Shown here piece by piece: positions 1 to 64,000 of a DNA stretch of 64,000 nucleotides. Under the pieces are notes generated by a model. The model ran no database searches. It worked only from the letters and a program-made list of their open reading frames with translations, and was not told the origin of the DNA. The translations under genes and the position numbers were made by a program. Numbering within the stretch: position 1 is the stretch's first letter; each line of letters begins with the position of its first letter. Origin of the DNA: Pseudomonas sp. RSB 5.4 (GTDB lineage: Bacteria; Pseudomonadota; Gammaproteobacteria; Pseudomonadales; Pseudomonadaceae); the NCBI RefSeq assembly GCF_037126175.1, contig NZ_CP146986.1, positions 1,013,501-1,077,500 on the forward strand, read 5' to 3'.

Positions 1-2
1 TG

Positions 3-3000
3 GGCGTCGAGCTGACACTCGCCGAGTTGTTCGCCAACCCCGAGCTGGCCGCCGTCGCCGAGGTGTTGAGCCGGGCGGGGCGCAGCACCTTGCCGGAGAT
101 TTTGCCGGCGCCCCGCGATCAGCTATTGCCGCTGTCTTTCGCTCAGCAACGCCTATGGTTCCTGGCGCAGATGGACGGCGGCAACAGCGCCTACAACATC
201 CCGGTCGGTTTGCGCCTGCGCGGTCGACTGGATGAAGACGCGCTGCAACGGGCACTGGCACGCATCGTCGCGCGTCACGAAACCCTGCGCAGCCGCTTCA
301 GCCAGATCGACGATCAGCCGCAGGTGCGGATTCTGCCGGCCGACACCGGTTTGTTGCTGCCGGTAGAAGACCTGCGCCGGCACCCGCAGGCTGACAACGC
401 CTTGCGCGGCCTGATCGAGGAGCAGGCCTGCGCATCCTTCAATCTGCAGCACGATGCGCTGCTGCGCGGACGTCTGGTGCGTCTGGCGGATGATCATCAT
501 GTGCTGTTGCTGACGCTGCACCACATCATCGCCGATGGTTGGTCGATGGGCGTGCTGACCCGCGAGCTGGCCGCGTTGTATCAAGCGTTCAGCCGTGGCG
601 AAGACGATCCGCTGCCGCCGCTGGCGCTGCAATACACCGACTACGCGGTGTGGCAGCGGCGCTGGCTCAGTGGCGAGGTGCTGCAGCGCCAGAGCGATTA
701 CTGGCAGCAGACCCTGGCCGGTGCGCCAGCCCTGCTGACCCTGCCCACCGACCGTCCGCGTCCGCCACAGCAGGACTATTCCGGCAGCCGCGTCGACATG
801 CTGCTCGATGAACAGTTGAGCGCCGGTTTGAAAGCCTTGTGTCAGCGTCGCGCGGTGACGCCGTACATGGTGATCATGAGCGCATGGGCGATGTTGCTCA
901 GCCGCTTGTCCGGGCAGAGCGACGTAGTGATTGGTTCGCCAGTGGCCAACCGCACCCGCGCCGAGATCGAAGGCCTGATCGGCATGTTCGTCAACACCCT
1001 GGCGCTGCGCATCGATACCTCGGGCGAGCCGAGCGGCGAGACGCTGCTGGCACTGGTCAAGGCGCAGACTTTGGACGCTCAGGCACATCAGGATCTGCCG
1101 TTCGAACAAGTGGTGGACATCAGCAAACCAGTCCGCAGTCTGTCGCACAGCGCGTTGTTCCAGACCATGCTCAGTTGGGACAACAACGACGGTCCTAGCC
1201 TGACCCTCGGCGACCTGACCCTGGAAGGCGTGGCCGGCGACAGCCACTTTGTGAAATTCGACCTGTCGCTGAGTCTTGGCGATTCGCACGACGGCATTCG
1301 CGGCTCGCTACGCTATGCCACGGCCTTGTTCGATGAGTCGACGGTGCAGCGTTTTGTCGGCTACTTCCAGCGGCTGCTGGCGGCGCTAATCAACGACGAT
1401 CAGGCCGTGCTTGCGCAAGTGCCGTTGCTGGACCGGCAGGAGCAGCAGCGCTTGCTCGTCGACTTCAATGCCAGTGAGGTCGATTGTCCGTTGGAGCAGC
1501 CGCTGCACGGCTTGTTTGAAGCGCAAGTGCGGCGCAAACCGGACGCCATCGCGCTGCAATCCGCGCAAGGCAACCTGACCTACCGCGAGCTCAATCAGCG
1601 CGCCAATCGCTTGGCCCAGCACCTGCGCGCGCAAGGTGTGCAGCCGGATGCGCGGGTGGCGATCTGCGTCGAGCGCGGGCTGGATCTGGTGGTCGGTCTG
1701 CTCGGCATCCTCAAGGCCGGTGGTGCGTATGTGCCGCTGGATCCGGGGTATCCGGCGGAGCGTCTGGCGTACATGCTCAAGGACAGCGCGCCGACTGCGG
1801 TGCTGGTGCAGACCGCTACTCGCGGGTTGTTCGATGACTCTGCCGTGACGCTGATCGACCTGAATCAGGACACTTGGCAACACCTGCCGGATCACGACTC
1901 GCCAGTGCCGGGTCTCAGCGCCTCGAACCTCGCGTACATGATCTACACCTCGGGCTCTACCGGGTTGCCGAAAGGCGTGATGATCGAGCATCGCAGCGCC
2001 TGCAACATGGTGCATTGGGGTTCGCAGATTTCGCCGCCGACCGAACACGGCGCGCTGCTGCAAAAAGCGCCGTTCAGCTTCGACAGTTCGGTGTGGGAGA
2101 TCTTCTGGCCGCTGTGTTCGGGGATGCGATTGGTACTGGCACGGCCGGACGGCAACCGCGATTCGGCCTATGTGGTGCAGACCATTCGCGAACAGCAGGT
2201 GACGGTGGTCAAGTTCGTTCCTGCGCTGCTGCAGCAGTTCATCGAACAGGATGGCGTCGAGCAGTGCACCAGCCTGACCGATGTACTTAACGGTGGTGGC
2301 GAACTCAGTGCAGCGCTGGCGCGTCAGGTGCGCGATCGCCTGCCGTGGGTGCGTTTGCACAATGTTTACGGCCCAACTGAAACCACGGTGGACAGCACGG
2401 GCTGGACGCTGGAACCGGACATGCCAGTGCCGGATAGCGTGGTGCCAATCGGCACAGCCTTGAGCAACACGCGGTTGTACGTGCTCGATGCGTATGGTCA
2501 ACCGGTGCCGCAAGGCGTCAGCGGTGAGTTGCACATCGGCGGCGTCGGCGTGGCGCGCGGTTATCACGGTTTGCCGGAAATGCAGGCCGAGCGCTTCATC
2601 GACAGCCCGTTTGTGGCGGGTGATCGCCTGTACCGCACGGGAGATCTGGCGCGCTACAACAATCACGGCGAGCTGGAATTCCTCGGCCGCAACGACTTCC
2701 AGATCAAGCTGCGTGGCTTGCGCCTGGAGCCGGGGGAAATCGAGGCACGGCTGATCGAACATCCGGCGATTCGCCAAGCGGTGGTGATGGTGCGTGATGA
2801 GCGTCTGGTGGCCTGGTACACCGTGCGTTCCGGCGTGGAAGCACCCAGTCTGGAGGCCTTGCGCGCGCATGTGCTGGAGCGCCTGCCGGAATACATGGTG
2901 CCCGGCGCGTTTGTGCGGCTCGACGCTTTGCCACTGACGCCGAACGACAAGATCGACCGTAAAGCCCTGCCGGAACCGGGAGCGGACGCCGTGATCAACC

Positions 3001-4967
3001 GCCCATACGTGGCGCCACAGGGTGAAGTCGAAACCGCGCTGGCGCAGATCTGGGGTGAAGTCCTCGGCGTCGAACAGGTCGGTCGCCATGACAACTTCTT
3101 CGAACTGGGCGGGCATTCGTTGCTGGCGGTGAAGCTGGTCAATCTGCTGCAACGGGCCGGGCTGCCACTGTCGCTGGCCGAACTGTTCCAGCATCCGAGC
3201 GTCGAGTCTGCCGCTGCGCTGCTCAGTCAGGGCGAGGCGGTGAGTCAGCCTGAAGGGCTGGTCGTGGTGCGTGCCGGGACGCACGGCACGCCGCTGTTCC
3301 TGATGCACGAATTCAGCGGCCGCGACGTGTATTTCCCGACGCTGGCCCAGCACATCGGTGGCGAGTTCCCGATTTACGGCCTGCCCGGCGTGCCGTTGGG
3401 GCAAGCGCAATTGCGCACGCTGGAGTGCATGGCGCAGCGCATGGTCGGGATCATCCGCGCCGTGCAGGCACATGGGCCGTATCGATTGGCAGGCTGGTCG
3501 TTCGGCGGGGTGCTGGCGCATGAGGTCGCGCAGCAATTGCTCGGCCTCGATGAGCCGGTGGAATTCATCGGCATGCTCGACAGCTACGCGCCAAACCCGC
3601 TCGCCCAGGACAAGGCGCTGTGGAGCGGCGAGGGCCTCGACAAGCGCCAGTTGCTTGGCCATTGCCGTGGCCGTTCGCTGATGCTCGGTGCCGAAAGCGA
3701 GGCAGCACTGGCGGCGGTGCAAGCGCTGGAAGCGCAAGTCGAACAACTGGATTTCCCCGAGCTGTTCAAGCGCTGCCAGGCACAGCAACTGACCGATCCG
3801 GAACTGGCGACGGTCAGCGCGACGGACGCCTGGCATTACTTTGATCGCGAAGCGGCGCATCGCCTGGCGCTGGCGCATTACCGGGTCAGTCCGGCGAGCC
3901 AGACGATCCATCTGTTCCGTGCACAGGAGTTGATGGACGGCCAGTCGCTGCCGAGTCCGACGCGCGGCTGGGAGGAGCGCTTCGATATTGGTTTGCTGCA
4001 CTGCATCGACATCCCCGGCGATCACCGGACCATGATGAAGCACCCGCACATCCAGGCACTCGGCCAGGCCATTACCCAGGCGCTGGAAACCCTGGTGACG
4101 CCGGAGCCGACGCTGTATCAACCGCTGCTGACGATTCAGACCGGGCAGCCGGGGCATGCGCCGATTTTCTGTGTGCCGGGGGCGGGTGACAGTGTCACCG
4201 GGTTCATTCACCTGACCGAGGCCATCGGCCCGGAATGGCCGATCATCGGTCTGCAACCTCGCGGGCTGGACGGCGTCAGTGTGCCGCACAGCGCGGTCGA
4301 AGCCGCTGCCGCGTTCTACCTGCAGGCCATCGAGCAGATTCACCCGCAAGGGCCGTTGCACCTGATCGGCCATTCGTTCGGCGGCTGGGTGGCGCACGCC
4401 ATGGCCGCGCAGTTGCAGATGGCCGGGCGCGAGGTGGCATCGCTGACGTTGATCGACAGCGAGGCACCCGGTGGTGACGGCACGGCGGGCAAGCCGTACA
4501 CGGCCACTGCCGCGCTGCAACGGCTGATCGACACCCTGCAACTGTCCTGTGGCAAATCGCTGGGCATCGATCCTGCGACCTTCGCCAACGCCGATGACAG
4601 CACGCAACTGCGCCTGCTGCACGAAGGCATGGTGCGCGCCGGGGTGTTGTCGGAGCGGGCGGCGCCGAATGCGATGCACGGCCCGGTGCGGACCTTCGCC
4701 AGCGCCTTGCGCACGGTCTATCAACCGCGCCTGGCCTACACCGGGCCGGTGCGGCTGGTGCTGGTCGATGACCCGACGCTGGACGAGTGGGGCAATCAGC
4801 GCGAACAGGCCGCGGTGCTTGCAGGCTGGCAGCGGCAGGTCAGCGATCTGGCGGTGTGGTACGGGCCGGGCAACCACTTCACGATTCTCAAGGCGCCCAA
4901 CGTCTTCAGTTTCGCCGCGTGGTGGCATGACGGTCTGTCGCTGGCGGTCGGCGAAGTGCTGTCCTGA
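3..4967 (+). CDS. Non-ribosomal peptide synthetase, C-terminal part (C-A-T-TE-TE), partial at 5' end
   Basis: The frame is open to the window edge and the first residues (GVELTLAELFANPEL) are the end of a preceding carrier domain, so the start lies upstream. Counting from the codon at 27, a condensation domain carries HHIIADG near residue 165. An adenylation domain carries YTSGSTGLPKG near 640 and NDKIDRK near 980. A carrier domain has GGHSLL near 1030. Two thioesterases follow, with GWSFGG near 1155 and GHSFGG near 1448. Reading the ten specificity positions by eye gives D-S-W-K-L-G-V-V-D-K. A lysine at the fourth position would suit an acidic substrate, but that is inference. There is no epimerase domain. 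Tandem thioesterases are known from the last modules of Pseudomonas cyclic lipopeptide synthetases, so this is very probably the terminal module. The downstream MacAB-type exporter supports a secreted lipopeptide. Confidence 0.95.
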   Translation, partial: GVELTLAELFANPELAAVAEVLSRAGRSTLPEILPAPRDQLLPLSFAQQRLWFLAQMDGGNSAYNIPVGLRLRGRLDEDALQRALARIVARHETLRSRFSQIDDQPQVRILPADTGLLLPVEDLRRHPQADNALRGLIEEQACASFNLQHDALLRGRLVRLADDHHVLLLTLHHIIADGWSMGVLTRELAALYQAFSRGEDDPLPPLALQYTDYAVWQRRWLSGEVLQRQSDYWQQTLAGAPALLTLPTDRPRPPQQDYSGSRVDMLLDEQLSAGLKALCQRRAVTPYMVIMSAWAMLLSRLSGQSDVVIGSPVANRTRAEIEGLIGMFVNTLALRIDTSGEPSGETLLALVKAQTLDAQAHQDLPFEQVVDISKPVRSLSHSALFQTMLSWDNNDGPSLTLGDLTLEGVAGDSHFVKFDLSLSLGDSHDGIRGSLRYATALFDESTVQRFVGYFQRLLAALINDDQAVLAQVPLLDRQEQQRLLVDFNASEVDCPLEQPLHGLFEAQVRRKPDAIALQSAQGNLTYRELNQRANRLAQHLRAQGVQPDARVAICVERGLDLVVGLLGILKAGGAYVPLDPGYPAERLAYMLKDSAPTAVLVQTATRGLFDDSAVTLIDLNQDTWQHLPDHDSPVPGLSASNLAYMIYTSGSTGLPKGVMIEHRSACNMVHWGSQISPPTEHGALLQKAPFSFDSSVWEIFWPLCSGMRLVLARPDGNRDSAYVVQTIREQQVTVVKFVPALLQQFIEQDGVEQCTSLTDVLNGGGELSAALARQVRDRLPWVRLHNVYGPTETTVDSTGWTLEPDMPVPDSVVPIGTALSNTRLYVLDAYGQPVPQGVSGELHIGGVGVARGYHGLPEMQAERFIDSPFVAGDRLYRTGDLARYNNHGELEFLGRNDFQIKLRGLRLEPGEIEARLIEHPAIRQAVVMVRDERLVAWYTVRSGVEAPSLEALRAHVLERLPEYMVPGAFVRLDALPLTPNDKIDRKALPEPGADAVINRPYVAPQGEVETALAQIWGEVLGVEQVGRHDNFFELGGHSLLAVKLVNLLQRAGLPLSLAELFQHPSVESAAALLSQGEAVSQPEGLVVVRAGTHGTPLFLMHEFSGRDVYFPTLAQHIGGEFPIYGLPGVPLGQAQLRTLECMAQRMVGIIRAVQAHGPYRLAGWSFGGVLAHEVAQQLLGLDEPVEFIGMLDSYAPNPLAQDKALWSGEGLDKRQLLGHCRGRSLMLGAESEAALAAVQALEAQVEQLDFPELFKRCQAQQLTDPELATVSATDAWHYFDREAAHRLALAHYRVSPASQTIHLFRAQELMDGQSLPSPTRGWEERFDIGLLHCIDIPGDHRTMMKHPHIQALGQAITQALETLVTPEPTLYQPLLTIQTGQPGHAPIFCVPGAGDSVTGFIHLTEAIGPEWPIIGLQPRGLDGVSVPHSAVEAAAAFYLQAIEQIHPQGPLHLIGHSFGGWVAHAMAAQLQMAGREVASLTLIDSEAPGGDGTAGKPYTATAALQRLIDTLQLSCGKSLGIDPATFANADDSTQLRLLHEGMVRAGVLSERAAPNAMHGPVRTFASALRTVYQPRLAYTGPVRLVLVDDPTLDEWGNQREQAAVLAGWQRQVSDLAVWYGPGNHFTILKAPNVFSFAAWWHDGLSLAVGEVLS

Positions 4968-4986
4968 GTGTTGTTTCTCTATCAAG

Positions 4987-5005
4987 ACCCGGCCACTGGC
5001 CGGGT
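4987..5005. other. Perfect 8-bp hairpin between the NRPS and macA
   Basis: ACCCGGCC, a 3-nt loop, then GGCCGGGT. No T-run follows, so it is not a convincing intrinsic terminator. It may reduce read-through or protect the 3' end of the NRPS message, while macA and macB can still be cotranscribed. Confidence 0.5.
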
Positions 5006-5033
5006 TCATCCCTGAACGGACTTGTGGTTATTT

Positions 5034-6182
5034 ATGGAAAAGTCGAAGTTGCGCAAAGTCGGTATGGGGTTGGCGTTGGCGGCGGTGGTCGGGTTGGTGC
5101 TGTACACGGTGCAGGCACCCGCCGAAGCGCCGAAATACCAGACGGCACCGGTTGAACGCTCGGATATCGAAAACACCGTGCTTGCCACCGGTTTGCTCGA
5201 AGGCGTCAAGCAGGTGGACGTCGGCGCTCAGGTGTCGGGGCAGTTGAAGTCGCTCAAGGTCAAGGTCGGCGACAAGGTGAAGAAGGGCCAGTGGCTGGCC
5301 GAAATTGATCCGCTGGTGCTGCAGAACACCCTGCGTCAGGCGCAGGTCGATGAGGAAAACCTGCAGGCGCAAAAGCGTGCCACGCAAGCCCAGCTCAAGC
5401 AGACCAAAGCGATTTACGAGCGTTATCAGAATCTGCAGGAAGACGCCTCGATCTCGCGTCAGGATTTCGAGACCGCGCAATCGAACTACGAGGTGCAGCA
5501 GGCCAATCTGCTGTCGCTGGACGCGCAGATCAAAAGCGCGCACATCCAGATCGATACCGCCAAGGTCAACCTCGCGTATACGCGGATCGTCGCGCCGATC
5601 GACGGCGATGTGGTCGGCATCGTCACCCAGGAAGGCCAGACCGTGATTGCCAATCAGCTGGCACCCGTGCTGCTGAAACTGGCGGATCTGGACACTATGA
5701 CCATCAAGGCCCAAGTGTCGGAAGCCGACGTGATTCACATTGCGCCGGGGCAGGAGGTGTATTTCACCATTCTCGGCGAGGACAAACGCTATTACGGCAA
5801 GCTGCGCGGCACCGAGCCGGCACCGCAGAACTTCCTCGAAACGCCGCCGGCCGGTACGCCGAAACAAAACACCGCGGTGTTCTACAACGCGCTGTTCGAG
5901 GTGCCCAACCCCGACCACCGCTTGCGTATCTCGATGACCGCGCAGGTGCGCATCGTCCTCGATACCGCGCAATCGGTGCTGACCGTGCCGGTGGCCGCGC
6001 TCGGGCCGCGCAACGCCGATGGCAGCTTTCCGGTGCGGGTGCTCGACGCCAAGGGCCAGGCGCAGTCGCGCAACGTACAGACCGGGATCAACAACAACGT
6101 CAAAGTGCAGATCAATCAGGGCCTCAGCGAAGGCGAGCGGGTGGTGATCGGTGATCCGTTGCCCGCCGTGGCGGGGGCTTGA
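5034..6182 (+). CDS. macA: MacA-type periplasmic adaptor (HlyD/RND family) of lipopeptide exporter
   Basis: 382 aa. One N-terminal membrane segment (about residues 8-26) precedes a barrel-sandwich (lipoyl-like) half with VGAQVSGQLKSLKVKVGDKV, then a coiled-coil hairpin rich in Q, K and E (about 95-190), then the second half with YTRIVAPIDGDVVG and a C-terminal beta-barrel region. This is the usual MacA architecture and length. It would join an inner-membrane MacB to an outer-membrane channel not encoded here. I chose the ATG at 5034; an in-frame TTG lies 12 bases upstream. The stop overlaps the start region of macB, so the two are translationally linked. Its position after a lipopeptide synthetase matches known Pseudomonas clusters in which MacAB-like pairs export the lipopeptide. 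Confidence 0.9.
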   Translation: MEKSKLRKVGMGLALAAVVGLVLYTVQAPAEAPKYQTAPVERSDIENTVLATGLLEGVKQVDVGAQVSGQLKSLKVKVGDKVKKGQWLAEIDPLVLQNTLRQAQVDEENLQAQKRATQAQLKQTKAIYERYQNLQEDASISRQDFETAQSNYEVQQANLLSLDAQIKSAHIQIDTAKVNLAYTRIVAPIDGDVVGIVTQEGQTVIANQLAPVLLKLADLDTMTIKAQVSEADVIHIAPGQEVYFTILGEDKRYYGKLRGTEPAPQNFLETPPAGTPKQNTAVFYNALFEVPNPDHRLRISMTAQVRIVLDTAQSVLTVPVAALGPRNADGSFPVRVLDAKGQAQSRNVQTGINNNVKVQINQGLSEGERVVIGDPLPAVAGA

Positions 6183-6184
6183 GC

Positions 6185-8140
6185 ATGACGCAGCCGTTAC
6201 TGCAACTGACTGGCATCACCCGCAGTTTTACCGCCGGCGACCGTGAATTTCTCGCGCTGAAGGACATCAACCTGACGATCAATGCCGGAGAAATGGTGGC
6301 GATCATCGGCGCCTCCGGCTCCGGCAAATCAACCCTGATGAACATCCTCGGCTGCCTCGATTACGCCACCGCCGGCAGCTACAGGATCAACGGCCAGGAG
6401 ACCCGCGACCTCGATGATCAGGCGCTGGCTGAGCTGCGCCGCGATTACTTCGGTTTCATCTTCCAGCGCTATCACTTGCTGCCGCATTTGAGCGCGATGC
6501 ACAACGTCGAGATGCCGGCGATTTACGCTGGCATCCCCGCGCCGCAACGCCACGCCCGCGCCCGGGAATTGCTGGCGCGGCTGGGCCTTGATGGGCACCT
6601 GACTCACCGCCCGAGCCAGCTCTCCGGCGGTCAGCAGCAACGGGTGAGTATCGCCCGGGCCTTGATGAATGGCGGGGAAGTGATCCTCGCCGACGAACCC
6701 ACCGGCGCCCTCGACACCGCCAGCGGCAAGGAAGTGATGCGCATCCTGCTGGAGCTGCACGCGGCCGGGCACACGGTGATTCTGGTGACCCACGACCCGA
6801 AAGTCGCGGCCAACGCCGAGCGCATCATCGAAGTCAGCGACGGTGAAATCCTCAGCGACCGCCGCAACCAGCGCGATACCGGGCAACTGCCGGGTGAAGA
6901 CGTGCCGCCAAAACCCCCGGCGACCCGCCGCCTGGTGGCCAGCCTCGGGCTGTTCAAGGAAGCCTTCAACATGGCCTGGGTGGCGCTGATTTCACACCGC
7001 ATGCGCACCTTGCTGACCATGCTCGGGATCGTCATCGGCATCACTTCGGTGGTGTCGATTTCGGCGATCGGCGAGGGCGCGAAAAACTACGTGCTCAAGG
7101 ATATTTCGGCGATCGGCAGCAACACCATCGACATCTATTCCGGAACCAGTTTCGGCGACAAGCGCGCCGCCTCGATCGAGACACTGGTGCCGGCGGATGT
7201 CACCGCGCTGAATCAACTGTATTACGTCGACAGCGCCACCCCGGTGGTCGGCCGCAGCATGCTCCTGCGCTATCGCAACATCGACCTCGACGCGCAGATC
7301 AACGGCGTCAGCGAGCAGTATTTTCAGGTGCGCGGAATCAAACTGGAGGCGGGCATCACCTTCAGCGAGAGTGATGCACGGCGCCAGGCGCAGGTGGTGG
7401 TGATCGACTACAACACCCGGCATCGGCTGTTCGCCGAGGGCGTCGATCCGCTGGGCCAGGTGATCCTGATCGGCAACCTGCCGTGCACGGTGATCGGCGT
7501 GGCAGCCGAGAACAAAAACCTGTTTGCCTCAGGCAAGACCCTCAACGTCTGGGTGCCGTACGAAACCGCTGCCGGGCGCCTGCTCGGCCAGCGCTTCCTC
7601 GACAGCATCAGCGTGCGGATCAAGGACGGCCAGTCGAGCAAAGTCGTGGAAAATCACGTCACCCAATTGATGCTGCAACGCCACGGCATCAAGGACTTCT
7701 ACACCAACAACCTCGACAGCGTGATGCAGACCGTGCAGAAAACCAGCCGCTCGCTGGCCTTGCTGCTGTCGCTGATCGCGGTGATTTCGCTGGTGGTCGG
7801 CGGCATCGGCGTGATGAACATCATGCTGGTGTCGGTCACTGAGCGCACGCGCGAGATCGGCATTCGCATGGCGGTCGGCGCACGGCAGTCGGACATTCGT
7901 CAGCAGTTTCTGGTGGAGGCGGTGATGGTCTGCCTGCTCGGCGGGGCCATCGGCATTTCCCTGTCGTATGCCATCGGCCATCTGTTTTCGCTGTTCATCA
8001 AGGAGTGGGAGATGGTCTTCTCCATGGCCTCGGTGGTGACGGCGGTGATCTGCTCGACGCTGATCGGCATCGTCTTCGGCTTCGTCCCCGCGCGTAATGC
8101 ATCGCGCCTGGACCCGATCGAGGCGCTGGCGCGGGACTGA
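6185..8140 (+). CDS. macB: MacB-type ABC exporter (ATPase-permease fusion)
   Basis: 651 aa. The N-terminal ATPase has Walker A GASGSGKST (residues 42-50), signature LSGGQQQR near 146 and Walker B VILADEPTGALD near 167-178. A membrane segment near 272-294 leads to a periplasmic domain, and three C-terminal membrane segments follow from about residue 525, with the FtsX-like motif ERTREIGIRMAVGA. This is the standard MacB layout of four transmembrane helices. The ATG at 6185 follows the macA stop at once; an alternative TTG sits 6 bases upstream. Substrate by context: the peptide made by the upstream NRPS, exported as a mechanotransmission pump together with MacA. Confidence 0.93.
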   Translation: MTQPLLQLTGITRSFTAGDREFLALKDINLTINAGEMVAIIGASGSGKSTLMNILGCLDYATAGSYRINGQETRDLDDQALAELRRDYFGFIFQRYHLLPHLSAMHNVEMPAIYAGIPAPQRHARARELLARLGLDGHLTHRPSQLSGGQQQRVSIARALMNGGEVILADEPTGALDTASGKEVMRILLELHAAGHTVILVTHDPKVAANAERIIEVSDGEILSDRRNQRDTGQLPGEDVPPKPPATRRLVASLGLFKEAFNMAWVALISHRMRTLLTMLGIVIGITSVVSISAIGEGAKNYVLKDISAIGSNTIDIYSGTSFGDKRAASIETLVPADVTALNQLYYVDSATPVVGRSMLLRYRNIDLDAQINGVSEQYFQVRGIKLEAGITFSESDARRQAQVVVIDYNTRHRLFAEGVDPLGQVILIGNLPCTVIGVAAENKNLFASGKTLNVWVPYETAAGRLLGQRFLDSISVRIKDGQSSKVVENHVTQLMLQRHGIKDFYTNNLDSVMQTVQKTSRSLALLLSLIAVISLVVGGIGVMNIMLVSVTERTREIGIRMAVGARQSDIRQQFLVEAVMVCLLGGAIGISLSYAIGHLFSLFIKEWEMVFSMASVVTAVICSTLIGIVFGFVPARNASRLDPIEALARD

Positions 8141-8188
8141 TTGCCGAAGCTGATTGGCCGGGCTCGTGCCTGAAGTGCACAAATCGAA

Positions 8189-8219
8189 AGGGACGGGTGA
8201 TGAACCCGTCCCTGTTTTT
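8189..8219 (+). terminator. Rho-independent terminator after macB
   Basis: A perfect 10-bp stem (AGGGACGGGT / ACCCGTCCCT) with a 5-nt loop is followed by GTTTTT. It lies 49 bases after the macB stop and closes the NRPS-macAB transcript. Confidence 0.9.
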
Positions 8220-8230
8220 CGCTTTCCAAC

Positions 8231-8768
8231 TGTGGGAGCTGGCTTGCCAGCGATGGCGGTCTACCAGCCGACCAACCTCCCACCTGAATGCACGCATTCC
8301 AACTGTGGGAGCGAGCCTGCTCGCGAAAGCGGCCTCACAGTCGACCAGTCCCTGACTGAATGCACTCGATCAAATGGTGGGAGCTGGCTTGCCAGCGATG
8401 GCGGCCTCCCAGCCGACCAACCTCCCACCTGAATGCGCGCATTCCAACTGTGGGAGCGAGCCTGCTCGCGAAAGCGGCCTCACAGCTGACCAATCCCCAA
8501 CTGAATACACTCGGTCAAATGGTGGGAGCTGGCTTGCCAGCGATGACGGCTCACAAGCCGACCAACCTCCCACCTGAATGCACGCATTCCAACTGTGGGA
8601 GCGAGCTTGCTCGCGAAAGCGGCCTCACAGTCGACCAATCCTTGACTGAATGCACTCGGTCAGATGGTGGGAGCTGGCTTGCCAGCGATGACGGCCTACC
8701 AGCCGACCAATTCCCACCTGAATGCACTCAATCCAACTGTGGGAGCGAGCTTGCTCGCGAAAGCGGTC
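8231..8768. repeat. REP array: eight REPs of two alternating types, period about 145 bp
   Basis: Two kinds of REP alternate in one orientation. One has the stem core GAGC(T/C)TG-CTCGC (about 8310, 8449, 8592, 8738). The other has the core GCTGGCTTGCCAGC (about 8231, 8376, 8520, 8665). Each pair plus spacer is 143-146 bp long and is repeated nearly four times, with spacers holding short words such as GAATGCACTC. Reading frames crossing this block are by-products of the repeat and not genes. Confidence 0.9.
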
Positions 8769-8837
8769 TGCCAGACGACATCAAAACTACAGGAGCAATC
8801 CCGGTTCTCCACACACACCATAAACGCATCTCTGCAG

Positions 8838-8958
8838 CCACGTTTAAAGTACACGAACCGTTACGCCATACAGGCTACAACGCCTTGCGCCGTTACCTAC
8901 GCGTACGCCAGAATCCGCCGGCTTACACGACTATGGGTCGGGCTATATCGTTTCCCTG
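8838..8958 (+). repeat. Upstream half of dispersed element, copy 1
   Basis: This stretch is similar to the reverse strand of 56609-56720 and 60860-60980. The core from GGCTACAACGCC to CGCCGGCTT is nearly identical in all three. Two frames stay open through the core in every copy (peptides like GYNALRRYLRVRQNPPA and ATTPCAVTYAYARIRRL), so either a short coding tail or a constrained RNA is possible. It directly precedes the structured leader. Confidence 0.75.
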
Positions 8959-9145
8959 TCACTGAAAATCAGTGATCGGGTTTGGTAGCCCGTTTCTAAG
9001 TGTGATGGCGACACCGTGTGCAGTCCCTTTTCAGGGGCTCGATTTTATGGTGGCCATGCGTGGGGCTCCTTCGGGAGCGCCGGGTTTTCCTGCTTAGACC
9101 GGTCTACCAACCCGCGTATGGCCACCACCCTCGTTTGGTAGCGAG
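8959..9145 (+). ncRNA. Structured leader element, copy 1, upstream of DUF6124 gene
   Basis: Four foldable parts occur in order. (1) TCACTGA-AAA-TCAGTGA, 8959-8975. (2) CGGG-TTTGGTAG-CCCG, 8977-8992. (3) A continuous 16-bp stem pairs 9049-9064 with 9111-9126 and encloses the hairpin GCTCC-TTCG-GGAGC (9065-9078) and the segment CTACCAA (9104-9110). (4) CTCG-TTTGGTAG-CGAG, 9130-9145. The two TTTGGTAG loops are complementary to CTACCAA. A second copy at 56421-56608 on the minus strand keeps this plan with different bases in the stems. The element ends 41 bases before a DUF6124 start codon. It could be a leader RNA or a set of protein-binding sites; no known family was recognised. Confidence 0.65.
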
Positions 9146-9185
9146 AGTGATGGCTCCTTACTTTTGCTAAGCAGGAGCTTCATCC

Positions 9186-9557
9186 ATGTTCAAAGCCACA
9201 CCCAACCCCCCAGACACCTCGATCCCATACGACCCAGCCCTCGACCCGCAGAAGATAAAAGCGGCAACTGACCGTGCCATCAACTTCTACCTCAACCCCG
9301 GCGCCCTGAAGATCTCGATCCCTTCAACCTCGTCATGCAAGGCGAACAGAATCTTCCTCATCGACCCCACCGTGGACGAAGAAACCTTGCTCGTCGAAGC
9401 CTGCGAGTCATTAGCCGCCGCCAGTGACATGGCCCGTGATATCGGCGACACCGTCGACCACTCGCAACGCCGGGCCATGCTGATGCTGCATCAGGTGATC
9501 ATGCTCAGTGAACTGATGGTCAACCGGGTACTGGACGGCCGCCGCGTGCCGAGCTAA
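9186..9557 (+). CDS. DUF6124 family protein
   Basis: 123 aa, start ATG with AGGAG 8 bases upstream. It has the family pattern: an N-terminal tail MFKATPNPPDTS, a helix with A-x-x-R-A-I-x-x-Y, a middle stretch F-L-I-D-P-x-x-D-E-E-T-L-L, and a C-terminal helical part with ACESLAAASDMA and QVIMLSELMVNRVLD. No signal peptide or membrane segment is evident, so it is probably cytoplasmic. Function is unknown. It is the most divergent of the three paralogues here (others at 9698 and 56022). It lies just after the structured leader. Confidence 0.85.
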   Translation: MFKATPNPPDTSIPYDPALDPQKIKAATDRAINFYLNPGALKISIPSTSSCKANRIFLIDPTVDEETLLVEACESLAAASDMARDIGDTVDHSQRRAMLMLHQVIMLSELMVNRVLDGRRVPS

Positions 9558-9568
9558 CTGCCCGGTCC

Positions 9569-9657
9569 CCTGTAGGAGCTGCCGAAGGCTGCGATCTTTT
9601 GATTTTGTTTTTCAAGATCAAGATCAAAAGATCGCAGCCTGCGGCAGCTCCTACAGG
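9569..9657. repeat. Long inverted repeat between two DUF6124 genes (35-bp arms, one mismatch)
   Basis: The arm 9569-9603 (starting CCTGTAGGAGCTGCCG) is the reverse complement of 9623-9657 apart from one base, around a 19-bp loop. It is a common Pseudomonas intergenic palindrome family. As RNA it would form a very stable hairpin and may end the upstream transcript. A decayed relative lies at 39318-39386. Confidence 0.85.
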
Positions 9658-9697
9658 TCATCATTCATTCAAAGTACGTCGATCGGAGTTCCATCTG

Positions 9698-10057
9698 ATG
9701 CCCGAACCCAAGCCCAATCCGCCGGCCACAGACTCGGTATCACCCTACGAATCCCTCAACTCCAGAAAACTCCACGAAGCCGCCGAACGCGCCCTCGACC
9801 ATTACCTCGCACCCGCGCAAATCATGGCAACGCCATACACCCCCAGCAGCATGTTCCTCGTCAATCCACAAACCGACACCGAATCCCTGCTGGCCAACGC
9901 TTGCGAATCTCTGGCGTCGGCCACGGTCATGCTCGGCGATTTCGCCGGGACGCTGGAGGGGCCGAGTCGTAATACGGTGTTGGGCATTGCGCAGGTAGTG
10001 ATGCTGGGGGAGTTGGCGGTGAATCAGGCGCTGGATAATGTTGTGCCCAAGGAATAG
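9698..10057 (+). CDS. DUF6124 family protein, second paralogue
   Basis: 119 aa from ATG 9698. The open frame extends upstream into the inverted repeat, but MPEPKPNPPATD aligns with the N-termini of the other two paralogues, so I chose this start. Shared blocks are SPYESLNSRKLHEAAERALD, SSMFLVNPQTDTESLL, ACESLASATVMLGDF and QVVMLGELAVNQALD. It is much closer to the copy at 56022 than to its neighbour at 9186. That suggests exchange or transposition between the loci rather than local duplication. Unlike the other two it has no structured leader directly in front. Function unknown. Confidence 0.85.
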   Translation: MPEPKPNPPATDSVSPYESLNSRKLHEAAERALDHYLAPAQIMATPYTPSSMFLVNPQTDTESLLANACESLASATVMLGDFAGTLEGPSRNTVLGIAQVVMLGELAVNQALDNVVPKE

Positions 10058-10072
10058 GCGCTGACAGTTCTG

Positions 10073-10172
10073 GCCTCTTCGCGAGCAAGCCCGCTCCCAC
10101 AGTGGATTTGCGTTGGTCACATGTTATGTGCCCGGTAACAATCCCTTGCAGGTGTGAGCCTGCTCGCGATTG
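10073..10172. repeat. REP element and decayed partner
   Basis: A full REP (CTTCGCGAGCAAGCCCGCTC, 10073-10102) is followed 45 bases later by a degenerate REP (GTGTGAGCCTGCTCGCGA). They lie between a plus-strand and a minus-strand gene. Confidence 0.75.
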
Positions 10173-10205
10173 TCATTAAATAAATCCTTCTCTGAGCCCC
10201 GTTAT

Positions 10206-10238
10206 CCAGGCGCCTACCCATCAGGGAGAGGCGCTTGG
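10206..10238 (-). terminator. Possible terminator hairpin after the large repeat-protein gene
   Basis: A 10-bp stem (10206-10215 with 10229-10238, one G-T pair) encloses a 13-nt loop, between convergent genes. Neither strand has a T-run directly after the stem, so termination is only probable. Confidence 0.4.
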
Positions 10239-10260
10239 TGTGGCTTGCGGTTTTTTCGTT

Positions 10261-13206
10261 TCAAACAAATCGCAGTTCGAAAGTACCGTACACCTCGGTA
10301 GGGTTCCCGTCGGGGTAGACAACGAAAGTATAAATATTTCGGGAGTTAATCCTGACGGCAGGATGATCGGTTGGACCGACAGTCAATGGTTTCCCTGCGG
10401 TGACTGGTCTCCATATAAAAGAGTAAGTGTTATTGGGACCGCCAGCCCCCCGCATTAATATAAAATTTACTCTTCGTATCGATTTAGAGAAGGTTGTGAC
10501 GATAGAAATCGTTTTGTCACGATAAGCCTCAAAGCTCAAGGTTGCGCCGGATGTGTGCTGTTGCCGGTCCGTTCCGTCGAGCCGCTGTGTGTACAGCGCG
10601 TGGGAAAGAATCACGCTTGTGGATTTGATCGTGTAGGTGCGCACAGGGAAGGCCACCGCCTCATTCTCATTCGTGCTCTTGCCGAACGCCGCCTTGAATT
10701 CCATCGTCAGCGTGCTGCCATCCTTGAGGTTTCTCAAGCCTGCAAGGGCGATGCTCCGCTCGTAATAACCTTGATCGAGCCACTTGTCGCTGACCATTGA
10801 GGCCGGTGCCGTATGGATCTGCAGGTTGTAGTCGCTGCCATCAGCGTTCGTCCCTTTCAGGCGCAGCCAGACATATTGGCCTGTGGCAATCAACGGCCAG
10901 ACGCCCATGCGATAGGTGGCATTGGCGGTCAGATTCCCTACGTTGAACTCCGGGCCCTCGCCATTATCGTCGGCGTCCTTGATGATCGGTTTGAGCAGTT
11001 CATTCTGCGGCATGCTCAACACAGTCAAATCAAAGACGAGGGACGGCAGAGGCTTGCCGTCGCGGATGACGACGTAGGACACCTTCACATCTTTGTTCAG
11101 GTTGAACGCGACCACGCTATTTGGAATCACAAACTCCCGGTTGCTGCCCAGCGGCCGAGGATCAGAGGTGTGCGAACCGCCTGCGGGCGTACCCTGTGCG
11201 CCAGTCCAGGTGGCGATGATTTCATCAGTTGGCCGCAACGCGCTGTTGTCCGGCACCACGATGGTCAAGGTGTCCCTGACCAGCAGCGGGTTGAGTGTGC
11301 TGTCGCCGTTGTTCTCCTTGATCGAGGGGGCGAGCAGTTCCAGCGCGACGCCCACGGTGAACACCAATGGATTCGAAAGGCTGGTCTCATCTGTGGCATG
11401 GCGCCAGAGCTGGTAGCGGACGGTGATCTTGCTGCCGCGGTTCGGTTCGATGTGTTGGGCGACGAAGGCGGCGTCCAGGTTGATGACCCAGTCTTGCTGG
11501 GCGGTTACGGCATTGAATGTGCGGGACCCGGATTCCTCGCCGGAGATGTCGCCCACCCACTTCCAGGTGGCCTCGTCGTTGGCTACCCATGGCTTCACCA
11601 CAGGCCTGGGGATGGTCAGTCTACTGGTACCGCCGGGCAGTGTGGCCGGGTCGAGGAAGCCGTTCTGCACTCCGAGGACAATCGGGGCGTCCAGCTCGAA
11701 TTTCGGTTCACCCACATTGAGCAATTTCGTGTGCAGCGACTCGCGTCTGAGGATCTCGTCGCCCTCGGCTATCAGCAGGTCGTACCACCCCTTCAGGGTT
11801 CCGCCGTCAAGGAGCTTGAGGTTGTAGTCAGCGACGGTGATGACAAAACCTTCGGGATTCTCGACTTCATCCTCCTCCGGAATGTGCCACTCCAACTCAG
11901 GCAGGAAGGTGCTGCCGTCCGGGCGTTTACCCAGCAGGAACAGCTCAATGCCCATGCCGTACTTGATGGCCGGATCGAACGGAATGCGGACGTTGATGGG
12001 TGTCTTCGTGGGATCGATGAAGTCTCCCTCGGCTTCCTCGATGATCGGTGCGGCCAGGCGGTGGGCTGCGCCGGTGACGTGTACAAACTGCCCTTTTGAG
12101 CGTAACGGGTCACTGCTGCCGCTGCGTTCCAGCCGATAGAAGAAACTGACCTGGGTATTGACCAGTTTACGCACGGCCGCAATGGACAGCTTGAACTCGT
12201 AGTTATGCGGGATATTGTCGACGGTCTGGGGCAGGGCGGTGACTTCGACTTTTTCGCCCTCCGTGGTGGTGCCGAGCATGGTCAAATGAATGATGTCATC
12301 CATCTCGAAGTCTGGCCGGGTGGCCGTGACATGCACCGTGATGTCGTTATCGCCCTGTTTATCGGCGTCGAGCTTGTTGTTGACGGCTTCTTGAACAATC
12401 GGTGCGGCCAGCAGGTCGATGCCGGTGGTGACGACGATGCGGGTTTCCTTGCACCAGTCTTCCGATTCATTGCCGACGATGTCGCGCACCTTGAAGGTGA
12501 CCGCCAGACCGGCGAGGTCGGTATCACCAGCCCGTTCAATAGTGGCTTTGGAGACCGTGATTAATATCGGGTTTGCCGCTGGATCGTCGATCTGCGCCTG
12601 GGTCACCGGTGTGGAATACTCAAAAAAGCCACCCCAACTGAGATGAATGACGTCGCCCTCCGCGATGTCGGGGTAAGGCAAGCCGCTGCCGGACTCGGAC
12701 CTGATGACAATCGGCACTCCCGCTTCGGCAACGTCTTTGTCCACACCGCCGTTGACGATTTCCGGGGGAATGTACATGTACAGGTTGGAGTGACCAGGGC
12801 CCGGGTCGATGTCCTGGCCACCGGGGAGTTCCAGTTTGACGAAGAGGTTGAGGGGCTTGTCCGGACGCTCTTCTTTTTGATTGGGCTGTTTGATTTCGTA
12901 GGTGAGTTCGTAAGAACCGGTCTGCAGATGACGGGGAGCCACCCACAAGAGGGTCGGTTGCTTGAGCTCGGCCTCGTCAATGATGGGACGCCCGTCGACC
13001 TCACGGCCATTGAGCAGCAGCTTGACGGAATCTCCGACAGCCTTGCTGGCCCAGACGGGGATGACGACAAGCAGGCCGAGGTCGGGAAAAGTGAACACCG
13101 CCGCCCGGTTGATTCCCCACTGGCCGGAAGGCAGGAGGCGTCCGAGCACTATCGGGTCCAGCAATGAATGGGGGGCAGAGATTTTCATCCTGGGCTGAAC
13201 GAGCAT
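10261..13206 (-). CDS. Large protein with about six Ig-like repeats
   Basis: 981 aa from ATG 13206, which has TTGGAG 9 bases upstream; a TTG 33 bases further up is less likely. After an N-terminal region (to about residue 140), related units begin near residues 145, 262, 381, 504, 620 and 736. Each opens with a phrase like LAAPIVQEA, LAAPIIEEA, LDAPIVLGV or LLKPIIKDA, so the period is 116-123 residues. The units are rich in beta-strand patterns and in D, T and V. No signal peptide, LPXTG-like or autotransporter motif is visible, so how it would reach the surface, if it does, is unclear. I do not recognise a named family. A role as a surface or secreted repeat protein is inference. Confidence 0.8.
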   Translation of the reverse strand: MLVQPRMKISAPHSLLDPIVLGRLLPSGQWGINRAAVFTFPDLGLLVVIPVWASKAVGDSVKLLLNGREVDGRPIIDEAELKQPTLLWVAPRHLQTGSYELTYEIKQPNQKEERPDKPLNLFVKLELPGGQDIDPGPGHSNLYMYIPPEIVNGGVDKDVAEAGVPIVIRSESGSGLPYPDIAEGDVIHLSWGGFFEYSTPVTQAQIDDPAANPILITVSKATIERAGDTDLAGLAVTFKVRDIVGNESEDWCKETRIVVTTGIDLLAAPIVQEAVNNKLDADKQGDNDITVHVTATRPDFEMDDIIHLTMLGTTTEGEKVEVTALPQTVDNIPHNYEFKLSIAAVRKLVNTQVSFFYRLERSGSSDPLRSKGQFVHVTGAAHRLAAPIIEEAEGDFIDPTKTPINVRIPFDPAIKYGMGIELFLLGKRPDGSTFLPELEWHIPEEDEVENPEGFVITVADYNLKLLDGGTLKGWYDLLIAEGDEILRRESLHTKLLNVGEPKFELDAPIVLGVQNGFLDPATLPGGTSRLTIPRPVVKPWVANDEATWKWVGDISGEESGSRTFNAVTAQQDWVINLDAAFVAQHIEPNRGSKITVRYQLWRHATDETSLSNPLVFTVGVALELLAPSIKENNGDSTLNPLLVRDTLTIVVPDNSALRPTDEIIATWTGAQGTPAGGSHTSDPRPLGSNREFVIPNSVVAFNLNKDVKVSYVVIRDGKPLPSLVFDLTVLSMPQNELLKPIIKDADDNGEGPEFNVGNLTANATYRMGVWPLIATGQYVWLRLKGTNADGSDYNLQIHTAPASMVSDKWLDQGYYERSIALAGLRNLKDGSTLTMEFKAAFGKSTNENEAVAFPVRTYTIKSTSVILSHALYTQRLDGTDRQQHTSGATLSFEAYRDKTISIVTTFSKSIRRVNFILMRGAGGPNNTYSFIWRPVTAGKPLTVGPTDHPAVRINSRNIYTFVVYPDGNPTEVYGTFELRFV

Positions 13207-13435
13207 GGTCGGAACTCCAAGCGAACTGTCGGGAGACAAAGGGCGTGGAGTTATTCAGCGCTGAAGATAACGTCTCTGGCTACTGTCAGAAATTACAGGT
13301 ACGAGGCCTTTTCGGATGAGCGGTAAGACACGGCCCGACGGATAAAAAAGACGCTGCCCGGCATCCCTTGGCGCCTTCTGTGCCCGTCGCGGGCAGTGCC
13401 TGCAGGGCTTGAATGAGAGGGTTGCCAGCCGTACC

Positions 13436-13670
13436 GGCCTCTTCGCGAGCAAGCCCGCTCCCACAGTTTTAGCCGGGTGTTGCCGTAACCATTGGCTCAG
13501 CGCATACCAATGTGGGAGCGGGCTTGCTCGCGAATGCGGTGTGCCAGCCAACACCTTAAGTGCCTGATACGGCCTCTTCGCGAGCAAGCCCGCTCCCACA
13601 GTTTTAACCGGGTGTTGCTGTAACCATCGGCTCAGCGCATTTCGATGTGGGAGCGGGCTTGCTCGCAGCG
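13436..13670. repeat. Four REPs in two inverted pairs
   Basis: REPs at 13436-13467 and 13571-13601 (CTTCGCGAGCAAGCCCGCTC sense) alternate with reverse-sense ones at 13511-13539 and 13646-13670. The pair-plus-spacer unit of about 134 bp is duplicated, with the shared spacer words AACCGGGTGTTG and GGCTCAGCGCAT. The rest of 13207-13694 shows no gene. Confidence 0.9.
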
Positions 13671-13694
13671 GCAGTTCCTGCAGATCGGGCACCA

Positions 13695-14462
13695 TCAAGC
13701 GGCGTGGGGTGAGCCGGGCAGGGTGGCGGTATGTTCAGGCGAATACATCCAGCGCATCAGTGAATGCCGGCCGCTGATCCCCAGTTTGATCGCCGCGCGC
13801 TTGAGATAGCTTTCCACCGTGTTGACCTTCAACTGCAACTGCTCGGCCAGCTCCGGCGCGGTACGCCCGGCGAGCAGGCCGATGCACACTTCGGTTTCGC
13901 GACTGGACAGGCTCAGGCCCAGTTGCTGTAAACGCTCGTTGAAACGCAGCCGCAGGTTTTCCAGGCCCTGTTGCGCGCCATCAGCGCTGGGCAACGGGTC
14001 TTCGGTGTTGGTCTGCTGGGGTTGCAGGGCGTGAATGTGTTTTTCCACCATCGGCAACAGCACCGGAGATATGTCCTGCAACAAACTCTGCTCCTGAGCC
14101 GAGAACCGTTGCGACTGGTCGTTGCGATACACCGAAATCACGTAGCGGTAGCCGTCCTTGCGCCGGGTCAGGTGCAATTGTGAGGCGTCGGCGCTGGCCG
14201 TGGCTGGCGGGTCCATTGGCTCGCTCGAGCGTGCGGCAATCTGTTCGCAGAATACCGTTTCAGCCTGCTGGGCCGAGTCTTTGCCGGTTTCCGGCGGGTG
14301 GCGATGGGCGGGGCGGCCCACCGGCTCGACGCGCATCTGGCGAATGTGTGTGGCGTCCACCGCCAGTTGAGTCTGGATCAGGTCATGCAGCATCCGCGGA
14401 AAGTGCCGGCTGCCGGTGCTGGCGATGACTTTACCGATGTGGGGAAACAGGTGTGAGTTCAT
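13695..14462 (-). CDS. LuxR-type transcriptional regulator next to lipopeptide cluster
   Basis: 255 aa from ATG 14462 (MNSHLFPHIGKVIAS); in-frame ATGs at 14519 and 14537 would lengthen it. The C-terminal helix-turn-helix (about residues 180-245) has SSRETEVCIGLLAGRTAPEL and VNTVESYLKRAAIKLG, the LuxR/FixJ DNA-binding signature. The N-terminal half lacks an obvious acyl-homoserine-lactone domain or receiver domain. Regulators of this kind flank cyclic lipopeptide clusters in Pseudomonas, one of them typically beyond macAB. That makes control of the upstream NRPS the best guess, though 5.5 kb of unrelated genes lie between. Confidence 0.85.
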   Translation of the reverse strand: MNSHLFPHIGKVIASTGSRHFPRMLHDLIQTQLAVDATHIRQMRVEPVGRPAHRHPPETGKDSAQQAETVFCEQIAARSSEPMDPPATASADASQLHLTRRKDGYRYVISVYRNDQSQRFSAQEQSLLQDISPVLLPMVEKHIHALQPQQTNTEDPLPSADGAQQGLENLRLRFNERLQQLGLSLSSRETEVCIGLLAGRTAPELAEQLQLKVNTVESYLKRAAIKLGISGRHSLMRWMYSPEHTATLPGSPHAA

Positions 14463-14661
14463 AAACATCATCCATGAGTTGCAGGTGAAACAGTCCCATT
14501 CCTGACCTGCGTCGCGCATGTTCCCTGGTCGGCGCAATGTCAGGATGTGGATCCTATCCTAGTACAACGTTTGAAAGACGGTTTAATGAAGGTGTTATTA
14601 GCTCATAACTTCATCCACAGGATTGTGAGGTGAACCCAGAATGGCGGCCTGTCGAGATCCA

Positions 14662-14754
14662 GTGTGGGAGCGGGCTTGCTCGCGAAAGCGGTGTGTCAGC
14701 CATTTGAGATGTTGCCTGGAATGAACCCTTCGCGGGCAAGCCCGCTCCCACAGG
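14662..14754. repeat. Inverted REP pair
   Basis: Two REPs face each other (14662-14690 and 14726-14754) in the gap between the luxR-type gene and the isochorismatase gene. The rest of 14538-15031 contains no gene that I can support, only the likely promoter region of the downstream gene. Confidence 0.9.
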
Positions 14755-15031
14755 GTTATGGGGCACCGCCTACCCGTAAGGCCTCAACTTGATTGGCGCA
14801 ACGGTGGAGAGGGTCCTGAACCGGGCACCGTACAGTTTGATGATCGCCAAACCAATTCCCGAGACGGATTGAGTTGGAGGCTGGCAAGCCTGTGTTGTGT
14901 CGCCAGGATTGTCCGCTTCAAGTTGACAGTGAAACCCTTTTCAACCGATTTATCGGTTCCGGTTGTGTCAGTAATCTGTGCCCATGTTCAACGCAACGCC
15001 CACTACCTCAACCAAGAAAAGGGATTCAAAC

Positions 15032-15664
15032 ATGAGCACTGCAACCTACAACCGCCTCAACAAAGACGACGCCGTAGTCCTGCTGGTCGACCACCAGACC
15101 GGTCTGATTTCTCTGGTTCAGGACTTCTCGCCCAACGAGTTCAAGAACAATGTCCTGGCGCTGGCCGACCTGGCGAAATTCTTCAACCTGCCGACCATCC
15201 TCACCACCAGTTTCGAACAAGGCCCCAACGGCCCGCTGGTTCCGGAACTGAAAGAAATGTTCCCCGACGCGCCGTACATTGCCCGCCCGGGCCAGATCAA
15301 CGCCTGGGACAACGAAGACTTCGTCAAGGCGATCAAGGCCACCGGCCGCAAGCAGATCATCATCGCCGGTGTCGTGACCGACGTCTGCGTCGCTTTCCCG
15401 ACCCTGTCGGCACTGGCCGAAGGCTTCGATGTGTTCGTCGTCACCGACGCCTCCGGCACCTTCAACACCACCGTCCAGCAAGCCGCCTGGAGCCGCATGA
15501 CCCAGGCCGGCGCACAAATGATGAACTGGTTCTCGGTCGCCTGTGAGCTGCACCGCGACTGGCGCAACGATATCGAAGGGCTGGGCAATCTGTTGTCGCA
15601 GCGGATTCCGAACTACCGGAACCTGATGAACAGTTACTCGGCATTGACCGCGCAGCAGAAGTGA
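15032..15664 (+). CDS. Isochorismatase-family cysteine hydrolase (YcaC-like)
   Basis: 210 aa. ATG 15032 is preceded by AAGGG; the frame is open further upstream but MSTATYNRL fits the family N-terminus. The cysteine hydrolase triad is visible: the Asp of LLVDHQTG near residue 20, a Lys in the AIKATGRKQII region and the Cys of VVTDVCVAF near 118. The ELHRDWRND segment near the C-terminus is typical of YcaC-like members. The natural substrate of this subgroup is not established. It is monocistronic, with its own terminator. Confidence 0.88.
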   Translation: MSTATYNRLNKDDAVVLLVDHQTGLISLVQDFSPNEFKNNVLALADLAKFFNLPTILTTSFEQGPNGPLVPELKEMFPDAPYIARPGQINAWDNEDFVKAIKATGRKQIIIAGVVTDVCVAFPTLSALAEGFDVFVVTDASGTFNTTVQQAAWSRMTQAGAQMMNWFSVACELHRDWRNDIEGLGNLLSQRIPNYRNLMNSYSALTAQQK

Positions 15665-15684
15665 CTGCAGCGTTGTTAACGTGA

Positions 15685-15712
15685 AGGCCTGCCCTGAAAA
15701 GCAGGCTTTCTT
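15685..15712 (+). terminator. Terminator after the isochorismatase-family gene
   Basis: GCCTGC, an 8-nt loop, GCAGGC, then TTTCTTTG. It starts 21 bases after the stop codon. Confidence 0.75.
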
Positions 15713-15865
15713 TGTTTGCGCCGCTGCATCAGCGTTGCTAACCGTTGCAGTGAACCGAGCGCTGGCTTCTGCGGTTTTTTGATCAGACTCAGCTGGGTAT
15801 TCCCTGACGTTTACGGCTAATCTGCGCACTCGCTGACGACAACAAGACAAAAACAGGAGTCACTG

Positions 15866-16801
15866 ATGCAACCGATCCGTCTCGGTCTGGTGGGCTACGG
15901 CAAGATTGCCCAGGATCAACATGTGCCGGCGATCAACGCCAATCCCGGGTTTCACCTGGTGGCGGTCGCCACGCAAGGTAAACCCTGTGTCGGGGTGGAG
16001 AACTTTCACTCGTTGAGCGAGTTGCTGGAACACGGCCCCGAGGTGGATGCGATTGCGTTTTGTACGCCGCCGCAAGGTCGGTTCGCACTGGTGCAGCAGG
16101 CGCTGGCCGCCGGCAAACATGTGTTGGTGGAAAAACCGCCGTGCGCCACTCTGGGCGAGGCGCTGGCCCTGGTCAGTCAGGCGCAGCAACAGGGTGTCAG
16201 TGCGTTGTTCGCTTGGCATTCGCGCTACGCCCCCGGCATTGAAGCCGCCCGCGACTGGCTCGCCGGCCGCACGTTGCAAAGCGTGCAGATCGACTGGAAG
16301 GAAGACGTGCGCAAGTGGCATCCCGGTCAGACGTGGATCTGGCAACCCGGTGGTCTGGGCGTTTTCGATCCGGGCATCAATGCCTTGTCGATTGTCACCC
16401 GTTTGCTGGCGCAGCCATTGTTTGTCGAAGCCGCCGAACTGCGCGTACCGGACAACTGCCAGTCGCCGATTGCCGCGTCGATCAAGATGTCCGACGCGAA
16501 CCGGCTCGACGTGCAGGCGGAGTTCGATTTCGACCACGGTCACGACGAACTCTGGAGCATCGAGATGCGCTGCGCCGAAGGGCTGCTGCGCCTGGACAAC
16601 GGCGGGGCGCTGCTGAGCATCGACGGCGTGCGCCAGGCGGTGTCGGAAGAGGGCGAGTACACGGCGGTGTATCGACACTTTCAGCAACTGATTGGCGATC
16701 GTGCCAGCGACGTCGATCTGCAGCCGCTGCGGCTGGTGGCTGACAGTTTCTTCGTCGGCAGCCGAGTGGCAGTCGAGCCGTTTTATGACCCGGCACGTTG
16801 A
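15866..16801 (+). CDS. gal: D-galactose 1-dehydrogenase (Gfo/Idh/MocA family)
   Basis: 311 aa. The Rossmann motif GLVGYGKIAQ lies at residues 7-16 and the catalytic-type EKP motif at 89-91 (HVLVEKPPCAT). The N-terminus MQPIRLGLVGYGKIAQDQHV and the stretch DAIAFCTPPQGRFALVQQAL match my memory of the P. fluorescens NAD-dependent galactose dehydrogenase, which oxidises D-galactose to the lactone in the De Ley-Doudoroff route. The start ATG follows ACAGGAGT. No other galactose-pathway gene is adjacent, so the rest of the pathway must lie elsewhere. Confidence 0.85.
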   Translation: MQPIRLGLVGYGKIAQDQHVPAINANPGFHLVAVATQGKPCVGVENFHSLSELLEHGPEVDAIAFCTPPQGRFALVQQALAAGKHVLVEKPPCATLGEALALVSQAQQQGVSALFAWHSRYAPGIEAARDWLAGRTLQSVQIDWKEDVRKWHPGQTWIWQPGGLGVFDPGINALSIVTRLLAQPLFVEAAELRVPDNCQSPIAASIKMSDANRLDVQAEFDFDHGHDELWSIEMRCAEGLLRLDNGGALLSIDGVRQAVSEEGEYTAVYRHFQQLIGDRASDVDLQPLRLVADSFFVGSRVAVEPFYDPAR

Positions 16802-17016
16802 TCAGTTGAAGCGGGAGAGCTGTTGCGCGATGACTGCGAACCTGAGCGTCAGGCCTAAGCTAATGCAAAAAGGGTATTTGTTCGTCGTTTTTAAGATCGT
16901 TTAGTTTTGTCTCACGACGAATCAAACGCATCAAACCGATAGACCCCCGATTGCCATGACGGCACACGCTGAATCGATCAAAGGCTCTTCAGGTTTGGTT
17001 CACACGGGAGTGAATC

Positions 17017-18069
17017 ATGCCGCATACCCTCGATATCACTACGCTGCCGACGCTGGATCTTTCGTTGTTCGAAGGCACCGCGCAACAGCGTTATGCATTT
17101 CTTGAAAACCTGCGTCACGCCGCGCGTGACGTCGGCTTTTTCTATCTCACCGGCCATGGCATCGACAGCCAACTGCTCAAGCAGGTGCAAGATCACGCCC
17201 GGCAGTTTTTCGGCTTGTCCGAGCAGGAAAAGGCCGCCGTCGGCATGATCAATTCGCCGCACTTTCGCGGGTACAACCGTGCCGCTTCCGAGATCACCCG
17301 TGGTCAACCCGACTGGCGTGAACAGTTCGATCTCGGCGCCGAGCGTGAAGCGTTGCCGCTGGACGCGGACAGCCCGTTGTGGGCGCGCTTGCAGGGGCCC
17401 AACCAATGGCCGGCGGCGCTGCCAGAACTAAAACCGCTACTGCTCGAATGGCAACAGGCGATGACGCGTATGGCGTTGCGTCTGCTGCGTGCCTTTGCCC
17501 AGGCGCTGTCGCTGCGGGCGGACGCGTTCGATCAGTTGTACGGCGACAAGCCCAACGAACACATCAAGTTGATGCGCTATCCAGGCCAGGCCGCCAACGC
17601 GAGCCAGCAAGGCGTCGGCGCGCACAAGGATTCGGGGTTCCTGAGCTTTCTGCTGCAAGACCAGCAGGCCGGTCTGCAAGTGGAGGTCGAGGAAGGGCAC
17701 TGGATCGATGCGCTGCCCCGCGACAACACGCTGGTGGTGAACATCGGCGAACTGCTGGAGCTGGCCACCAACGGTTATCTGCGCGCCACAGTGCATCGGG
17801 TGGTGTCGCCGCCCGCAGGCAGCGAACGCTTGTCCATCGCCTTCTTCCTCGGCGCGCAACTCGATGCCGTGGTGCCGCTGTATCCGTTGCCCACCGTGCT
17901 GTTGCGTGAAGCGCGTGGCCCGGCGAGTGATCCGCTCAATCCGTTATTTCGCGATGTCGGCTGGAACTACCTCAAGGGTCGGTTGCGTTCGCACCCCGAC
18001 GTCGCCCGGCGCTTCTATGCCGATGCGCTGATGCCCGCCGCACCGGCTCGCAAGACCGCCAACGCCTGA
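17017..18069 (+). CDS. 2-oxoglutarate/Fe(II) oxygenase, isopenicillin N synthase family
   Basis: 350 aa, start ATG with GGGAG upstream. The family fold is readable: an N-terminal DIOX_N region with FFYLTGHGID, then the iron ligands H203 and D205 (AHKDSGFLSF), the distal H260 (ATVHRVV) and the oxoglutarate-binding R271-L-S273. All metal and cosubstrate residues are present. Substrate is unknown. It heads an eight-gene operon with two ABC importers, spaced 27 bases from the next gene, so it probably acts on an imported compound. The 215 bases upstream (16802-17016) are AT-richer and likely hold the operon promoter. Confidence 0.9.
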   Translation: MPHTLDITTLPTLDLSLFEGTAQQRYAFLENLRHAARDVGFFYLTGHGIDSQLLKQVQDHARQFFGLSEQEKAAVGMINSPHFRGYNRAASEITRGQPDWREQFDLGAEREALPLDADSPLWARLQGPNQWPAALPELKPLLLEWQQAMTRMALRLLRAFAQALSLRADAFDQLYGDKPNEHIKLMRYPGQAANASQQGVGAHKDSGFLSFLLQDQQAGLQVEVEEGHWIDALPRDNTLVVNIGELLELATNGYLRATVHRVVSPPAGSERLSIAFFLGAQLDAVVPLYPLPTVLLREARGPASDPLNPLFRDVGWNYLKGRLRSHPDVARRFYADALMPAAPARKTANA

Positions 18070-18096
18070 TTCATCACTCGCTCAAGGACTCCGCTC

Positions 18097-18906
18097 ATGT
18101 TGAAGAAAGCAGGTTTGACCCTGGCCGTGCTCGGCGCGCTGGTGACTTCGTTCGGCGCTCAGGCACTCGAGCCGTTGCGGGTGGCTGCCGACCCGGTGCC
18201 GCACGCGCAGATTCTCGCGTACATCCAGACAATCGATCCGCAACTCAAGCTCAAGGTCATCGAGATTCCCAACGGCGTGAACTCCAACGAACTGCTGGTG
18301 CATGGCGATGTCGATGCCAATTACTTCCAGCATCTGCCGTATCTGAAATCCCAGGAGCAAGCGCTGGGGCAGAAACTCGCGGTGGCCGCCACGGTGCATA
18401 TCGAGCCGCTGGGCATCTATTCGCGCCGGCACAAAAGCTTCGCCGACGTGCCGGAAAAAGGCACCGTGGCGGTTCCCAACAACGTCACCAACCTGAGCCG
18501 TGCGCTGTACCTGTTACAGGACAACGGGTTGATCAAACTCAAGCCCGGTTTCAACGATCCGGCGGCCGATCAGGCCACGCCCAAGGACATCGCCGAGAAC
18601 CCGAAACAGCTGAAGATCCTCGAAATCGAATCGCCCCAACTTCCCCGGGCGCTGGACGACGTCGATCTGGCGGTGATCAACGGCAACTACGCACTGGAAG
18701 CCGGACTGGTGCCGGCCAAGGACGCGCTGGGTCTGGAGAAGGCCGAGCACAATCCGTACGCCAACATTCTGGTGACCACGCCGAAACTGCAGAACGATCC
18801 GCGCATCGCGCAACTGGCCAAGGACCTGACCTCGCCGCAAGTGGCGAAATACATCACCGATAACTTCAAGGGTTCGGTGATCCCCGTGGTGGATGCCAAA
18901 CCATGA
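18097..18906 (+). CDS. MetQ/NlpA-family substrate-binding protein
   Basis: 269 aa. A cleavable signal peptide (residues 1-23, cut after FGAQA) has no lipobox cysteine, so this member is free periplasmic rather than a lipoprotein. NlpA-family blocks are [13 protein letters not shown] ([14 protein letters not shown]), [17 protein letters not shown] and [14 protein letters not shown]. The family binds methionine and related compounds, but the ligand here is open. It overlaps the following ATPase gene by 4 bases and forms one importer with the next two genes. Confidence 0.9.
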
Positions 18907-19703
18907 TCGTCGTCGAGCAGGTCAGCAAGACCTACCCGTCGGCGCCGACGCCGGCACTGGATCAGGTGTCGCTGAGCATTCCCGATGGTGCGATCTACGG
19001 CATCCTCGGGCGCAGCGGGGCGGGCAAGTCGACCCTGTTGCGCTGTCTCAATCTGCTCGAACGCCCGGACAGCGGGCGGATCCTGATCGACGGCGTGGAC
19101 CTGCTGACGCTGTCTGCCAGCGACCTGCGCCGCCAGCGTCAGCGCATCGGCATGATCTTCCAGGGCTTCAATCTGCTGCACTCGCGCACCGTGTTCGACA
19201 ACATCGCCGTGCCGCTGGAAATCGCCAACGTCGGTAAACCGTGGCGCCATGTGCGGGTGCGCGAGCTGCTGGAACTGGTCGGCTTGACTGAGAAGGCGCA
19301 AGCCTTTCCCTCGCAGTTGTCCGGTGGGCAAAAACAACGGGTGGGGATTGCCCGCGCCCTGGCCGCCGAGCCGGCGTATTTGCTGTCGGACGAAGCCACC
19401 AGCGCGCTCGATCCGGAAACCACCGCGTCGATTCTCGACCTGCTGCGCGATATCAATCGGCAACTGGGCGTGACCATCGTGCTGATCACCCATGAGCTGG
19501 AGGTGGTCAAGTCGATCTGCGATCACGCGGCGTGCATGGCTGACGGGCGTCTGGTCGAGTCCGGGCCGGTGCCGCGATTGCTCGCCGATCCGCAATCGAG
19601 TCTCGGCACTTCGTTGCGTCCCACCTGCGGCCTGCCGCTGGGCCACGACATTCCCGGTCTCAGCTTCCTCAAGCAATACGGCGTACGGGCGGCGCAGCCA
19701 TGA
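18903..19703 (+). CDS. MetN-like ABC importer ATPase, lacking the NIL domain
   Basis: 266 aa. Walker [10 protein letters not shown] (36-44), signature [15 protein letters not shown] and Walker [13 protein letters not shown] are intact, followed by the switch His in [13 protein letters not shown]. True MetN proteins carry about 80 further residues forming the C-terminal NIL domain that senses methionine. This protein ends at [14 protein letters not shown] soon after the ATPase, so feedback inhibition by substrate is probably absent. It overlaps both neighbours by 4 bases. Confidence 0.92.
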
Positions 19704-20371
19704 ACCGCAGCATCGACTGGAATGAAATCCTGCAACTGGTGTTCAACGCCACCGGCGAAACCCTGTACATGATCTTGCTCGCCGGGCTGTTCACGTTGCT
19801 GATCGGTTTGCCGCTCGGGGTGTTGCTGTTTGTCAGTCGGCGCGACGGACTGTGGCCGCTGCCACGCCTCAATGCCGCGCTGGGTTCGCTGGTCAATCTT
19901 GGGCGCTCGCTGCCCTTTGTGGTGATGTTGATTGCCCTGATTCCGCTGACGCGTCTGCTGGTCGGCACCACCCTCGGCAGCACCGCGGCGGTGGTGCCGA
20001 TCACCATTGGCGCGTTTCCGTTTTTTGCGCGAATCGTTGAGAACGCGCTGGACGAAGTCGACAAGGGCCGGATCGAAGCGATCCTCGCCATGGGCGGCGA
20101 CATCCGCCATGTGATTTTCAAAGTGCTGTTGCCCGAAGCGCTGCCCGCGTTGCTGGCGGGGATCACTCTGACGCTGGTGATGCTGATCGGTTTTTCTTCC
20201 ATGGCCGGGGTGATTGGCGGTGGCGGCCTCGGTGATCTGGCGATCCGTTACGGCTATCAGCGTTTCAACAATGAAGTGATGGTCGCCACTGTGGTGGTGC
20301 TGGTCATTCTGGTGCAGGGCGTGCAGAGCCTGGGCGACCGGCTGGTACGTTCGCTGGCCCATCGACGTTAA
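19700..20371 (+). CDS. MetI-like ABC importer permease
   Basis: 223 aa. Five hydrophobic segments are evident. The [20 protein letters not shown] stretch and the EAA-like loop ([19 protein letters not shown], about residues 130-148) are standard for MetI permeases and contact the ATPase. It completes the QNI importer with the two genes before it. Eight bases separate it from the sugar-type ABC genes that follow. Confidence 0.92.
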
Positions 20372-20379
20372 GGAATTTT

Positions 20380-21930
20380 ATGAGTGTCGTCGTGGCCCGC
20401 GCGCCGCTGATTCAGGTGCGCGAACTAAGCAAAACTTTTGGCTCGAACCGCGCACTGGATCGCGTCAGCCTGCAGATTCATCCCGCCGAAGTGGTGGCGT
20501 TGCTCGGTGCCAACGGTGCCGGCAAATCGACGCTGGTGAAGATACTCGCCGGCAGCCAGCGCGGCGATGGCGGCGAGATTTATGTCGACGGCCAGCCCCG
20601 GCAATTCAGCTCGCCGCTGTCGGCACGTCGGGTCGGGATTGTCGCGGTGCATCAGCAGATCAACGAGGGCATTGCGCCCGGTTTGAGCGTGGCGGAAAAC
20701 CTGTTGCTCGATGAGTTGTGCAAGCCTGACGCGGACTTCTGGCTCAATCGCAAACGCTTGCTCGAACGCGCCGCGAGTATCGCGGCCGGGCTGGGTCTGG
20801 TGTTGCCGCTGGAGCAGCCGATTGAACACCTGGGTCAGGCCGAACGGCAATTGGTGGTGCTGGCGCGGGCCTTTGCCTTGCAGCCGCGTCTGCTGATTCT
20901 CGATGAACCGACGGCGGCGTTGTCGGATGCCGAGGCGCAGCGTCTGTTTGATCTGATCGATATCTTGCGCAGCCGTGGCGTGGCGATTGTTTACATCTCT
21001 CATCGCTTGTCCGATCTGCAACGGGTGGCGAATCGCGCCATTGTCTTGCGCGATGGGCGACTGGCCGGAGAATTCAGCGCGCGGCAGTTGCCCGAAGCGG
21101 TGCAGGCGATGCTCGGGCAGGCGCTGGACGGGCATGTCTACACGCCCGGCAGCGTGGGCCGAAAAGTCCTTGGTGTGCGCGGTTTGCAGATTTTGCCGCG
21201 CTCCAGGCGTTTCGATTTCGACCTGCACCAAGGCGAAGTGGTGGTGCTGACCGGGCTGCTCGGCGCCGGCAAAAGCGAGATCGCCGAAGTGCTGTTCGGC
21301 TTGCGCAAAGCCGTGGCCGGTAGCCTGCAACTCGATGGCGTGGAATGGCTGCCGGGTTCGCCAAGGGCGGCGATTCGCAGCGGTGTGTTTCTCGCAGCGG
21401 AGGATCGCGCCAGTCAGTCGCTGGTGCCGGATTTCTCCCTGCGCCGTACCCTGACGCTGCCGTTTCTGGAGCGCTTCACCCGTGCCGGTTTCATTCGCAA
21501 CCGCGCCGAAGCCGCAGCGGTCGAGGCGCAAGTCGCGGCGCTGGGGATCAAGACCGCCGGCATCGAGGTGCCGATGAGCGCGCTGTCCGGCGGCAATCAA
21601 CAGAAGGTCGTGCTTGGCCGCTGGCTGCTCGGAGAAGGGCGGGTGTTGATCCTCGACGAGCCGTTTCAGGGCGTCGACGTGCGCGCCCGCCGCGAGATCG
21701 GCCAACTGCTGCGCGACAGTGCCGGCGGCCGCGCGACCCTGGTGATTTGCGCCGATGTCGACGAAGCCCTGGAAATCGCCGACCGGATTCTGTTGGTGCG
21801 CGATCACGCGGTGGTCGCCGAATACCCGCGCGCCGGCCTTGAACACGCGACCCTGGTCGCCGCGCTGGCCGGCAGCGACGGTAGCGAAAATCCCTTTCAC
21901 GCCACGCCAAGGAGCAGAGCGAGTGCCTGA
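20380..21930 (+). CDS. Sugar-type ABC importer ATPase with two nucleotide-binding domains (RbsA/XylG-like)
   Basis: 516 aa. The first domain has Walker A GANGAGKST (about 45-53), a weak signature LGQAERQLVVLARA and Walker B LLILDEPTAALS. The second has GLLGAGKSE near 292, a good signature LSGGNQQKVVLGRW and VLILDEPFQGVDV. The asymmetry between halves is normal for this family. Such ATPases serve CUT2 importers of ribose, xylose, autoinducer-2 and similar ligands; the ligand here is unknown. ATG is preceded by AAGGA. It overlaps the permease gene by 8 bases. Confidence 0.92.
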   Translation: MSVVVARAPLIQVRELSKTFGSNRALDRVSLQIHPAEVVALLGANGAGKSTLVKILAGSQRGDGGEIYVDGQPRQFSSPLSARRVGIVAVHQQINEGIAPGLSVAENLLLDELCKPDADFWLNRKRLLERAASIAAGLGLVLPLEQPIEHLGQAERQLVVLARAFALQPRLLILDEPTAALSDAEAQRLFDLIDILRSRGVAIVYISHRLSDLQRVANRAIVLRDGRLAGEFSARQLPEAVQAMLGQALDGHVYTPGSVGRKVLGVRGLQILPRSRRFDFDLHQGEVVVLTGLLGAGKSEIAEVLFGLRKAVAGSLQLDGVEWLPGSPRAAIRSGVFLAAEDRASQSLVPDFSLRRTLTLPFLERFTRAGFIRNRAEAAAVEAQVAALGIKTAGIEVPMSALSGGNQQKVVLGRWLLGEGRVLILDEPFQGVDVRARREIGQLLRDSAGGRATLVICADVDEALEIADRILLVRDHAVVAEYPRAGLEHATLVAALAGSDGSENPFHATPRSRASA

Positions 21931-22948
21931 TTCGAGTTCATTGTTGTCGTCCGCTACGGCACCCGCCGAGCGCCTGTTGCACGCGCTGATCCGCTACGGC
22001 CTGTTGTGGCTGCTGGCGCTGATCGTGGTGTTTTTCAGCGTTGCGGAACCGGCGTTTTTGCGCGTCGGCAATCTGTTCAGCATCTTGCAATCGGTGTCGA
22101 TCGTCGCGCTGCTGGCCCTCGGTGTGACGCTGACCATGGCCGTCGGCGGACTTGATCTGTCGATCGGTGCGGTGGCAGCGATGAGCCTGATGATCGCCAG
22201 TTACGTGATGGTGGTGCTCGGCTGGGGCGCGGTGCCGGCGGTGCTGATCAGTCTGGCCGGTGGCGCACTGGTCGGGCTGCTGAATGGCTGGCTGATCGTC
22301 AAGCTGCGGGTGCCGGATATTCTCGCGACGCTGGGCAGCATGTTTCTGGTGATCGGCGTGCAACTGATTCCCACCGGTGGGCGCTCGATTGCGGTGGGCA
22401 TGACCTTGCCCAGTGGCGTGGAAACCGAGGGCTCGTTCAGTACGGCGTTTCTCGCCCTCGGCCGCGGTCGCTTGTGGGACGTGGTGCCGGTGCCGGTATT
22501 GATCACTGCGTTGGTGGCGCTGGCGGTGTGGCTGTTTCTCGAGCGTACGCGCGTCGGCCGATTGTTTTATGCGATTGGCGGTAACGAGCAGGCGGCACGA
22601 TTGGCAGGCGCGCCGGTGCTGCGCTTCAAGCTGCTCGCGTATGTGCTCTCGGCATTGCTTGCCTCGCTTGGCGGATTGCTGTTGGCGGCGCGCCTGGGTC
22701 GGGGTGATGTCAGCTCCGGCAATGGTCTGGTGCTGGACGCCCTCGGCGCGGCGCTGATCGGTTTTGCCGTGCTCGGCGCGAAGAAGCCCAATGCCTTCGG
22801 CACGTTGGTCGGCGCACTGCTGGTGGCGTCGCTGCTCAATGGCCTGACCATGCTCAACGCGCCGTATTACGCGCAGGATTTCGTCAAGGGACTGGTGCTG
22901 GTGCTGGCCCTGATGTTCACCTTCGGCCTCGCGCATCGGGCGCGCTGA
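21923..22948 (+). CDS. Sugar-type ABC importer permease (RbsC-like)
   Basis: 341 aa from GTG 21923, which has AAGGAG 8 bases upstream inside the ATPase gene; the open frame extends further up but reads through the ATPase coding region. Eight to ten hydrophobic segments are present with the family phrases ALGVTLTMAVGGLDLSIGAV, LRVPDILATLGSM and IGGNEQAARLAGAPV. It pairs with the ATPase before and the binding protein after it. Confidence 0.92.
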   Translation: MPDSSSLLSSATAPAERLLHALIRYGLLWLLALIVVFFSVAEPAFLRVGNLFSILQSVSIVALLALGVTLTMAVGGLDLSIGAVAAMSLMIASYVMVVLGWGAVPAVLISLAGGALVGLLNGWLIVKLRVPDILATLGSMFLVIGVQLIPTGGRSIAVGMTLPSGVETEGSFSTAFLALGRGRLWDVVPVPVLITALVALAVWLFLERTRVGRLFYAIGGNEQAARLAGAPVLRFKLLAYVLSALLASLGGLLLAARLGRGDVSSGNGLVLDALGAALIGFAVLGAKKPNAFGTLVGALLVASLLNGLTMLNAPYYAQDFVKGLVLVLALMFTFGLAHRAR

Positions 22949-22979
22949 GCCGGTTCATTTGTCGCTGCAAGGAAGATGT

Positions 22980-24035
22980 ATGCACGGTTCAATCAAGCAG
23001 TTCGCACGCCATTGCCTCGCCGGCGCGGTGCTCTCGGCATTGGCGTTGAGCGCTCAGGCCAAGGCATTGCCGGGTGCTCCGGCGCCGTTCGACAAGGGTC
23101 AGGTGCAGATCGCGCTGGTCGGTTATCTGTTTTCCGGGGACTTTCCCGAGGCCTATCTGCGCGGCGTGGAAAAACAGACCGAGGCGCTCGGGGCCAATCT
23201 ACGAGTGTTCGATGCGCGGCAGCAGGCGGCGAGTCAGGGCGAGATGATCGATCAGGCGATCGACCTCGGCGTGGACGGGATCATCGTGCAACTGGGCCTG
23301 GCGGAAACCCTCAAGGGACCGATTGACCGGGCGATCGCCAAAGGCATCAAGGTGGTGGCGTTCGACGTCGATCTGAACAGCCCGCAAGTGACCCAGGTCG
23401 AGCAGGATCACCATGCACTGGCGCGACTGGCGCTGGATCAGGCGGTGAAGGACAACGGCACGCGGTTCGATGCCGGTTACGTGTACATCAGCGGCTTTAC
23501 GCCGATGGAGCGCCGCGACGAGATCTGGAGTCAGGTTAAAAAAGCCAATCCGGGCATCATCGAGAAGGCGCGTTTCGGCACGCTCAACCCGCCGATTGCC
23601 AACTCGGTCGCGGATCAGGCCAGCGCGGTGTTGCGGGCCAATCCGGATATCAGCGTGATCTTCGCGCCATTCGACGAGTTCGCCAAAGGCGCGAAAATCG
23701 CTGTCGACGAGGCCGGGCTGGGGCGCAAGGTGAAGATCTACAGCGCCGACATTTCCACCGCCGACATTCAGATCATGAAAGAACCGGACAGCGCCTGGGC
23801 GGCGACCGCAGCGGTCAATCCGCAAGTGGCGGGGGCGATCAGCGTGCGCAGTCTGGCGATGTTGATTGCGGGCGAAAATCCTGGGCATCAAGTGCTGGTT
23901 CCACCGACCCTGATCACCCGTCAGCAGTTGCTCGATCTGGACGTGAAAAACGTCCGCGACCTAGCGCAGAAACTCCCGGCGTTCGGCGATACCGCCAATG
24001 TGGCGCGGGCCGAGTGGATTCCTGTGGCGAACTGA
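22980..24035 (+). CDS. Sugar-type periplasmic binding protein (RbsB-like)
   Basis: 351 aa from ATG 22980 with AAGGAAG just upstream. A signal peptide ends near residue 28 (LALSAQAKA). The mature part is a type I periplasmic fold with VQIALVGYLFSGDFPEAYLR, DQAIDLGVDGIIVQLG, KGIKVVAFDVD and a DNG-type hinge region. Residues of the binding cleft do not point to a specific ligand that I can name. The gene follows the permease by 31 bases and completes the second importer of the operon. Confidence 0.9.
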   Translation: MHGSIKQFARHCLAGAVLSALALSAQAKALPGAPAPFDKGQVQIALVGYLFSGDFPEAYLRGVEKQTEALGANLRVFDARQQAASQGEMIDQAIDLGVDGIIVQLGLAETLKGPIDRAIAKGIKVVAFDVDLNSPQVTQVEQDHHALARLALDQAVKDNGTRFDAGYVYISGFTPMERRDEIWSQVKKANPGIIEKARFGTLNPPIANSVADQASAVLRANPDISVIFAPFDEFAKGAKIAVDEAGLGRKVKIYSADISTADIQIMKEPDSAWAATAAVNPQVAGAISVRSLAMLIAGENPGHQVLVPPTLITRQQLLDLDVKNVRDLAQKLPAFGDTANVARAEWIPVAN

Positions 24036-24075
24036 ATGCAGCCGTTATCACCGGGTGACGCGTTTGGGAGTGAAT

Positions 24076-24741
24076 ATGCACAACAAAGCCATGCGCTTGC
24101 GCAACAGCCGCGCACCCAAGGCTGACCCGGCGCTTGGTCAACGCTTGCCGCCGGGGCAGGTGTTGACGGAGCGCTTCCCGATTCTCCACGAAGGCACGGT
24201 GCCGGAGTATGAATTGGCAACCTGGTCACTGCGCCTGTTCGGCAAGGTCGGACGTGTCGTCGAGTTGAGTTTTGCTGACCTGCAAAGGTTGCCGCAGCGC
24301 GAGCTGCAATGTGACATTCATTGCGTGACACGCTGGTCGAAGTTCGACACGCAATGGAGCGGGGTGCATCTGCAGGATCTGCTGAGCGAGTTCGGGATCC
24401 AGCCCGCTTCACGTTTTGTCATGGCCCACGCCGATCACGATTACCAGACCAACCTGTTGCTGGACGACCTGCTGCACCCGGACAGCCTGCTCGCCACCCA
24501 CTACGCCGGCCAACCCTTGACCGCCCAGCACGGCTGGCCGCTGCGACTGGTGGTCGCCGGGCGCTACTTCTGGAAAAGTGCCAAATGGCTGCGCGGTCTG
24601 GAGTTTGTCGACGAAGAACAACCCGGGTTTTGGGAGCGCAACGGCTTTCACCTGCACGCTGATCCGTTTGCGGAACAACGCTTCAGTGCGCAGGCCCTGG
24701 ACATCGCCGCGGATGCCTGGCTGGAAAAGGAATTCGACTGA
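24076..24741 (+). CDS. Sulfite-oxidase-like molybdopterin protein (cytoplasmic type)
   Basis: 221 aa from ATG 24076, preceded by GGGAGTG; the upstream open frame overlaps the binding-protein gene and is not used. The oxidoreductase molybdopterin domain shows the invariant cysteine in LQCDIHCVTRWSKFDTQW and the KWLRGLEF stretch typical of this family. There is no Tat or Sec signal, unlike YedY/MsrP, so it probably stays in the cytoplasm. As the last gene of the oxygenase/importer operon it suggests handling of a sulfur- or oxoanion-containing compound, which is inference. Confidence 0.85.
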   Translation: MHNKAMRLRNSRAPKADPALGQRLPPGQVLTERFPILHEGTVPEYELATWSLRLFGKVGRVVELSFADLQRLPQRELQCDIHCVTRWSKFDTQWSGVHLQDLLSEFGIQPASRFVMAHADHDYQTNLLLDDLLHPDSLLATHYAGQPLTAQHGWPLRLVVAGRYFWKSAKWLRGLEFVDEEQPGFWERNGFHLHADPFAEQRFSAQALDIAADAWLEKEFD

Positions 24742-24785
24742 GGTTTTGTGCTTGTCTGCAGGCAACATCTCGAGTGATTGGACTG

Positions 24786-24949
24786 GCCTCTTCGCGAGCA
24801 AGCCCGCTCCCACATTGGATCTGCGGTGGATGAAAGCAATGCGTTCACCCCGATCAACCTGTGGGAGCGGGCTTGCTCGCGAAGGGGCCAGCCCAGTCGA
24901 TATTTTCGGCGACTGAACGATAGCTTTCGCGAGCAAGCCCGCTCCCACA
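24786..24949. repeat. Three REPs in alternating orientation
   Basis: 24786-24814, 24860-24887 (reverse sense) and 24924-24949. They lie directly after the operon end. The rest of the gap to 25277 is AT-rich (for example 24960-25110) with no gene seen, and likely holds the TonB-receptor promoter. Confidence 0.9.
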
Positions 24950-25277
24950 AGGTGCAACATTCATGCTTGAGTTAGTTGCTGCTTAGTTGAGCTACTGTTG
25001 TTCTGGCAACACTTGTGTTGGACTAAATACAGTTAATCAGCCCGATCTAACCTAAGTGTTATTGGTTCTTTTACGGCAAGCCTCAGCCCGTCTAGCATCG
25101 GTGTTCAAGGGGAAATAACTAACTTTGGGGATTCTGCGCTTAACCAACTCAAAACGTTTAACCAGCCTTCACCGCCTTCCTGATTTCTAAAACTACAGCA
25201 GACATTGCCGTGCATTGATTGCCGAACCCTTATTGTCGGCGACGGCCGGGTATTAGCTGCGATAAAGGAGCTGTCCC

Positions 25278-27665
25278 ATGTATCAGCGTTCCCGTTCATT
25301 ACTGGCCATCGCGGTGGTCGGTGCGATCTGGCAACTTCCGGCGCAAGCCGAAGACGCTTCCTCACGCGTTGACGATGACACACGGTTGGGTACCGTGCTG
25401 GTCACCGGCACCCGTGGCACTGCTCGCACGGTGCTGGATTCTCCGGTGCCGGTTGACGTGTTGACCGCCGCCGACCTCAAGTCCACCGGCGCGGCCGACG
25501 GTGAGTTGGGTCAGGCGCTGCAAACGTTGCTGCCATCGTTCAGCATGCCGCGTCAGTCCAACTCCGGTGGAGCCGACCATGTGCGCGCCGCACAGTTGCG
25601 CGGCATGAGTCCGGACCAGGTGCTGGTGCTGGTCAACGGCAAGCGTCGCCACACTTCAGCGGTGGTCAACGACTCGTCGAAAATCGGTCGCGGCACGGCA
25701 CCAGTGGACTTCAACTCGATCCCCATCAGTGCGATCAAACGCATCGAAGTGCTGCGCGATGGCGCCGGCGCGCAATACGGTTCCGACGCGATTGCCGGGG
25801 TGATCAACATCATCCTCGACGACGCGCCCGAGGGCGGCGAAGTGTCCACCAGCTACGGCGCGTTTCACACCCATCAGGACGCCATCGGCAGAACCACCAC
25901 CGACGGCCAGAACAGCGTGACCACTGCCAAGATCGGCACGCGCCTGGGCGAAGAGGGCGGGTTCATTCGTGGCGGCACCGAGTACAAAAATCGCAACCCG
26001 ACCAACCGCGCCGGTTTCGATGGCTTTGCCGATACCCCCGACCAGCGCAACTATGTGATGGGCGATGGCTTGGCGCGGGACGTCAATCTGTGGTTCAACA
26101 GCGAGCTGCCGCTGGCCGGCGGCAAAGCCTACAGCTTCGGCACTTACAACCAGCGCCACACCACTGGCGCCGAGTTCTATCGCTACCCCTACGAGCAACC
26201 GCAGTTCTACCCCAACGGCTACCTGCCGCAGTCGCTGGGCGACAACAAGGACATTTCCGCCACCGCCGGCTTCAAAGGAATGATCGGCGAAGACTGGGAC
26301 TTCGACAGCAGCGTTACCCATGGCCGTAACCGCTTCGACGGATCCACCCGCCGCACCCTCAACGTCAGCCTCGGCGAGGACTCGCCGACCAAGTTCGACA
26401 CCGGCGATTACGAGCTGCGCCAGACCACCACCAACCTCGATTTCAGCCGCGAGCTGCGCTTGGGCGGACGCTCGTTCGTGCTGGCGCTGGGCGGCGAATA
26501 TCGCTACGAAAACTACCTGACCTACGCGGGTGACGAGGCCTCCTACATTGGCTCCGGCGCTGATGGCGCCAACGGTCTGCGCCCCAGCGAAGAGTCGGAC
26601 CTGGACCGCAACGTGTTCGCGACTTACGCCGAGTTGTCGGGCGATCTCACCGAGCGCTTCTTCGTCGACGCCGCCACCCGCTGGGAACATTACGACGATG
26701 CCGGCAGCAAACTCACCGGCAAGCTCAGTGGTCGCTACAAACTGACCGAGCAGTGGGCGCTGCGCGGTGCGGTGTCGAACAACTTCCGCGCGCCGTCGCT
26801 GGCGCAGAGCGGGTTCCAGAACACCACCAGCAACTTTGGCGAAGGCGGCACGCTCACCGATATTCGCGTGCTTTCGGTCAACGACCCGATCGCGCGTGCG
26901 CTGGGTGCGCAAAAGCTCGATCCGGAAACCTCGAAGAACTTCAGCCTCGGCCTGACCTTTCAGCTCAACGAACGCTTCGATGCCTCGCTCGATGTGTTCC
27001 GCATCGACGTCAAGGACCGCATCACCCTGTCGCAGCGCATCGGCAGCGACGCCATGGAGCAATACATCAACGACAACTTCGGCGTGGCCGGAGTGCATGA
27101 CGTGAACTTCTTCACCAACGCCGCTGACACCAGCACCCACGGCGCCGAACTGGTGCTCAACTATCACCAGCCACTGTATGAAGGGACGTTGGGCCTGACC
27201 ACCGCGTACACCTACAACCACACCAAAGTCACCAGTACCAAAGGCACGCCATCGCAACTGACGGCGTTGGGTATCGGCAACGATGCACTGGTCGGCGTTG
27301 AAGAAACCAACACCCTGACCGATGCCGCACCCAAGGATCGTTTCGTGTTTTCCGCCAACTGGGCCAGCGAACATTGGGGTCTGCTCGGGCGTCTGACCCG
27401 TCAGGGCGAAACTACTCGGGTGTTCGATTTCGGCGACTCGCAACCGGAGCAGACCTACGGCGCGGTGTGGCAACTGGACGCCGAGGTGACCTACAAATTC
27501 ACCCCGAAATTCAGCGTCGCCCTGGGCGGCAACAACCTCACCGACAATTACCCGGAACGCTCCGGCTCGGCGATCAACTACGGCGGCAACCTGCCGTATG
27601 ACGTGCTGTCGCCGATCGGCACCAACGGCGCGTACTACTACGCCAGCGCCACCTACGGCTTCTGA
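25278..27665 (+). CDS. TonB-dependent outer-membrane receptor
   Basis: 795 aa, ATG preceded by AAAGGAG. The signal peptide is cut after LPAQA (residue about 24). The plug domain begins with GTVLVTGTRGTARTVLDSP (TonB box region near 36-42), followed by the plug motif VLVNGKRRHTSAVVND and IKRIEVLRDGAGAQYGSDAI. A beta-barrel with many alternating strands ends in YYYASATYGF with the C-terminal aromatic F. The substrate cannot be read. It lies downstream of the dual-importer operon and 41 bases before an APC permease, so it may serve the same nutrient. Confidence 0.93.
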   Translation: MYQRSRSLLAIAVVGAIWQLPAQAEDASSRVDDDTRLGTVLVTGTRGTARTVLDSPVPVDVLTAADLKSTGAADGELGQALQTLLPSFSMPRQSNSGGADHVRAAQLRGMSPDQVLVLVNGKRRHTSAVVNDSSKIGRGTAPVDFNSIPISAIKRIEVLRDGAGAQYGSDAIAGVINIILDDAPEGGEVSTSYGAFHTHQDAIGRTTTDGQNSVTTAKIGTRLGEEGGFIRGGTEYKNRNPTNRAGFDGFADTPDQRNYVMGDGLARDVNLWFNSELPLAGGKAYSFGTYNQRHTTGAEFYRYPYEQPQFYPNGYLPQSLGDNKDISATAGFKGMIGEDWDFDSSVTHGRNRFDGSTRRTLNVSLGEDSPTKFDTGDYELRQTTTNLDFSRELRLGGRSFVLALGGEYRYENYLTYAGDEASYIGSGADGANGLRPSEESDLDRNVFATYAELSGDLTERFFVDAATRWEHYDDAGSKLTGKLSGRYKLTEQWALRGAVSNNFRAPSLAQSGFQNTTSNFGEGGTLTDIRVLSVNDPIARALGAQKLDPETSKNFSLGLTFQLNERFDASLDVFRIDVKDRITLSQRIGSDAMEQYINDNFGVAGVHDVNFFTNAADTSTHGAELVLNYHQPLYEGTLGLTTAYTYNHTKVTSTKGTPSQLTALGIGNDALVGVEETNTLTDAAPKDRFVFSANWASEHWGLLGRLTRQGETTRVFDFGDSQPEQTYGAVWQLDAEVTYKFTPKFSVALGGNNLTDNYPERSGSAINYGGNLPYDVLSPIGTNGAYYYASATYGF

Positions 27666-27706
27666 GCCGATCCGCCACGGATGGCGGACTTTTTGCGGAA
27701 CTCTCC

Positions 27707-29071
27707 ATGAATCACTCCAACGGCCCCAAGCGCCATCTGCCGGTGCTGCAGGCGTTGCTGATCACGCTGGGCATGGTGATCACCACCGACATCCTGAAAA
27801 CCGCGCCGACCGTGGCGCTGAACGTCGGGCCGGAATATTTCTATTGGGTCTGGGTGCTCGGCGGTCTCGCGTCGATGAGCGGGGCCTTGTGTTTCGCCGA
27901 AATGGCCAGCGCATTTCCGCACCCGGGCGGCGACTATCACTTTCTGCGCACGGCCTATGGCGAGCGCATGGGCTTCCTGTTTGCCTGGTCGCGCTTCTCG
28001 GTGATGCATACCGGCTGGATCGCCTTGTCGGCGTTCATGTTTGCCGATTACGTCAACGCCGTGGTGCCGCTCGGTCGATACGGCTCGGGGCTGTTTGCCG
28101 GCGGGGTGATCGCCGCGCTGGTGCTGCTCAATCTCACCGGCAAGCACATCGGTTTCATCACTCAGACCTTATTGGTGGGCCTGTTGGCGCTGGGCTTTTT
28201 GAGCATTGCCAGCGCCGGTGTGTGGCTGGCGTGGCAGGGGATTGAAGCACCGCCACCGAGCGTTTCGGTCACGCCGGAAAACACCGGTATGGCCGGATTT
28301 TCCGCAGCGATGATTTTCGTGTTTCTGGCGTTCGGCGGCTGGAGCGATGCGGCGACCTTGTCGGCGGAAGTGCGCGATGGTCGACGTGGAATATTCATCG
28401 CCATGCTCGGTGCGCTGACGCTGCTGATGGCGATTTATCTGGCGCTGAACTGGGCGTTCGTTCGAGGCCTGGGTTTCGCTGGACTGGCAGCGAGCAACGC
28501 ACCGGCCGTGGAACTGTTGAACCGTGCATTCGGTGCGCCGGGGGTGCTGCTGATTCTGCTGATGGTCGGCATCGCGGCCATCGCCAGCATCAACTCGACC
28601 TTGCTGGTCGGCGCGCGCACCACTTACGCCGCGGCCCGCGATGTGCCGCAGTTGCGTCGTTTCGGCGAGTGGGACGAACGCGACGGCGTGCCGCGCAAGG
28701 CCTTGCTGGCGGAGGGCGCGGTGGCATTGTTGCTGGTGCTGTTCGGCAGTTTCACCCAGAGCGGCTTCAACACCATGGTCGAGTACCTGACCCCGGTGTA
28801 CTGGCTGTTTCTGAGCTTCAGCAGCCTGGCGTTGATCATCCTGCGCCGGCGCTTTCCCAAGGTGCCGAGGCCGGTGAAGGTGCCGTTGTATCCGCTGTTG
28901 CCGCTGCTGTTTTTCGGGCTGTGCCTGTACATGCTCTATTCGAGCGTGACGGTGGTGGGGTGGGGCGCATTTCTGGGGATTGGCGTGTTGCTGGTCGGCG
29001 CGCTGCTGCTGGCGGGATCGAGCCGCCTGGCGTCGACGCCTCGGCAAGCTCTCGGACAGATGAACGATTAG
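27707..29071 (+). CDS. APC-family amino acid/amine permease
   Basis: 454 aa with about twelve hydrophobic segments. The N-terminal region has VITTDILKTAPTVALNVGPE and CFAEMASAFPHPGGDYHFLR, the conserved first helices of the APC superfamily. The substrate is not evident. It follows the TonB-receptor gene by 41 bases on the same strand and is probably cotranscribed. Its 3' end overlaps the convergent lipoprotein gene by 4 bases. Confidence 0.9.
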   Translation: MNHSNGPKRHLPVLQALLITLGMVITTDILKTAPTVALNVGPEYFYWVWVLGGLASMSGALCFAEMASAFPHPGGDYHFLRTAYGERMGFLFAWSRFSVMHTGWIALSAFMFADYVNAVVPLGRYGSGLFAGGVIAALVLLNLTGKHIGFITQTLLVGLLALGFLSIASAGVWLAWQGIEAPPPSVSVTPENTGMAGFSAAMIFVFLAFGGWSDAATLSAEVRDGRRGIFIAMLGALTLLMAIYLALNWAFVRGLGFAGLAASNAPAVELLNRAFGAPGVLLILLMVGIAAIASINSTLLVGARTTYAAARDVPQLRRFGEWDERDGVPRKALLAEGAVALLLVLFGSFTQSGFNTMVEYLTPVYWLFLSFSSLALIILRRRFPKVPRPVKVPLYPLLPLLFFGLCLYMLYSSVTVVGWGAFLGIGVLLVGALLLAGSSRLASTPRQALGQMND

Positions 29072-29529
29072 AACGATATGTCGGCCGGTTGCGACAGACG
29101 CAGCACCGACAGATCCCCGGTAATGCGTTTGTACGCCAGACGAATCGCCTCGATGTTACCGGCGTTCTGCGGATTGTTCTCGTGCAGGATCACGATCACC
29201 TTGGTGCTCAGCCGCTCAGGCTCTTTCGCCCCATGATCACGCCACTGTCCGTAGGCATCGAACACGGTGAAACCGTCGGGAAACCGCGACGTCACTTCCG
29301 TGTCGAGAAACTCGCGCCAGCGCGCCGGGCTGACTGCGCCTTCCTTGCCATCCACGGTGCCCACCGAGAAGTACAGCTCGGTGCGGATCCACTGCGCCTG
29401 CGCCGGTCGTGTGGCATCGCCTAGCAGGGTCGAACTGGCGGGGTCTTTGGTATGCACCGAAACAGCAGGAGGACTGGCGCACCCGGCGACAGCGACAAAC
29501 AGTGCAGCCAGTAAAAGGCGTCTTTGCAT
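29068..29529 (-). CDS. DUF3574 family lipoprotein
   Basis: 153 aa. The N-terminus MQRRLLLAALFVAVAGC is a lipoprotein signal with the acylated Cys at 17. The mature part matches DUF3574: WIRTELYFSVGTVDGKEGAV, WREFLDTEVTSRFPDGFTVF and KVIVILHENNPQNAGNIEAI. Location is outer or inner membrane, periplasm-facing. Function is unknown. Confidence 0.88.
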   Translation of the reverse strand: MQRRLLLAALFVAVAGCASPPAVSVHTKDPASSTLLGDATRPAQAQWIRTELYFSVGTVDGKEGAVSPARWREFLDTEVTSRFPDGFTVFDAYGQWRDHGAKEPERLSTKVIVILHENNPQNAGNIEAIRLAYKRITGDLSVLRLSQPADISF

Positions 29530-29664
29530 GGAACATCCCTTTTTATGAGTTAAGTGCAGACGCGCAATTATAAGGGGCGAGCTTAATAGCGATAAAAGAT
29601 TAAAAAGTGGTTTGTTGGTTGATTAATGGAATAAGAAACCAACGAGTCCTGGATGCTCAATGTA

Positions 29665-30354
29665 CCGCCGCCTTCGCGGGCAAGCCCGGCTCCCACAGGT
29701 TTTGCGGTGTAAACAGATCCGCTGATCGACACCATCCACTGTGGGAGCGGGCTTGCCCGCGAAAGCGCCGGTTCAGTCAACAAAGATGTTGGATCTACCA
29801 ACGCCATCGCTGGCAGGCCAGCTCCCACAGGTTTTTGCGCTGTGCACAGATCCGTTGATCGACACCATCCACTGTGGGAGCGGGCTTGCCCGCGAAAGCG
29901 CCGGTTCAGTCAATGAAGATGTTGGATCTACCAACGTCATCGCTGGCAAGCCAGCTCCCACAGGTTTTTGCGGTGTGCACAAATCCGCTGATCGACACCA
30001 TCCACTGTGGGAGCGGGCTTGCCCGCGAAAGCGCCGGTTCAGTCGATAAAGACGTTGGATGTACCAACGCCATCGCTGGCAAGCCAGCTCCCACAGGTTT
30101 TTGCGGTGTGCACAGATCCGCTGATCGACACCATCCACTGTGGGAGCGGGCTTGCCCGCGAAAGCGCCGGTTCAGTCAACGAAGATGTTGGATGTACCAA
30201 CGTCATCGCTGGCAAGCCAGCTCCCACAGGTTTTGCGGTGTGCACAGATCCGCTGATCGACACCATCCACTGTGGGAGCGGGCTTGCCCGCGAAAGCGCC
30301 GGTTCAGTCAACGAAGATGTTGGATGTACCAACGTCATCGCTGGCAAGCCAGCT
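29665..30354. repeat. Tandem REP array, five 133-bp units, left part
   Basis: Units start with TCCACTGTGGGAGCGGGCTT at 29735, 29868, 30001, 30134 and 30266, so the period is 132-133 bp. Each unit holds one REP with core GCGGGCTTGCCCGC, the spacer CGGTTCAGTCAA(C/T)GAAGATG, one opposite REP with core CGCTGGCAAGCCAGC, and the spacer GTGCACAGATCCGCTGATCG. A sixth, divergent REP precedes at 29665. The fifth unit is cut at its second REP by the IS110-family element and resumes at 31530. Frames open across the array are by-products. Confidence 0.92.
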
Positions 30355-30369
30355 TGTATGCTGGGACTT

Positions 30370-30516
30370 GAAGGGAGGAGGAGGGACAAAGCCAGATTCT
30401 GACTGTTGACGCAGTACAGATCCGTGGGAGATTTCGCTCCTCCTCCTTTCACCCAAGCGCCGATAAAGAATGCTTCTGGCTAGACCGACGATAGGAACAA
30501 GCCTGCGCCCCTGGGT
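30370..30516 (+). ncRNA. Predicted bridge RNA of the IS110-family element
   Basis: Target-binding loop: a 14-bp lower stem (30370-30383 with 30437-30450), left guide AAGCCAG (30389-30395) identical to the left target flank, an upper stem TCTG-ACTG / CAGT-a-CAGA (30398-30420), and right guide GTGGGAG (30424-30430) complementary to the right target CTCCCAC including the CT core. Donor-binding loop: a lower stem of ACCCA and GCGC blocks (30451-30460 with 30505-30516), left guide AGAAT (30467-30471) matching the element's right end before its CT, and right guide ACAAG (30497-30501) complementary to CTTGT at the element's left end. This follows the IS110 bridge-RNA logic described for IS621. Transcript ends are not defined. 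Confidence 0.8.
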
Positions 30517-30558
30517 GATCCCTTCAAGTGTTCAAAACCATATCTCGGGGGGTGTTCA

Positions 30559-31506
30559 ATGGCAATGTCGGTTTCTGTTTCCAAGCCAATCGTGGGCGTG
30601 GATGTCGCCAAGAATGAGCTGGTCATCTATCAGGCCGAGCTGGATCTGTTCGAGACTATTTCCAATGACAAGGCAGCGATAGAGAAATGGCTGAAAGCCT
30701 TGCCTGCACCGGTTGATCTGGCCATCGAATCGACCAATATCTATCACTTGGCGTTCGCCGATCTGGCCCATGAAGCCGGGTGCACGATTTACATGGTCGG
30801 TGGCTACGAGCTGAGTCATTACCGCAAAGGAGTGAATGTTCGCGCTAAAACCGACGCGCTGGACGCAAAACTGCTCGCCCGTTATCTGAAAAATGAATAC
30901 GAAGAACTGCATCCCTGGATTCCGCCATCGCCGCTGTATCGCGGACTCTTGAGCCTTTTTCGTCGTCGCGCAGCGCTGGTTCAGGCGCGCGTTGGCTTGG
31001 TGCAAAGTTGGAAAAATGAGCCGCTGCTTAAAAGCGCGTTTGCCGAGCAAGTGGCCTCAATGCAGAGGCTTGAGACATTGGTCGAGAAGATGATCAACGA
31101 GCAGTTGAAAGAAGCCGGTTTGCTTGCCCAACTGAAGCGATGCACGAAAGTCGAAGGCGTTGGTTTTCTGACTGGAGCCCGTTTGATTGTTGCGTTTCAA
31201 CGGGGTGATTTCAGGAATGCAGATGCATTCATCGCGTTTTTGGGGATGGATTTGCGAGTGTCACAGTCGGGGCAGAAGGATGGTCGCCGAAGCCTGACCA
31301 AGCGTGGAGATCCGGAAGCTCGTCGACTGCTGCATAACGCAGCCATGTCGGCCAGTCGTACGCCAGCCTGGAAAGGCTTCTACGAGGAGCAAAGAGCCCG
31401 AGGCTTCAGCACGACACAGGCACTGGTGATACTGGCTCGAAAGCTTGCGCGGGTGGTATTCGCTCTGCTCAAGGGGCAAAGCGAATATCAACCGAAGGCC
31501 GGTTGA
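30559..31506 (+). CDS. IS110-family transposase (DEDD recombinase)
   Basis: 315 aa. The RuvC-like N-terminal domain has D15 (VGVDVAKNE), E57 (AIEST), and D99 and D102 (KTDALDAKLLARY). The C-terminal Tnp domain has the probable catalytic serine S237 in SQSGQKDGRRSLTKRGDPEA. Length is normal for the family. GGGGGGTG lies just before the start; ATG at 30565 is an alternative. It would recombine target and donor as directed by the bridge RNA just upstream. Confidence 0.93.
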   Translation: MAMSVSVSKPIVGVDVAKNELVIYQAELDLFETISNDKAAIEKWLKALPAPVDLAIESTNIYHLAFADLAHEAGCTIYMVGGYELSHYRKGVNVRAKTDALDAKLLARYLKNEYEELHPWIPPSPLYRGLLSLFRRRAALVQARVGLVQSWKNEPLLKSAFAEQVASMQRLETLVEKMINEQLKEAGLLAQLKRCTKVEGVGFLTGARLIVAFQRGDFRNADAFIAFLGMDLRVSQSGQKDGRRSLTKRGDPEARRLLHNAAMSASRTPAWKGFYEEQRARGFSTTQALVILARKLARVVFALLKGQSEYQPKAG

Positions 31507-31522
31507 GGGCTATCCCTCAACC
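31501..31522. other. Right-end hairpin of the IS element
   Basis: GGTTGAGGG, CTAT, CCCTCAACC: a perfect 9-bp stem that includes the transposase stop codon and lies 7 bases inside the right boundary. It may act as transposase terminator or as a structural part of the right end. Confidence 0.7.
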
Positions 31523-31529
31523 ATAGAAT

Positions 31530-31575
31530 CTCCCACAGGTTTGGTGGCGTGCACTGATCCCTTGATCGACTCTGA
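31530..31575. repeat. Right remainder of the interrupted REP array unit
   Basis: CTCCCACAGGTTT continues with GTGCACTGATCC and TTGATCGAC, matching the array spacer after the REP (GTGCACAGATCC, CTGATCGAC). The array ends here. Confidence 0.85.
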
Positions 31576-31610
31576 AAAACGCGCCATCAAGGCATAAATA
31601 AATATGCCGC

Positions 31611-32522
31611 TCAGCGCCCTTCATGCTGCTTGCGATAAGCTCCCGGTTGCACCCCCACCGACTTGGCAAACGCCCGGGTAAACGCGGCGATCGACTGATA
31701 GCCCACCGCCGCGCACACCTGCTCCACCGTGTGATTGGCCCGTAGCAACTGGCAGGCATGCCGCATGCGCAACGCCAGCAGCACTTGCCCCGGCGACTGC
31801 CCGGCCAGCTCATTGAAGCGTTTGAAAAACGCCGAGCGCGACAGGCCGATACTCGCCGCCATGCTCTCCAGCGACCACGGCAATTGCGGTTGTTCGATCA
31901 ACTGATCCAGCAACGGCGCGAACTGCGGATTGCGCGCCAATGCCACCAGGCCGCCGAGGCTCTGGTTGTCGGCCATCTGCTGGCGCAACACGTACAAAAA
32001 CAGCAGATGACTCAGGCGTTCGAGCAGCGCCGAGGAGGGCGCCGGCAGGCGTTCGCACTCTTGCAGGATCAACTCGAACAAGGCTCGCGCCGCGCTCGAA
32101 GAAGGATCGCCCGCGCGCAGGATGATCCAGTCCGGCAAGCCTTCGATGATCAGCGATGACAATCCCGACTTGAAATGAAAGAACCCGCAAACCAGCCCGA
32201 CACCGTCCTGCGCCTGACTGTCGAGCGCGGTCATGGCCATGCGCGGCAGCGTCTGGGCGATGCTCGCCTCTTCGGCGCTGGAGAGGCGGTAATTCAGATC
32301 CCGCAGCAGGAACACTGCATCCCCGGTGTTCAGCGGAATTGGCTGCTCCTGCCCGTCAATGTGCAGCCAGCAGCGGCCCTGCACGATCAAGTGAAAACTT
32401 GCGCGCGCCAGCCCATGGGTGCTGGCGTGCCAACCACCGCAATAGCGGCCGACGTGAAACAGACTGGCGTCGAGTTCGAGGCTTTCTAATAACCAATCAA
32501 CCAGTGGGCTGGACGAAATCAT
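31611..32522 (-). CDS. AraC-family transcriptional regulator with cupin-type sensor domain
   Basis: 303 aa. The N-terminal half is a cupin-like effector domain (GRYCGGWHASTHGLARASFH, HIDGQEQPIPLNTGDAVFLL). The C-terminal half holds two helix-turn-helix motifs: WSLESMAASIGLSRSAFFKR and VEQVCAAVGYQSIAAFTRAF. It is divergent from the AhpD-like gene at 32626, with a 103-base gap that probably carries both promoters, so regulation of that gene is likely by context. Confidence 0.9.
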   Translation of the reverse strand: MISSSPLVDWLLESLELDASLFHVGRYCGGWHASTHGLARASFHLIVQGRCWLHIDGQEQPIPLNTGDAVFLLRDLNYRLSSAEEASIAQTLPRMAMTALDSQAQDGVGLVCGFFHFKSGLSSLIIEGLPDWIILRAGDPSSSAARALFELILQECERLPAPSSALLERLSHLLFLYVLRQQMADNQSLGGLVALARNPQFAPLLDQLIEQPQLPWSLESMAASIGLSRSAFFKRFNELAGQSPGQVLLALRMRHACQLLRANHTVEQVCAAVGYQSIAAFTRAFAKSVGVQPGAYRKQHEGR

Positions 32523-32625
32523 CTAATGGAAACACTCAGGAGCAAGTAATCGCTACTTTAGAATATGGAACGAAATTTTTATAACCAACAGACTGGCCGG
32601 ACACTCAACAGCAGGAGTCCACTCC

Positions 32626-33171
32626 ATGTCGCGTCTTACTCTACACACCGTGCAAAGCGCTCCCGAAGCCGCTAAACCGTTTCTGGAAAATGCGCAGAAA
32701 AACTCCGGATTCATTCCGAACCTGCTGGCCGTGCTGGCCAATGCCCCGGCCGCGCTGGAAACCTACGTTACGGTATCGGCGCTCAATGGCAAGTCCGAAC
32801 TCAGCCTCGCCGAGCGCGAAGTGGTGCAACTGATTGCGGCGACCCACCATGGTTGCGATTTCTGTGTCGCAGGTCATACCGCTGTCGCGCTGAATAAGGC
32901 AAAACTGCCGCCGGAAGTGGTCAGTGCGCTGCGTGAAAAAGCCACTGTCCCCGTGGAAAAACTGGAAACCCTGGCCGCGTTTGCCCGCGAAGTGATTGCC
33001 ACCCGGGGCAAGGTCAGCGATCAGACCTTCAACCAGTTCAAGGCCGCGGGCTACACCGAAGGCAATGCGCTGGAAGTGATTCTCGGCATCAGCCTGGCGA
33101 CCCTGTGCAACTTCGCCAACGTATTCGCCGACACGCCGCTCAACCCCGAGCTGGCCCCATATCGCGCGTAA
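32626..33171 (+). CDS. Carboxymuconolactone decarboxylase/AhpD-family protein
   Basis: 181 aa. The CMD-type core has the redox pair in HHGCDFCVAGH (about residues 82-92) with an upstream Glu in LAEREVVQLIAATHH, as in AhpD peroxidase-like proteins. It probably acts as a thiol-dependent peroxidase or related enzyme in the cytoplasm. It is transcribed divergently from the AraC-family gene and followed 65 bases later by an acyl-CoA-dehydrogenase-like gene. Confidence 0.88.
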   Translation: MSRLTLHTVQSAPEAAKPFLENAQKNSGFIPNLLAVLANAPAALETYVTVSALNGKSELSLAEREVVQLIAATHHGCDFCVAGHTAVALNKAKLPPEVVSALREKATVPVEKLETLAAFAREVIATRGKVSDQTFNQFKAAGYTEGNALEVILGISLATLCNFANVFADTPLNPELAPYRA

Positions 33172-33236
33172 TCGGCCAGCGGTTCCGGCAGCGTCGTCTA
33201 TGGTTGATGCGGCTGCGTAAAAAGGAGAAAAACGAC

Positions 33237-34307
33237 ATGCTCAATCCGGCATTGATTCAATGGCTGGAACACAACGCCCAGGCACTGGATGTGGGCGACG
33301 GCGATCCGCAGCAGGTGCTGACGCAATTGGCGCAGGCTCAGGTGCTGCGCGTCGGCATCAACCCGGCGCTGGGCGGCAGCGGCGGTCACGTCAGTGATGC
33401 CGTGGAAACCCTGGCCGCTGTCGCCAGCCATTCACTGGCGGCGGCGTTTGTGTTCTGGGGCCAACGGGCCTTTATCGAATACCTGCTGCACAGTCCCAAC
33501 GCTGCGCTGAGGGAAAAACTGCTGCCGTCACTGCTCAGTGGAGAGCTGGCCGGAGCCACCGGTTTGTCCAACGCGATGAAGTACCTGTCCGGCATCGAGG
33601 CATTGCAAGTGCGCGCCGCCCACACCGCAGACGGCTGGACCTTGAACGGGCGCCTGCACTGGGTCACCAATCTGCGCAAAAGCGGTTTTGTGGTGGCAGC
33701 GGCAATCGAGCACGAGGAGGGCGGCTCGCCGTTCGTGCTGGCGATTGCGGATGACGCTGCTGGTGTGCAACGTTCCGCCGACCTGCAACTGATGGGGCTG
33801 CAATCGAGTAACACGGCTGCGATCGATTTCGCGCAAGTGGCGGTCGGACGCGAATGGTTGCTGCATGAAGATGCACGCAAGTTTCTGCCGGCGGTACGCC
33901 CGGCGTTTCTCGGTCTGCAATGCGGTATGGCGATCGGTCTGGCGCGACGGGCACTGACCGAGGTCGAAGGACATTTGCAGGACGGGCGCTCGATCCTGCT
34001 GGAGCCGTTGCAGGAACAACGCGAGCTACTGGCGCAGACCGTCGATGCGCTCAAGCAGGGCCTGCACGACGGACGTTTCCTGACCCAGCCGGGTGCGTTA
34101 TTCCAGATCCGCATCGCGCTGGCCGAATCCGCCGCCAACGCCGTGCAACTGGAACTGCAATCCAGCGGCGGCAAAGCCTATCTGACCGAGCACGGCAGCG
34201 GTTTCGCCCGGCGCTGGCGCGAGTCGGCGTTCGTGCCGATTGTCACCCCAAGCCTGGTGCAACTGCGCGCCGAATTGCAGCGGCAGAAACGGGAAGCGAC
34301 GGCATGA
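33237..34307 (+). CDS. Acyl-CoA-dehydrogenase-fold flavoprotein
   Basis: 356 aa from ATG 33237, preceded by AAGGAG; the longer open frame starts inside the previous gene and is rejected. The fold is visible in SLAAAFVFWGQRAFIEYLL, GATGLSNAMKYLSG, the middle beta-domain with WTLNGRLHWVTNLRKSGFVV, and a helical C-terminal domain. No acyl-CoA active-site Glu is obvious to me, so it may be a flavin monooxygenase of the DszC/SfnC kind rather than a true dehydrogenase. Its stop overlaps the next ATPase start by 4 bases (ATGA), so it forms an operon with the importer genes. Confidence 0.8.
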   Translation: MLNPALIQWLEHNAQALDVGDGDPQQVLTQLAQAQVLRVGINPALGGSGGHVSDAVETLAAVASHSLAAAFVFWGQRAFIEYLLHSPNAALREKLLPSLLSGELAGATGLSNAMKYLSGIEALQVRAAHTADGWTLNGRLHWVTNLRKSGFVVAAAIEHEEGGSPFVLAIADDAAGVQRSADLQLMGLQSSNTAAIDFAQVAVGREWLLHEDARKFLPAVRPAFLGLQCGMAIGLARRALTEVEGHLQDGRSILLEPLQEQRELLAQTVDALKQGLHDGRFLTQPGALFQIRIALAESAANAVQLELQSSGGKAYLTEHGSGFARRWRESAFVPIVTPSLVQLRAELQRQKREATA

Positions 34308-35146
34308 CTGCGCCGCTGCTGGAGGCGCACGGCATCAGCCTCGGCTACCCGCGAGAGCAGGACTGGCACACCGTGCTGGAACACTTCGACCTGCAATTGC
34401 AGCCCGGTGAAGTGGTGACCATTCTCGGCCCCAGCGGTGTCGGCAAATCCAGTCTGCTGCGAGTGCTGGCGGGTTTGCAGGCGCCGCAACAGGGCCGGGT
34501 GAGCCTGCTTGGCGAGCCACTGACCGGCGCGCATCCACGGGTGGCGGTGGCGTTTCAGGACCCGAGCCTGTTGCCGTGGCTGACTCTGGAAAAGAACGTC
34601 GCCTTCGGCCTCGACTTCGCCCGCCAGCCGCACCTGACGGCCGAGCAGCGCAAGGCGCGGATCGACCACGCAATTGCCGCGGTTGGCCTAGAACATGCGC
34701 GGTCGCAGCACCCGGCGCAGTTGTCCGGCGGCATGGCCCAACGCACCGCGTTGGCCCGCTGTCTGGCGCGGCAGCCGCAGGTGCTGTTGCTCGATGAACC
34801 GTTCGGCGCGCTGGATGAAATCACCCGCGCTGACATGCAGCAGTTGCTCCTGCAACTGATTGCCGAGCACCACACCGCAGCCGTGTTGATCACCCACGAC
34901 ATCGACGAAGCCCTGCTGCTTTCCGAGCGGATTCTGCTACTGGGTAACAGCCCGGCGCACATCCTCGGCGAGTGGCGCATCGACCTGCCTCAGCCGCGTG
35001 CCGAGCTGGTCGAAGAACTGGGCGCGCTGCGCATCGACATCCTCAAAACCCTTCGGCGGGCGAGCCGCAACTCCCTCACTCAACCTGTGCCCGCTACGTC
35101 GGAGATTGACCATGTGCCTGGACGACTTCACTCACACACGTCGTGA
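34304..35146 (+). CDS. ABC importer ATPase, NitT/TauT (SsuB-like) type
   Basis: 280 aa. Walker A GPSGVGKSS (about 43-51), signature LSGGMAQRTALARCL, Walker B VLLLDEPFGALDE and switch His in ITHDIDEAL are present. The 3' end overlaps the binding-protein gene by 35 bases. Family members import nitrate, taurine, sulfonates, pyrimidine precursors and similar ligands; the ligand here is open. Confidence 0.9.
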   Translation: MTAPLLEAHGISLGYPREQDWHTVLEHFDLQLQPGEVVTILGPSGVGKSSLLRVLAGLQAPQQGRVSLLGEPLTGAHPRVAVAFQDPSLLPWLTLEKNVAFGLDFARQPHLTAEQRKARIDHAIAAVGLEHARSQHPAQLSGGMAQRTALARCLARQPQVLLLDEPFGALDEITRADMQQLLLQLIAEHHTAAVLITHDIDEALLLSERILLLGNSPAHILGEWRIDLPQPRAELVEELGALRIDILKTLRRASRNSLTQPVPATSEIDHVPGRLHSHTS

Positions 35147-36311
35147 CTTCCTCAAACTCAGCGCGCTGCTGACTGCCGGCGGTGCGTTGCCGCTGCTCAA
35201 CAGCCTCAGCGCGCGCGCCGCTGCCGAGCCGAACGCGCCAGTGCGCATCGGTTATCTGCCGATCACCGACGCCACGCCGTTGCTGGTCGCACACAACAAT
35301 GGCCTGTTCGAGGCCGAAGGTATTCAGGCTGAACGCCCGGTGCTGCTGCGCAGTTGGGCGCAGGTGATCGAGGCGTTCATTTCCGGACAGGTCAACGTGA
35401 TTCACCTGCTGTCGCCGATGACGGTGTGGGCGCGCTACGGCAGCAAGGTGCCGGCCAAGGTCGTGGCGTGGAACCACGTTGGTGGCTCGGGTCTGACCGT
35501 GGCGCCGGGCATCACCGAGGTCAAGCAACTCGGTGGGCAATCGGTGGCGATACCGTTCTGGTACTCGATTCATAACGTGGTGGTGCAGCAACTGTTCCGC
35601 GACCACGGACTGGTGCCGGTGAGCAAATCGGCGAGCGCCGCGCTGGCGCCGAACGAAGTCAATCTGCTGGTGCTGCCGCCGTCGGATATGCCGCCGGCCC
35701 TGGCGAGCAAACGCATCGCCGGCTACATCGTCGCCGAGCCGTTCAACGCCCTGGCCGAGGAGCTCAAGGTCGGCCGCGTGCAGCGCTTTACCGGCGACGT
35801 CTGGCGCAATCACGCCTGCTGCGTGGTGTTCATGCATGAGCAGGATCTGAACAACCGTCCCGAGTGGTCGCAGAAAGTGGTCAACGCGATCGTCAAGGCG
35901 CAGGTCTGGACCCGCGACAACCGCGCCGAGGCGGCGAAACTACTGTCCAAGGACGGCGCCAATCGCTACACCCCGCACGCGCAACCGGTGCTCGACCGGG
36001 TGCTGTCGCCGGCCACCAGCGACCGCGAGCAATACCTGGCCAGCGGCGCGATCCAGCACAGCCAGTGGGACGAGCAGCGCATCGACTTTCAGCCGTACCC
36101 GTTCCCCAGCTACACCGAAGAACTGGTCAAACGTCTGAAGGACACCTTGATCGAGGGTGATAAAGGCTTCCTCGCCAGCCTTGATCCGCAGCAAACCGCT
36201 AAAGATCTGGTGGACGATCGCTTTGTGCGCAACGCCATTGCGGCGGTGGGTGGCATGCAGACCTTCGGCCTGCCGGAAAGCTTCGAACGCAGCGAGGAGT
36301 TCAGCCTCTGA
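35112..36311 (+). CDS. ABC importer substrate-binding protein, NitT/TauT type, Tat signal
   Basis: 399 aa from ATG 35112, inside the end of the ATPase gene. A twin-arginine signal is clear: THTRRDFLKLSALLTAGGAL, cut near SARAAA. The mature NMT1/SsuA-like part has IGYLPITDATPLLVAHNNGLFE, VIEAFISGQVNVIHLLSPM and IAGYIVAEPFNALAEELKVG. Tat export suggests folding or cofactor loading before export. The next permease gene overlaps by 1 base. Confidence 0.9.
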   Translation: MCLDDFTHTRRDFLKLSALLTAGGALPLLNSLSARAAAEPNAPVRIGYLPITDATPLLVAHNNGLFEAEGIQAERPVLLRSWAQVIEAFISGQVNVIHLLSPMTVWARYGSKVPAKVVAWNHVGGSGLTVAPGITEVKQLGGQSVAIPFWYSIHNVVVQQLFRDHGLVPVSKSASAALAPNEVNLLVLPPSDMPPALASKRIAGYIVAEPFNALAEELKVGRVQRFTGDVWRNHACCVVFMHEQDLNNRPEWSQKVVNAIVKAQVWTRDNRAEAAKLLSKDGANRYTPHAQPVLDRVLSPATSDREQYLASGAIQHSQWDEQRIDFQPYPFPSYTEELVKRLKDTLIEGDKGFLASLDPQQTAKDLVDDRFVRNAIAAVGGMQTFGLPESFERSEEFSL

Positions 36312-37075
36312 TGCGTCAACGATCTTCATCGACCGTGCACGGTTTGTTGGGCGTAGCAGGGCTGTTGTGCCTGTTGCTGCTGTGGTGGCTGGGCGTGCAT
36401 CTGCTCGGTGGCAACGACAGCCTGGCGCTGCGCTTTTCACCCGAGGCGACGCTGGCCAGCCTCGGCGAACTGCTGCTGCGCCCGGAGCTGTACGAGCATG
36501 TGCTGGTCAGCCTGAAACGGATTGTGGTCGGCCTGCTGCTGGCGTTGCTGATCGGCGTGCCGCTGGGCCTGATGATCGGCAGCTACCGACATCTGGAGGC
36601 GGCGACCACGCCGGCGTTTCAGTTTCTGCGGATGATCTCACCGTTGTCGTGGATGCCGGTGGTGGTGATGCTGCTGGGCGTCGGTGATCAGCCGATCTAC
36701 TTCCTGCTGACCTTCGCTGCGGTATGGCCGATCCTGCTCAACACCGTGGCCGGCGTGCGCCAGCTCGACCCGCGCTGGCTGCAACTCAGTCGCAGCCTCA
36801 GCGCCACTCGTTGGGAAACCCTGCGCAAAGTGATCCTGCCCGGCGTACTCGGCCATGTGCTGACCGGAGTGCGGCTGTCGATCGGCATTCTGTGGATCGT
36901 GCTGGTGCCGTGCGAAATGCTCGGAGTCAGCGCGGGGTTGGGCTACTTCATTCTCGATACGCGAGATCGACTGGCGTATTCGGAGTTGATGGCGATGGTG
37001 CTGCTGATTGGCGTGCTGGGCTTTGCCCTGGATGCGTTTGCGCGGTGGCTACATCGGCGCTGGGCGCCGGCCTGA
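36311..37075 (+). CDS. ABC importer permease, NitT/TauT (SsuC-like) type
   Basis: 254 aa with six hydrophobic segments. The EAA-like loop (LSRSLSATRWETLRKVILPG, about residues 157-176) contacts the ATPase. The helix PLGLMIGSYRHLE and the C-terminal DTRDRLAYSELMAMVLLIG are typical of the family. It is the last gene of the operon that starts at 33237. Its 3' end overlaps the convergent LysR gene by 27 bases. Confidence 0.9.
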   Translation: MRQRSSSTVHGLLGVAGLLCLLLLWWLGVHLLGGNDSLALRFSPEATLASLGELLLRPELYEHVLVSLKRIVVGLLLALLIGVPLGLMIGSYRHLEAATTPAFQFLRMISPLSWMPVVVMLLGVGDQPIYFLLTFAAVWPILLNTVAGVRQLDPRWLQLSRSLSATRWETLRKVILPGVLGHVLTGVRLSIGILWIVLVPCEMLGVSAGLGYFILDTRDRLAYSELMAMVLLIGVLGFALDAFARWLHRRWAPA

Positions 37076-37954
37076 GGCGCTGAATGCAGCGAGCAAATAG
37101 TCACGCACGTAAAGCAGGCTCGGGCTTTTCATCACGCTTTTGCTCCACACCAGATAGAGCACATTGACCGGTGCCTCGCTGGGCGGTGTCGGTGAAATCA
37201 GCCGACCGTCAGCGATGGCGTCGGCGCACTGGTAGTCCGGCAGCACGCTCCAGCCGTGGCCGCCGAGCACCAGCTCCTTGATGATCCGCAGGTCGGGAAT
37301 CGTCAGCGCCGCTTGCAGTTGCGGAGCGACCTGAAACATTGAAGTCCACAGTGGCCGAACCAGCGCCAGATCCTCATCGAAAGCGATCAGCGGGACTTGC
37401 TTGAGTTGTGCTTGATTCGGGTCTTTGCCGAGGCGATCCAGGAGGCTCGGTGCATACACCAGCAACAGGCGTTCGGTGAGCAAATGGGCGTAACCGTGGG
37501 ATTGTTCGTTGGGCATGGAGGCCGTGATCGCGAAGTCGGTCTGCTTCGCTTCGAGCATCTCGTAAATGCGCTTTTTGGCACCGGTGTGAAAACGCAGGGT
37601 GAAGCCTTCGTCCATCAGCGGTGCGAGGCGAGCGGCGACTAGCGCATGGAGGAAGTCGGAGGGGCCGACCAGATGCACTGTGCCGCCCTTGATCAGGCCC
37701 GGACGCAGCGACGCGATCTTGTTTTCCAGACCATCGAGAAACGGTGCCACCGAACGCGCCAGTTCATCCGCCGCTTCGGTGGGTTCCACCCCCCGAGGCA
37801 AACGCTGAAACAGCGGTTTGCCGACCAGCGCCTCCAGCGCCTGCACATGCATCGACGCCGCCGGTTGGGTGATGCCCAAATGGTCCGCCGCCCTGGAGAA
37901 CGACTTGGTGCGGTACGCTTCGAGGAATGTGCGCAGGTGGGTGAGGTGGCTCAT
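37049..37954 (-). CDS. LysR-family transcriptional regulator
   Basis: 301 aa. The N-terminal winged helix has TFLEAYRTKSFSRAADHLGI, TQPAASMHVQALEALVGKPL and FQRLPRGVEPTEAA. A type 2 periplasmic-like effector domain follows. It lies 33 bases downstream of the MFS gene on the same strand and convergent with the importer operon. The regulated genes cannot be read from the sequence. Confidence 0.92.
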   Translation of the reverse strand: MSHLTHLRTFLEAYRTKSFSRAADHLGITQPAASMHVQALEALVGKPLFQRLPRGVEPTEAADELARSVAPFLDGLENKIASLRPGLIKGGTVHLVGPSDFLHALVAARLAPLMDEGFTLRFHTGAKKRIYEMLEAKQTDFAITASMPNEQSHGYAHLLTERLLLVYAPSLLDRLGKDPNQAQLKQVPLIAFDEDLALVRPLWTSMFQVAPQLQAALTIPDLRIIKELVLGGHGWSVLPDYQCADAIADGRLISPTPPSEAPVNVLYLVWSKSVMKSPSLLYVRDYLLAAFSASGRRPAPM

Positions 37955-37987
37955 GGTGCTTCGGCGCCCGTGAAAATGTAGGTTGGC

Positions 37988-39169
37988 TTACAGATTATCA
38001 GCCGTGCGATAGCGCGGCGTAGCGAACATTTGACTTAACACCAGAAGCAGCCCCAGCGCCGAGACTGCCGCACCTGTCAGCCCGACATGACTGAGGCCCA
38101 CCTGGCTGATCGTCACGCCACCTAGCACCGAACCCAGCGCGATCCCCGAGTTGAACCCGGCAATGTTCAGCCCGGCCGCAACGCCATGTGCGTGCGGCGC
38201 ATGTCGTTCGGCGATTCCCAGCAGCCGGGCCTGCAAGGCCGGCACTGCAGCAAAGCTGAACATCCCCAACAAGCCGACGAGCAAGCCCATCATCCACGGC
38301 GAACCGGAAAAGCCCCACATGCCCGCTGTCACCCCTACGATCCCGGCAATCAATGTGGCGCTGGCGCGATCCACTCCCCAGGCATCGGTCAGTTTGCCGC
38401 CCAGTACATTGCCGATGGCTGCCATCGCGCCGTACAACAACATGAACACGCCGACAGTGGCGGCCGTGGTATGAGTGACTTCAGTCAGCATTGGCGCGAT
38501 GTAGGTGTAGGCGACGAACGAACCGGCGTAGCCGAGCACAGTGACCAAGGCGCCGGCCAGCAACTTGCCGTTGAGCAGCGCTTTAAGGCTGTGTAACGCC
38601 GAGCTGCCGTCGGAAGCAGTCGGTAGCGGATCGCGCATGCCGAACAGCAAACCGAAGAAACCTATCGCTCCGAACACGGCAATCGCCGCCAGCACCACGC
38701 GCCACGACATTACGCCACCCAGATAGGTGCTGACAGGCACGCCAATCGCCATCGCCAGGGTAAACCCGCCAAACACCACTGCCACTGCGCTCCCTGCGCG
38801 ACCCGGCCCGGCCAGACGCGCCGCGGTGCTTGAAGCCACCGCCAGGAACAGGCCATGTCCCATGCCGGCGATGAATCGCGCTACCAGCATCAAGGTCAGC
38901 GAGGTTGCAAACGCCGCGGCGAGACTGCCGACGGTGAATACCAGAGCGGTCACCAGCATTACGTTCTTGCGCGACCAACTTGCGGTCAATGCACTGAAGA
39001 CCGGTGCTGAGAAAGTGGCGCCCAAGGCATACGCAGTGATGGTTGCCCCGGTCGCCTCGACGTCGACGCCGAGACTGCGAGCCATGACGTCGGTGAGGCC
39101 GATCGGAACGAATTCGGCCAGACCCAAGGCAAAGGCGCTGAGGGTAAAGATGTAGATGACAAAGGGCAT
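37988..39169 (-). CDS. MFS transporter, DHA1-type exporter
   Basis: 393 aa from ATG 39169 (MPFVIYIFTLSAFALGLAEF); the longer open frame adds about 100 non-membrane residues and is rejected. Twelve hydrophobic segments, with motif A-like regions and FIAGMGHGLFLAVASSTAARL typical of AraJ/YdhP-like members. The ligand is unknown; drug or sugar efflux are the usual roles. It may be cotranscribed with the LysR gene that follows. Confidence 0.9.
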   Translation of the reverse strand: MPFVIYIFTLSAFALGLAEFVPIGLTDVMARSLGVDVEATGATITAYALGATFSAPVFSALTASWSRKNVMLVTALVFTVGSLAAAFATSLTLMLVARFIAGMGHGLFLAVASSTAARLAGPGRAGSAVAVVFGGFTLAMAIGVPVSTYLGGVMSWRVVLAAIAVFGAIGFFGLLFGMRDPLPTASDGSSALHSLKALLNGKLLAGALVTVLGYAGSFVAYTYIAPMLTEVTHTTAATVGVFMLLYGAMAAIGNVLGGKLTDAWGVDRASATLIAGIVGVTAGMWGFSGSPWMMGLLVGLLGMFSFAAVPALQARLLGIAERHAPHAHGVAAGLNIAGFNSGIALGSVLGGVTISQVGLSHVGLTGAAVSALGLLLVLSQMFATPRYRTADNL

Positions 39170-39317
39170 GGGAGCCTCGCTCAAGAAGGAATTTGGCGAG
39201 AGGCTAGGGATTGGTGACGCATAAGTGAAATTGGCGATTTCGCGTACTGGCATAAATAAATTCATACCTTGCCAGAATCCATATGCGGCACAAAAGCCTG
39301 CAGGCTCAGTCGATTGC

Positions 39318-39386
39318 AACGAGGCTGTGATCTTTTGATGTTTGGATTCAAGATCGACAGATCGCAGCGTGCCGCAACTCTTGCAA
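39318..39386. repeat. Decayed inverted repeat related to 9569-9657
   Basis: GCTGTGATCTTTTGAT, a loop, then AGATCGCAG and GCCGCAACTC match the arms of the palindrome at 9569-9657 with several changes. The remainder of 39170-39392 shows nothing else that I can support. Confidence 0.65.
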
Positions 39387-39392
39387 GGAGGA

Positions 39393-41771
39393 TTACGTCG
39401 CTGACGGTTTCGCCAACGCAATCCCCGCATCCCCCAACCGCTTGAGTATCTCGAACAACAGATCACTCTTGGTCCCGCCAACTATCCGCGGGCTGCCGAC
39501 GTAGCCTGTTACCGTCAAGGTGATGCCATCCGGCGAGAGTTTGCTGAAGCGCACGTACGACGCCGGTTTGTCGAGGATGTTTTCGTTTTCGCGGTAGGTG
39601 TTCAGCAGCAGTTCCTTGACCTGTTCGGGGTCGATGTCCAGCGGGAACATCAGCTCCAGGCTTGCCACCCCTTGGGCGCTGCCGCCGAGGGTGACGTTGC
39701 GCAGGTTCTGCGAGATCAGTTGCGAGTTGGGCACGATGACGATGGAGCGGTCGCTGAGTTGGATTTCCGTGGCGCGCACATTGATTCGGCGGATGTCGCC
39801 TTCGACGCCGCTGATGCTGATCAGGTCGCCGACCTTCACCGGGCGCTCGGTGAGCAGGATCAGCCCGGAAACGAAGTTCTTGACGATCTCCTGCAGGCCG
39901 AAGCCGATCCCCACCGACAGCGCACTGACGATCCACGCCAGATTGGTCCAGCGCACGCCCAGCGACGACAGCGTCAGGAGGATGACCGTGGCATAACCGA
40001 TGTTGGAAAACAGCGTACTCAGCGACGCGCACATGCCCGGGTCCATGTCGGTCTTGGGCAGGAATTCGTTGTCGAGCCAGCGGCGCAGGGCGCGGATCAG
40101 GTAGATGCCGATCAGCAGTGCCAGCACCGCATTGATCAAATGCGCGGGGACGATGTTCAGCTTGCGCAACCCGGCGCCGCCAAGGATGCCGAGGACATTG
40201 CTGGTCAACTGCCCAAACGTGGTGCCGATGCCGCCGACGAAGAGGGTAATCACCGCCAGCAACAGCAGCCCGGCGCGGCTGGCACCGGACAGCACAATCG
40301 AAATCTGCTCCAGCCGCCGGTCGCCCAAGCCCAGGGTCTGCTTGATGGTCTTGCCGGCCGAGTAGCGTGGCGAGAACAGATATTCGCAGGCGTCCTTGAC
40401 CACCTGCACCAGCAAATAGAACCCGGCCAACACGATATAGGCCCAGACCAATTCATAGGTGACGAAACGAGCCAGCGACACATAGCCGGTGAGCAGAGCC
40501 AGCGCCGACACGCACATGCACACCGTGGCGATGCTGTAGATCGCCCCGGCAAATGTGCTGCCGGCCTCCGGTTCATTGGCGCTGATCAACGCCTTGCGCA
40601 CTCTGCCGACGCGCAACAGCAGCGGCACCAGAATCACGATCACCACGATGGCAATCACCCCACGTTGAGCGATCACGATCTGGCTGCTCATACCGGTGGC
40701 ATTGCTGACCTGCACCAGCGTCACCAACACTAGGAGGATGGCCGCGAGAATCCTTGGATAGGGTCTCAGGGCCAGCGCCACCGGGTCGGCAATCGCCGGC
40801 AGCCGCCACGAGGGATGTTTGGTCGACAGCAGTGCGCGGCTCAACGCGGTGATCAGGACGCAGGCATAGACTGCTTTTTCGAATTCCTCGGAAAAAGTCT
40901 GCAGCACCGGCGTCAGCGGTTCGTGGCGGGTGCAGGCGTAAAACAGCAGGTGCAGGGCGATGGCCGTGGTGCCAAGGGTCGCCAGCGCCGAAGCGAACGC
41001 CAGCGCGCTGCGGCGCAGGCGCCCCTCCGGCATGCGGTGGATGCACAGCCAGGTCAGGCCGCGCTCGGCGAGTCGGCGGCCGAGCGTCCAGAAAGCCAGC
41101 GCCAGCAGCACCAGCACACAGGTGAAAAACCGCTGGCCGGGCGCCCAGACCGTGGCCCAGGTGAGGTTCACCTGATTGATGAAAAAATTCAGGCGCTGAC
41201 GGTCATCCGGCTCTGGCGACACCAATGGCGACCAGAAGTCCGGGCTCAGTATGCTGTCGGTGCGCAGGGTCAATTCGCTTTCAAGCAGCGTGCGGCGGAT
41301 GCCGGCGATTTGCGTGATCAGATCAGCCGCGCTTTGTTTGAGCGCGGCAAGGCTTTTGAGCGTGGCGTCGACCTTGTTTTTCTGTTCGCTGAGCATCGCC
41401 CGTTGTGCGGCGATTTCCGCTTGTTCGGCGGCGATCTGCGTATCCGGCGCTGCGCCGAGCACCCCCAGTTGCACCGTCAATTGAGCTTGCTGCGGCAACA
41501 ACGCCGCCGATAACCGATCAATGTCCAGAATGAACGTCTGTACCCGGTCTTGCGGGCCTTCGAGCTGGTTGTAGTTGTTGGCGGCGGAAATCTGCTGCTT
41601 CAGCCCGTCGAGGCGCATTTGCAGGGCTTGCAGATCACTTTGTGAGACTTCCACCAGCGGTGCCGCAGTGGTCGCTGTGGGCGCCGGTAAATCCGCCGCC
41701 CACAGCGCCGAACCGCCCGGAACAAGCACGGTCAGCGCGACAAAAAACAATGACTTCAATGTGTTGCGCAT
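39393..41771 (-). CDS. Large mechanosensitive channel (DUF3772 plus MscS domain)
   Basis: 792 aa from ATG 41771. A signal peptide is cut near residue 25 (SALWA). A periplasmic coiled-coil region (DUF3772, about 35-200) is followed by roughly ten membrane segments and a C-terminal MscS core. The pore helix region reads LAWIVSALSVGIGFGLQEIV, and the beta domain has RPVKVGDLISISGVEGDI. Such YjeP/MscM-like proteins release solutes on hypo-osmotic shock. It is monocistronic, convergent with nothing nearby. Confidence 0.92.
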   Translation of the reverse strand: MRNTLKSLFFVALTVLVPGGSALWAADLPAPTATTAAPLVEVSQSDLQALQMRLDGLKQQISAANNYNQLEGPQDRVQTFILDIDRLSAALLPQQAQLTVQLGVLGAAPDTQIAAEQAEIAAQRAMLSEQKNKVDATLKSLAALKQSAADLITQIAGIRRTLLESELTLRTDSILSPDFWSPLVSPEPDDRQRLNFFINQVNLTWATVWAPGQRFFTCVLVLLALAFWTLGRRLAERGLTWLCIHRMPEGRLRRSALAFASALATLGTTAIALHLLFYACTRHEPLTPVLQTFSEEFEKAVYACVLITALSRALLSTKHPSWRLPAIADPVALALRPYPRILAAILLVLVTLVQVSNATGMSSQIVIAQRGVIAIVVIVILVPLLLRVGRVRKALISANEPEAGSTFAGAIYSIATVCMCVSALALLTGYVSLARFVTYELVWAYIVLAGFYLLVQVVKDACEYLFSPRYSAGKTIKQTLGLGDRRLEQISIVLSGASRAGLLLLAVITLFVGGIGTTFGQLTSNVLGILGGAGLRKLNIVPAHLINAVLALLIGIYLIRALRRWLDNEFLPKTDMDPGMCASLSTLFSNIGYATVILLTLSSLGVRWTNLAWIVSALSVGIGFGLQEIVKNFVSGLILLTERPVKVGDLISISGVEGDIRRINVRATEIQLSDRSIVIVPNSQLISQNLRNVTLGGSAQGVASLELMFPLDIDPEQVKELLLNTYRENENILDKPASYVRFSKLSPDGITLTVTGYVGSPRIVGGTKSDLLFEILKRLGDAGIALAKPSAT

Positions 41772-41965
41772 GAGAGGGGCCGGTTCTCGTTGATCACACA
41801 ATCTATGAGGTTAGGTGATCGAACCGGGCACGGCGGAAAATTTCCGGGGAGCAGGGCGGGCCGGTGAATCGGTCGCGTCGTGTACACCCTCAGTCTCAGC
41901 TAAGTATTGGCTCGTATCTTCCCCTCAGCGCAAGTTCGGCGCTGGACAGGAGAGGCGATCCACAC

Positions 41966-42730
41966 ATGAATCCCGCTAAAGCCGGATGGCTTAATAAAGT
42001 CCCCGAAGTGACACTGGCCTTCTGGGTGATCAAGATTCTCTCGACGACCGTGGGGGAAACCGGCGCCGACTTCCTTGCGGTGGATGCCGGTTTCGGCGCT
42101 GGCTGGACCAGCATCGGCATGGCGCTGTTACTCGGGTGCGCGCTGTTCTTTCAAATGCGTAAAACCGCGTATACGCCCTGGATCTACTGGTTGACCGTGG
42201 TGCTGGTGAGCATCGTCGGCACGCAGATCACCGACATCATGACCGACATGCTCGACATCAGCCTGTACGTCAGCACCGCGGTGTTCTCGGTGTTGCTGGC
42301 CGTGAATTTCCTGATCTGGTTTACGGTGGAGGACAACCTGTCGATCCGCGAAATCAACACACCGCGGCGCGAGCTTTTTTACTGGTCCACGGTGTTGTGC
42401 ACCTTCGCCCTGGGCACTGCCGCCGGGGACTTGGCAACGGAAGCGCTGGGGCTGGGCTTCACCGTCGGTGCGGTGATATTCGGCGCGCTGATTGCGGCGA
42501 CGCTGCTGGCCTGGCGGATGGGAGCCAAAGTGGTGCTGACCTTCTGGATCGCCTACATCCTGACTCGTCCGTTCGGCGCCTCTCTCGGTGACTTGCTGAC
42601 TCAGGCCAAGACCTACGGTGGCCTGGGCATGGGCGCTGCCTGGACCAGTGCAATCTTCCTCAGCGTCATCGTGCTGCTGGTCGCGGTCGCACAGATCAGC
42701 CTTGGCAATCGCAAAACCCTCACTCAATAA
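41966..42730 (+). CDS. Integral membrane protein, COG4705/DUF347 family
   Basis: 254 aa from ATG 41966; the upstream open frame adds 34 unlikely residues. Repeated units [20 protein letters not shown] and [11 protein letters not shown]... show the internal duplication of this family, with about eight hydrophobic segments. Function is poorly known. It starts a five-gene co-directional run (membrane protein, lipoprotein, response regulator, kinase, DUF4337), although a terminator sits after the second gene. Confidence 0.88.
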
Positions 42731-42759
42731 ACGTTTGGATACTCCCTCAAGGAATCAAC

Positions 42760-43197
42760 ATGCACGCCTTCAAAACCGCTTTTCGCCACGTCGCGATCAT
42801 CTCGTCTCTGGTACTGCTCGGCAGCCTCGCCGGCTGCTCGAAACCCGCTGACAAACCCGCTGCCGCTACGCCGACCAGCTCCTTGAGCGCGCCGCCGCAA
42901 TCGGGCTCGAAGCTGGGTGACCTGAGCGAGTTCCGCAACATCGCCACCGACGTCAGCGCGCTGGTCGAGAAAAATGACCTGCCCGGCGCCAGGACCCGGA
43001 TCAAGGATCTGGAGACCTCCTGGGACTCCGCCGAAGCCGGCATCAAGCCACGTGCCGCTGCTGACTGGCATGTGCTGGACAAGGCCATTGACCGCGCGCT
43101 GGATGCCCTGCGCGCCAGCTCGCCGAAGCAGGCTGACTGCAAGGCGGCCATGGACGACCTGCTCAAGGCTTTCGATTCGGTGAATGGCAAGCAGTGA
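42760..43197 (+). CDS. Small lipoprotein, hypothetical
   Basis: 145 aa. The signal ends in the lipobox LAGC (Cys about 27). The mature protein has a P/A-rich linker then an amphipathic helical part with [29 protein letters not shown] and [15 protein letters not shown]. Small helical lipoproteins like this often sit beside two-component systems in Pseudomonas. No function can be assigned. It lies 29 bases after the membrane-protein gene and ends before a terminator. Confidence 0.85.
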
Positions 43198-43249
43198 TCG
43201 CAGCGCTGAACCGGCGGCGGACAAACGTCGGTTCAAGTGCTTCAATACA

Positions 43250-43280
43250 GGCGCGATGGCAGTGACCGTCGCGCCTTTTT
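43250..43280 (+). terminator. Terminator between lipoprotein and response-regulator genes
   Basis: GGCGCGA, a 12-nt loop, TCGCGCC, then TTTTT. It lies only 15 bases before the response-regulator ATG, so that gene either has a promoter overlapping the hairpin or depends on read-through. Confidence 0.8.
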
Positions 43281-43295
43281 CTGTCGGAGCGCTGC

Positions 43296-43961
43296 ATGCG
43301 AATTCTGCTGGTCGAAGATGACCTGATGATTGGCGAGGCCATCGAGGCGGCGCTCAAGGAGGCCAGCTACGCCACCGACTGGGTGAAAAACGGCCTCACC
43401 GCGCTGGCGGCGCTGGACACCCAGACCTACGATCTGGTGTTGCTCGACCTCGGCCTGCCCGGCAAGGACGGGCTCGATGTGCTGGATGCCATTCGCGCGC
43501 GCAACAACCCCGTGCCGCTGCTGATTATCACCGCCCGCGATGGCCTCGATGACCGGCTGCGCGGCCTCGATGGCGGCGCGGATGACTTCCTGCTCAAACC
43601 GTTCGCCATGGCTGAGTTGCTGGCACGCATGCGCGCGGTATTGCGCCGTCGCGGCGGTAACGCGCAGTCGTTGCTGGATAACGGCGAGGTGTCGTTGAAC
43701 CTGATTTCGAAACAGGCCTCCACCGCGCAAGTCGCCGATGTGCAGCTTTCCAGCCGCGAGTTTGCGCTGTTGCAGGCACTGTTGATCCGCCCGGGTGCGA
43801 TTCTCTCGCGCAGCGAACTTGAGGACCGGATTTACGGCTGGGGCAACGAAGTGGAAAGCAACGCGGTAGAGTTTTTGATCCATTCGCTGCGGCGCAAACT
43901 GGGCAACCATGTCATCAGGAATGTCAGGGGGATGGGATGGATGGTTTCAAAAGGCGTTTGA
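43296..43961 (+). CDS. OmpR/PhoB-type response regulator
   Basis: 221 aa. The receiver domain has the acidic pair E7-D8-D9, phospho-acceptor D51 (LVLLDLGLPG) and K near 102 (DDFLLKPFAMAELLAR). The winged helix has LSSREFALLQALLIRPGAIL and VEFLIHSLRRKLG. It resembles the PmrA/QseB subgroup. The kinase gene starts inside its 3' end (25-base overlap), so the pair is translationally coupled. Confidence 0.95.
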   Translation: MRILLVEDDLMIGEAIEAALKEASYATDWVKNGLTALAALDTQTYDLVLLDLGLPGKDGLDVLDAIRARNNPVPLLIITARDGLDDRLRGLDGGADDFLLKPFAMAELLARMRAVLRRRGGNAQSLLDNGEVSLNLISKQASTAQVADVQLSSREFALLQALLIRPGAILSRSELEDRIYGWGNEVESNAVEFLIHSLRRKLGNHVIRNVRGMGWMVSKGV

Positions 43962-45283
43962 GCGACTCGGTACAGTCACGGCTATCCATCGCGCTGTCAC
44001 TGGCGATTCTCCTCGTCGCCTTGCTCGCCGGTGCATTCGCGTTTATCTCGGCACTCGACGAAGCGCACGAAATGCAGGACGAAAGCCTGCGTCAGGTGGC
44101 GCTGCTGTTCGATCGGCAGCACATGACCCTGGGTTATCCCGCTGCCGGGCAGGTCGTTGGTGATGACGAAGACTCGCGGATCACCGTGCAATATCTGGCC
44201 GACAGCAGCAAAGCCGTCGGCACTGATGACGCGAGCATCCCGTTGCCCTTTCCCCTGACCCTGGCCGATGGTCTGGCGACGCTGAATATCGCCGGTGAAA
44301 ACTATCGTGTGCTGGTCAGAACCACCTCGGCAGGCGAACGCATTGCGGTCGCGCAGGAAGCCGACGTGCGCGACAAGGAGGCGCGGGAAAGCGCCTGGCG
44401 CAGTCTGCTGCCATTTCTGATTCTGTTTCCGGTGCTGCTGTTGGTGGTGGGGGATCTGGTGCGCAAGCTGTTCCGGCCCATCGCGACGCTCTCGGCGGAA
44501 ATCGATCAGCGTGACCAGCAGGCGCTGCATCCGATCGATGAGCAGCACCTGCCGAGCGAGATCCGGCCTTTCGTTGTGGCGATCAATCGATTGCTCAAAC
44601 GTGTGGCGCAGGCCATGGAAACGCAACGACGGTTTATCGCCGATGCCGCCCATGAACTGCGCTCGCCGATGACGGCGTTGTCCCTGCAGGCTGAGCGATT
44701 GGCCGCTACGCCCCTGTCGGCCGACTCTCGGCAGAACTTTTTGCCATTGGTTCAGGGGATCGAGCGCAGTCGCAAGCTGATCGAGCAATTGCTCGCTCTG
44801 GCCGCCGCGCAATCAATCGCGCAACGCGCCGAGGCCGCCGTGTCGGTGCATGCAGTGTTTCGCCGAGTGCTGGAAGACTTGCTGCCACTGGCAGAGAACA
44901 AAGCCATCGATATCGGCGTTGACAGCGTTGAGGACGTGCAGGTCGTCATCAACGAACTGGACCTGTTCATCCTGATCAAGAACCTGGTGGATAACGCCAT
45001 CCGCTATACCCCGGCGGGCGGACGAGTCGACCTCAGCGTCGAACGGACGGAGCAGGGCGCACTCATCGAAATCAAGGACTCGGGGCCGGGCATTCGCGCC
45101 GCAGAACAGGCGTTGGTGTTCGATCCGTTTTACCGCAGCCTGGGCACCGGGGAGGCCGGGTCCGGGTTGGGGCTGTCGATTGTCAGGGCGATCGCCGAAC
45201 GCACGGGGGTTCGGGTGGGGTTGAGTTTTGTCGATGAAGTGGCGCAGCGTGGCTTGCGTGTTTCGCTGTGGTTGTCCTCATAA
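43937..45283 (+). CDS. Sensor histidine kinase
   Basis: 448 aa. Membrane segments near 18-40 and 155-175 enclose a periplasmic domain of about 115 residues. A HAMP-like linker precedes the H box FIADAAHELRSPMTAL (H near 239). The ATPase part has the N box LVDNAIRYTPAGG, G1 DSGPGI and G2 GSGLGLSIVRAI. It is the cognate partner of the overlapping response regulator (PmrB/QseC-like). The stimulus is unknown. Confidence 0.95.
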   Translation: MDGFKRRLSDSVQSRLSIALSLAILLVALLAGAFAFISALDEAHEMQDESLRQVALLFDRQHMTLGYPAAGQVVGDDEDSRITVQYLADSSKAVGTDDASIPLPFPLTLADGLATLNIAGENYRVLVRTTSAGERIAVAQEADVRDKEARESAWRSLLPFLILFPVLLLVVGDLVRKLFRPIATLSAEIDQRDQQALHPIDEQHLPSEIRPFVVAINRLLKRVAQAMETQRRFIADAAHELRSPMTALSLQAERLAATPLSADSRQNFLPLVQGIERSRKLIEQLLALAAAQSIAQRAEAAVSVHAVFRRVLEDLLPLAENKAIDIGVDSVEDVQVVINELDLFILIKNLVDNAIRYTPAGGRVDLSVERTEQGALIEIKDSGPGIRAAEQALVFDPFYRSLGTGEAGSGLGLSIVRAIAERTGVRVGLSFVDEVAQRGLRVSLWLSS

Positions 45284-45322
45284 TGCCGCCCATCTCCAAT
45301 CATCCATCCAAGTTCGACAGCC

Positions 45323-45901
45323 ATGCCTGAAGAGTTCGAAGTCCCTAGCCCCCACGAGCAACATATCGAGCACACCACCCATCATGCCCATGCACAGGGC
45401 GATCGCTTTGCCAGCAAGATTGCGGTGATGACGGCGATCATGGCGACCGTCGGCGCCCTGATGAGTTATCAGGCCGGCTCGACGGAAAGTGAAGCGGCCA
45501 TGGACAAAAACAACGCCGCTATCCAGAAGACCGAAGCCGCCAACGAATGGAACTACTACCAGGCCAAGTCCAGCCGGCAGAACCTGTCGGATCTGGCCAG
45601 CCATCTGCCGGGGCTGGATTCCGCCCACTATGCTGCCGAGGCGCGACGCTACGGGGAGCAGAAAGAGGAGGCGCGCAAGAAAGCCGAAGTACTTGAGCAA
45701 CAGGCGCGCGAGTGGGAGGAAAAATCTGAGCAGGTGCTGCACCAGCATCACCGCTGGGCCCAGGCCATGACGGCGATTCAAATCGCCATTTCACTGGCAG
45801 CCATTACCTTGCTGACGCGCAAGGAATGGCTGAGGCGCGTCTCGTTTGGCGCCGCCGGTGTCGGCGTCATGCTGGGATCGCTGGCCTGGCTGCACATTTG
45901 A
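45323..45901 (+). CDS. DUF4337 family membrane protein
   Basis: 192 aa. An acidic and His-rich N-terminus (EEFEVPSPHEQHIEHTTHHA) is followed by a membrane segment (KIAVMTAIMATVGALMSYQA), a long charged coiled coil (about 60-140), and two further membrane segments at the C-terminus. This is the DUF4337 layout; no function is known. It lies 39 bases after the kinase gene and may be in the same transcript. Confidence 0.88.
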   Translation: MPEEFEVPSPHEQHIEHTTHHAHAQGDRFASKIAVMTAIMATVGALMSYQAGSTESEAAMDKNNAAIQKTEAANEWNYYQAKSSRQNLSDLASHLPGLDSAHYAAEARRYGEQKEEARKKAEVLEQQAREWEEKSEQVLHQHHRWAQAMTAIQIAISLAAITLLTRKEWLRRVSFGAAGVGVMLGSLAWLHI

Positions 45902-45967
45902 GCGCCTTGGACTCCGGCACGGGGTAGCGGTTATCGCGGGATTAATCGCCCCGGATTCCATGCTTCA

Positions 45968-46804
45968 TCAAAAAACCACCCGGCCGGAAATACAGTGCTG
46001 AACGGCTCCGCCCACCCAGACGGTGCCGTCAACGCTTTCGATGTGCAGTCGGCCGCGGCGGCCCAGGGTGGTGCCCTGGCTGACGGTGTAGCGCTCGCTG
46101 AGGATGCCCGCGCCGATCAGCCACTGAGCCAGGCTTGCATTGAGGCTGCCAGTGACGGCGTCCTCGGTGCATTCCTCGCCGATGAAGGCTCTGACCTCCA
46201 CGTCCGTTTCAGCTTCGGCCCCTGCCCACGGCGCAATAACGCCGACATTCAGCCCCTGCAGCGCCGCGTAATCAGGCTTGATCGCCAGCACTTCTTCGCG
46301 ACTCGCCAGCAACACGCCCGCCCAACCCGGGCCGTTGTCTACCCATTGGCTCGCGCGGATCTGCCCGGCGGCGAGGCCAAGCCCTTGTTCGATCAGGCGT
46401 AGTGTCACTGCCTCCAGCGGTCCGCTGCGCACCAGCGGTGGCGCGGAGAAAGCCAGTTGCGGGCCCTGCTTGCGTATCCGAATCAAACCGGTCGAGCATT
46501 CCTGAATAATCTCGACATGCTCAGGGTTGTCGTTGTGGGCTAGCCACACTTTGCAGCTGCCCAGGGTGGGGTGGCCAGCGAAGGGCAGTTCTCGCAGCGG
46601 GGTAAAAATGCGTACGCGGTAATGCGCTCCCGGCGTTTCGGGCTTCAGCAGAAACGTGGTCTCACTGAGTTGCGTCCAGCGGGCAAACGCTTGCATCTGC
46701 TCGGTTGTCAGCTCATCGGCATTCACCACCACTGCCAGTGCATTGCCTTCGTAGGGTTGATCGGCGAATACATCGACTTGTTCGAATTGCAGAGCGCGTG
46801 GCAT
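45968..46804 (-). CDS. PhzF-family isomerase/epimerase-like protein
   Basis: 278 aa. Family marks are QVDVFADQPYEGNALAVVVN with a nearby Glu (SETTFLL), the REDPFAGHPT-like LRELPFAGHPTLGS, and the C-terminal GEECTEDAVTGSLNASLAQW and GRRGRLHIE. It is a member of the DapF-like fold used for allylic proton shifts. It is not linked to phenazine genes here, so the substrate is open. Confidence 0.9.
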   Translation of the reverse strand: MPRALQFEQVDVFADQPYEGNALAVVVNADELTTEQMQAFARWTQLSETTFLLKPETPGAHYRVRIFTPLRELPFAGHPTLGSCKVWLAHNDNPEHVEIIQECSTGLIRIRKQGPQLAFSAPPLVRSGPLEAVTLRLIEQGLGLAAGQIRASQWVDNGPGWAGVLLASREEVLAIKPDYAALQGLNVGVIAPWAGAEAETDVEVRAFIGEECTEDAVTGSLNASLAQWLIGAGILSERYTVSQGTTLGRRGRLHIESVDGTVWVGGAVQHCISGRVVF

Positions 46805-46873
46805 TGAATGTCCTTATAGGTTGAATCAGGGAAGATCTTTTTCACGGATGGATTCGAATCACGGCCGCTGTTG

Positions 46874-47050
46874 TCAGATGCCCGATTTCTCATAGAGCTT
46901 CTGCGCCAAAGTATTTGTGCGAAAAGCGCCCAATTGCAAGGGCACCTGGCGGGCAGCGGCTTGCAGCTGGAGCTTCTTTAGAATGCGCGAGCCGACGCCC
47001 TTGCTTTGGAGGATTACCTGGTCACTATCCGTGGCGGGGCGTACGGTCAT
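46874..47050 (-). pseudogene. GNAT acetyltransferase remnant with internal deletion
   Basis: About 58 codons: MTVRPATDSDQ, a typical GNAT beginning, runs straight into VILQSKGVGSRILKKLQ and LGAFRTNTLAQKLYEKSGI, the acetyl-CoA-binding and C-terminal region. The roughly 70 residues between them in an intact GNAT are missing in frame, and the C-terminal beta-strand is cut by a stop. Almost certainly non-functional. Confidence 0.75.
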
Positions 47051-47155
47051 GCTGGTCTCTGATTTGTGCTTTTGGCTTGGTGAGGCTAGTGGCTGCAACA
47101 ATAAACGGCAATTCGGATCGATATGCCGCGCAGCATCTGACGGCCCCAAATACAC

Positions 47156-47437
47156 TCAAAGCTCGACCCGCTGCAGAAACTTCCTGACCTCCAGCGAATA
47201 CGCCGCCGGATGCGAGAATCTGAACATATGCCCGGTTCTCGGCATGACGACTTCCTGCGCGCCTTTTATGCCCTTCAGCAGAATCCCTGCAGCCTCTTTG
47301 CCGATCAGCTTGTCTTCCTCGGGCTTCAGGATCAGCGTCGGCACCTGCGCCGCACGACCGACGTGCCTTTCCGCCCAAAGCGCTTCAAGCACCACCAGAA
47401 GATTGAGGTCGAAACGCGTCAGGTCCAGCGGCTTCAT
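47156..47437 (-). pseudogene. Chimeric remnant: LysR N-terminus joined to alpha/beta-hydrolase C-terminus
   Basis: 93 codons. Residues 1-30 (MKPLDLTRFDLNLLVVLEAL, AERHVGRAA) are the start of a LysR DNA-binding domain. From QVPTLILKPEEDKLIG to PRTGHMFRFSHPAAYSLEVR the sequence is the last third of an alpha/beta hydrolase, with the catalytic His in PRTGHMF. The join has no linker and both parts are incomplete. It is best explained by a deletion that fused two genes. It adjoins the GNAT remnant, so this spot has lost DNA more than once. Any product would be non-functional. Confidence 0.75.
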
Positions 47438-47605
47438 GGGGTACTGGCCTTTTCATCATTCGATGCACGTAACTGTCCTACAGGCGTGGGCTGAAAGCTA
47501 CAGCGCCCCTCGGCTACAGCTGAAAATGTAGCCATGACAATTTTTTGATTGTCGTGATTCTCTGCTCTTACGATGCAGCATCGTCCATCAAGCTCGAGGC
47601 TCATC

Positions 47606-48202
47606 ATGCACATCGCCATCCTGACCTTTGAAGGTTTCAACGAGCTGGATTCGCTGATCGCGTTCAGTATTCTCAACCGGGTCCAACAGCCCGGTTGGCG
47701 CGTGTCTGTCGCCAGTCCCACGGACAAGGTGCGCTCGATGAATGGCCTGTTGATTGAGGCACAGGCGTCATTGGAGGAGGCGTGCGACGCGGACGCGGTA
47801 TTGGTGGGAAGCGGGCGGATGACCCGGGACGTGGTGGCGAATGCCGAATTGATGTCGCGTCTGCAGCTTGATCCGGCTCGCCAATTGTTGGGTGCCCAGT
47901 GCTCCGGCACGTTGATTCTGGCGAAGCTCGGCCTGCTCAGCGAGGTACCGGCCTGTACGGATCTGATCACCAAACCCTGGGTGGAAGAGGCTGGCGTTGC
48001 CGTGCTCAACCAGCCGTTCGTGGCCAATGGCAATGTCGCCACCGCGGGCGGGTGCTTGTCTTCGCAGTACCTGGCGGCCTGGTTCATTGCCCGCCTTGCC
48101 GGTGTAGAGGCCGCACGCAGCGCGCTTCACTATGTGGCACCGGTTGGCGAGAAAGAACTCTACGTCACGCGGGCAATGAGCAATATTTCAGCGTTTTTAT
48201 AA
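47606..48202 (+). CDS. DJ-1/PfpI-family protein
   Basis: 198 aa from ATG 47606. The family core is AILTFEGFNELDSLIAFSIL, the Glu near 16, and the nucleophile elbow LLGAQCSGTLILAKLGLL with Cys near 103, followed by TAGGCLSSQYLAAWFIARL. It could be a cysteine hydrolase, isonitrile hydratase-like or stress protein; the sequence does not decide. Its 3' end overlaps the convergent DUF2986 gene by 6 bases. Confidence 0.88.
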   Translation: MHIAILTFEGFNELDSLIAFSILNRVQQPGWRVSVASPTDKVRSMNGLLIEAQASLEEACDADAVLVGSGRMTRDVVANAELMSRLQLDPARQLLGAQCSGTLILAKLGLLSEVPACTDLITKPWVEEAGVAVLNQPFVANGNVATAGGCLSSQYLAAWFIARLAGVEAARSALHYVAPVGEKELYVTRAMSNISAFL

Positions 48203-48361
48203 AGTGTTTTCGCCGGTCTCAACCGGTTCTGCCGCCGCTTCAGCCGCCATCTTCGCGCGGTCAGCCTTGCTGATGTACTTGGGCTTTTTCGGCGCCAGTT
48301 TGGCGCTGGCTTTTTTGGCCTTTTCCTTGAACAACTGCTGCAGTTTCTTTTGGCGGTTCAT
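48197..48361 (-). CDS. DUF2986 family small basic protein
   Basis: 54 aa from ATG 48361 (MNRQKKLQQLFKEKAKKASA). Strongly basic N-terminal half with PKKPKYISKADRAKMA, then an acidic tail EPVETGENTL. This is the DUF2986 pattern common in gamma-proteobacteria. An upstream in-frame ATG adds 10 residues, but the family starts at MNRQKK. Function unknown. Confidence 0.88.
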   Translation of the reverse strand: MNRQKKLQQLFKEKAKKASAKLAPKKPKYISKADRAKMAAEAAAEPVETGENTL

Positions 48362-48475
48362 GTTTCTACTCGGTGAAGGGGAGCCGGGCATATGCCCATC
48401 AAGCGCGCATTAAAACCGGCTCGGAGCGATTTGGCGAGTCGCTTGCAGCGATGCAGGATCAAACGGCTGCCCGGA

Positions 48476-49531
48476 TCATGGCTTCGACGTCGCCAGAAAA
48501 TCGCTGATCAGCGCCACCACCTGCTGCTGGATCACTTCACGCGGTCGCGCATTGTCGCGATCCTGGCAAATGACGCCATCGCCCGGTGCGTCTTCCTCGA
48601 GCATCTCGATCGCGCCCGGTTTGCAGATCGACGTGAAGCTGAAGTGGGTGGCGTCGTTGATCTCGACATAACGCGTGGTGGCCGCTGGCAAGCGTTTGGC
48701 CAGATCGGCGGACTCCAGTTGCGCCGGAAGATCTTCGGAAGGTGCGCCGGCGGCAATCACCAGTGCCGGTACGGGGAGCGCCGCGAGGCTTGCGTCGGTC
48801 ATGCCGCGTGACAGGCCCAGGTCCAGCGAAACGATGGCGCTGACCTGTTCGTAGCGCCGGTCGGCAGCGAGGTCGGCTTTGGCTTGCGCTGTGCTGGCGG
48901 GGTTCATCTTTTTGTAGACGTTGCAACTGGCGAGCTGCGCATGGGCTTTGCAGTCCTCGGCAAAGCGCTCGGGGTCGAAGCGTGCACCGGCGATCTCCAG
49001 AGCCGTCCAGCCACCGAGCGAATGACCGACGACGGCAATCCGCTGCGGCGCCACTGCGCCAAATTTTCCCGGCTGCGCCACAACGGCTTCGATGACCCGC
49101 CGCAGATCAACTGGCCGCTGCCACAACTGCGCCGCTGCTTGCGGACTGCGATCATGGGTGGTGCTGCCGGGATGGTTGACCGCCGCGACGATGTAACCTT
49201 GATCCGCCAAGGCACTGGCCAGCCACATCTGGTTGCTCCAGTTGCCCCGATAACCATGGGAAAGCACCACCAGCGGGTGCTCGCCGGCAGTCGGCGGCGC
49301 ATCGCGCACGGCAGAGGCACTGACGAACACCGGACTGTCGTCGATCACTTGCGCGGTTGCATGGGTCGTCGCCGGGTACCAGACAACCATTTCCAGCGGC
49401 CGCTGCGGGTCTGGCAGGGTTGTGCTGTGGAAGCCGATGGGGTGGGAATCCGCGAGTGCGCTGGTGGAGAGGCCAATCAGAAGGAGGGCGCCGAGAGCTG
49501 TTTTCAAGGTTGATGTCTTCCATGAGTGCAT
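48476..49531 (-). CDS. Secreted alpha/beta hydrolase (dienelactone/PAF-acetylhydrolase-like)
   Basis: 351 aa. The signal peptide is cut after STSALA (residue about 27). The hydrolase has the oxyanion region VVLSHGYRGNWSN, nucleophile elbow IAVVGHSLGGWTALE (Ser near 171), an acid in the LVIAAGAPSED region, and the catalytic His probably in NDATHFSF. Location periplasmic. The substrate is not clear; esters and small lactones are typical for this group. Confidence 0.88.
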   Translation of the reverse strand: MHSWKTSTLKTALGALLLIGLSTSALADSHPIGFHSTTLPDPQRPLEMVVWYPATTHATAQVIDDSPVFVSASAVRDAPPTAGEHPLVVLSHGYRGNWSNQMWLASALADQGYIVAAVNHPGSTTHDRSPQAAAQLWQRPVDLRRVIEAVVAQPGKFGAVAPQRIAVVGHSLGGWTALEIAGARFDPERFAEDCKAHAQLASCNVYKKMNPASTAQAKADLAADRRYEQVSAIVSLDLGLSRGMTDASLAALPVPALVIAAGAPSEDLPAQLESADLAKRLPAATTRYVEINDATHFSFTSICKPGAIEMLEEDAPGDGVICQDRDNARPREVIQQQVVALISDFLATSKP

Positions 49532-49730
49532 TTGTTGTTTTGAGGTACGGCTGCGGGCAGGTTAGTAGACCGGTTGCAAAGAAGATAGCGGATGTCTCGC
49601 CCGTGCTGTAACAGGCCGAATCCGAACAAGACCGCGCTTGCCCGGATTTGAAATACCCACCATTGCCCGCTACAGTCGCGCCCCTTGTCCGGCCAGCAGC
49701 GCCGGCGATGGCTGGGGAAGAGGGCGGCAG

Positions 49731-50426
49731 TTGAACGAACACACATTGTCCATGCGTCTGGAGCGGGTGGCGGCGCATGTACCGGACGGCGCGCGGTTGG
49801 CGGATATCGGCTCGGATCACGGCTATCTGCCGGTGGCCCTGATGCGCCGTGGCGCCATCGTTGCGGCGGTGGCCGGTGAAGTGGCGTTGACGCCGTTCCA
49901 TGCCGCGGTGCGCACGGTGCGCGACAACGATCTTCAGCAGCACATCAGCGTGCGTCTGGCCAGCGGTCTGGCGGCGATCGAGCCGTCCGACGGGATTACC
50001 GCGATCAGCCTCTGCGGCATGGGCGGCGAGACGATTCGCGACATCCTCGACAGCGGCAAGGCGCGCATGAGCGGGCACGAACGGCTGATCCTGCAACCCA
50101 ACGGCGGCGAACAACCCCTGCGCCAATGGCTGATGGACAACGGCTACCGCATCCTCGACGAGGAAGTGCTGCAGGAAAACCGCTTCTTCTACGAAATCAT
50201 CGTCGCCGAGCGCAGCGGCCCGCTGAGCTACAGCGCCGAACAGTTGTACTTCGGCCCGTTGCAGATGCAGGCGCGCAGCCCGGCATTCCTCGCCAAATGG
50301 CAGCGTTCGTTAAGGCAGAAACAGAAAACCCTGAACAGCTTCAAACAGGCGCGTCAGGCTGTGCCCGAGGAGAAGCTGGAAGAGGTTGCGCGACAGGTGC
50401 AGTGGATTACTGAGCTGTTGGCTTGA
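49731..50426 (+). CDS. trmK: tRNA (adenine-22-N1)-methyltransferase TrmK family
   Basis: 231 aa from TTG 49731 (LNEHTLSMRLERVAAHV), preceded by GAGGGCGG; ATG 49752 would give 224 aa. The SAM-binding motif is ARLADIGSDHGYLPVALMRR and the catalytic-type motif ISLCGMGGETIRDIL. A C-terminal coiled coil (KWQRSLRQKQKTLNSFKQAR) matches the TrmK helical domain. The enzyme methylates A22 in the D-arm of tRNAs. Start-codon choice is a moderate guess. Confidence 0.85.
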   Translation: MNEHTLSMRLERVAAHVPDGARLADIGSDHGYLPVALMRRGAIVAAVAGEVALTPFHAAVRTVRDNDLQQHISVRLASGLAAIEPSDGITAISLCGMGGETIRDILDSGKARMSGHERLILQPNGGEQPLRQWLMDNGYRILDEEVLQENRFFYEIIVAERSGPLSYSAEQLYFGPLQMQARSPAFLAKWQRSLRQKQKTLNSFKQARQAVPEEKLEEVARQVQWITELLA

Positions 50427-50458
50427 TCTGCCGTGTTGGCTGTTGCACCCCTTCAGGT

Positions 50459-50474
50459 TTAAAGTCAGCTTCAA
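50459..50474. promoter_or_regulatory. MerR-type operator at the regulator's own promoter
   Basis: TTAAAGTCAGCTTCAA matches the site upstream of the reductase gene (TTAAAGTTGCCTTCAA), giving the shared pattern TTAAAGTNNNCTTCAA. It ends 25 bases before the merR ATG, suggesting autoregulation. Confidence 0.7.
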
Positions 50475-50499
50475 GGTTAACGTTCTTGCGGAGTCGGAC

Positions 50500-50943
50500 A
50501 TGAGAATCGGTGAACTGGCGAAAATCAGCGGGCTGGCGCCGTCGCGTATCCGTTTTTACGAGGCGAGCGGGTTGATCACTTCGGTCGCGCGCAAAGCCAA
50601 CGGCTATCGCGATTACGCTCCCGACACCCAATGGGTATTGCAGATCATCACTGGTGCGCAGGCGGCGGGTTTCTCCCTGGAGGAAATCCGTCAGTTGATG
50701 CCGATGAACGCGAGTGGCTGGCAGCACGAGCAGTTGCTCAATGGCCTCAAGCAAAAGGTTGAAGAAATCGATGTTCTGCAGCAACGCCTGGCGCAGAACA
50801 AAGCGCAACTTCAGCTCGTCATCCAGGGCATTGAAGACAAGCCCATGGGCGTGGCGTGTGCGGACAATGCGCAAATGCTGATAAATCGTCTGCGCGAACA
50901 AGGTGTGGTGAGCGCAGCAGAGCGTCGCGATGTGGCGCTTTGA
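50500..50943 (+). CDS. MerR-family transcriptional regulator
   Basis: 147 aa from ATG 50500. The DNA-binding part is MRIGELAKISGLAPSRIRFY and ANGYRDYAPDTQWVLQIITG. A coiled-coil dimerisation helix (about 80-115) is followed by a C-terminal tail with one Cys (GVACADNAQ). Only a single effector-region Cys is present, so metal sensing of the classic kind is unlikely. It precedes the old-yellow-enzyme gene on the same strand, and both promoters carry the same operator. Confidence 0.92.
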   Translation: MRIGELAKISGLAPSRIRFYEASGLITSVARKANGYRDYAPDTQWVLQIITGAQAAGFSLEEIRQLMPMNASGWQHEQLLNGLKQKVEEIDVLQQRLAQNKAQLQLVIQGIEDKPMGVACADNAQMLINRLREQGVVSAAERRDVAL

Positions 50944-50968
50944 AGCGCGAATCAGCTAAAAAAGGCTA

Positions 50969-50999
50969 TTGACCTTAAAGTTGCCTTCAATCTTATGGT
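50969..50999 (+). promoter_or_regulatory. MerR-type promoter of the flavin oxidoreductase gene
   Basis: TTGACC (-35, 50969-50974) and TATGGT (-10, 50994-50999) are 19 bp apart, the overlong spacing typical of MerR-activated promoters. The operator TTAAAGTTGCCTTCAA (50975-50990) fills the spacer. The start codon is at 51028. Confidence 0.75.
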
Positions 51000-51027
51000 G
51001 GCCTCATCTCCAGTTGAGGACTGCCCC

Positions 51028-52260
51028 ATGAATGTGTTCGACCCCCTGACCTTACCCAACGGTTCGACCATCAAGAACCGCATCGCCAAAGCCGCCATGG
51101 AAGAAAACATGGCGGACGCCGACCAGGCGCCCTCCGCCGAACTGATGCGTCTGTATCAGGCATGGGCCGACGGTGGTGCCGGGCTGATCATCACCGGCAA
51201 CGTGATGGTCGACGGCCGCGCCATGACCGGACCGGGGGGCGTGGTGTTGCAGGATGATCAGCAACTCGACAAGTTCAAGCGCTGGGCGCGGATTGGCCGT
51301 TCTGCCGGTGCGCAGTTCTGGTTGCAGATCAATCATCCGGGGCGCCAGATGCAGTCCAACCTCGGGCAGAAAACCTGGGCGCCATCCGCCGTGGCGCTGG
51401 AGCTGGGCAAACTGTCCAAGCGTTTCGCCACGCCCCACGCCATGACCGCCAGTGTGATCAAAGACGTCATCCAGCGCTTTGCGCACACCGCACGCCTGGG
51501 TGAACAGGCCGGCTTCACTGGCGTGGAAATCCACGCCGCCCACGGCTATCTGTTGAGCCAGTTTCTCTCGCCACTGACCAATCAAAGGACGGACGAGTGG
51601 GGTGGCTCACTGGAGAACCGCGCGCGGTTGTTGGTCGAGGTCGTCAAGGCAGTCAGGGCGGTGGTTTCTGCAGAGTTTGCCGTAGCGGTGAAACTTAATT
51701 CCGCCGATTTCCAGCGCGGCGGATTCACCTCTGACGATGCGAAAAAGGTCGTTGAACTGCTCAACGGTCTGGGCGTGGATCTGGTGGAACTGTCCGGCGG
51801 CAGCTACGAAGTCCCGGCCATGCAGGGTGAAGCGCGCGATGGTCGAACCTTGGCTCGCGAGGCCTATTTCGTCGAATTTGCTCGGGATATTCAGACCGTT
51901 GCGAAAATGCCGGTGATGGTCACCGGCGGCATCCGCCGTCGTCCAGTTGCCGAAAGCGTCGTGCAGAGTGGGGTGGACATGGTCGGCATCGGTACCGCGT
52001 TGGCTATCGATCCGCACCTGCCGCGCGACTGGCAGCAGGGTAAGGACAACGCCCCGCAATTGCCGCCGATCACCTGGAAAAACAAGGTCATCGCCGCGCT
52101 GGCGAACATGGCGGTGGTGAAGTTTCAGCTGGGTAAACTCAGTCGGGCGCAAAAGCCTGATCCGAGCGTGTCACCGTTGCGGGCGCTGATTTTGCAGCAG
52201 ATCGCCATGGCGTTTCGCACCCGGCAATATCGGCGCTGGGTGGAAAAACGTTCGGCGTGA
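51028..52260 (+). CDS. Old-yellow-enzyme family NADH:flavin oxidoreductase
   Basis: 410 aa from ATG 51028. FMN-barrel motifs are LTLPNGSTIKNRIAKAAMEE, FWLQINHPGRQM, the substrate-binding pair in VEIHAAHGYLLSQFLSP, RTDEWGGSLENRARLL and VMVTGGIRRRP. OYE family members reduce activated double bonds and electrophiles with NAD(P)H. Induction by the adjacent MerR regulator through the overlong promoter suggests a detoxification role. Confidence 0.9.
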   Translation: MNVFDPLTLPNGSTIKNRIAKAAMEENMADADQAPSAELMRLYQAWADGGAGLIITGNVMVDGRAMTGPGGVVLQDDQQLDKFKRWARIGRSAGAQFWLQINHPGRQMQSNLGQKTWAPSAVALELGKLSKRFATPHAMTASVIKDVIQRFAHTARLGEQAGFTGVEIHAAHGYLLSQFLSPLTNQRTDEWGGSLENRARLLVEVVKAVRAVVSAEFAVAVKLNSADFQRGGFTSDDAKKVVELLNGLGVDLVELSGGSYEVPAMQGEARDGRTLAREAYFVEFARDIQTVAKMPVMVTGGIRRRPVAESVVQSGVDMVGIGTALAIDPHLPRDWQQGKDNAPQLPPITWKNKVIAALANMAVVKFQLGKLSRAQKPDPSVSPLRALILQQIAMAFRTRQYRRWVEKRSA

Positions 52261-52288
52261 GTCGGTAGTTCTTTCAATCGTGACTTTA

Positions 52289-52313
52289 GCGGGACTCTTT
52301 GATGAGTTCCCGC
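52289..52313. terminator. Possible bidirectional terminator hairpin
   Basis: GCGGGACTC, a 6-nt loop, GAG-T-TCCCGC with one bulged base, between the convergent reductase and fasciclin genes. No strong T-run. Confidence 0.45.
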
Positions 52314-52325
52314 CAAGTCAGCCAG

Positions 52326-52886
52326 TCAATTCGGCATCAGCACCGTATCGACCACGTGAATCACGCCATTGGATTGCATGACGTCAGCGATGGTAACGGC
52401 AGCTTTGCCGCCCTTGGCGTCCTGCACCCATAGCTTGCCGTCGTGCAGCATTACGGTCAGCGATTCGCCCTGGACGGTTTTCAGCATCACTTTGCCGCCG
52501 TGCATTTTGGCGTCGTCCATCAGCTGTTTGGCCGTGTGAGTGCCGGCGACGACGTGGTAAGTCAGGATCTTGGTCAGGTCCGCCTTGTGTTCAGGCTTGA
52601 CCAATGTATCGACTGTGCCGGCGGGCAGTTTTGCGAAGGCTTCGTTGGTGGGGGCGAAGACGGTGAACGGTCCCTTGCTGTTGAGCGTATCCACCAGCCC
52701 GGCGGCCTTGACCGCAGCGACCAGTGTCGTGTGATCCTTGGAGTTGACTGCGTTTTCGACGATGGTCTTGGTCGGATACATGGCCGCGCCGCCAACCATC
52801 ACGGTATCGGCGGCAAAGCTGGATCCGGCGCCGAGGCAGAGCAGGGTGAAGCAAGCGACAGCAAGGCGTTTGATGAGCATGTGCAT
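52326..52886 (-). CDS. Secreted fasciclin (FAS1) domain protein
   Basis: 186 aa. ATG 52886 has AAGGAG upstream. Signal peptide cut after GAGSSFA (residue about 25). One FAS1 domain follows, with TIVENAVNSKDHTTLVAAVK, GPFTVFAPTNEAFAKLPAGT, LTYHVVAGTHTAKQL and the H2 box VIHVVDTVLMPN. Single-FAS1 secreted proteins act in adhesion or are of unknown role in bacteria. It is monocistronic. Confidence 0.93.
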   Translation of the reverse strand: MHMLIKRLAVACFTLLCLGAGSSFAADTVMVGGAAMYPTKTIVENAVNSKDHTTLVAAVKAAGLVDTLNSKGPFTVFAPTNEAFAKLPAGTVDTLVKPEHKADLTKILTYHVVAGTHTAKQLMDDAKMHGGKVMLKTVQGESLTVMLHDGKLWVQDAKGGKAAVTIADVMQSNGVIHVVDTVLMPN

Positions 52887-53211
52887 GGTGCGTCTCCTTG
52901 ATTCTTCGACCCTTCGAATGAGGGTGTTGAATGTACGGAGCAGGGAGTGAAACGGATGCAGAGCAGAGCGGAAAATTTTTTGCGGTGCACATATAAGGAA
53001 TACGGCTGGTTGCGCAGGATGGCTTCACCTGTGCGCGGATTGGTCAGGGTCACATTCTCCAGTGCTCGGATGCGCCAAGCCGCCATGTCGTAAGCGTTCC
53101 AGGCTGCCTGGAATGCGCGGGGGGGGGGCGTCCTCGGTTCTTTTTTTATCTGAGTCATGGCCGGGCGCTAGCAGAGAGTTAGAATGCGCTTTTGAACATA
53201 AGAAACTCAGT
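52887..53211. other. Intergenic stretch with a 10-base G tract; no supported gene
   Basis: The region holds the fasciclin promoter side and a run of ten G at 53119-53128 followed 12 bases later by seven T. Minus-strand codons around 52985-53158 read AAWRIRALENVTLTNPRTGE in one frame, which looks faintly protein-like, but the frame runs on into the fasciclin gene and I cannot support a gene. Confidence 0.6.
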
Positions 53212-53505
53212 ATGGATGTACAAACGCTCGAAAGTAGCGACGTTTTATCGTTCACGTTGGATCAGGCGCATCGCTGTTTCGAAATGGTCGTCAGCCTGAA
53301 TGACGGCTGTCGATGCAAACTGACGGCGTGGAATGTCGATGGCGCCGAGTTGACCATCAGACTCGGTGCTCTGCACATTCAAAATTCTCGCGTTCTCGGA
53401 GAGCTGGAAGGGGTCAGCTTTGTTGAAAACGTTCTATCTCTAGAGGGCGACTTTGGCGATATGACTATTGAGGCGAACACGGTTTTGGTCGAAAAGCTGA
53501 GTTAG
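53212..53505 (+). CDS. Hypothetical small protein
   Basis: 97 aa from ATG 53212. An alternating beta-rich pattern (SFTLDQAHRCFEMVVSLND, CRCKLTAWNVDGAELTIRLG) without signal peptide or membrane segment. I do not recognise a family. Base composition is lower in GC than its neighbours, and there is no clear ribosome-binding site, so it may be an acquired gene. Neighbours give no hint. Confidence 0.6.
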   Translation: MDVQTLESSDVLSFTLDQAHRCFEMVVSLNDGCRCKLTAWNVDGAELTIRLGALHIQNSRVLGELEGVSFVENVLSLEGDFGDMTIEANTVLVEKLS

Positions 53506-53671
53506 GCTATGAGCGCAAAGGGAAGAATCGCCATATCGATAGACTGTTCCATTCAAATCGCTGTCAACGCGTGGCGCAATACATTCTGTGAGTAACCGGA
53601 GGTTCTGCCGGCGCGCTTGTTTCTAAACCTGATGCCAGCGTCTGATCAATTGTTTTTCCAAGGAGATCCCC

Positions 53672-54106
53672 ATGACAACAGGGCAGTGTCTTTGCGCCGC
53701 AGTACGCTTTTCCCTAACCGTGGAACCGCGCTTTTTCTATCGCTGCCATTGCTCTCTGTGCCGTAAGCAAACCGGTGTCGGGTTCAACCTCGCCACGCTG
53801 GTCAACGCTCGGGATTTTTGCTGGGAGGCAGGGCAGGACGCGATCAGCAGTTGGGTCAAACCCAGCGGCTACAGGAACGACTTCTGCGCACAATGCGGCT
53901 CGACCGTGCCGAATCCACTTCGCGAATCGCCTTACGTGTGGATTCCGCTCGGACTGCTCGATGAGGATCTGAACGTGGAATGCGTGGGTGATTTCTGCGT
54001 GGACGATGCGATGTCGTGGGATACGCAGCGCTCGGCGCGGAGTCATCACGGTGCAGTGGAGTCACTGGAATTTCTTCTGCAAGAGCTCCGGGTCAACCCT
54101 GATTGA
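53672..54106 (+). CDS. GFA/CENP-V family zinc protein
   Basis: 144 aa, ATG after AAGGAG. Zinc ligands follow the family pattern: C-L-C in GQCLCAAVRF, YRCHCSLCRKQTG, and FCAQCGSTVPN. The fold is that of glutathione-dependent formaldehyde-activating-like proteins; most members have no proven activity. Its TGA lies in the bidirectional hairpin that follows. Confidence 0.92.
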   Translation: MTTGQCLCAAVRFSLTVEPRFFYRCHCSLCRKQTGVGFNLATLVNARDFCWEAGQDAISSWVKPSGYRNDFCAQCGSTVPNPLRESPYVWIPLGLLDEDLNVECVGDFCVDDAMSWDTQRSARSHHGAVESLEFLLQELRVNPD

Positions 54107-54110
54107 CCCG
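54089..54110. terminator. Hairpin shared by convergent genes
   Basis: CGGGTCAA, CCCTGA, TTGACCCG: a perfect 8-bp stem that includes the GFA-gene stop codon and lies 16 bases beyond the stop of the convergent DUF1993 gene. No long T-run. Confidence 0.55.
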
Positions 54111-54125
54111 AAGCCTGACCTGCAA

Positions 54126-54644
54126 TCACTTCCGCAGATAAGCAAACATGTGCTGCACATAATCCGCCTTGCCCAGCGGCACGCCATTGTGGCGCAGGAT
54201 GTTGTACGCGGTGATCAGGTGAAAGTAGAACTGCGGCATCGCCCAGTCCACGGCGTATTCGCGGCCGGTCAAATCGAAGGCGATGCCGTTTTGCAGTTCA
54301 AGGGCGATGTTCTTGTCCGCGCTTGCATCGATCTGCGCCGGATCTGCCGCCGCCAGCATCTCCAGTGTGCTGTCGATCAAGGCCTTGGCCGCCGCCATAT
54401 TCTCAGGCGGTGTGAGCTTGGTCAGCGGTTGTTGTGTCAGCCGCTGCACGGCGTCCTGAGCCTGAGTGCAAGTGTATTGAACCTGCGTGGCGAGGTTGTG
54501 CATGTCCGGCGCCAGACGTGCGTCGAGCAGAACTTGCGCGTCGTAGCCGCGCTCAAGGGCATAAGCCTCGCTCTTGGACAGGATGGCCGCCAGCGAGCGC
54601 AACATCTGGGCGAAACGAGGAAGGGTCACTGCATGGATCGACAT
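54126..54644 (-). CDS. DUF1993 family protein
   Basis: 172 aa from ATG 54644 (MSIHAVTLPRFAQMLRSLAA); a further ATG 21 bases upstream is less likely. All-helical, DinB-like pattern with LERGYDAQVLLDARLAPDMH, GREYAVDWAMPQFYFHLITA and NILRHNGVPLGKADYVQHMF, which is characteristic of DUF1993. Function unknown, cytoplasmic. Confidence 0.9.
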   Translation of the reverse strand: MSIHAVTLPRFAQMLRSLAAILSKSEAYALERGYDAQVLLDARLAPDMHNLATQVQYTCTQAQDAVQRLTQQPLTKLTPPENMAAAKALIDSTLEMLAAADPAQIDASADKNIALELQNGIAFDLTGREYAVDWAMPQFYFHLITAYNILRHNGVPLGKADYVQHMFAYLRK

Positions 54645-54826
54645 GGTTATTCCCTGTGTAGTCATTCAAAGGTGAAACCTCAGTGGCGAAGGGTAGTCGA
54701 TTCGCTATCTAAAATAACCGCGACATCGCACTTTGCGAATGAGCCTCCCCACGGGATTTACCGTTCGGTAAACTGCTTCGACTTGCCCGCAAGGCGACCC
54801 AGACAATAAAAAAACCGAGGCCCCCC

Positions 54827-55459
54827 ATGATCGATCTTTCCGTAGCACTCCTGTTCGCCGGCGCCTGTTTTGCGCTAGCCCTGACCCCCGGCCCGGACAT
54901 GCTGCTGATCGCCTCTCGAAGCCTGAGCCAGGGCCGCGCCTCGGGCTTCGTCTCCCTCGCCGGCATTCAGGCTGGCACCTACTGCCACGCACTGGCAGCC
55001 GCCCTCGGGCTGTCGCAACTGGTCGCCACCGTGCCCGCCGCCTACGACATCATCCGCTTCGCCGGCGCCGCGTACCTGGCATTCCTGGCGTGGAAAGCCT
55101 TCACCAGCGATGTATCACCCTTGGCCACCAACGAAACCCTGCCAGCCACCCCGTTGTTGCGTATCTTCCGCCAAGGATTGGTGACCAATCTGCTCAATCC
55201 GAAAATGGCGCTGTTTGTGCTGGCGTTGTTTCCGCAGTTCATTGATCCGGGGAAAGGCTCGCTGGTGCTGCAGATGTTGGTGTTTGCGACAATCCTGAAT
55301 GTGATCGGATTGCTGGTGAATGGGGCGGTGATTGTTTTGGCCAGCAAGGTTGGGAACAAGCTGGCGAGTAATGCGCGGATCGCGCGGCGGTTGAATCAGG
55401 TGTTGGGGGCGGTGTTTTTTGGCTTGGCTTGTCGGTTGGCATTGTTTTCCGGGCGGTAG
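54827..55459 (+). CDS. LysE/RhtB-family amino acid exporter
   Basis: 210 aa. The N-terminal family motif is LALTPGPDMLLIASRSLSQG, followed by GIQAGTYCHALAAALGLS, with LRIFRQGLVTNLLNPKMALF in the middle and about six hydrophobic segments. Exporters of this family remove homoserine lactones, threonine, lysine or related amino acids. The substrate cannot be called. Confidence 0.93.
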   Translation: MIDLSVALLFAGACFALALTPGPDMLLIASRSLSQGRASGFVSLAGIQAGTYCHALAAALGLSQLVATVPAAYDIIRFAGAAYLAFLAWKAFTSDVSPLATNETLPATPLLRIFRQGLVTNLLNPKMALFVLALFPQFIDPGKGSLVLQMLVFATILNVIGLLVNGAVIVLASKVGNKLASNARIARRLNQVLGAVFFGLACRLALFSGR

Positions 55460-55581
55460 GGTGGGGCTGCTTTCGGCCTGAAGCGGACGTCCAAGGCTAA
55501 CTTTTTTCAACCCAAAGCGGTCATCATCATGTTCCAGTATTATTGCGCCGATGCTCGGACTGCTCATAGGTAGGTTGATGT

Positions 55582-55893
55582 ATGGCCAGAAGCGTTAGGC
55601 TTCAACAGAAACTTCATTCAAAGTATCTCGTTGAGGTAGCGGGAGAGGTGGTGCTTGATGACTGCCTTGTTGAAAAGCTATGGGCGCTCAACAGAGGTGA
55701 CAGGTTTGAGTTGAATTCACGTTCCTTCAGTTTTGGAACTGTTCAAAAATACCGCTTGGAATACGTGATAACGAGAGGACCGATTTCTGGGCATTGGCTT
55801 TACAAAGAATTTGACCCAAAGGAACTGACATTATTTTTTACGGCAAAAGACTTTGCCGGCATTTGCCATGGCTGGACCTTGTTTGACGAGTGA
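55582..55893 (+). CDS. Hypothetical protein, low-GC, possibly acquired
   Basis: 103 aa from ATG 55582. Sequence features are a basic start (MARSVRLQQKLHSKYLVEV), an acidic middle and an aromatic C-terminus (FAGICHGWTLFDE). There is no signal peptide or membrane segment and no family that I recognise. The GC content is clearly below that of neighbours, and the gene is flanked by the short palindromic relics at about 55471 and 55950. Acquisition by transfer is likely. An immunity-type role is only a guess. Confidence 0.6.
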   Translation: MARSVRLQQKLHSKYLVEVAGEVVLDDCLVEKLWALNRGDRFELNSRSFSFGTVQKYRLEYVITRGPISGHWLYKEFDPKELTLFFTAKDFAGICHGWTLFDE

Positions 55894-56021
55894 CCACTCA
55901 GCGATAGCTTTCTGGGAGGCAGCTTCTGGCCGTCAGCGGTCGGGTGCGAACGTCCGCTTCTGGCCGAAATCCGCCGTTCGTAAATGTCCGTGACGAAAAT
56001 GTCCCGCCACGGAGCAGTCAC

Positions 56022-56384
56022 CTACTTCACCAACTCAACCCTATCTAGCGCCCGATTCACCGCTAGCTCCCCAAGCATCACCACCTGCGCAATCCCCAAC
56101 AGCGTTTTGCGCATCGGTCCTTCCACCAGTGCAGCCACATCCCCGAGCATCACCGTCGCCGAGGCGAGTGATTCGCAGGCGTTGGCGAGAAGGGATTCGG
56201 TGTCGGTGTCGGGATTGACGAGAAACATGCTGCTGGTTTGGTAAGGGGTTGCCATGATCGCGGCGGAAGGGCTGAGGTAGTGGTCGAGGGCGCGTTCGGC
56301 GGCTTCGTGGAGTTTCTTTGAATCGAGAGATTCGTAGGGGGAGGCCGGATCGATGTCTGGCGGGTTTGGCGTTACTTTGACCAT
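56022..56384 (-). CDS. DUF6124 family protein, third paralogue
   Basis: 120 aa. MVKVTPNPPDIDP, SPYESLDSKKLHEAAERALD, SSMFLVNPDTDTESLL, ACESLASATVMLGDV and QVVMLGELAVNRALDRV match the paralogue at 9698 over almost all positions. ATG 56384 is preceded by AGGAAAAAGAAGAAC. It follows the second copy of the structured leader, on the minus strand. Same unknown function. Confidence 0.88.
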   Translation of the reverse strand: MVKVTPNPPDIDPASPYESLDSKKLHEAAERALDHYLSPSAAIMATPYQTSSMFLVNPDTDTESLLANACESLASATVMLGDVAALVEGPMRKTLLGIAQVVMLGELAVNRALDRVELVK

Positions 56385-56420
56385 GTTCTTCTTTTTCCTG
56401 TTTGTTGGCGGCCACTCCGA

Positions 56421-56608
56421 GCTACTAAACAGGGGGTGGCAGCTGTGCGCAGGTTAGTAGACCGGGGAAAAGAAGAAAGCCGGCGCGCCCGAGGGCGCCC
56501 TACACACAGCCGCCATCAAGTGCAGGTAGGAAAATACCTGACTGACGGACGCGCATGCGCTTTCATTTACCACGGGCTACTAAACCCGATCACTGCGAAT
56601 CAGTGATC
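56421..56608 (-). ncRNA. Structured leader element, copy 2, upstream of DUF6124 gene
   Basis: Read on the minus strand from 56608 down. GATCACTG-ATTCG-CAGTGATC (56608-56588). CGGG-TTTAGTAG-CCCG (56588-56573). A 19-position outer stem pairs 56519-56501 with 56455-56437 with one mismatch, and encloses the hairpin GCGCC-CTCG-GGCGC (56500-56487) and CTACTAA (56462-56456). A second TTTAGTAG lies at 56431-56424. Compared with copy 1 the stem sequences differ but remain paired, and the G of both TTTGGTAG loops and the C of CTACCAA have become A and T together. The stem around the last loop of copy 1 is not kept here. Confidence 0.65.
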
Positions 56609-56835
56609 GACCCAAGTTACCGATGGCTCTCCAGGCGCACAAGCCGGCGGATTCTGGCGTAGTCGTAGGCAACGGCGCAAGGCGTTGTAGCCTTCAGGAC
56701 GTAACGCGGGGTGTCTATTAAACGCCAGGTAAAACCGTTAAACGCAGGATGGTGTGAAGTCGGCCCGCGCATGACGCTGACGTTGTGATTGAGTGCGTAC
56801 AGGCACGTGAAGAAGGGGAGGCCAGAACGCATTGC
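56609..56835 (-). repeat. Upstream half of dispersed element, copy 2
   Basis: Shares about 220 bp with 60840-61078 (same strand) and its core with 8838-8958 (opposite strand). One minus-strand frame of 98 codons (start near 56913) runs through it, ending ATTPCAVAYDYARIRRLVRL. Whether it is translated is unknown. Confidence 0.75.
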
Positions 56836-56981
56836 CAGCCATCCACCGCGCTTTAGTTGAAAACGCGGTCGCCACGCCAGAAGCGGCGCCTCACACTTGA
56901 ATTCCCCTTTCATTCATTGAGTTATGAGGTTTGGCACGGTCTGACTTCTTCGCTTTTCACTCTGGGAACACAAAGGGCTGA

Positions 56982-57458
56982 TTACGTATTCAGCCTTTTC
57001 TCAAGTTCCTGATCAAATATCACGGCACCCGAATTCTTTTCGCCCAGCGAATCCTGTGGATTGAGTAGCGGGCATTCACCCATGGTCAGACAACCGCAGC
57101 CAATGCAGCCCTCCAGACTGGTCGACAGCTTTGTCAGTTGTTCGATGCGGCGCTTCAGGGAGGATGCCCAGTCTTTCGACACCGTCTCCCATTCCTTGGC
57201 AGAAGCCTTCCGGTCATGGGGGATGGGTTCAAGGGCAGTCTTGATTTCCGCCAGCGAAATCCCGCTGGCTTGCGCGATTCGAATGATCGCGATCCGGCGA
57301 AGCGTGCCGCGCGCATAAACCCTATGATTGCCGGCTGTGCGCTGAGACGCCAACAAGCCTTTCGACTCATAAAAATGAAGCGTGGAGACAGAGAGACCGC
57401 TTCGTTTTGCGACCTGGCCCACGCTCAGGTTTTGATGGTCAGTAATTCTTTCCTGCAC
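56982..57458 (-). CDS. soxR: Redox-sensing MerR-family regulator SoxR
   Basis: 158 aa from GTG 57458, which has GAGG 9 bases upstream; a TTG at 57473 would place the start inside the SoxR box and is rejected. The DNA-binding part is LSVGQVAKRSGLSVSTLHFY and AGNHRVYARGTLRRIAIIRI. The [2Fe-2S] cluster ligands are CIGCGCLTMGEC (C-x2-C-x-C-x5-C) near residue 120. In Pseudomonas SoxR responds to redox-cycling compounds and controls a few efflux or oxidoreductase genes. The box it should bind lies directly upstream of its own gene, facing the DUF6506 gene. Confidence 0.93.
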   Translation of the reverse strand: MQERITDHQNLSVGQVAKRSGLSVSTLHFYESKGLLASQRTAGNHRVYARGTLRRIAIIRIAQASGISLAEIKTALEPIPHDRKASAKEWETVSKDWASSLKRRIEQLTKLSTSLEGCIGCGCLTMGECPLLNPQDSLGEKNSGAVIFDQELEKRLNT

Positions 57459-57463
57459 GGCTG

Positions 57464-57494
57464 TTGACCTCAAGCATTCTTGAGGTTTTAGAGT
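57464..57494 (+). promoter_or_regulatory. SoxR box and promoter facing the DUF6506 gene
   Basis: A perfect 20-bp palindrome ACCTCAAG-CATT-CTTGAGGT (57467-57486) fits the SoxR consensus CCTCAAG-N4-CTTGAGG. On the plus strand TTGACC (57464-57469) and TAGAGT (57489-57494) are 19 bp apart with the palindrome in the spacer, the arrangement needed for SoxR activation. The promoter points to the gene at 57585. Confidence 0.85.
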
Positions 57495-57584
57495 GTAATC
57501 AGCGCAGAGAAAAAAACAACTTCAGACAAGTGGTCACCCGCCTGGCGGTTTCTCTGTGACTTACTCAGCATGGAGATTAGTTAG

Positions 57585-57890
57585 ATGGTCAGTTGGGCAT
57601 TTATTTTTGAAGCACCGGAAACCAACCCCGAAACCGATCGATTCGTCATCGACCGCGCGGGTCGGCGTAATACGATCGTCGCTGTACCCGAGCAACATGA
57701 CGCTGTTCAAGTTGCCGTAGATTTGGTCAAGGATGGCGTTCAGTTCATAGAACTGTGCGGTGGCTTCGAGCCTGTCTGGGTCGGGAAAATCATTGAAGCG
57801 ACGGGAGGAACCATTCCCGTCGGCAACGTGGGTTTTTCGGGCGGAGCATCGGTTGCCAGGCTTGTTGAAATCTTTGCTGAAGAAAAATAG
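57585..57890 (+). CDS. DUF6506 family protein, likely SoxR target
   Basis: 101 aa. Pattern MVSWAFIFEAPETNPETDRF, LVKDGVQFIELCGGFEPVWV and VGNVGFSGGASVARLVEIFA matches DUF6506. One Cys in ELCGGFEP. No signal peptide. The only visible promoter is the SoxR-box promoter about 90 bases upstream, so induction by redox-cycling agents is predicted. Molecular role unknown. Confidence 0.85.
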   Translation: MVSWAFIFEAPETNPETDRFVIDRAGRRNTIVAVPEQHDAVQVAVDLVKDGVQFIELCGGFEPVWVGKIIEATGGTIPVGNVGFSGGASVARLVEIFAEEK

Positions 57891-58034
57891 TTGTGAACTG
57901 AAATCACGGTGGGGACTGTTTTCTTGCTCGAAATCAGTCTGTCTGATCGATTTTTAATCTTGCATAAAGACACCCACCGTTACTTCAGCAAAGCTACATC
58001 GCTTGTGCTCCGGGGAACTCAAGGGCACCTGCAA

Positions 58035-58775
58035 TCAATCAGCTCGAGCCTGTCCTTCCAGAATCTCAAAGGCGTCGTCGAGGGGCGCGTACCCAACGGC
58101 TTTTCTGGTCCTATCAATCGAAAGGCGTTTGTAGCGGTTATCTGAAACCCCATGGACAATGTGGAATCCGATCAGATCGGCCTCAACGCAACGCCCAAGC
58201 AACGCGACGACATCCCGATAGCTGATAAATGCAGCTACGTCCCGAGGGCTGTGGGTTTCCCCAGGGTGAAATTCGGCTACGTTTGCAATACGGACTGCGA
58301 TTGTTGTCATTTGCCCATCGTTGGCATACATCGAAGCCAGTGCCTCGCCAAACGCCTTGCTGACCCCGTAAAGGTTCCCGGGTCTGGGGGCCATCCATTC
58401 ATGTACCTGGACATCCTTTGGATAACCTTCAATCGCCTGCGCACTGCTCGCAAATATGAAGCGTTTGCAGCCTTGAGTTTTTGCGGCAAACAGCATGTTG
58501 TAGGTGCCGACAATATTTACAGGCAGCAGTGAAGACGTGAATTCAGCGTCTGCGTTCGGATCAGCAGCGAGATGAATCACTGTGTCTATGCCTTCGCAGG
58601 CTTCAAGGCAACTGGCTTGATCCCTGATGTCGAGAGAGAAACGTTGGACCGAGTCAGGAAGTTTTGAAACGTCTATATCGGCCAGGCGCAGATCTGATTT
58701 ATCGTCTCGCGCGATCCAAAAAGCTCTGCCGATATGGCCAGCAGCCCCGGTAACCAAAATTTTTTGCTTGCTCAT
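58035..58775 (-). CDS. NAD-dependent epimerase/dehydratase, uronate-dehydrogenase-like
   Basis: 246 aa. Extended SDR: the nucleotide-binding GAAGHIG near residue 10, DTVIHLAADPNADAEF, the active-site Ser in FASSAQAIEG and YGVSK (Tyr-x3-Lys), followed by RIANVAEFHPG. Close in plan to uronate dehydrogenases, though that activity is only inferred. It is the last of four minus-strand genes (arsR, MDR reductase, monooxygenase, this one), with a 240-base gap before it, so cotranscription is uncertain. Confidence 0.85.
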   Translation of the reverse strand: MSKQKILVTGAAGHIGRAFWIARDDKSDLRLADIDVSKLPDSVQRFSLDIRDQASCLEACEGIDTVIHLAADPNADAEFTSSLLPVNIVGTYNMLFAAKTQGCKRFIFASSAQAIEGYPKDVQVHEWMAPRPGNLYGVSKAFGEALASMYANDGQMTTIAVRIANVAEFHPGETHSPRDVAAFISYRDVVALLGRCVEADLIGFHIVHGVSDNRYKRLSIDRTRKAVGYAPLDDAFEILEGQARAD

Positions 58776-59014
58776 TTCCGTATGTCCTTATGGTAAACGA
58801 CACTCTAGCCTTTCAGCCTTGTGACCGATTCACAACTTCCATGAAGAGTGAAACGCTTAAATGCCAAATACTGGCAGACAAGAAGCAGCAATCACAGGCA
58901 GCAAGTAAGTTGATGGGCCGCTTCCGGCCAAAAGCGGACGCTGGAGAATGATCGCTTTCGACCCATAGCAGGCGCTCACGACAGAAGCCAGTTGGCCAAA
59001 AGCAGTCAGTCGCT

Positions 59015-59344
59015 CTAGTCTACGATATCGGCAACTACCTGTTCGCCAGCAGAAAAAGCAGCCCCTTCAATGTGGTAGACCCTCGGTTCTTCCGAAAAAT
59101 ATTCCTCCAGGCCCATCATGAATATCCGATGGTCTTCACTCTCTTCGAAGCCTGGCGTGTGATCTTCCAGTGAAGCCCAGCGCACTATCAGGTTGAACCG
59201 CTCGGGGCTTTCAATCCCTTTCGCCAGCAAGTGGCCGCCGTAACCCTTTGCACGGGTAAGCAGGGGAGCGACCTCGGCAAATGCACTTCTGAAATTTTCA
59301 ATGCGTTCTTTGTGGACGGGGAGCAGAGCGATTTCATAAATCAT
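59015..59344 (-). CDS. Antibiotic-biosynthesis-monooxygenase (ABM) domain protein
   Basis: 109 aa. Ferredoxin-like ABM pattern: IYEIALLPVHKERIENFRSA, RAKGYGGHLLAKGIESPERF, LIVRWASLEDHTPGFEESED. These small dimeric proteins oxidise quinols or serve as reactive-species handling factors. It lies 41 bases after the MDR reductase gene in the same direction, so probably in one operon under the ArsR regulator. Confidence 0.85.
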   Translation of the reverse strand: MIYEIALLPVHKERIENFRSAFAEVAPLLTRAKGYGGHLLAKGIESPERFNLIVRWASLEDHTPGFEESEDHRIFMMGLEEYFSEEPRVYHIEGAAFSAGEQVVADIVD

Positions 59345-59385
59345 GGAGTTCCTCTCATATAACTCGAACGGTTAAAAGTAAGCAC

Positions 59386-60360
59386 TTACGAAATGAGCGA
59401 TGGCTCGACTGCAATCGCGATTTTTCCTTGAATGCCGTTGTTGGGGCTTTCCAGCCGGGCGTGGGCGAGCGCCATGTCGGCGAGCGAATAGACAGCGCCA
59501 ACGTGTGGCCGTAGCTGACCCCGCTCTACCAATGCGCTCAGCTCATCAAGTTTGCCCCGGTTCTGTCTGGTGAAAACGAAGTGATAACTCGCGTTCTTGC
59601 CCCAGGCCTGAACGAGGTTCTGCGGCTGGGCAATGTCCACAATCGAGACCACGCGGCCGAGTTGAGCGAGCACGTCGGGGCTTCGCGCCAACGTATTGCC
59701 GCCAATGGTGTCGAACACCACATCAACTCCGCGGCCATCCGTTTCCCGATTGATGACGTCGACGTAATCCTCCTTTTCATAGTCGATGACCACATCAGCC
59801 CCCATGCCTCGTGCAAACTCGAAGTTCGCTTCGCGCACGGTCGTGAAGACCCGCGCTCCAATGGCCTTAGCCACCTGGATCGCGATATGACCTACGCCTC
59901 CCGCGCCGCCGTGGATCAGGATGCTTTCTCCCACTCTGAGCGCTGCACGCCCGGTCAGTGCTTCCCACACCGTACCGCCAACCAGGGTCAGACTTGCTGC
60001 TTCGAGATGGCTCAGCGATGGCGGCTTCTTCCCGATAATGCTTTCGGCCGCAACGTGGTATTCGGCATAACTGCCTGGCCCTTCAAATATCTGCGGGGTG
60101 TACCAGACATTGTCTCCCGGAGCGAAGGATGTCACCCCCGGCCCGACTTCTTCGACAACCCCCGAGACGTCGTGTCCGGTAATGGCCGGCAGTTGCACTA
60201 GGTCGGAATAGTCGCCACGTCGAACCTGATAATCCAAGGGGTTGATGGAGGTTGCGTGTACCCGCACCAGGACTTGTCCCGCACCCGGCACTGGCTTGGG
60301 CACGTCGCAGAGTTCGAACGATTCCGGGCCGCCAAATGATTTAAGCATCAATGCTTTCAT
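59386..60360 (-). CDS. MDR-family NADPH:quinone reductase-like oxidoreductase
   Basis: 324 aa. The catalytic half has [20 protein letters not shown] (no zinc-binding Cys) and [15 protein letters not shown]. The nucleotide-binding half has [20 protein letters not shown] and [15 protein letters not shown]. The absence of zinc ligands points to the quinone reductase/enoyl reductase branch. A perfect ArsR-type palindrome lies 27 bases before its start. Confidence 0.9.
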
Positions 60361-60386
60361 TGTGAATCCTTGTATCGATAAAAAGG

Positions 60387-60408
60387 AATATCGAGATATC
60401 TCGATATT
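60387..60408. promoter_or_regulatory. Perfect 22-bp palindrome before the MDR reductase gene
   Basis: Half-site AATATCGAGAT and its exact complement. The ATATCGA core recurs upstream of the arsR gene, so this is a good candidate operator for that repressor. It lies between the arsR stop and the reductase start. Confidence 0.8.
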
Positions 60409-60421
60409 GTGCGATAAAAAA

Positions 60422-60724
60422 TTAGAGATCTGTCCCTATGATCTCGGCAAGCGCACTGATAGTGGCTTCATTGCGTTTGTAGTAAGTCCATTGACCGATG
60501 CGCTTGACCTCGACCAAGCCCACTCGTTGCAGCGTTGCAAGATAACCAGACACCGTTGACTGCGACAGCCCGATGCCTTCCTGAATACTACTTACGCAGA
60601 CCCCCACCGTGAGAACGTCTCCTTCATCCTGCGGAGGGAAGTTCTTAACGGGGTCCTTCAGGCCTTTCAAGATTTCAAGGCGAGTAGGGTTGGAGAGGGC
60701 TTTGAATATTTCGAGTAATTCCAT
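60422..60724 (-). CDS. ArsR-family winged-helix repressor
   Basis: 100 aa. [19 protein letters not shown] opens the domain, the recognition helix is [20 protein letters not shown] and the wing is [13 protein letters not shown]. Only one Cys is present (VGVCVSS), so classic arsenic binding is unlikely; a redox or organic signal is possible. It is the first gene of the group that continues with the MDR reductase and ABM genes. ATATCGA-type sites lie before it and before the reductase gene. Confidence 0.92.
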
Positions 60725-60733
60725 GAGCTGAGG

Positions 60734-60753
60734 ATATCGAGATTTATCGATAT
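60734..60753. promoter_or_regulatory. ArsR-type operator before its own gene
   Basis: ATATCGA, 6 bp, TCGATAT. Same half-site as the palindrome at 60387-60408. It starts 10 bases before the arsR ATG on the minus strand, which implies autorepression. Confidence 0.75.
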
Positions 60754-60819
60754 GTCAATACGAGCGCCAAAATAGGAAGAAATAGGCAAGGTTATGATTT
60801 ACCTCACATCTGAAAAACA

Positions 60820-61078
60820 CCACGGCTACTACATTTGATCACTGCGAATCAGTGACCGCCCCAAGTTACCGACAGCCCTCCAGGCGCACAAGCCGACGGA
60901 CTCTGGCGTAGTCGTAGGCAACGGCGTAAGGCGTTGTAGCCTTCAGAATGCAACGCAGGGTGTCTGTTAAACACCAGGCAAAAAATCTTTAAACGCAGGA
61001 TGGCTTGAAGTGGGCCCGCGCTTGACGTTGACGTTATGATTGAGTGCGCGTAGGCACGTGAAGAGGGCAGAACGCATG
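60820..61078 (-). repeat. Dispersed element, copy 3, incomplete
   Basis: Matches 56570-56835 over about 240 bp: CACTGCGAAT-CAGTGA hairpin, the core GGCTACAACGCC (minus strand) and the far part with GGCCCGCGC and GACGTTGACGTTATGATTG. It keeps one degenerate TAGTAG segment (about 60823-60832) but lacks the outer stem, the inner hairpin and the CTACYAA part, and no DUF6124 gene follows. It abuts the broken flavoprotein gene. Confidence 0.75.
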
Positions 61079-61649
61079 CTGCCAACTGCGGGGTCGCGGT
61101 TCCTGCAGCCAGCACGACAATGTCGGCATCGAGCTCATTTGCCGCAGTGATCACGCCGGTGACCAGACCGTTCAAAATCTGGAAGCCAAGCACAGGAGTT
61201 TGTGTGAGAACCGTCGCGCCATGGTCTTGGGCACCGGCGATCAAGACGTGCGTTGCCTGCACGGCATCCAGCGCGCCTTCTTCGGCGGCAAGGAACGCGC
61301 GTTCTGGAGGATGTTTGAGATTGGGTTCAAGGTCGAGAATCTGCGCGCTACATACAGAAGGAGCCTGAAACCAGCCATCGCCGTAAGACAGCGCACCGGT
61401 CCAGCGCACCTTCAGTCCCGGCAGTTCGGATTCGAGTCGGCGGTATTCTGCGATGGCCGCTGCGCGCAGCGGCGCAACGGAGTCCGGACCGCCGTGCGAA
61501 GTGTTGATCCAGGCGAAGGAGCGGCCCGTTGCACCGGACGCGATTTCACCGGCCTCGATCACAACCACTTTTGCACCTTTCGCGGCGAGGTGATACGCCA
61601 GTGACGCGCCGACGATTCCCGCGCCGATGACGATGATTCGTTTGCTCAT
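61079..61649 (-). pseudogene. FAD-dependent oxidoreductase (DAO family), truncated at C-terminus
   Basis: The first ~190 codons are a good DAO-type N-terminus: RIIVIGAGIVGASLAYHLAA (FAD GxGxxG), EAGEIASGATGRSFAWINTS and DADIVVLAAGTATPQL. The frame then passes into copy 3 of the dispersed element and continues 75 codons of unrelated residues to 60849. Intact relatives are about 370-400 residues, so the substrate-binding and second FAD-contact regions are missing. Very likely inactive. Confidence 0.85.
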
Positions 61650-61785
61650 ATCAACCTCCGTTGTCGATGCGCTGACGTTACTACATCGCGGCTCATGGGC
61701 GCAGACTTGCCTGGCCCAGAGATATAAGGGAAGCTGCGCCGAACCCGGTTATGGGTCAGTAGTTGAATTGTTCAGGGAAGCGTTG

Positions 61786-62901
61786 ATGGTACTCAGGGTG
61801 TTGGTGGTTGGCGGGTATGGAAACTTTGGCAGTATCGTTTGTCGGCATCTGATCGACACGCCGGGCATCGAACTGGCGATCTCGGGGCGCGATCCTCAGA
61901 AGCTGGCGCGTAAAGTCGCTGAGCTGGGCGCGACCTGCGAGAGCTGGTGCGGCGATGCCATGGGTGCCGGGTTCGTCCCGGCTCTGCGCGCGATGAACAT
62001 TCAGTGGGTGATTCACACCGGCGGCCCGTTTCAGGGGCAATCCTATGCGGTGGCCGAGAGCTGCATCGAGGCGGGCGTCAACTATTGCGATCTGGCGGAT
62101 TGCCGGACATTCGTCAATGGCATCGGCGTGCTCGATGCCCGAGCCCGGCAGGCGGGTGTCGCCCTCCTCAGTGGCTGCAGTTCGGTGCCGACGCTGTCGT
62201 CGGCGATCATCGATGAGCAGCGCTATCGGTTCAAACGCATCGACTCCATCGAACACGGTATTTCCTCGTCAGCGAAGATGCCGGGGTTGTCGACGATCGA
62301 GGGTGTGCTCGCGTATGCGGGCAAACCGATTCGCCAGCTCAGAAATGGTCGTGTACATGAGGTGATGGGGTGGGAGGATCTGACTCTGCGCAAGCTGCAA
62401 AATCTTGGTACGCGTGCGTTGGCCAATGTTGATGTCCCGGACATGGATATTTTCGCCAGCCGGTTTGGTGCGCACACGTTGAGCTTCAAGGCCGGGGCTG
62501 GTCTGAAGCTCGGCGGCGTGGCCAATTATCTGTTTGCTCTGGCGATGAGGAAGGGGCTGGTGCGTGACCACATGGCGTGGGCCGCCCGGTTGCATCGCTG
62601 GGGGACGTGGTTCGAACGTTTCGGCGATGGCAAAAGTGCGATGTATATAGATGTGCAGGGTGTCGACCTGAATGACCAGCCGTTGTCGATGACGGCGCAA
62701 TTGACCGCGCTGAATGACAAGGGGCCGGAGATCCCAAGCTGTGCCGCAGTCGCCCTGGCCGTGAAGATCGCCCGAGGTTACTTGCCCGAACCGGGTGCCC
62801 GTCCTTGCGTTGGCGAGATCAACGTCGACGAATACATGGCCGCGATCAACGATCCGCAGAACCTGAGCCTGGCGGTGCACTTTTCTGATGGGCAGCCCTG
62901 A
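61786..62901 (+). CDS. Saccharopine dehydrogenase-like NAD(P)-binding protein
   Basis: 371 aa from ATG 61786; the longer frame includes residues from the flavoprotein promoter side and is rejected. The Rossmann start is VLRVLVVGGYGNFGSIVCRH, then LAISGRDPQKLARKVAEL and VIHTGGPFQGQSYAVAESCI with NYCDLADCR. Members of this family are often of unknown activity; lysine metabolism is not implied. The next gene follows 2 bases after the stop. Confidence 0.88.
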   Translation: MVLRVLVVGGYGNFGSIVCRHLIDTPGIELAISGRDPQKLARKVAELGATCESWCGDAMGAGFVPALRAMNIQWVIHTGGPFQGQSYAVAESCIEAGVNYCDLADCRTFVNGIGVLDARARQAGVALLSGCSSVPTLSSAIIDEQRYRFKRIDSIEHGISSSAKMPGLSTIEGVLAYAGKPIRQLRNGRVHEVMGWEDLTLRKLQNLGTRALANVDVPDMDIFASRFGAHTLSFKAGAGLKLGGVANYLFALAMRKGLVRDHMAWAARLHRWGTWFERFGDGKSAMYIDVQGVDLNDQPLSMTAQLTALNDKGPEIPSCAAVALAVKIARGYLPEPGARPCVGEINVDEYMAAINDPQNLSLAVHFSDGQP

Positions 62902-62903
62902 GC

Positions 62904-63395
62904 ATGCTCTATCTGGGCCTGAAGTACGTGCATGTCATTGCCGCGATTTTCCTGTTCGGTTTCGGCATGGGTTCCTATCTGTACCTGATCGCCGCCAGTC
63001 GCACGGCCAATCCGCAGGTGATTGCGCATGTGGCGCGAATGGTGGTGCGCTACGACGCCTGGATCACTACGCCGGCCGGTTTTATCCAGGTTGCGACAGG
63101 TTATTGGCTGACAAGGCTCACCGGGTTGCCCTTGACCGCGGATTGGGTGCTGATGTCGCTGATCCTCTTCTTTATAGTGGGCTCGCTTTGGCTGCCAGTG
63201 CTGGTGCTGCAGAAGCGCCTGCAGCGGATGGCGGTAAGTGCGGTCGAGCGTGGTACTCGTCTGGCGGACGAGTACCGGGCCGTTTATCGCCAGTGGTTCT
63301 GGATGGGCGTTTGCGGTTTTCTCGGTATGTTCGTGATTGTCTTGATGATGGTGACGAAGATGACGCCGGGGCAGTGGCTGCAACTGATGTTGTAG
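62904..63395 (+). CDS. DUF2269 family integral membrane protein
   Basis: 163 aa with four hydrophobic segments: LKYVHVIAAIFLFGFGMGSY, TPAGFIQVATGYWL, VLMSLILFFIVGSLWLPVLV and FWMGVCGFLGMFVIVLMMVT. This is the DUF2269 pattern. It begins 2 bases after the saccharopine-dehydrogenase-like gene, so the two are cotranscribed and perhaps act together. Confidence 0.9.
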   Translation: MLYLGLKYVHVIAAIFLFGFGMGSYLYLIAASRTANPQVIAHVARMVVRYDAWITTPAGFIQVATGYWLTRLTGLPLTADWVLMSLILFFIVGSLWLPVLVLQKRLQRMAVSAVERGTRLADEYRAVYRQWFWMGVCGFLGMFVIVLMMVTKMTPGQWLQLML

Positions 63396-63403
63396 CGGGG
63401 CAT

Positions 63404-63886
63404 TCACATTGGCGATTTGAGAAAGCGGCGTTCGTGATCGGGATTGGGCAACAGGCAGGTGTCGTACTTGCCGAAGATCCGGTAGCGGTTCAGTGCCACT
63501 CGGTCGTAGGCCCAATCCCTGAGTGCTCGCGGGAAAATTCGCAGAGGTCTGACCGGCCACCAGCGGGCAGGCAATTGCGCGACGACTTCGAAGAATGCCT
63601 CCGAGCGCACCCAGTAATGTTGGTCGCGAATCACCGCCATGGTGTCGAACTGATCCACCGGCAGACCGGCCCATGCCAGCAATGCCTGACCTTCCGGCGA
63701 TTGCACCGCCGCCAGGCGTATCCGGTGCCGGTTGTCGTGGCGAATCAGAAAGCGCGCCCAGCCGTTGCACAGCTTGCAGACGCCGTCGAACAGAACCACG
63801 GTTTCGCCTGGATTGAGCAGGGGGGCAGGGGAAGGGCGAATTCGGGATCCAGGCATGGGGGATGATCTAAGAAGTGGGTCAGTCAT
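63404..63886 (-). CDS. DCC-family thiol-disulfide oxidoreductase-like protein (DUF393)
   Basis: 160 aa from ATG 63886; ATG 63856 would give 150. The family signature is VVLFDGVCKLCNGWARFLIR with the DxxCxxC pattern near residues 34-40, then AAVQSPEGQALLAWAGLP and PLRIFPRALRDWAYDRVALN. Predicted thioredoxin-like fold, of unknown partner. Convergent with the DUF2269 gene, 8 bases apart. Confidence 0.88.
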   Translation of the reverse strand: MTDPLLRSSPMPGSRIRPSPAPLLNPGETVVLFDGVCKLCNGWARFLIRHDNRHRIRLAAVQSPEGQALLAWAGLPVDQFDTMAVIRDQHYWVRSEAFFEVVAQLPARWWPVRPLRIFPRALRDWAYDRVALNRYRIFGKYDTCLLPNPDHERRFLKSPM

Positions 63887-64000
63887 TGCGAGGCATCATC
63901 CTTAGGCAAGAGGAGTTGTTGGGCAACATGCTGCGCATTCGCCGACACTGCGTCTATATATAAGCAGGCTTTTTCAGGGACTCGACAGAAAACTGAAATT
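63887..64000. other. Window end, no gene seen
   Basis: AT-richer stretch with TATATATAAG near 63956-63965 that could be part of a promoter for a gene beyond the window. Confidence 0.4.

Follow-up and report, generated by a model that had tools for sequence, protein, structure and literature searches.

Two similar structured elements stand 5' of DUF6124 genes in a 64,000-nucleotide stretch of DNA from Pseudomonas sp. RSB 5.4 (hereafter the window), and they raise the question of what they are and how they might act on the genes behind them. Both were found where the preliminary description of this DNA had placed them, at 8959-9145 (+) and 56421-56608 (-). Its view that the element is undescribed was refuted by an Rfam search of the window, in which the two copies matched the C4 antisense RNA (RF01695) over its full length with 82.4 bits (copy 1) and 77.7 bits (copy 2), far above the cut-off of 45; the search returned no further C4 in the 64 kb. 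C4 is a classic antisense RNA of phages, known from P1/P7 immunity, and the switch was first known from phage P1. The first hairpins of copy 1 matched c4-a1b1 (RF03163) with 51.5 bits (cut-off 46.7), and the same model scored 33.3 bits on copy 2, below that cut-off, although the a1 of copy 2 is exact. As both RF01695 and RF03163 appear in the accessible part of Weinberg et al. 2010 (PMC2864571), the structure cannot be called undescribed. The presence of DUF6124 instead of icd-ant would speak for a new RNA family of unrelated function, but this view is already contradicted by the full-length C4 matches and by the occurrence of every P1 part in P1 order, and it must be considered extremely improbable. 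A match to IsrK (RF01394; Salmonella prophage Gifsy-1), the leader hairpin of which resembles a1b1, was rejected, as it reached 30.4 bits at 8958-9031, below the cut-off of 50.

What stood of the earlier account was a structured, conserved RNA element 5' of DUF6124, in which pairing is kept despite sequence change. The repeated TTTRGTAG and the CTACYAA described there are indeed present; their role had been missed, as they are the targets a1 and a2 and the antisense loop a', which pair with each other. A second antisense/target pair, formed by b', which lies in the C4 loop, and b2, which covers the Shine-Dalgarno sequence of DUF6124, was lacking altogether, and the extent of 8959-9145 was too narrow, since the unit runs from 8904, with an upstream block and promoter-like boxes, to 9177, at the Shine-Dalgarno sequence. 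The parts of the two copies and the genes behind them are as follows.

8904-8924, + strand: upstream block of copy 1, 21 bp, found by pattern search
8923-8951, + strand: promoter-like boxes of copy 1, TTACAC (8923-8928) and TATCGT (8946-8951), spaced by 17 nt, read by eye in alignment with 15 other loci
8945-8996, + strand: c4-a1b1 of copy 1 (RF03163)
8982-8988, + strand: a1 loop of copy 1, TTGGTAG, with a possible b1, CTAAG, at 8996-9000, both read from the letters
9043-9132, + strand: C4 antisense RNA of copy 1 (RF01695)
9088-9097, + strand: antisense loop b' of copy 1, TCCTGCTTAG, exact complement of 9167-9176
9104-9110, + strand: antisense loop a' of copy 1, CTACCAA, exact complement of 8982-8988 and 9135-9141
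9130-9145, + strand: target a2 of copy 1, TTGGTAG (9135-9141), inside a CTCG/CGAG hairpin, from sequence and fold
9167-9177, + strand: target b2 of copy 1, CTAAGCAGGA (9167-9176), exact complement of b', overlapping the Shine-Dalgarno sequence AGGAG (9173-9177)
9186-9557, + strand: DUF6124 gene under copy 1 (PF19619, 64.9 bits, cut-off 27)
9698-10057, + strand: second, tandem DUF6124 gene without a C4 of its own (PF19619, 80.8 bits)
56641-56661, - strand: upstream block of copy 2, 21 bp, exact match
56569-56620, - strand: a1b1 region of copy 2, with a1 TTAGTAG at 56577-56583
56432-56520, - strand: C4 antisense RNA of copy 2
56466-56477, - strand: antisense loop b' of copy 2, TTCTTCTTTTCC, read from the letters
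56454-56460, - strand: antisense loop a' of copy 2, CTACTAA, read from the letters
56422-56428, - strand: target a2 of copy 2, TTAGTAG, exact complement of a'
56386-56398, - strand: target b2 of copy 2, GGAAAAAGAAGAA, at the Shine-Dalgarno sequence, complementing b' with one extra A
56022-56384, - strand: DUF6124 gene under copy 2 (PF19619, 77.2 bits)

The window has three DUF6124 genes in all: copy 1 is followed by a tandem pair and copy 2 by a single gene. Since the order is b'-a' in the C4 and a2-b2 in the target, both parts of the antisense RNA are able to pair simultaneously. A GTGATG just 3' of a2 (window 9150-9170) opens a 6-codon ORF in copy 1, and in the near-identical loci L006, L010 and L016 the same GTGATG begins an in-frame extension of DUF6124 (134-135 codons).

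Copy 1 folds with -84.6 kcal/mol (z -5.19) and copy 2 with -84.1 kcal/mol (z -5.21), and for neither copy was any of 200 dinucleotide-preserving shuffles as good. The long outer stem with compensatory changes, which had been proposed from the two copies, held up in the 17-bp register of Rfam: seven pairs differ between the copies, all seven still pair and four are double changes. When 113 C4 loci from three genomes are taken together, 94.1% of the stem cells pair, as against a mean of 87.7% and a maximum of 89.1% in 500 controls with the 3' strands dealt to other loci, in which the relatedness of the loci remains, and double changes were found at 14 of the 17 outer-stem positions.

Phage P1 was run through identical steps as a control. 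Its C4 was found at 48337-48422 with 68.8 bits (RF01695), and the same script recovered the a and b pairing in a record that annotates a1 at 48255-48261, b1 at 48269-48276, mature C4 at 48343-48419, a2 at 48423-48429, b2 at 48452-48459 and the icd start at 48470. The icd gene thus begins about 47-48 nt after the Rfam C4 end, and a gene start lies 45-57 nt after it in 85 of the 104 loci of the three genomes in which the script found an ORF; given this correspondence, DUF6124 occupies the icd position. At the position of the P1 mature 5' end, all 113 C4 carry GG. The fold and sequence model, the order a1, b1, C4, a2, b2 with similar spacing, and an antisense pairing in two parts, with b2 placed at the ribosome site, are therefore as in P1/P7, whereas the elements here are chromosomal, occur in tens of copies, differ in b'/b2 from locus to locus and precede DUF6124, DUF3077 or other small genes in place of icd-ant. 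The icd and antirepressor genes that follow C4 in a P1-type immI operon (c4-icd-ant) were not found downstream in the window, where DUF6124 genes stand instead; sequence comparison revealed no similarity of DUF6124 to Icd, and DUF6124 is not an antirepressor by sequence.

Large C4 families on chromosomes are not without precedent. In Acinetobacter baumannii AB5075, the "Group 1" C4-like small RNAs form a chromosomal family of 21 members with a variable a' loop, and their RNA-seq pattern is consistent with processing at a GG motif (PMC5320573, accessible part). The Pseudomonas set resembles this group in its size, chromosomal location and variable a' loop; in contrast to Group 1, the targets of which are left open in that part of the report, a cognate target lies directly downstream in Pseudomonas. 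The CI RNA of phage P4, which according to the portion consulted of PMC4825925 is cut from a leader and pairs both up- and downstream (seqA/seqC), is alike in its excision from a leader and its two-sided pairing, as in the C4 scheme.

If the complementarity of the window copies reflects a regulatory code, antisense and target should match within loci rather than between them. We compared all 28 C4 loci of the window genome (G000), all 55 of G049, three of them below the cut-off, and the best 30 of 38 in G009. An exact a':a2 run of at least 7 was found in 26/28, 47/55 and 21/30 loci, respectively, and in 8.2%, 4.2% and 12.2% of non-cognate combinations; for a':a1 the counts were 27/28, 48/55 and 20/30 (non-cognate 8.7%, 4.6% and 16.9%). 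In a fixed register the a':a2 counts were lower (20/28, 41/55 and 21/30), because of register shifts. The b':b2 energies lay at z -12.4, -17.0 and -11.1, in each genome beyond all 5000 permutations, and b' also fits the b1 region, with z -8.1 and -9.9 in two genomes and weakly (z -2.8) in G009. In G009, 9 of the 30 loci have no exact a2 of 7, and for 7 of these 9 no target was seen by eye. The same genome holds an array of three tandem C4 about 100 bp apart (L115:1501-1799); their a' are almost identical, their b' differ, and no a2-type target follows the array.

The two parts of the code contribute differently to its specificity. Ranked by b' energy, the own b2 came first in 19/28, 22/55 and 14/30 loci; ranked by a' energy alone, the own a2 came first in only 2/28, 3/55 and 0/30, in part because several loci have an a' in common (18 distinct a' cores among the 28 loci of the window genome). 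Where a' fits another locus, b' pairs there less well, by 6.07, 6.08 and 4.90 kcal/mol on average. When an a run of 7 and, in addition, a b run of 6 were required, the own locus qualified in 23/28, 39/55 and 20/30 cases and other loci, as potential cross-talk, in 2/756, 10/2970 and 13/870. The matching within loci was reproduced in a hold-out of 40 other genomes, each with one top-scoring C4 locus: a':a2 and a':a1 matched in 38/40 each (non-cognate 14.4% and 11.3%), and b':b2 reached z -17.7 with the own b2 first in 23/40. Antisense and target thus match far better within loci than between them. The b' duplex, moreover, overlaps positions -13 to -5 by at least 3 nt in 80 of the 88 loci whose gene starts 40-60 nt after C4, and a Shine-Dalgarno-window duplex of -10 kcal/mol or stronger forms in 70 of these 88 loci, compared with 11.8% of 2604 shuffled pairs.

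Taken as a whole, the anatomy very probably makes each copy a chromosomal counterpart of the C4 control module of phage P1, placed before a DUF6124 gene. A leader would be transcribed that carries the a1b1 hairpins, C4, a2, b2 with the Shine-Dalgarno sequence and then the gene. From this leader C4 would be excised as in P1, in which RNase P reportedly generates the mature 5' end, and the free RNA would act in trans, with a' docking on a2 and b' covering b2 and the Shine-Dalgarno sequence, so that translation of the gene would be blocked. Because in most of the 28 modules a' and b' together match no target but that of their own locus, silencing by each C4 should be largely confined to its own gene.

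Two other modes of action have to be weighed against this module. The C4 might stay in its own mRNA and fold onto its own a2 and b2, giving a self-masking 5' UTR that some signal opens, with no free small RNA and no trans action; the complementarity within loci and the closeness of antisense and target, which would share a transcript and in each window copy lie some 130 nt apart or less, would suit such a leader. However, a strictly cis element has no need of the upstream a1b1 copy of the target, the C4 of P1 and P7 is a processed RNA acting on ant mRNA as far as the accessible parts of PMC5320573 and PMC12197685 describe it, and the C4-like RNAs of A. baumannii look processed by RNA-seq in the former source, so that we consider the cis leader unlikely. 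Alternatively, the C4 set may form a trans network or an immunity system that mainly hits other loci or the antirepressor mRNAs of incoming phages and prophages, the local gene being secondary. Several clustered C4 of G009 without a local target, including one triple array, point in this direction, as do three C4-controlled genes of G049 that are Bro-N antirepressor-like and the roles of this kind proposed for the A. baumannii RNAs in the accessible part of PMC5320573. Nevertheless, most C4 fit their own downstream gene, the orphan C4 of G009 have no partner in their genome that is good on both a' and b', and pattern scans for external targets gave so many chance matches, unrelated phyla being among the matches listed, that they were left unused. 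A predominantly outward role is therefore improbable.

Such modules are abundant in the genus. The window genome (6.24 Mb, one contig) has 28 C4 above the cut-off and 28 DUF6124 matches, and 22 of these C4 are followed on the same strand by a DUF6124 domain whose start lies 198-226 nt 3' of C4; the other DUF6124 matches are 4 second tandem genes and 2 located elsewhere. The remaining 6 C4 loci precede DUF3077 (L005, L009) or a protein that belongs to no Pfam family (L002, L026, L027, L028). In a sample of 59 genomes of the genus, own genome included, C4 was found in 54 (53 over the cut-off), with a maximum of 54 copies, and DUF6124 in 47. The 1014 C4 matches of this sample have a median of 17 per genome, with at least 20 in 26 genomes and none in 5, and C4 and DUF6124 counts are correlated across it (Spearman 0.88). 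Among 274 genomes of the class, with 15 candidates scored per genome, C4 was found in 18 (own included), with at most 6 copies outside the own genome. Of 50,697 phage records searched for DUF6124 itself, a single one matched, and a search of 72,556 plasmid records at E 1e-4 gave no match. The one matching phage record, EU982300 (L124:2868-3354), is that of a prophage, at whose end, close to prtR, a C4 is followed by a DUF6124 gene.

The genes under C4 are diverse in family and similar in placement. Some proteins match both DUF6124 and DUF3077, one (L060) over both cut-offs and another (L070) over that of DUF3077 only, and Bro-N antirepressor-like proteins stand at three C4 loci of G049 (L033, L092, L112). 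The N-terminus of L092 is MIKVTPNPPE, as in many DUF6124 proteins, a hint, from sequence, that DUF6124-type and antirepressor genes may have a start in common. Across 153 C4 loci, the ORF starting 42-60 nt after C4 has at least 60 codons in 118 and is shorter in 27, and 8 have no start codon there; 13 of the 27 short ORFs overlap the ATG of a longer gene by ATGA, like icd/ant1 of P1 according to the annotated ends of these two genes. A conserved-looking leader ORF of 52-54 codons with an ATGA overlap to the next gene occupies the icd position in L493, L496, L499, L500, L506, L512 and others. With regard to function, the three window DUF6124 proteins gave no PADLOC match that would indicate a defence role (E up to 0.1) and no PHROG match. 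The predicted DUF6124 fold has a mean pLDDT of 74 and a pTM of 0.46, with well-predicted helices at 62-84 and 90-114; it had no PDB match at E<=0.001, and no function could be read from it.

How so many similar modules came to carry different codes can be approached through paralogues, which were taken from loci with a script-chosen gene start 40-60 nt after C4; the script picked the wrong frame at some loci (e.g., L014, L037, L097, L104). Among paralogues with at least 80% protein identity, the own b':b2 pairing was stronger than the swapped one in 47 of 47 pairs, which fall into 12 clusters of the three genomes and are non-independent. The mean own energy was -11.84 versus -5.59 when swapped, and swapping in 1329 other pairs gave -5.68. 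In one pair chosen as striking, identity between copy 1 of the window (L004) and L010 is 97.7% upstream, 100% in the 5' half of C4 and the a' block, and 94.4% in the gene, and the two differ at 34 of 102 positions in the b1/b'/b2 blocks and at 55 of 1453 in the rest (Fisher p 6e-20). Syntenic loci of another species (G011) were also compared. Of 24 listed pairs, the 11 with 400 or more aligned bases in the flanks were used, a threshold chosen once the list had been seen; of the 13 pairs dropped, most are of doubtful orthology and one (L006/L566) has a conserved b'. Contrary to expectation, only 3 of these 11 pairs have retained b' and 8 have exchanged it; a' is identical in 9, and own pairing beat swapped pairing in all 8 pairs with a replaced b'. 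Thus b' and b2 change together. The idea that a code is altered only following duplication finds no support in the syntenic loci; since b' has changed between these as well, duplication is not the trigger, and b'/b2 appears to turn over fast generally, a' more slowly.

These observations leave two accounts of the turnover. Pseudomonas chromosomes may hold tens of paralogous C4 switches with b'/b2 codes driven apart by selection against cross-talk, a largely orthogonal set in which each switch would silence a single small gene. These genes would make up a DUF6124/DUF3077/Bro-N regulon that descends from phage antirepressor modules, and the set would in part have an upstream control block in common. 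Because selection against cross-talk and neutral replacement of blocks both stand, we offer this reading tentatively, at somewhat short of an even chance. In neutral turnover, b' and b2 would drift or be replaced as blocks while their pairing is maintained, and cross-talk between loci would not be selected against. The replacement of b' in syntenic pairs, for which duplication is unnecessary, agrees with such turnover, and so do the a1-C4 linker, variable well beyond b1 (19 of 56 columns), the weak own pairing of L010 and L016 (mean -6.65 kcal/mol), two loci with the same first gene and with different b' and b2, and the existence of the few pairs capable of cross-talk counted above. The concentration of differences in the b1/b'/b2 blocks of L004 and L010, a single chosen pair with intergenic upstream DNA included in the rest, counts against it, because compensated drift should be slower than change in unpaired surroundings. 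On balance, neutral turnover is about as probable as its negation.

The family itself is already known, as are large chromosomal sets of it. The scale and the code look new, that is, 28 C4 in one genome and a genus-wide, multi-copy set with cognate downstream targets and fast-changing, private antisense and target letters; no report linking C4 to Pseudomonas, DUF6124 or DUF3077 was found in the open-access literature, outside which most subscription journals lie. C4 is accordingly a chromosomal control unit, as read here, in most sampled genomes of a large genus, and if its codes are truly private, they would constitute a natural library of how RNA regulators multiply in one cell without interference. 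As two families of unknown function, DUF6124 and DUF3077, would be tied to phage-type silencing, removal of C4 would be a direct way to switch on such a gene and ask for its role.

Upstream of the modules, conserved blocks recur. The 21-bp block has 17 sites in the window genome at up to 3 mismatches, 16 of them at C4 loci, and a reversed-pattern control gave 0; it precedes 16 of the 28 C4 by 112-142 bp, beside promoter-like boxes read by eye. In G009 a different conserved block (..TTGTAGGCAATTTCCCAAGCATACT..) stands before up to 18 of 30 C4 loci. As these blocks are common to many C4 loci, groups of loci may share a putative transcriptional regulator. The 17th block, with 2 mismatches, lies at 60820-60910 (-) of the window with promoter-like boxes and an a1b1-like hairpin and without a C4 match; it precedes an ArsR-like ORF (60422-60724, named by eye) and looks like a remnant or a solo leader.

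Two further features of the window surround copy 1. A near-perfect long palindrome lies between the tandem DUF6124 genes (9567-9659) and is present in L006, L010 and L016 as well; miRNA models matching there (9564-9663) were all below the Rfam cut-off and were rejected. At about 8400-8780, short hairpin-like units are repeated (GTGGGAGC..GCTCGCGAAAGCGG and GGTGGGAGCTGGCTTGCCAGCGATG), which appear REP-like by eye.
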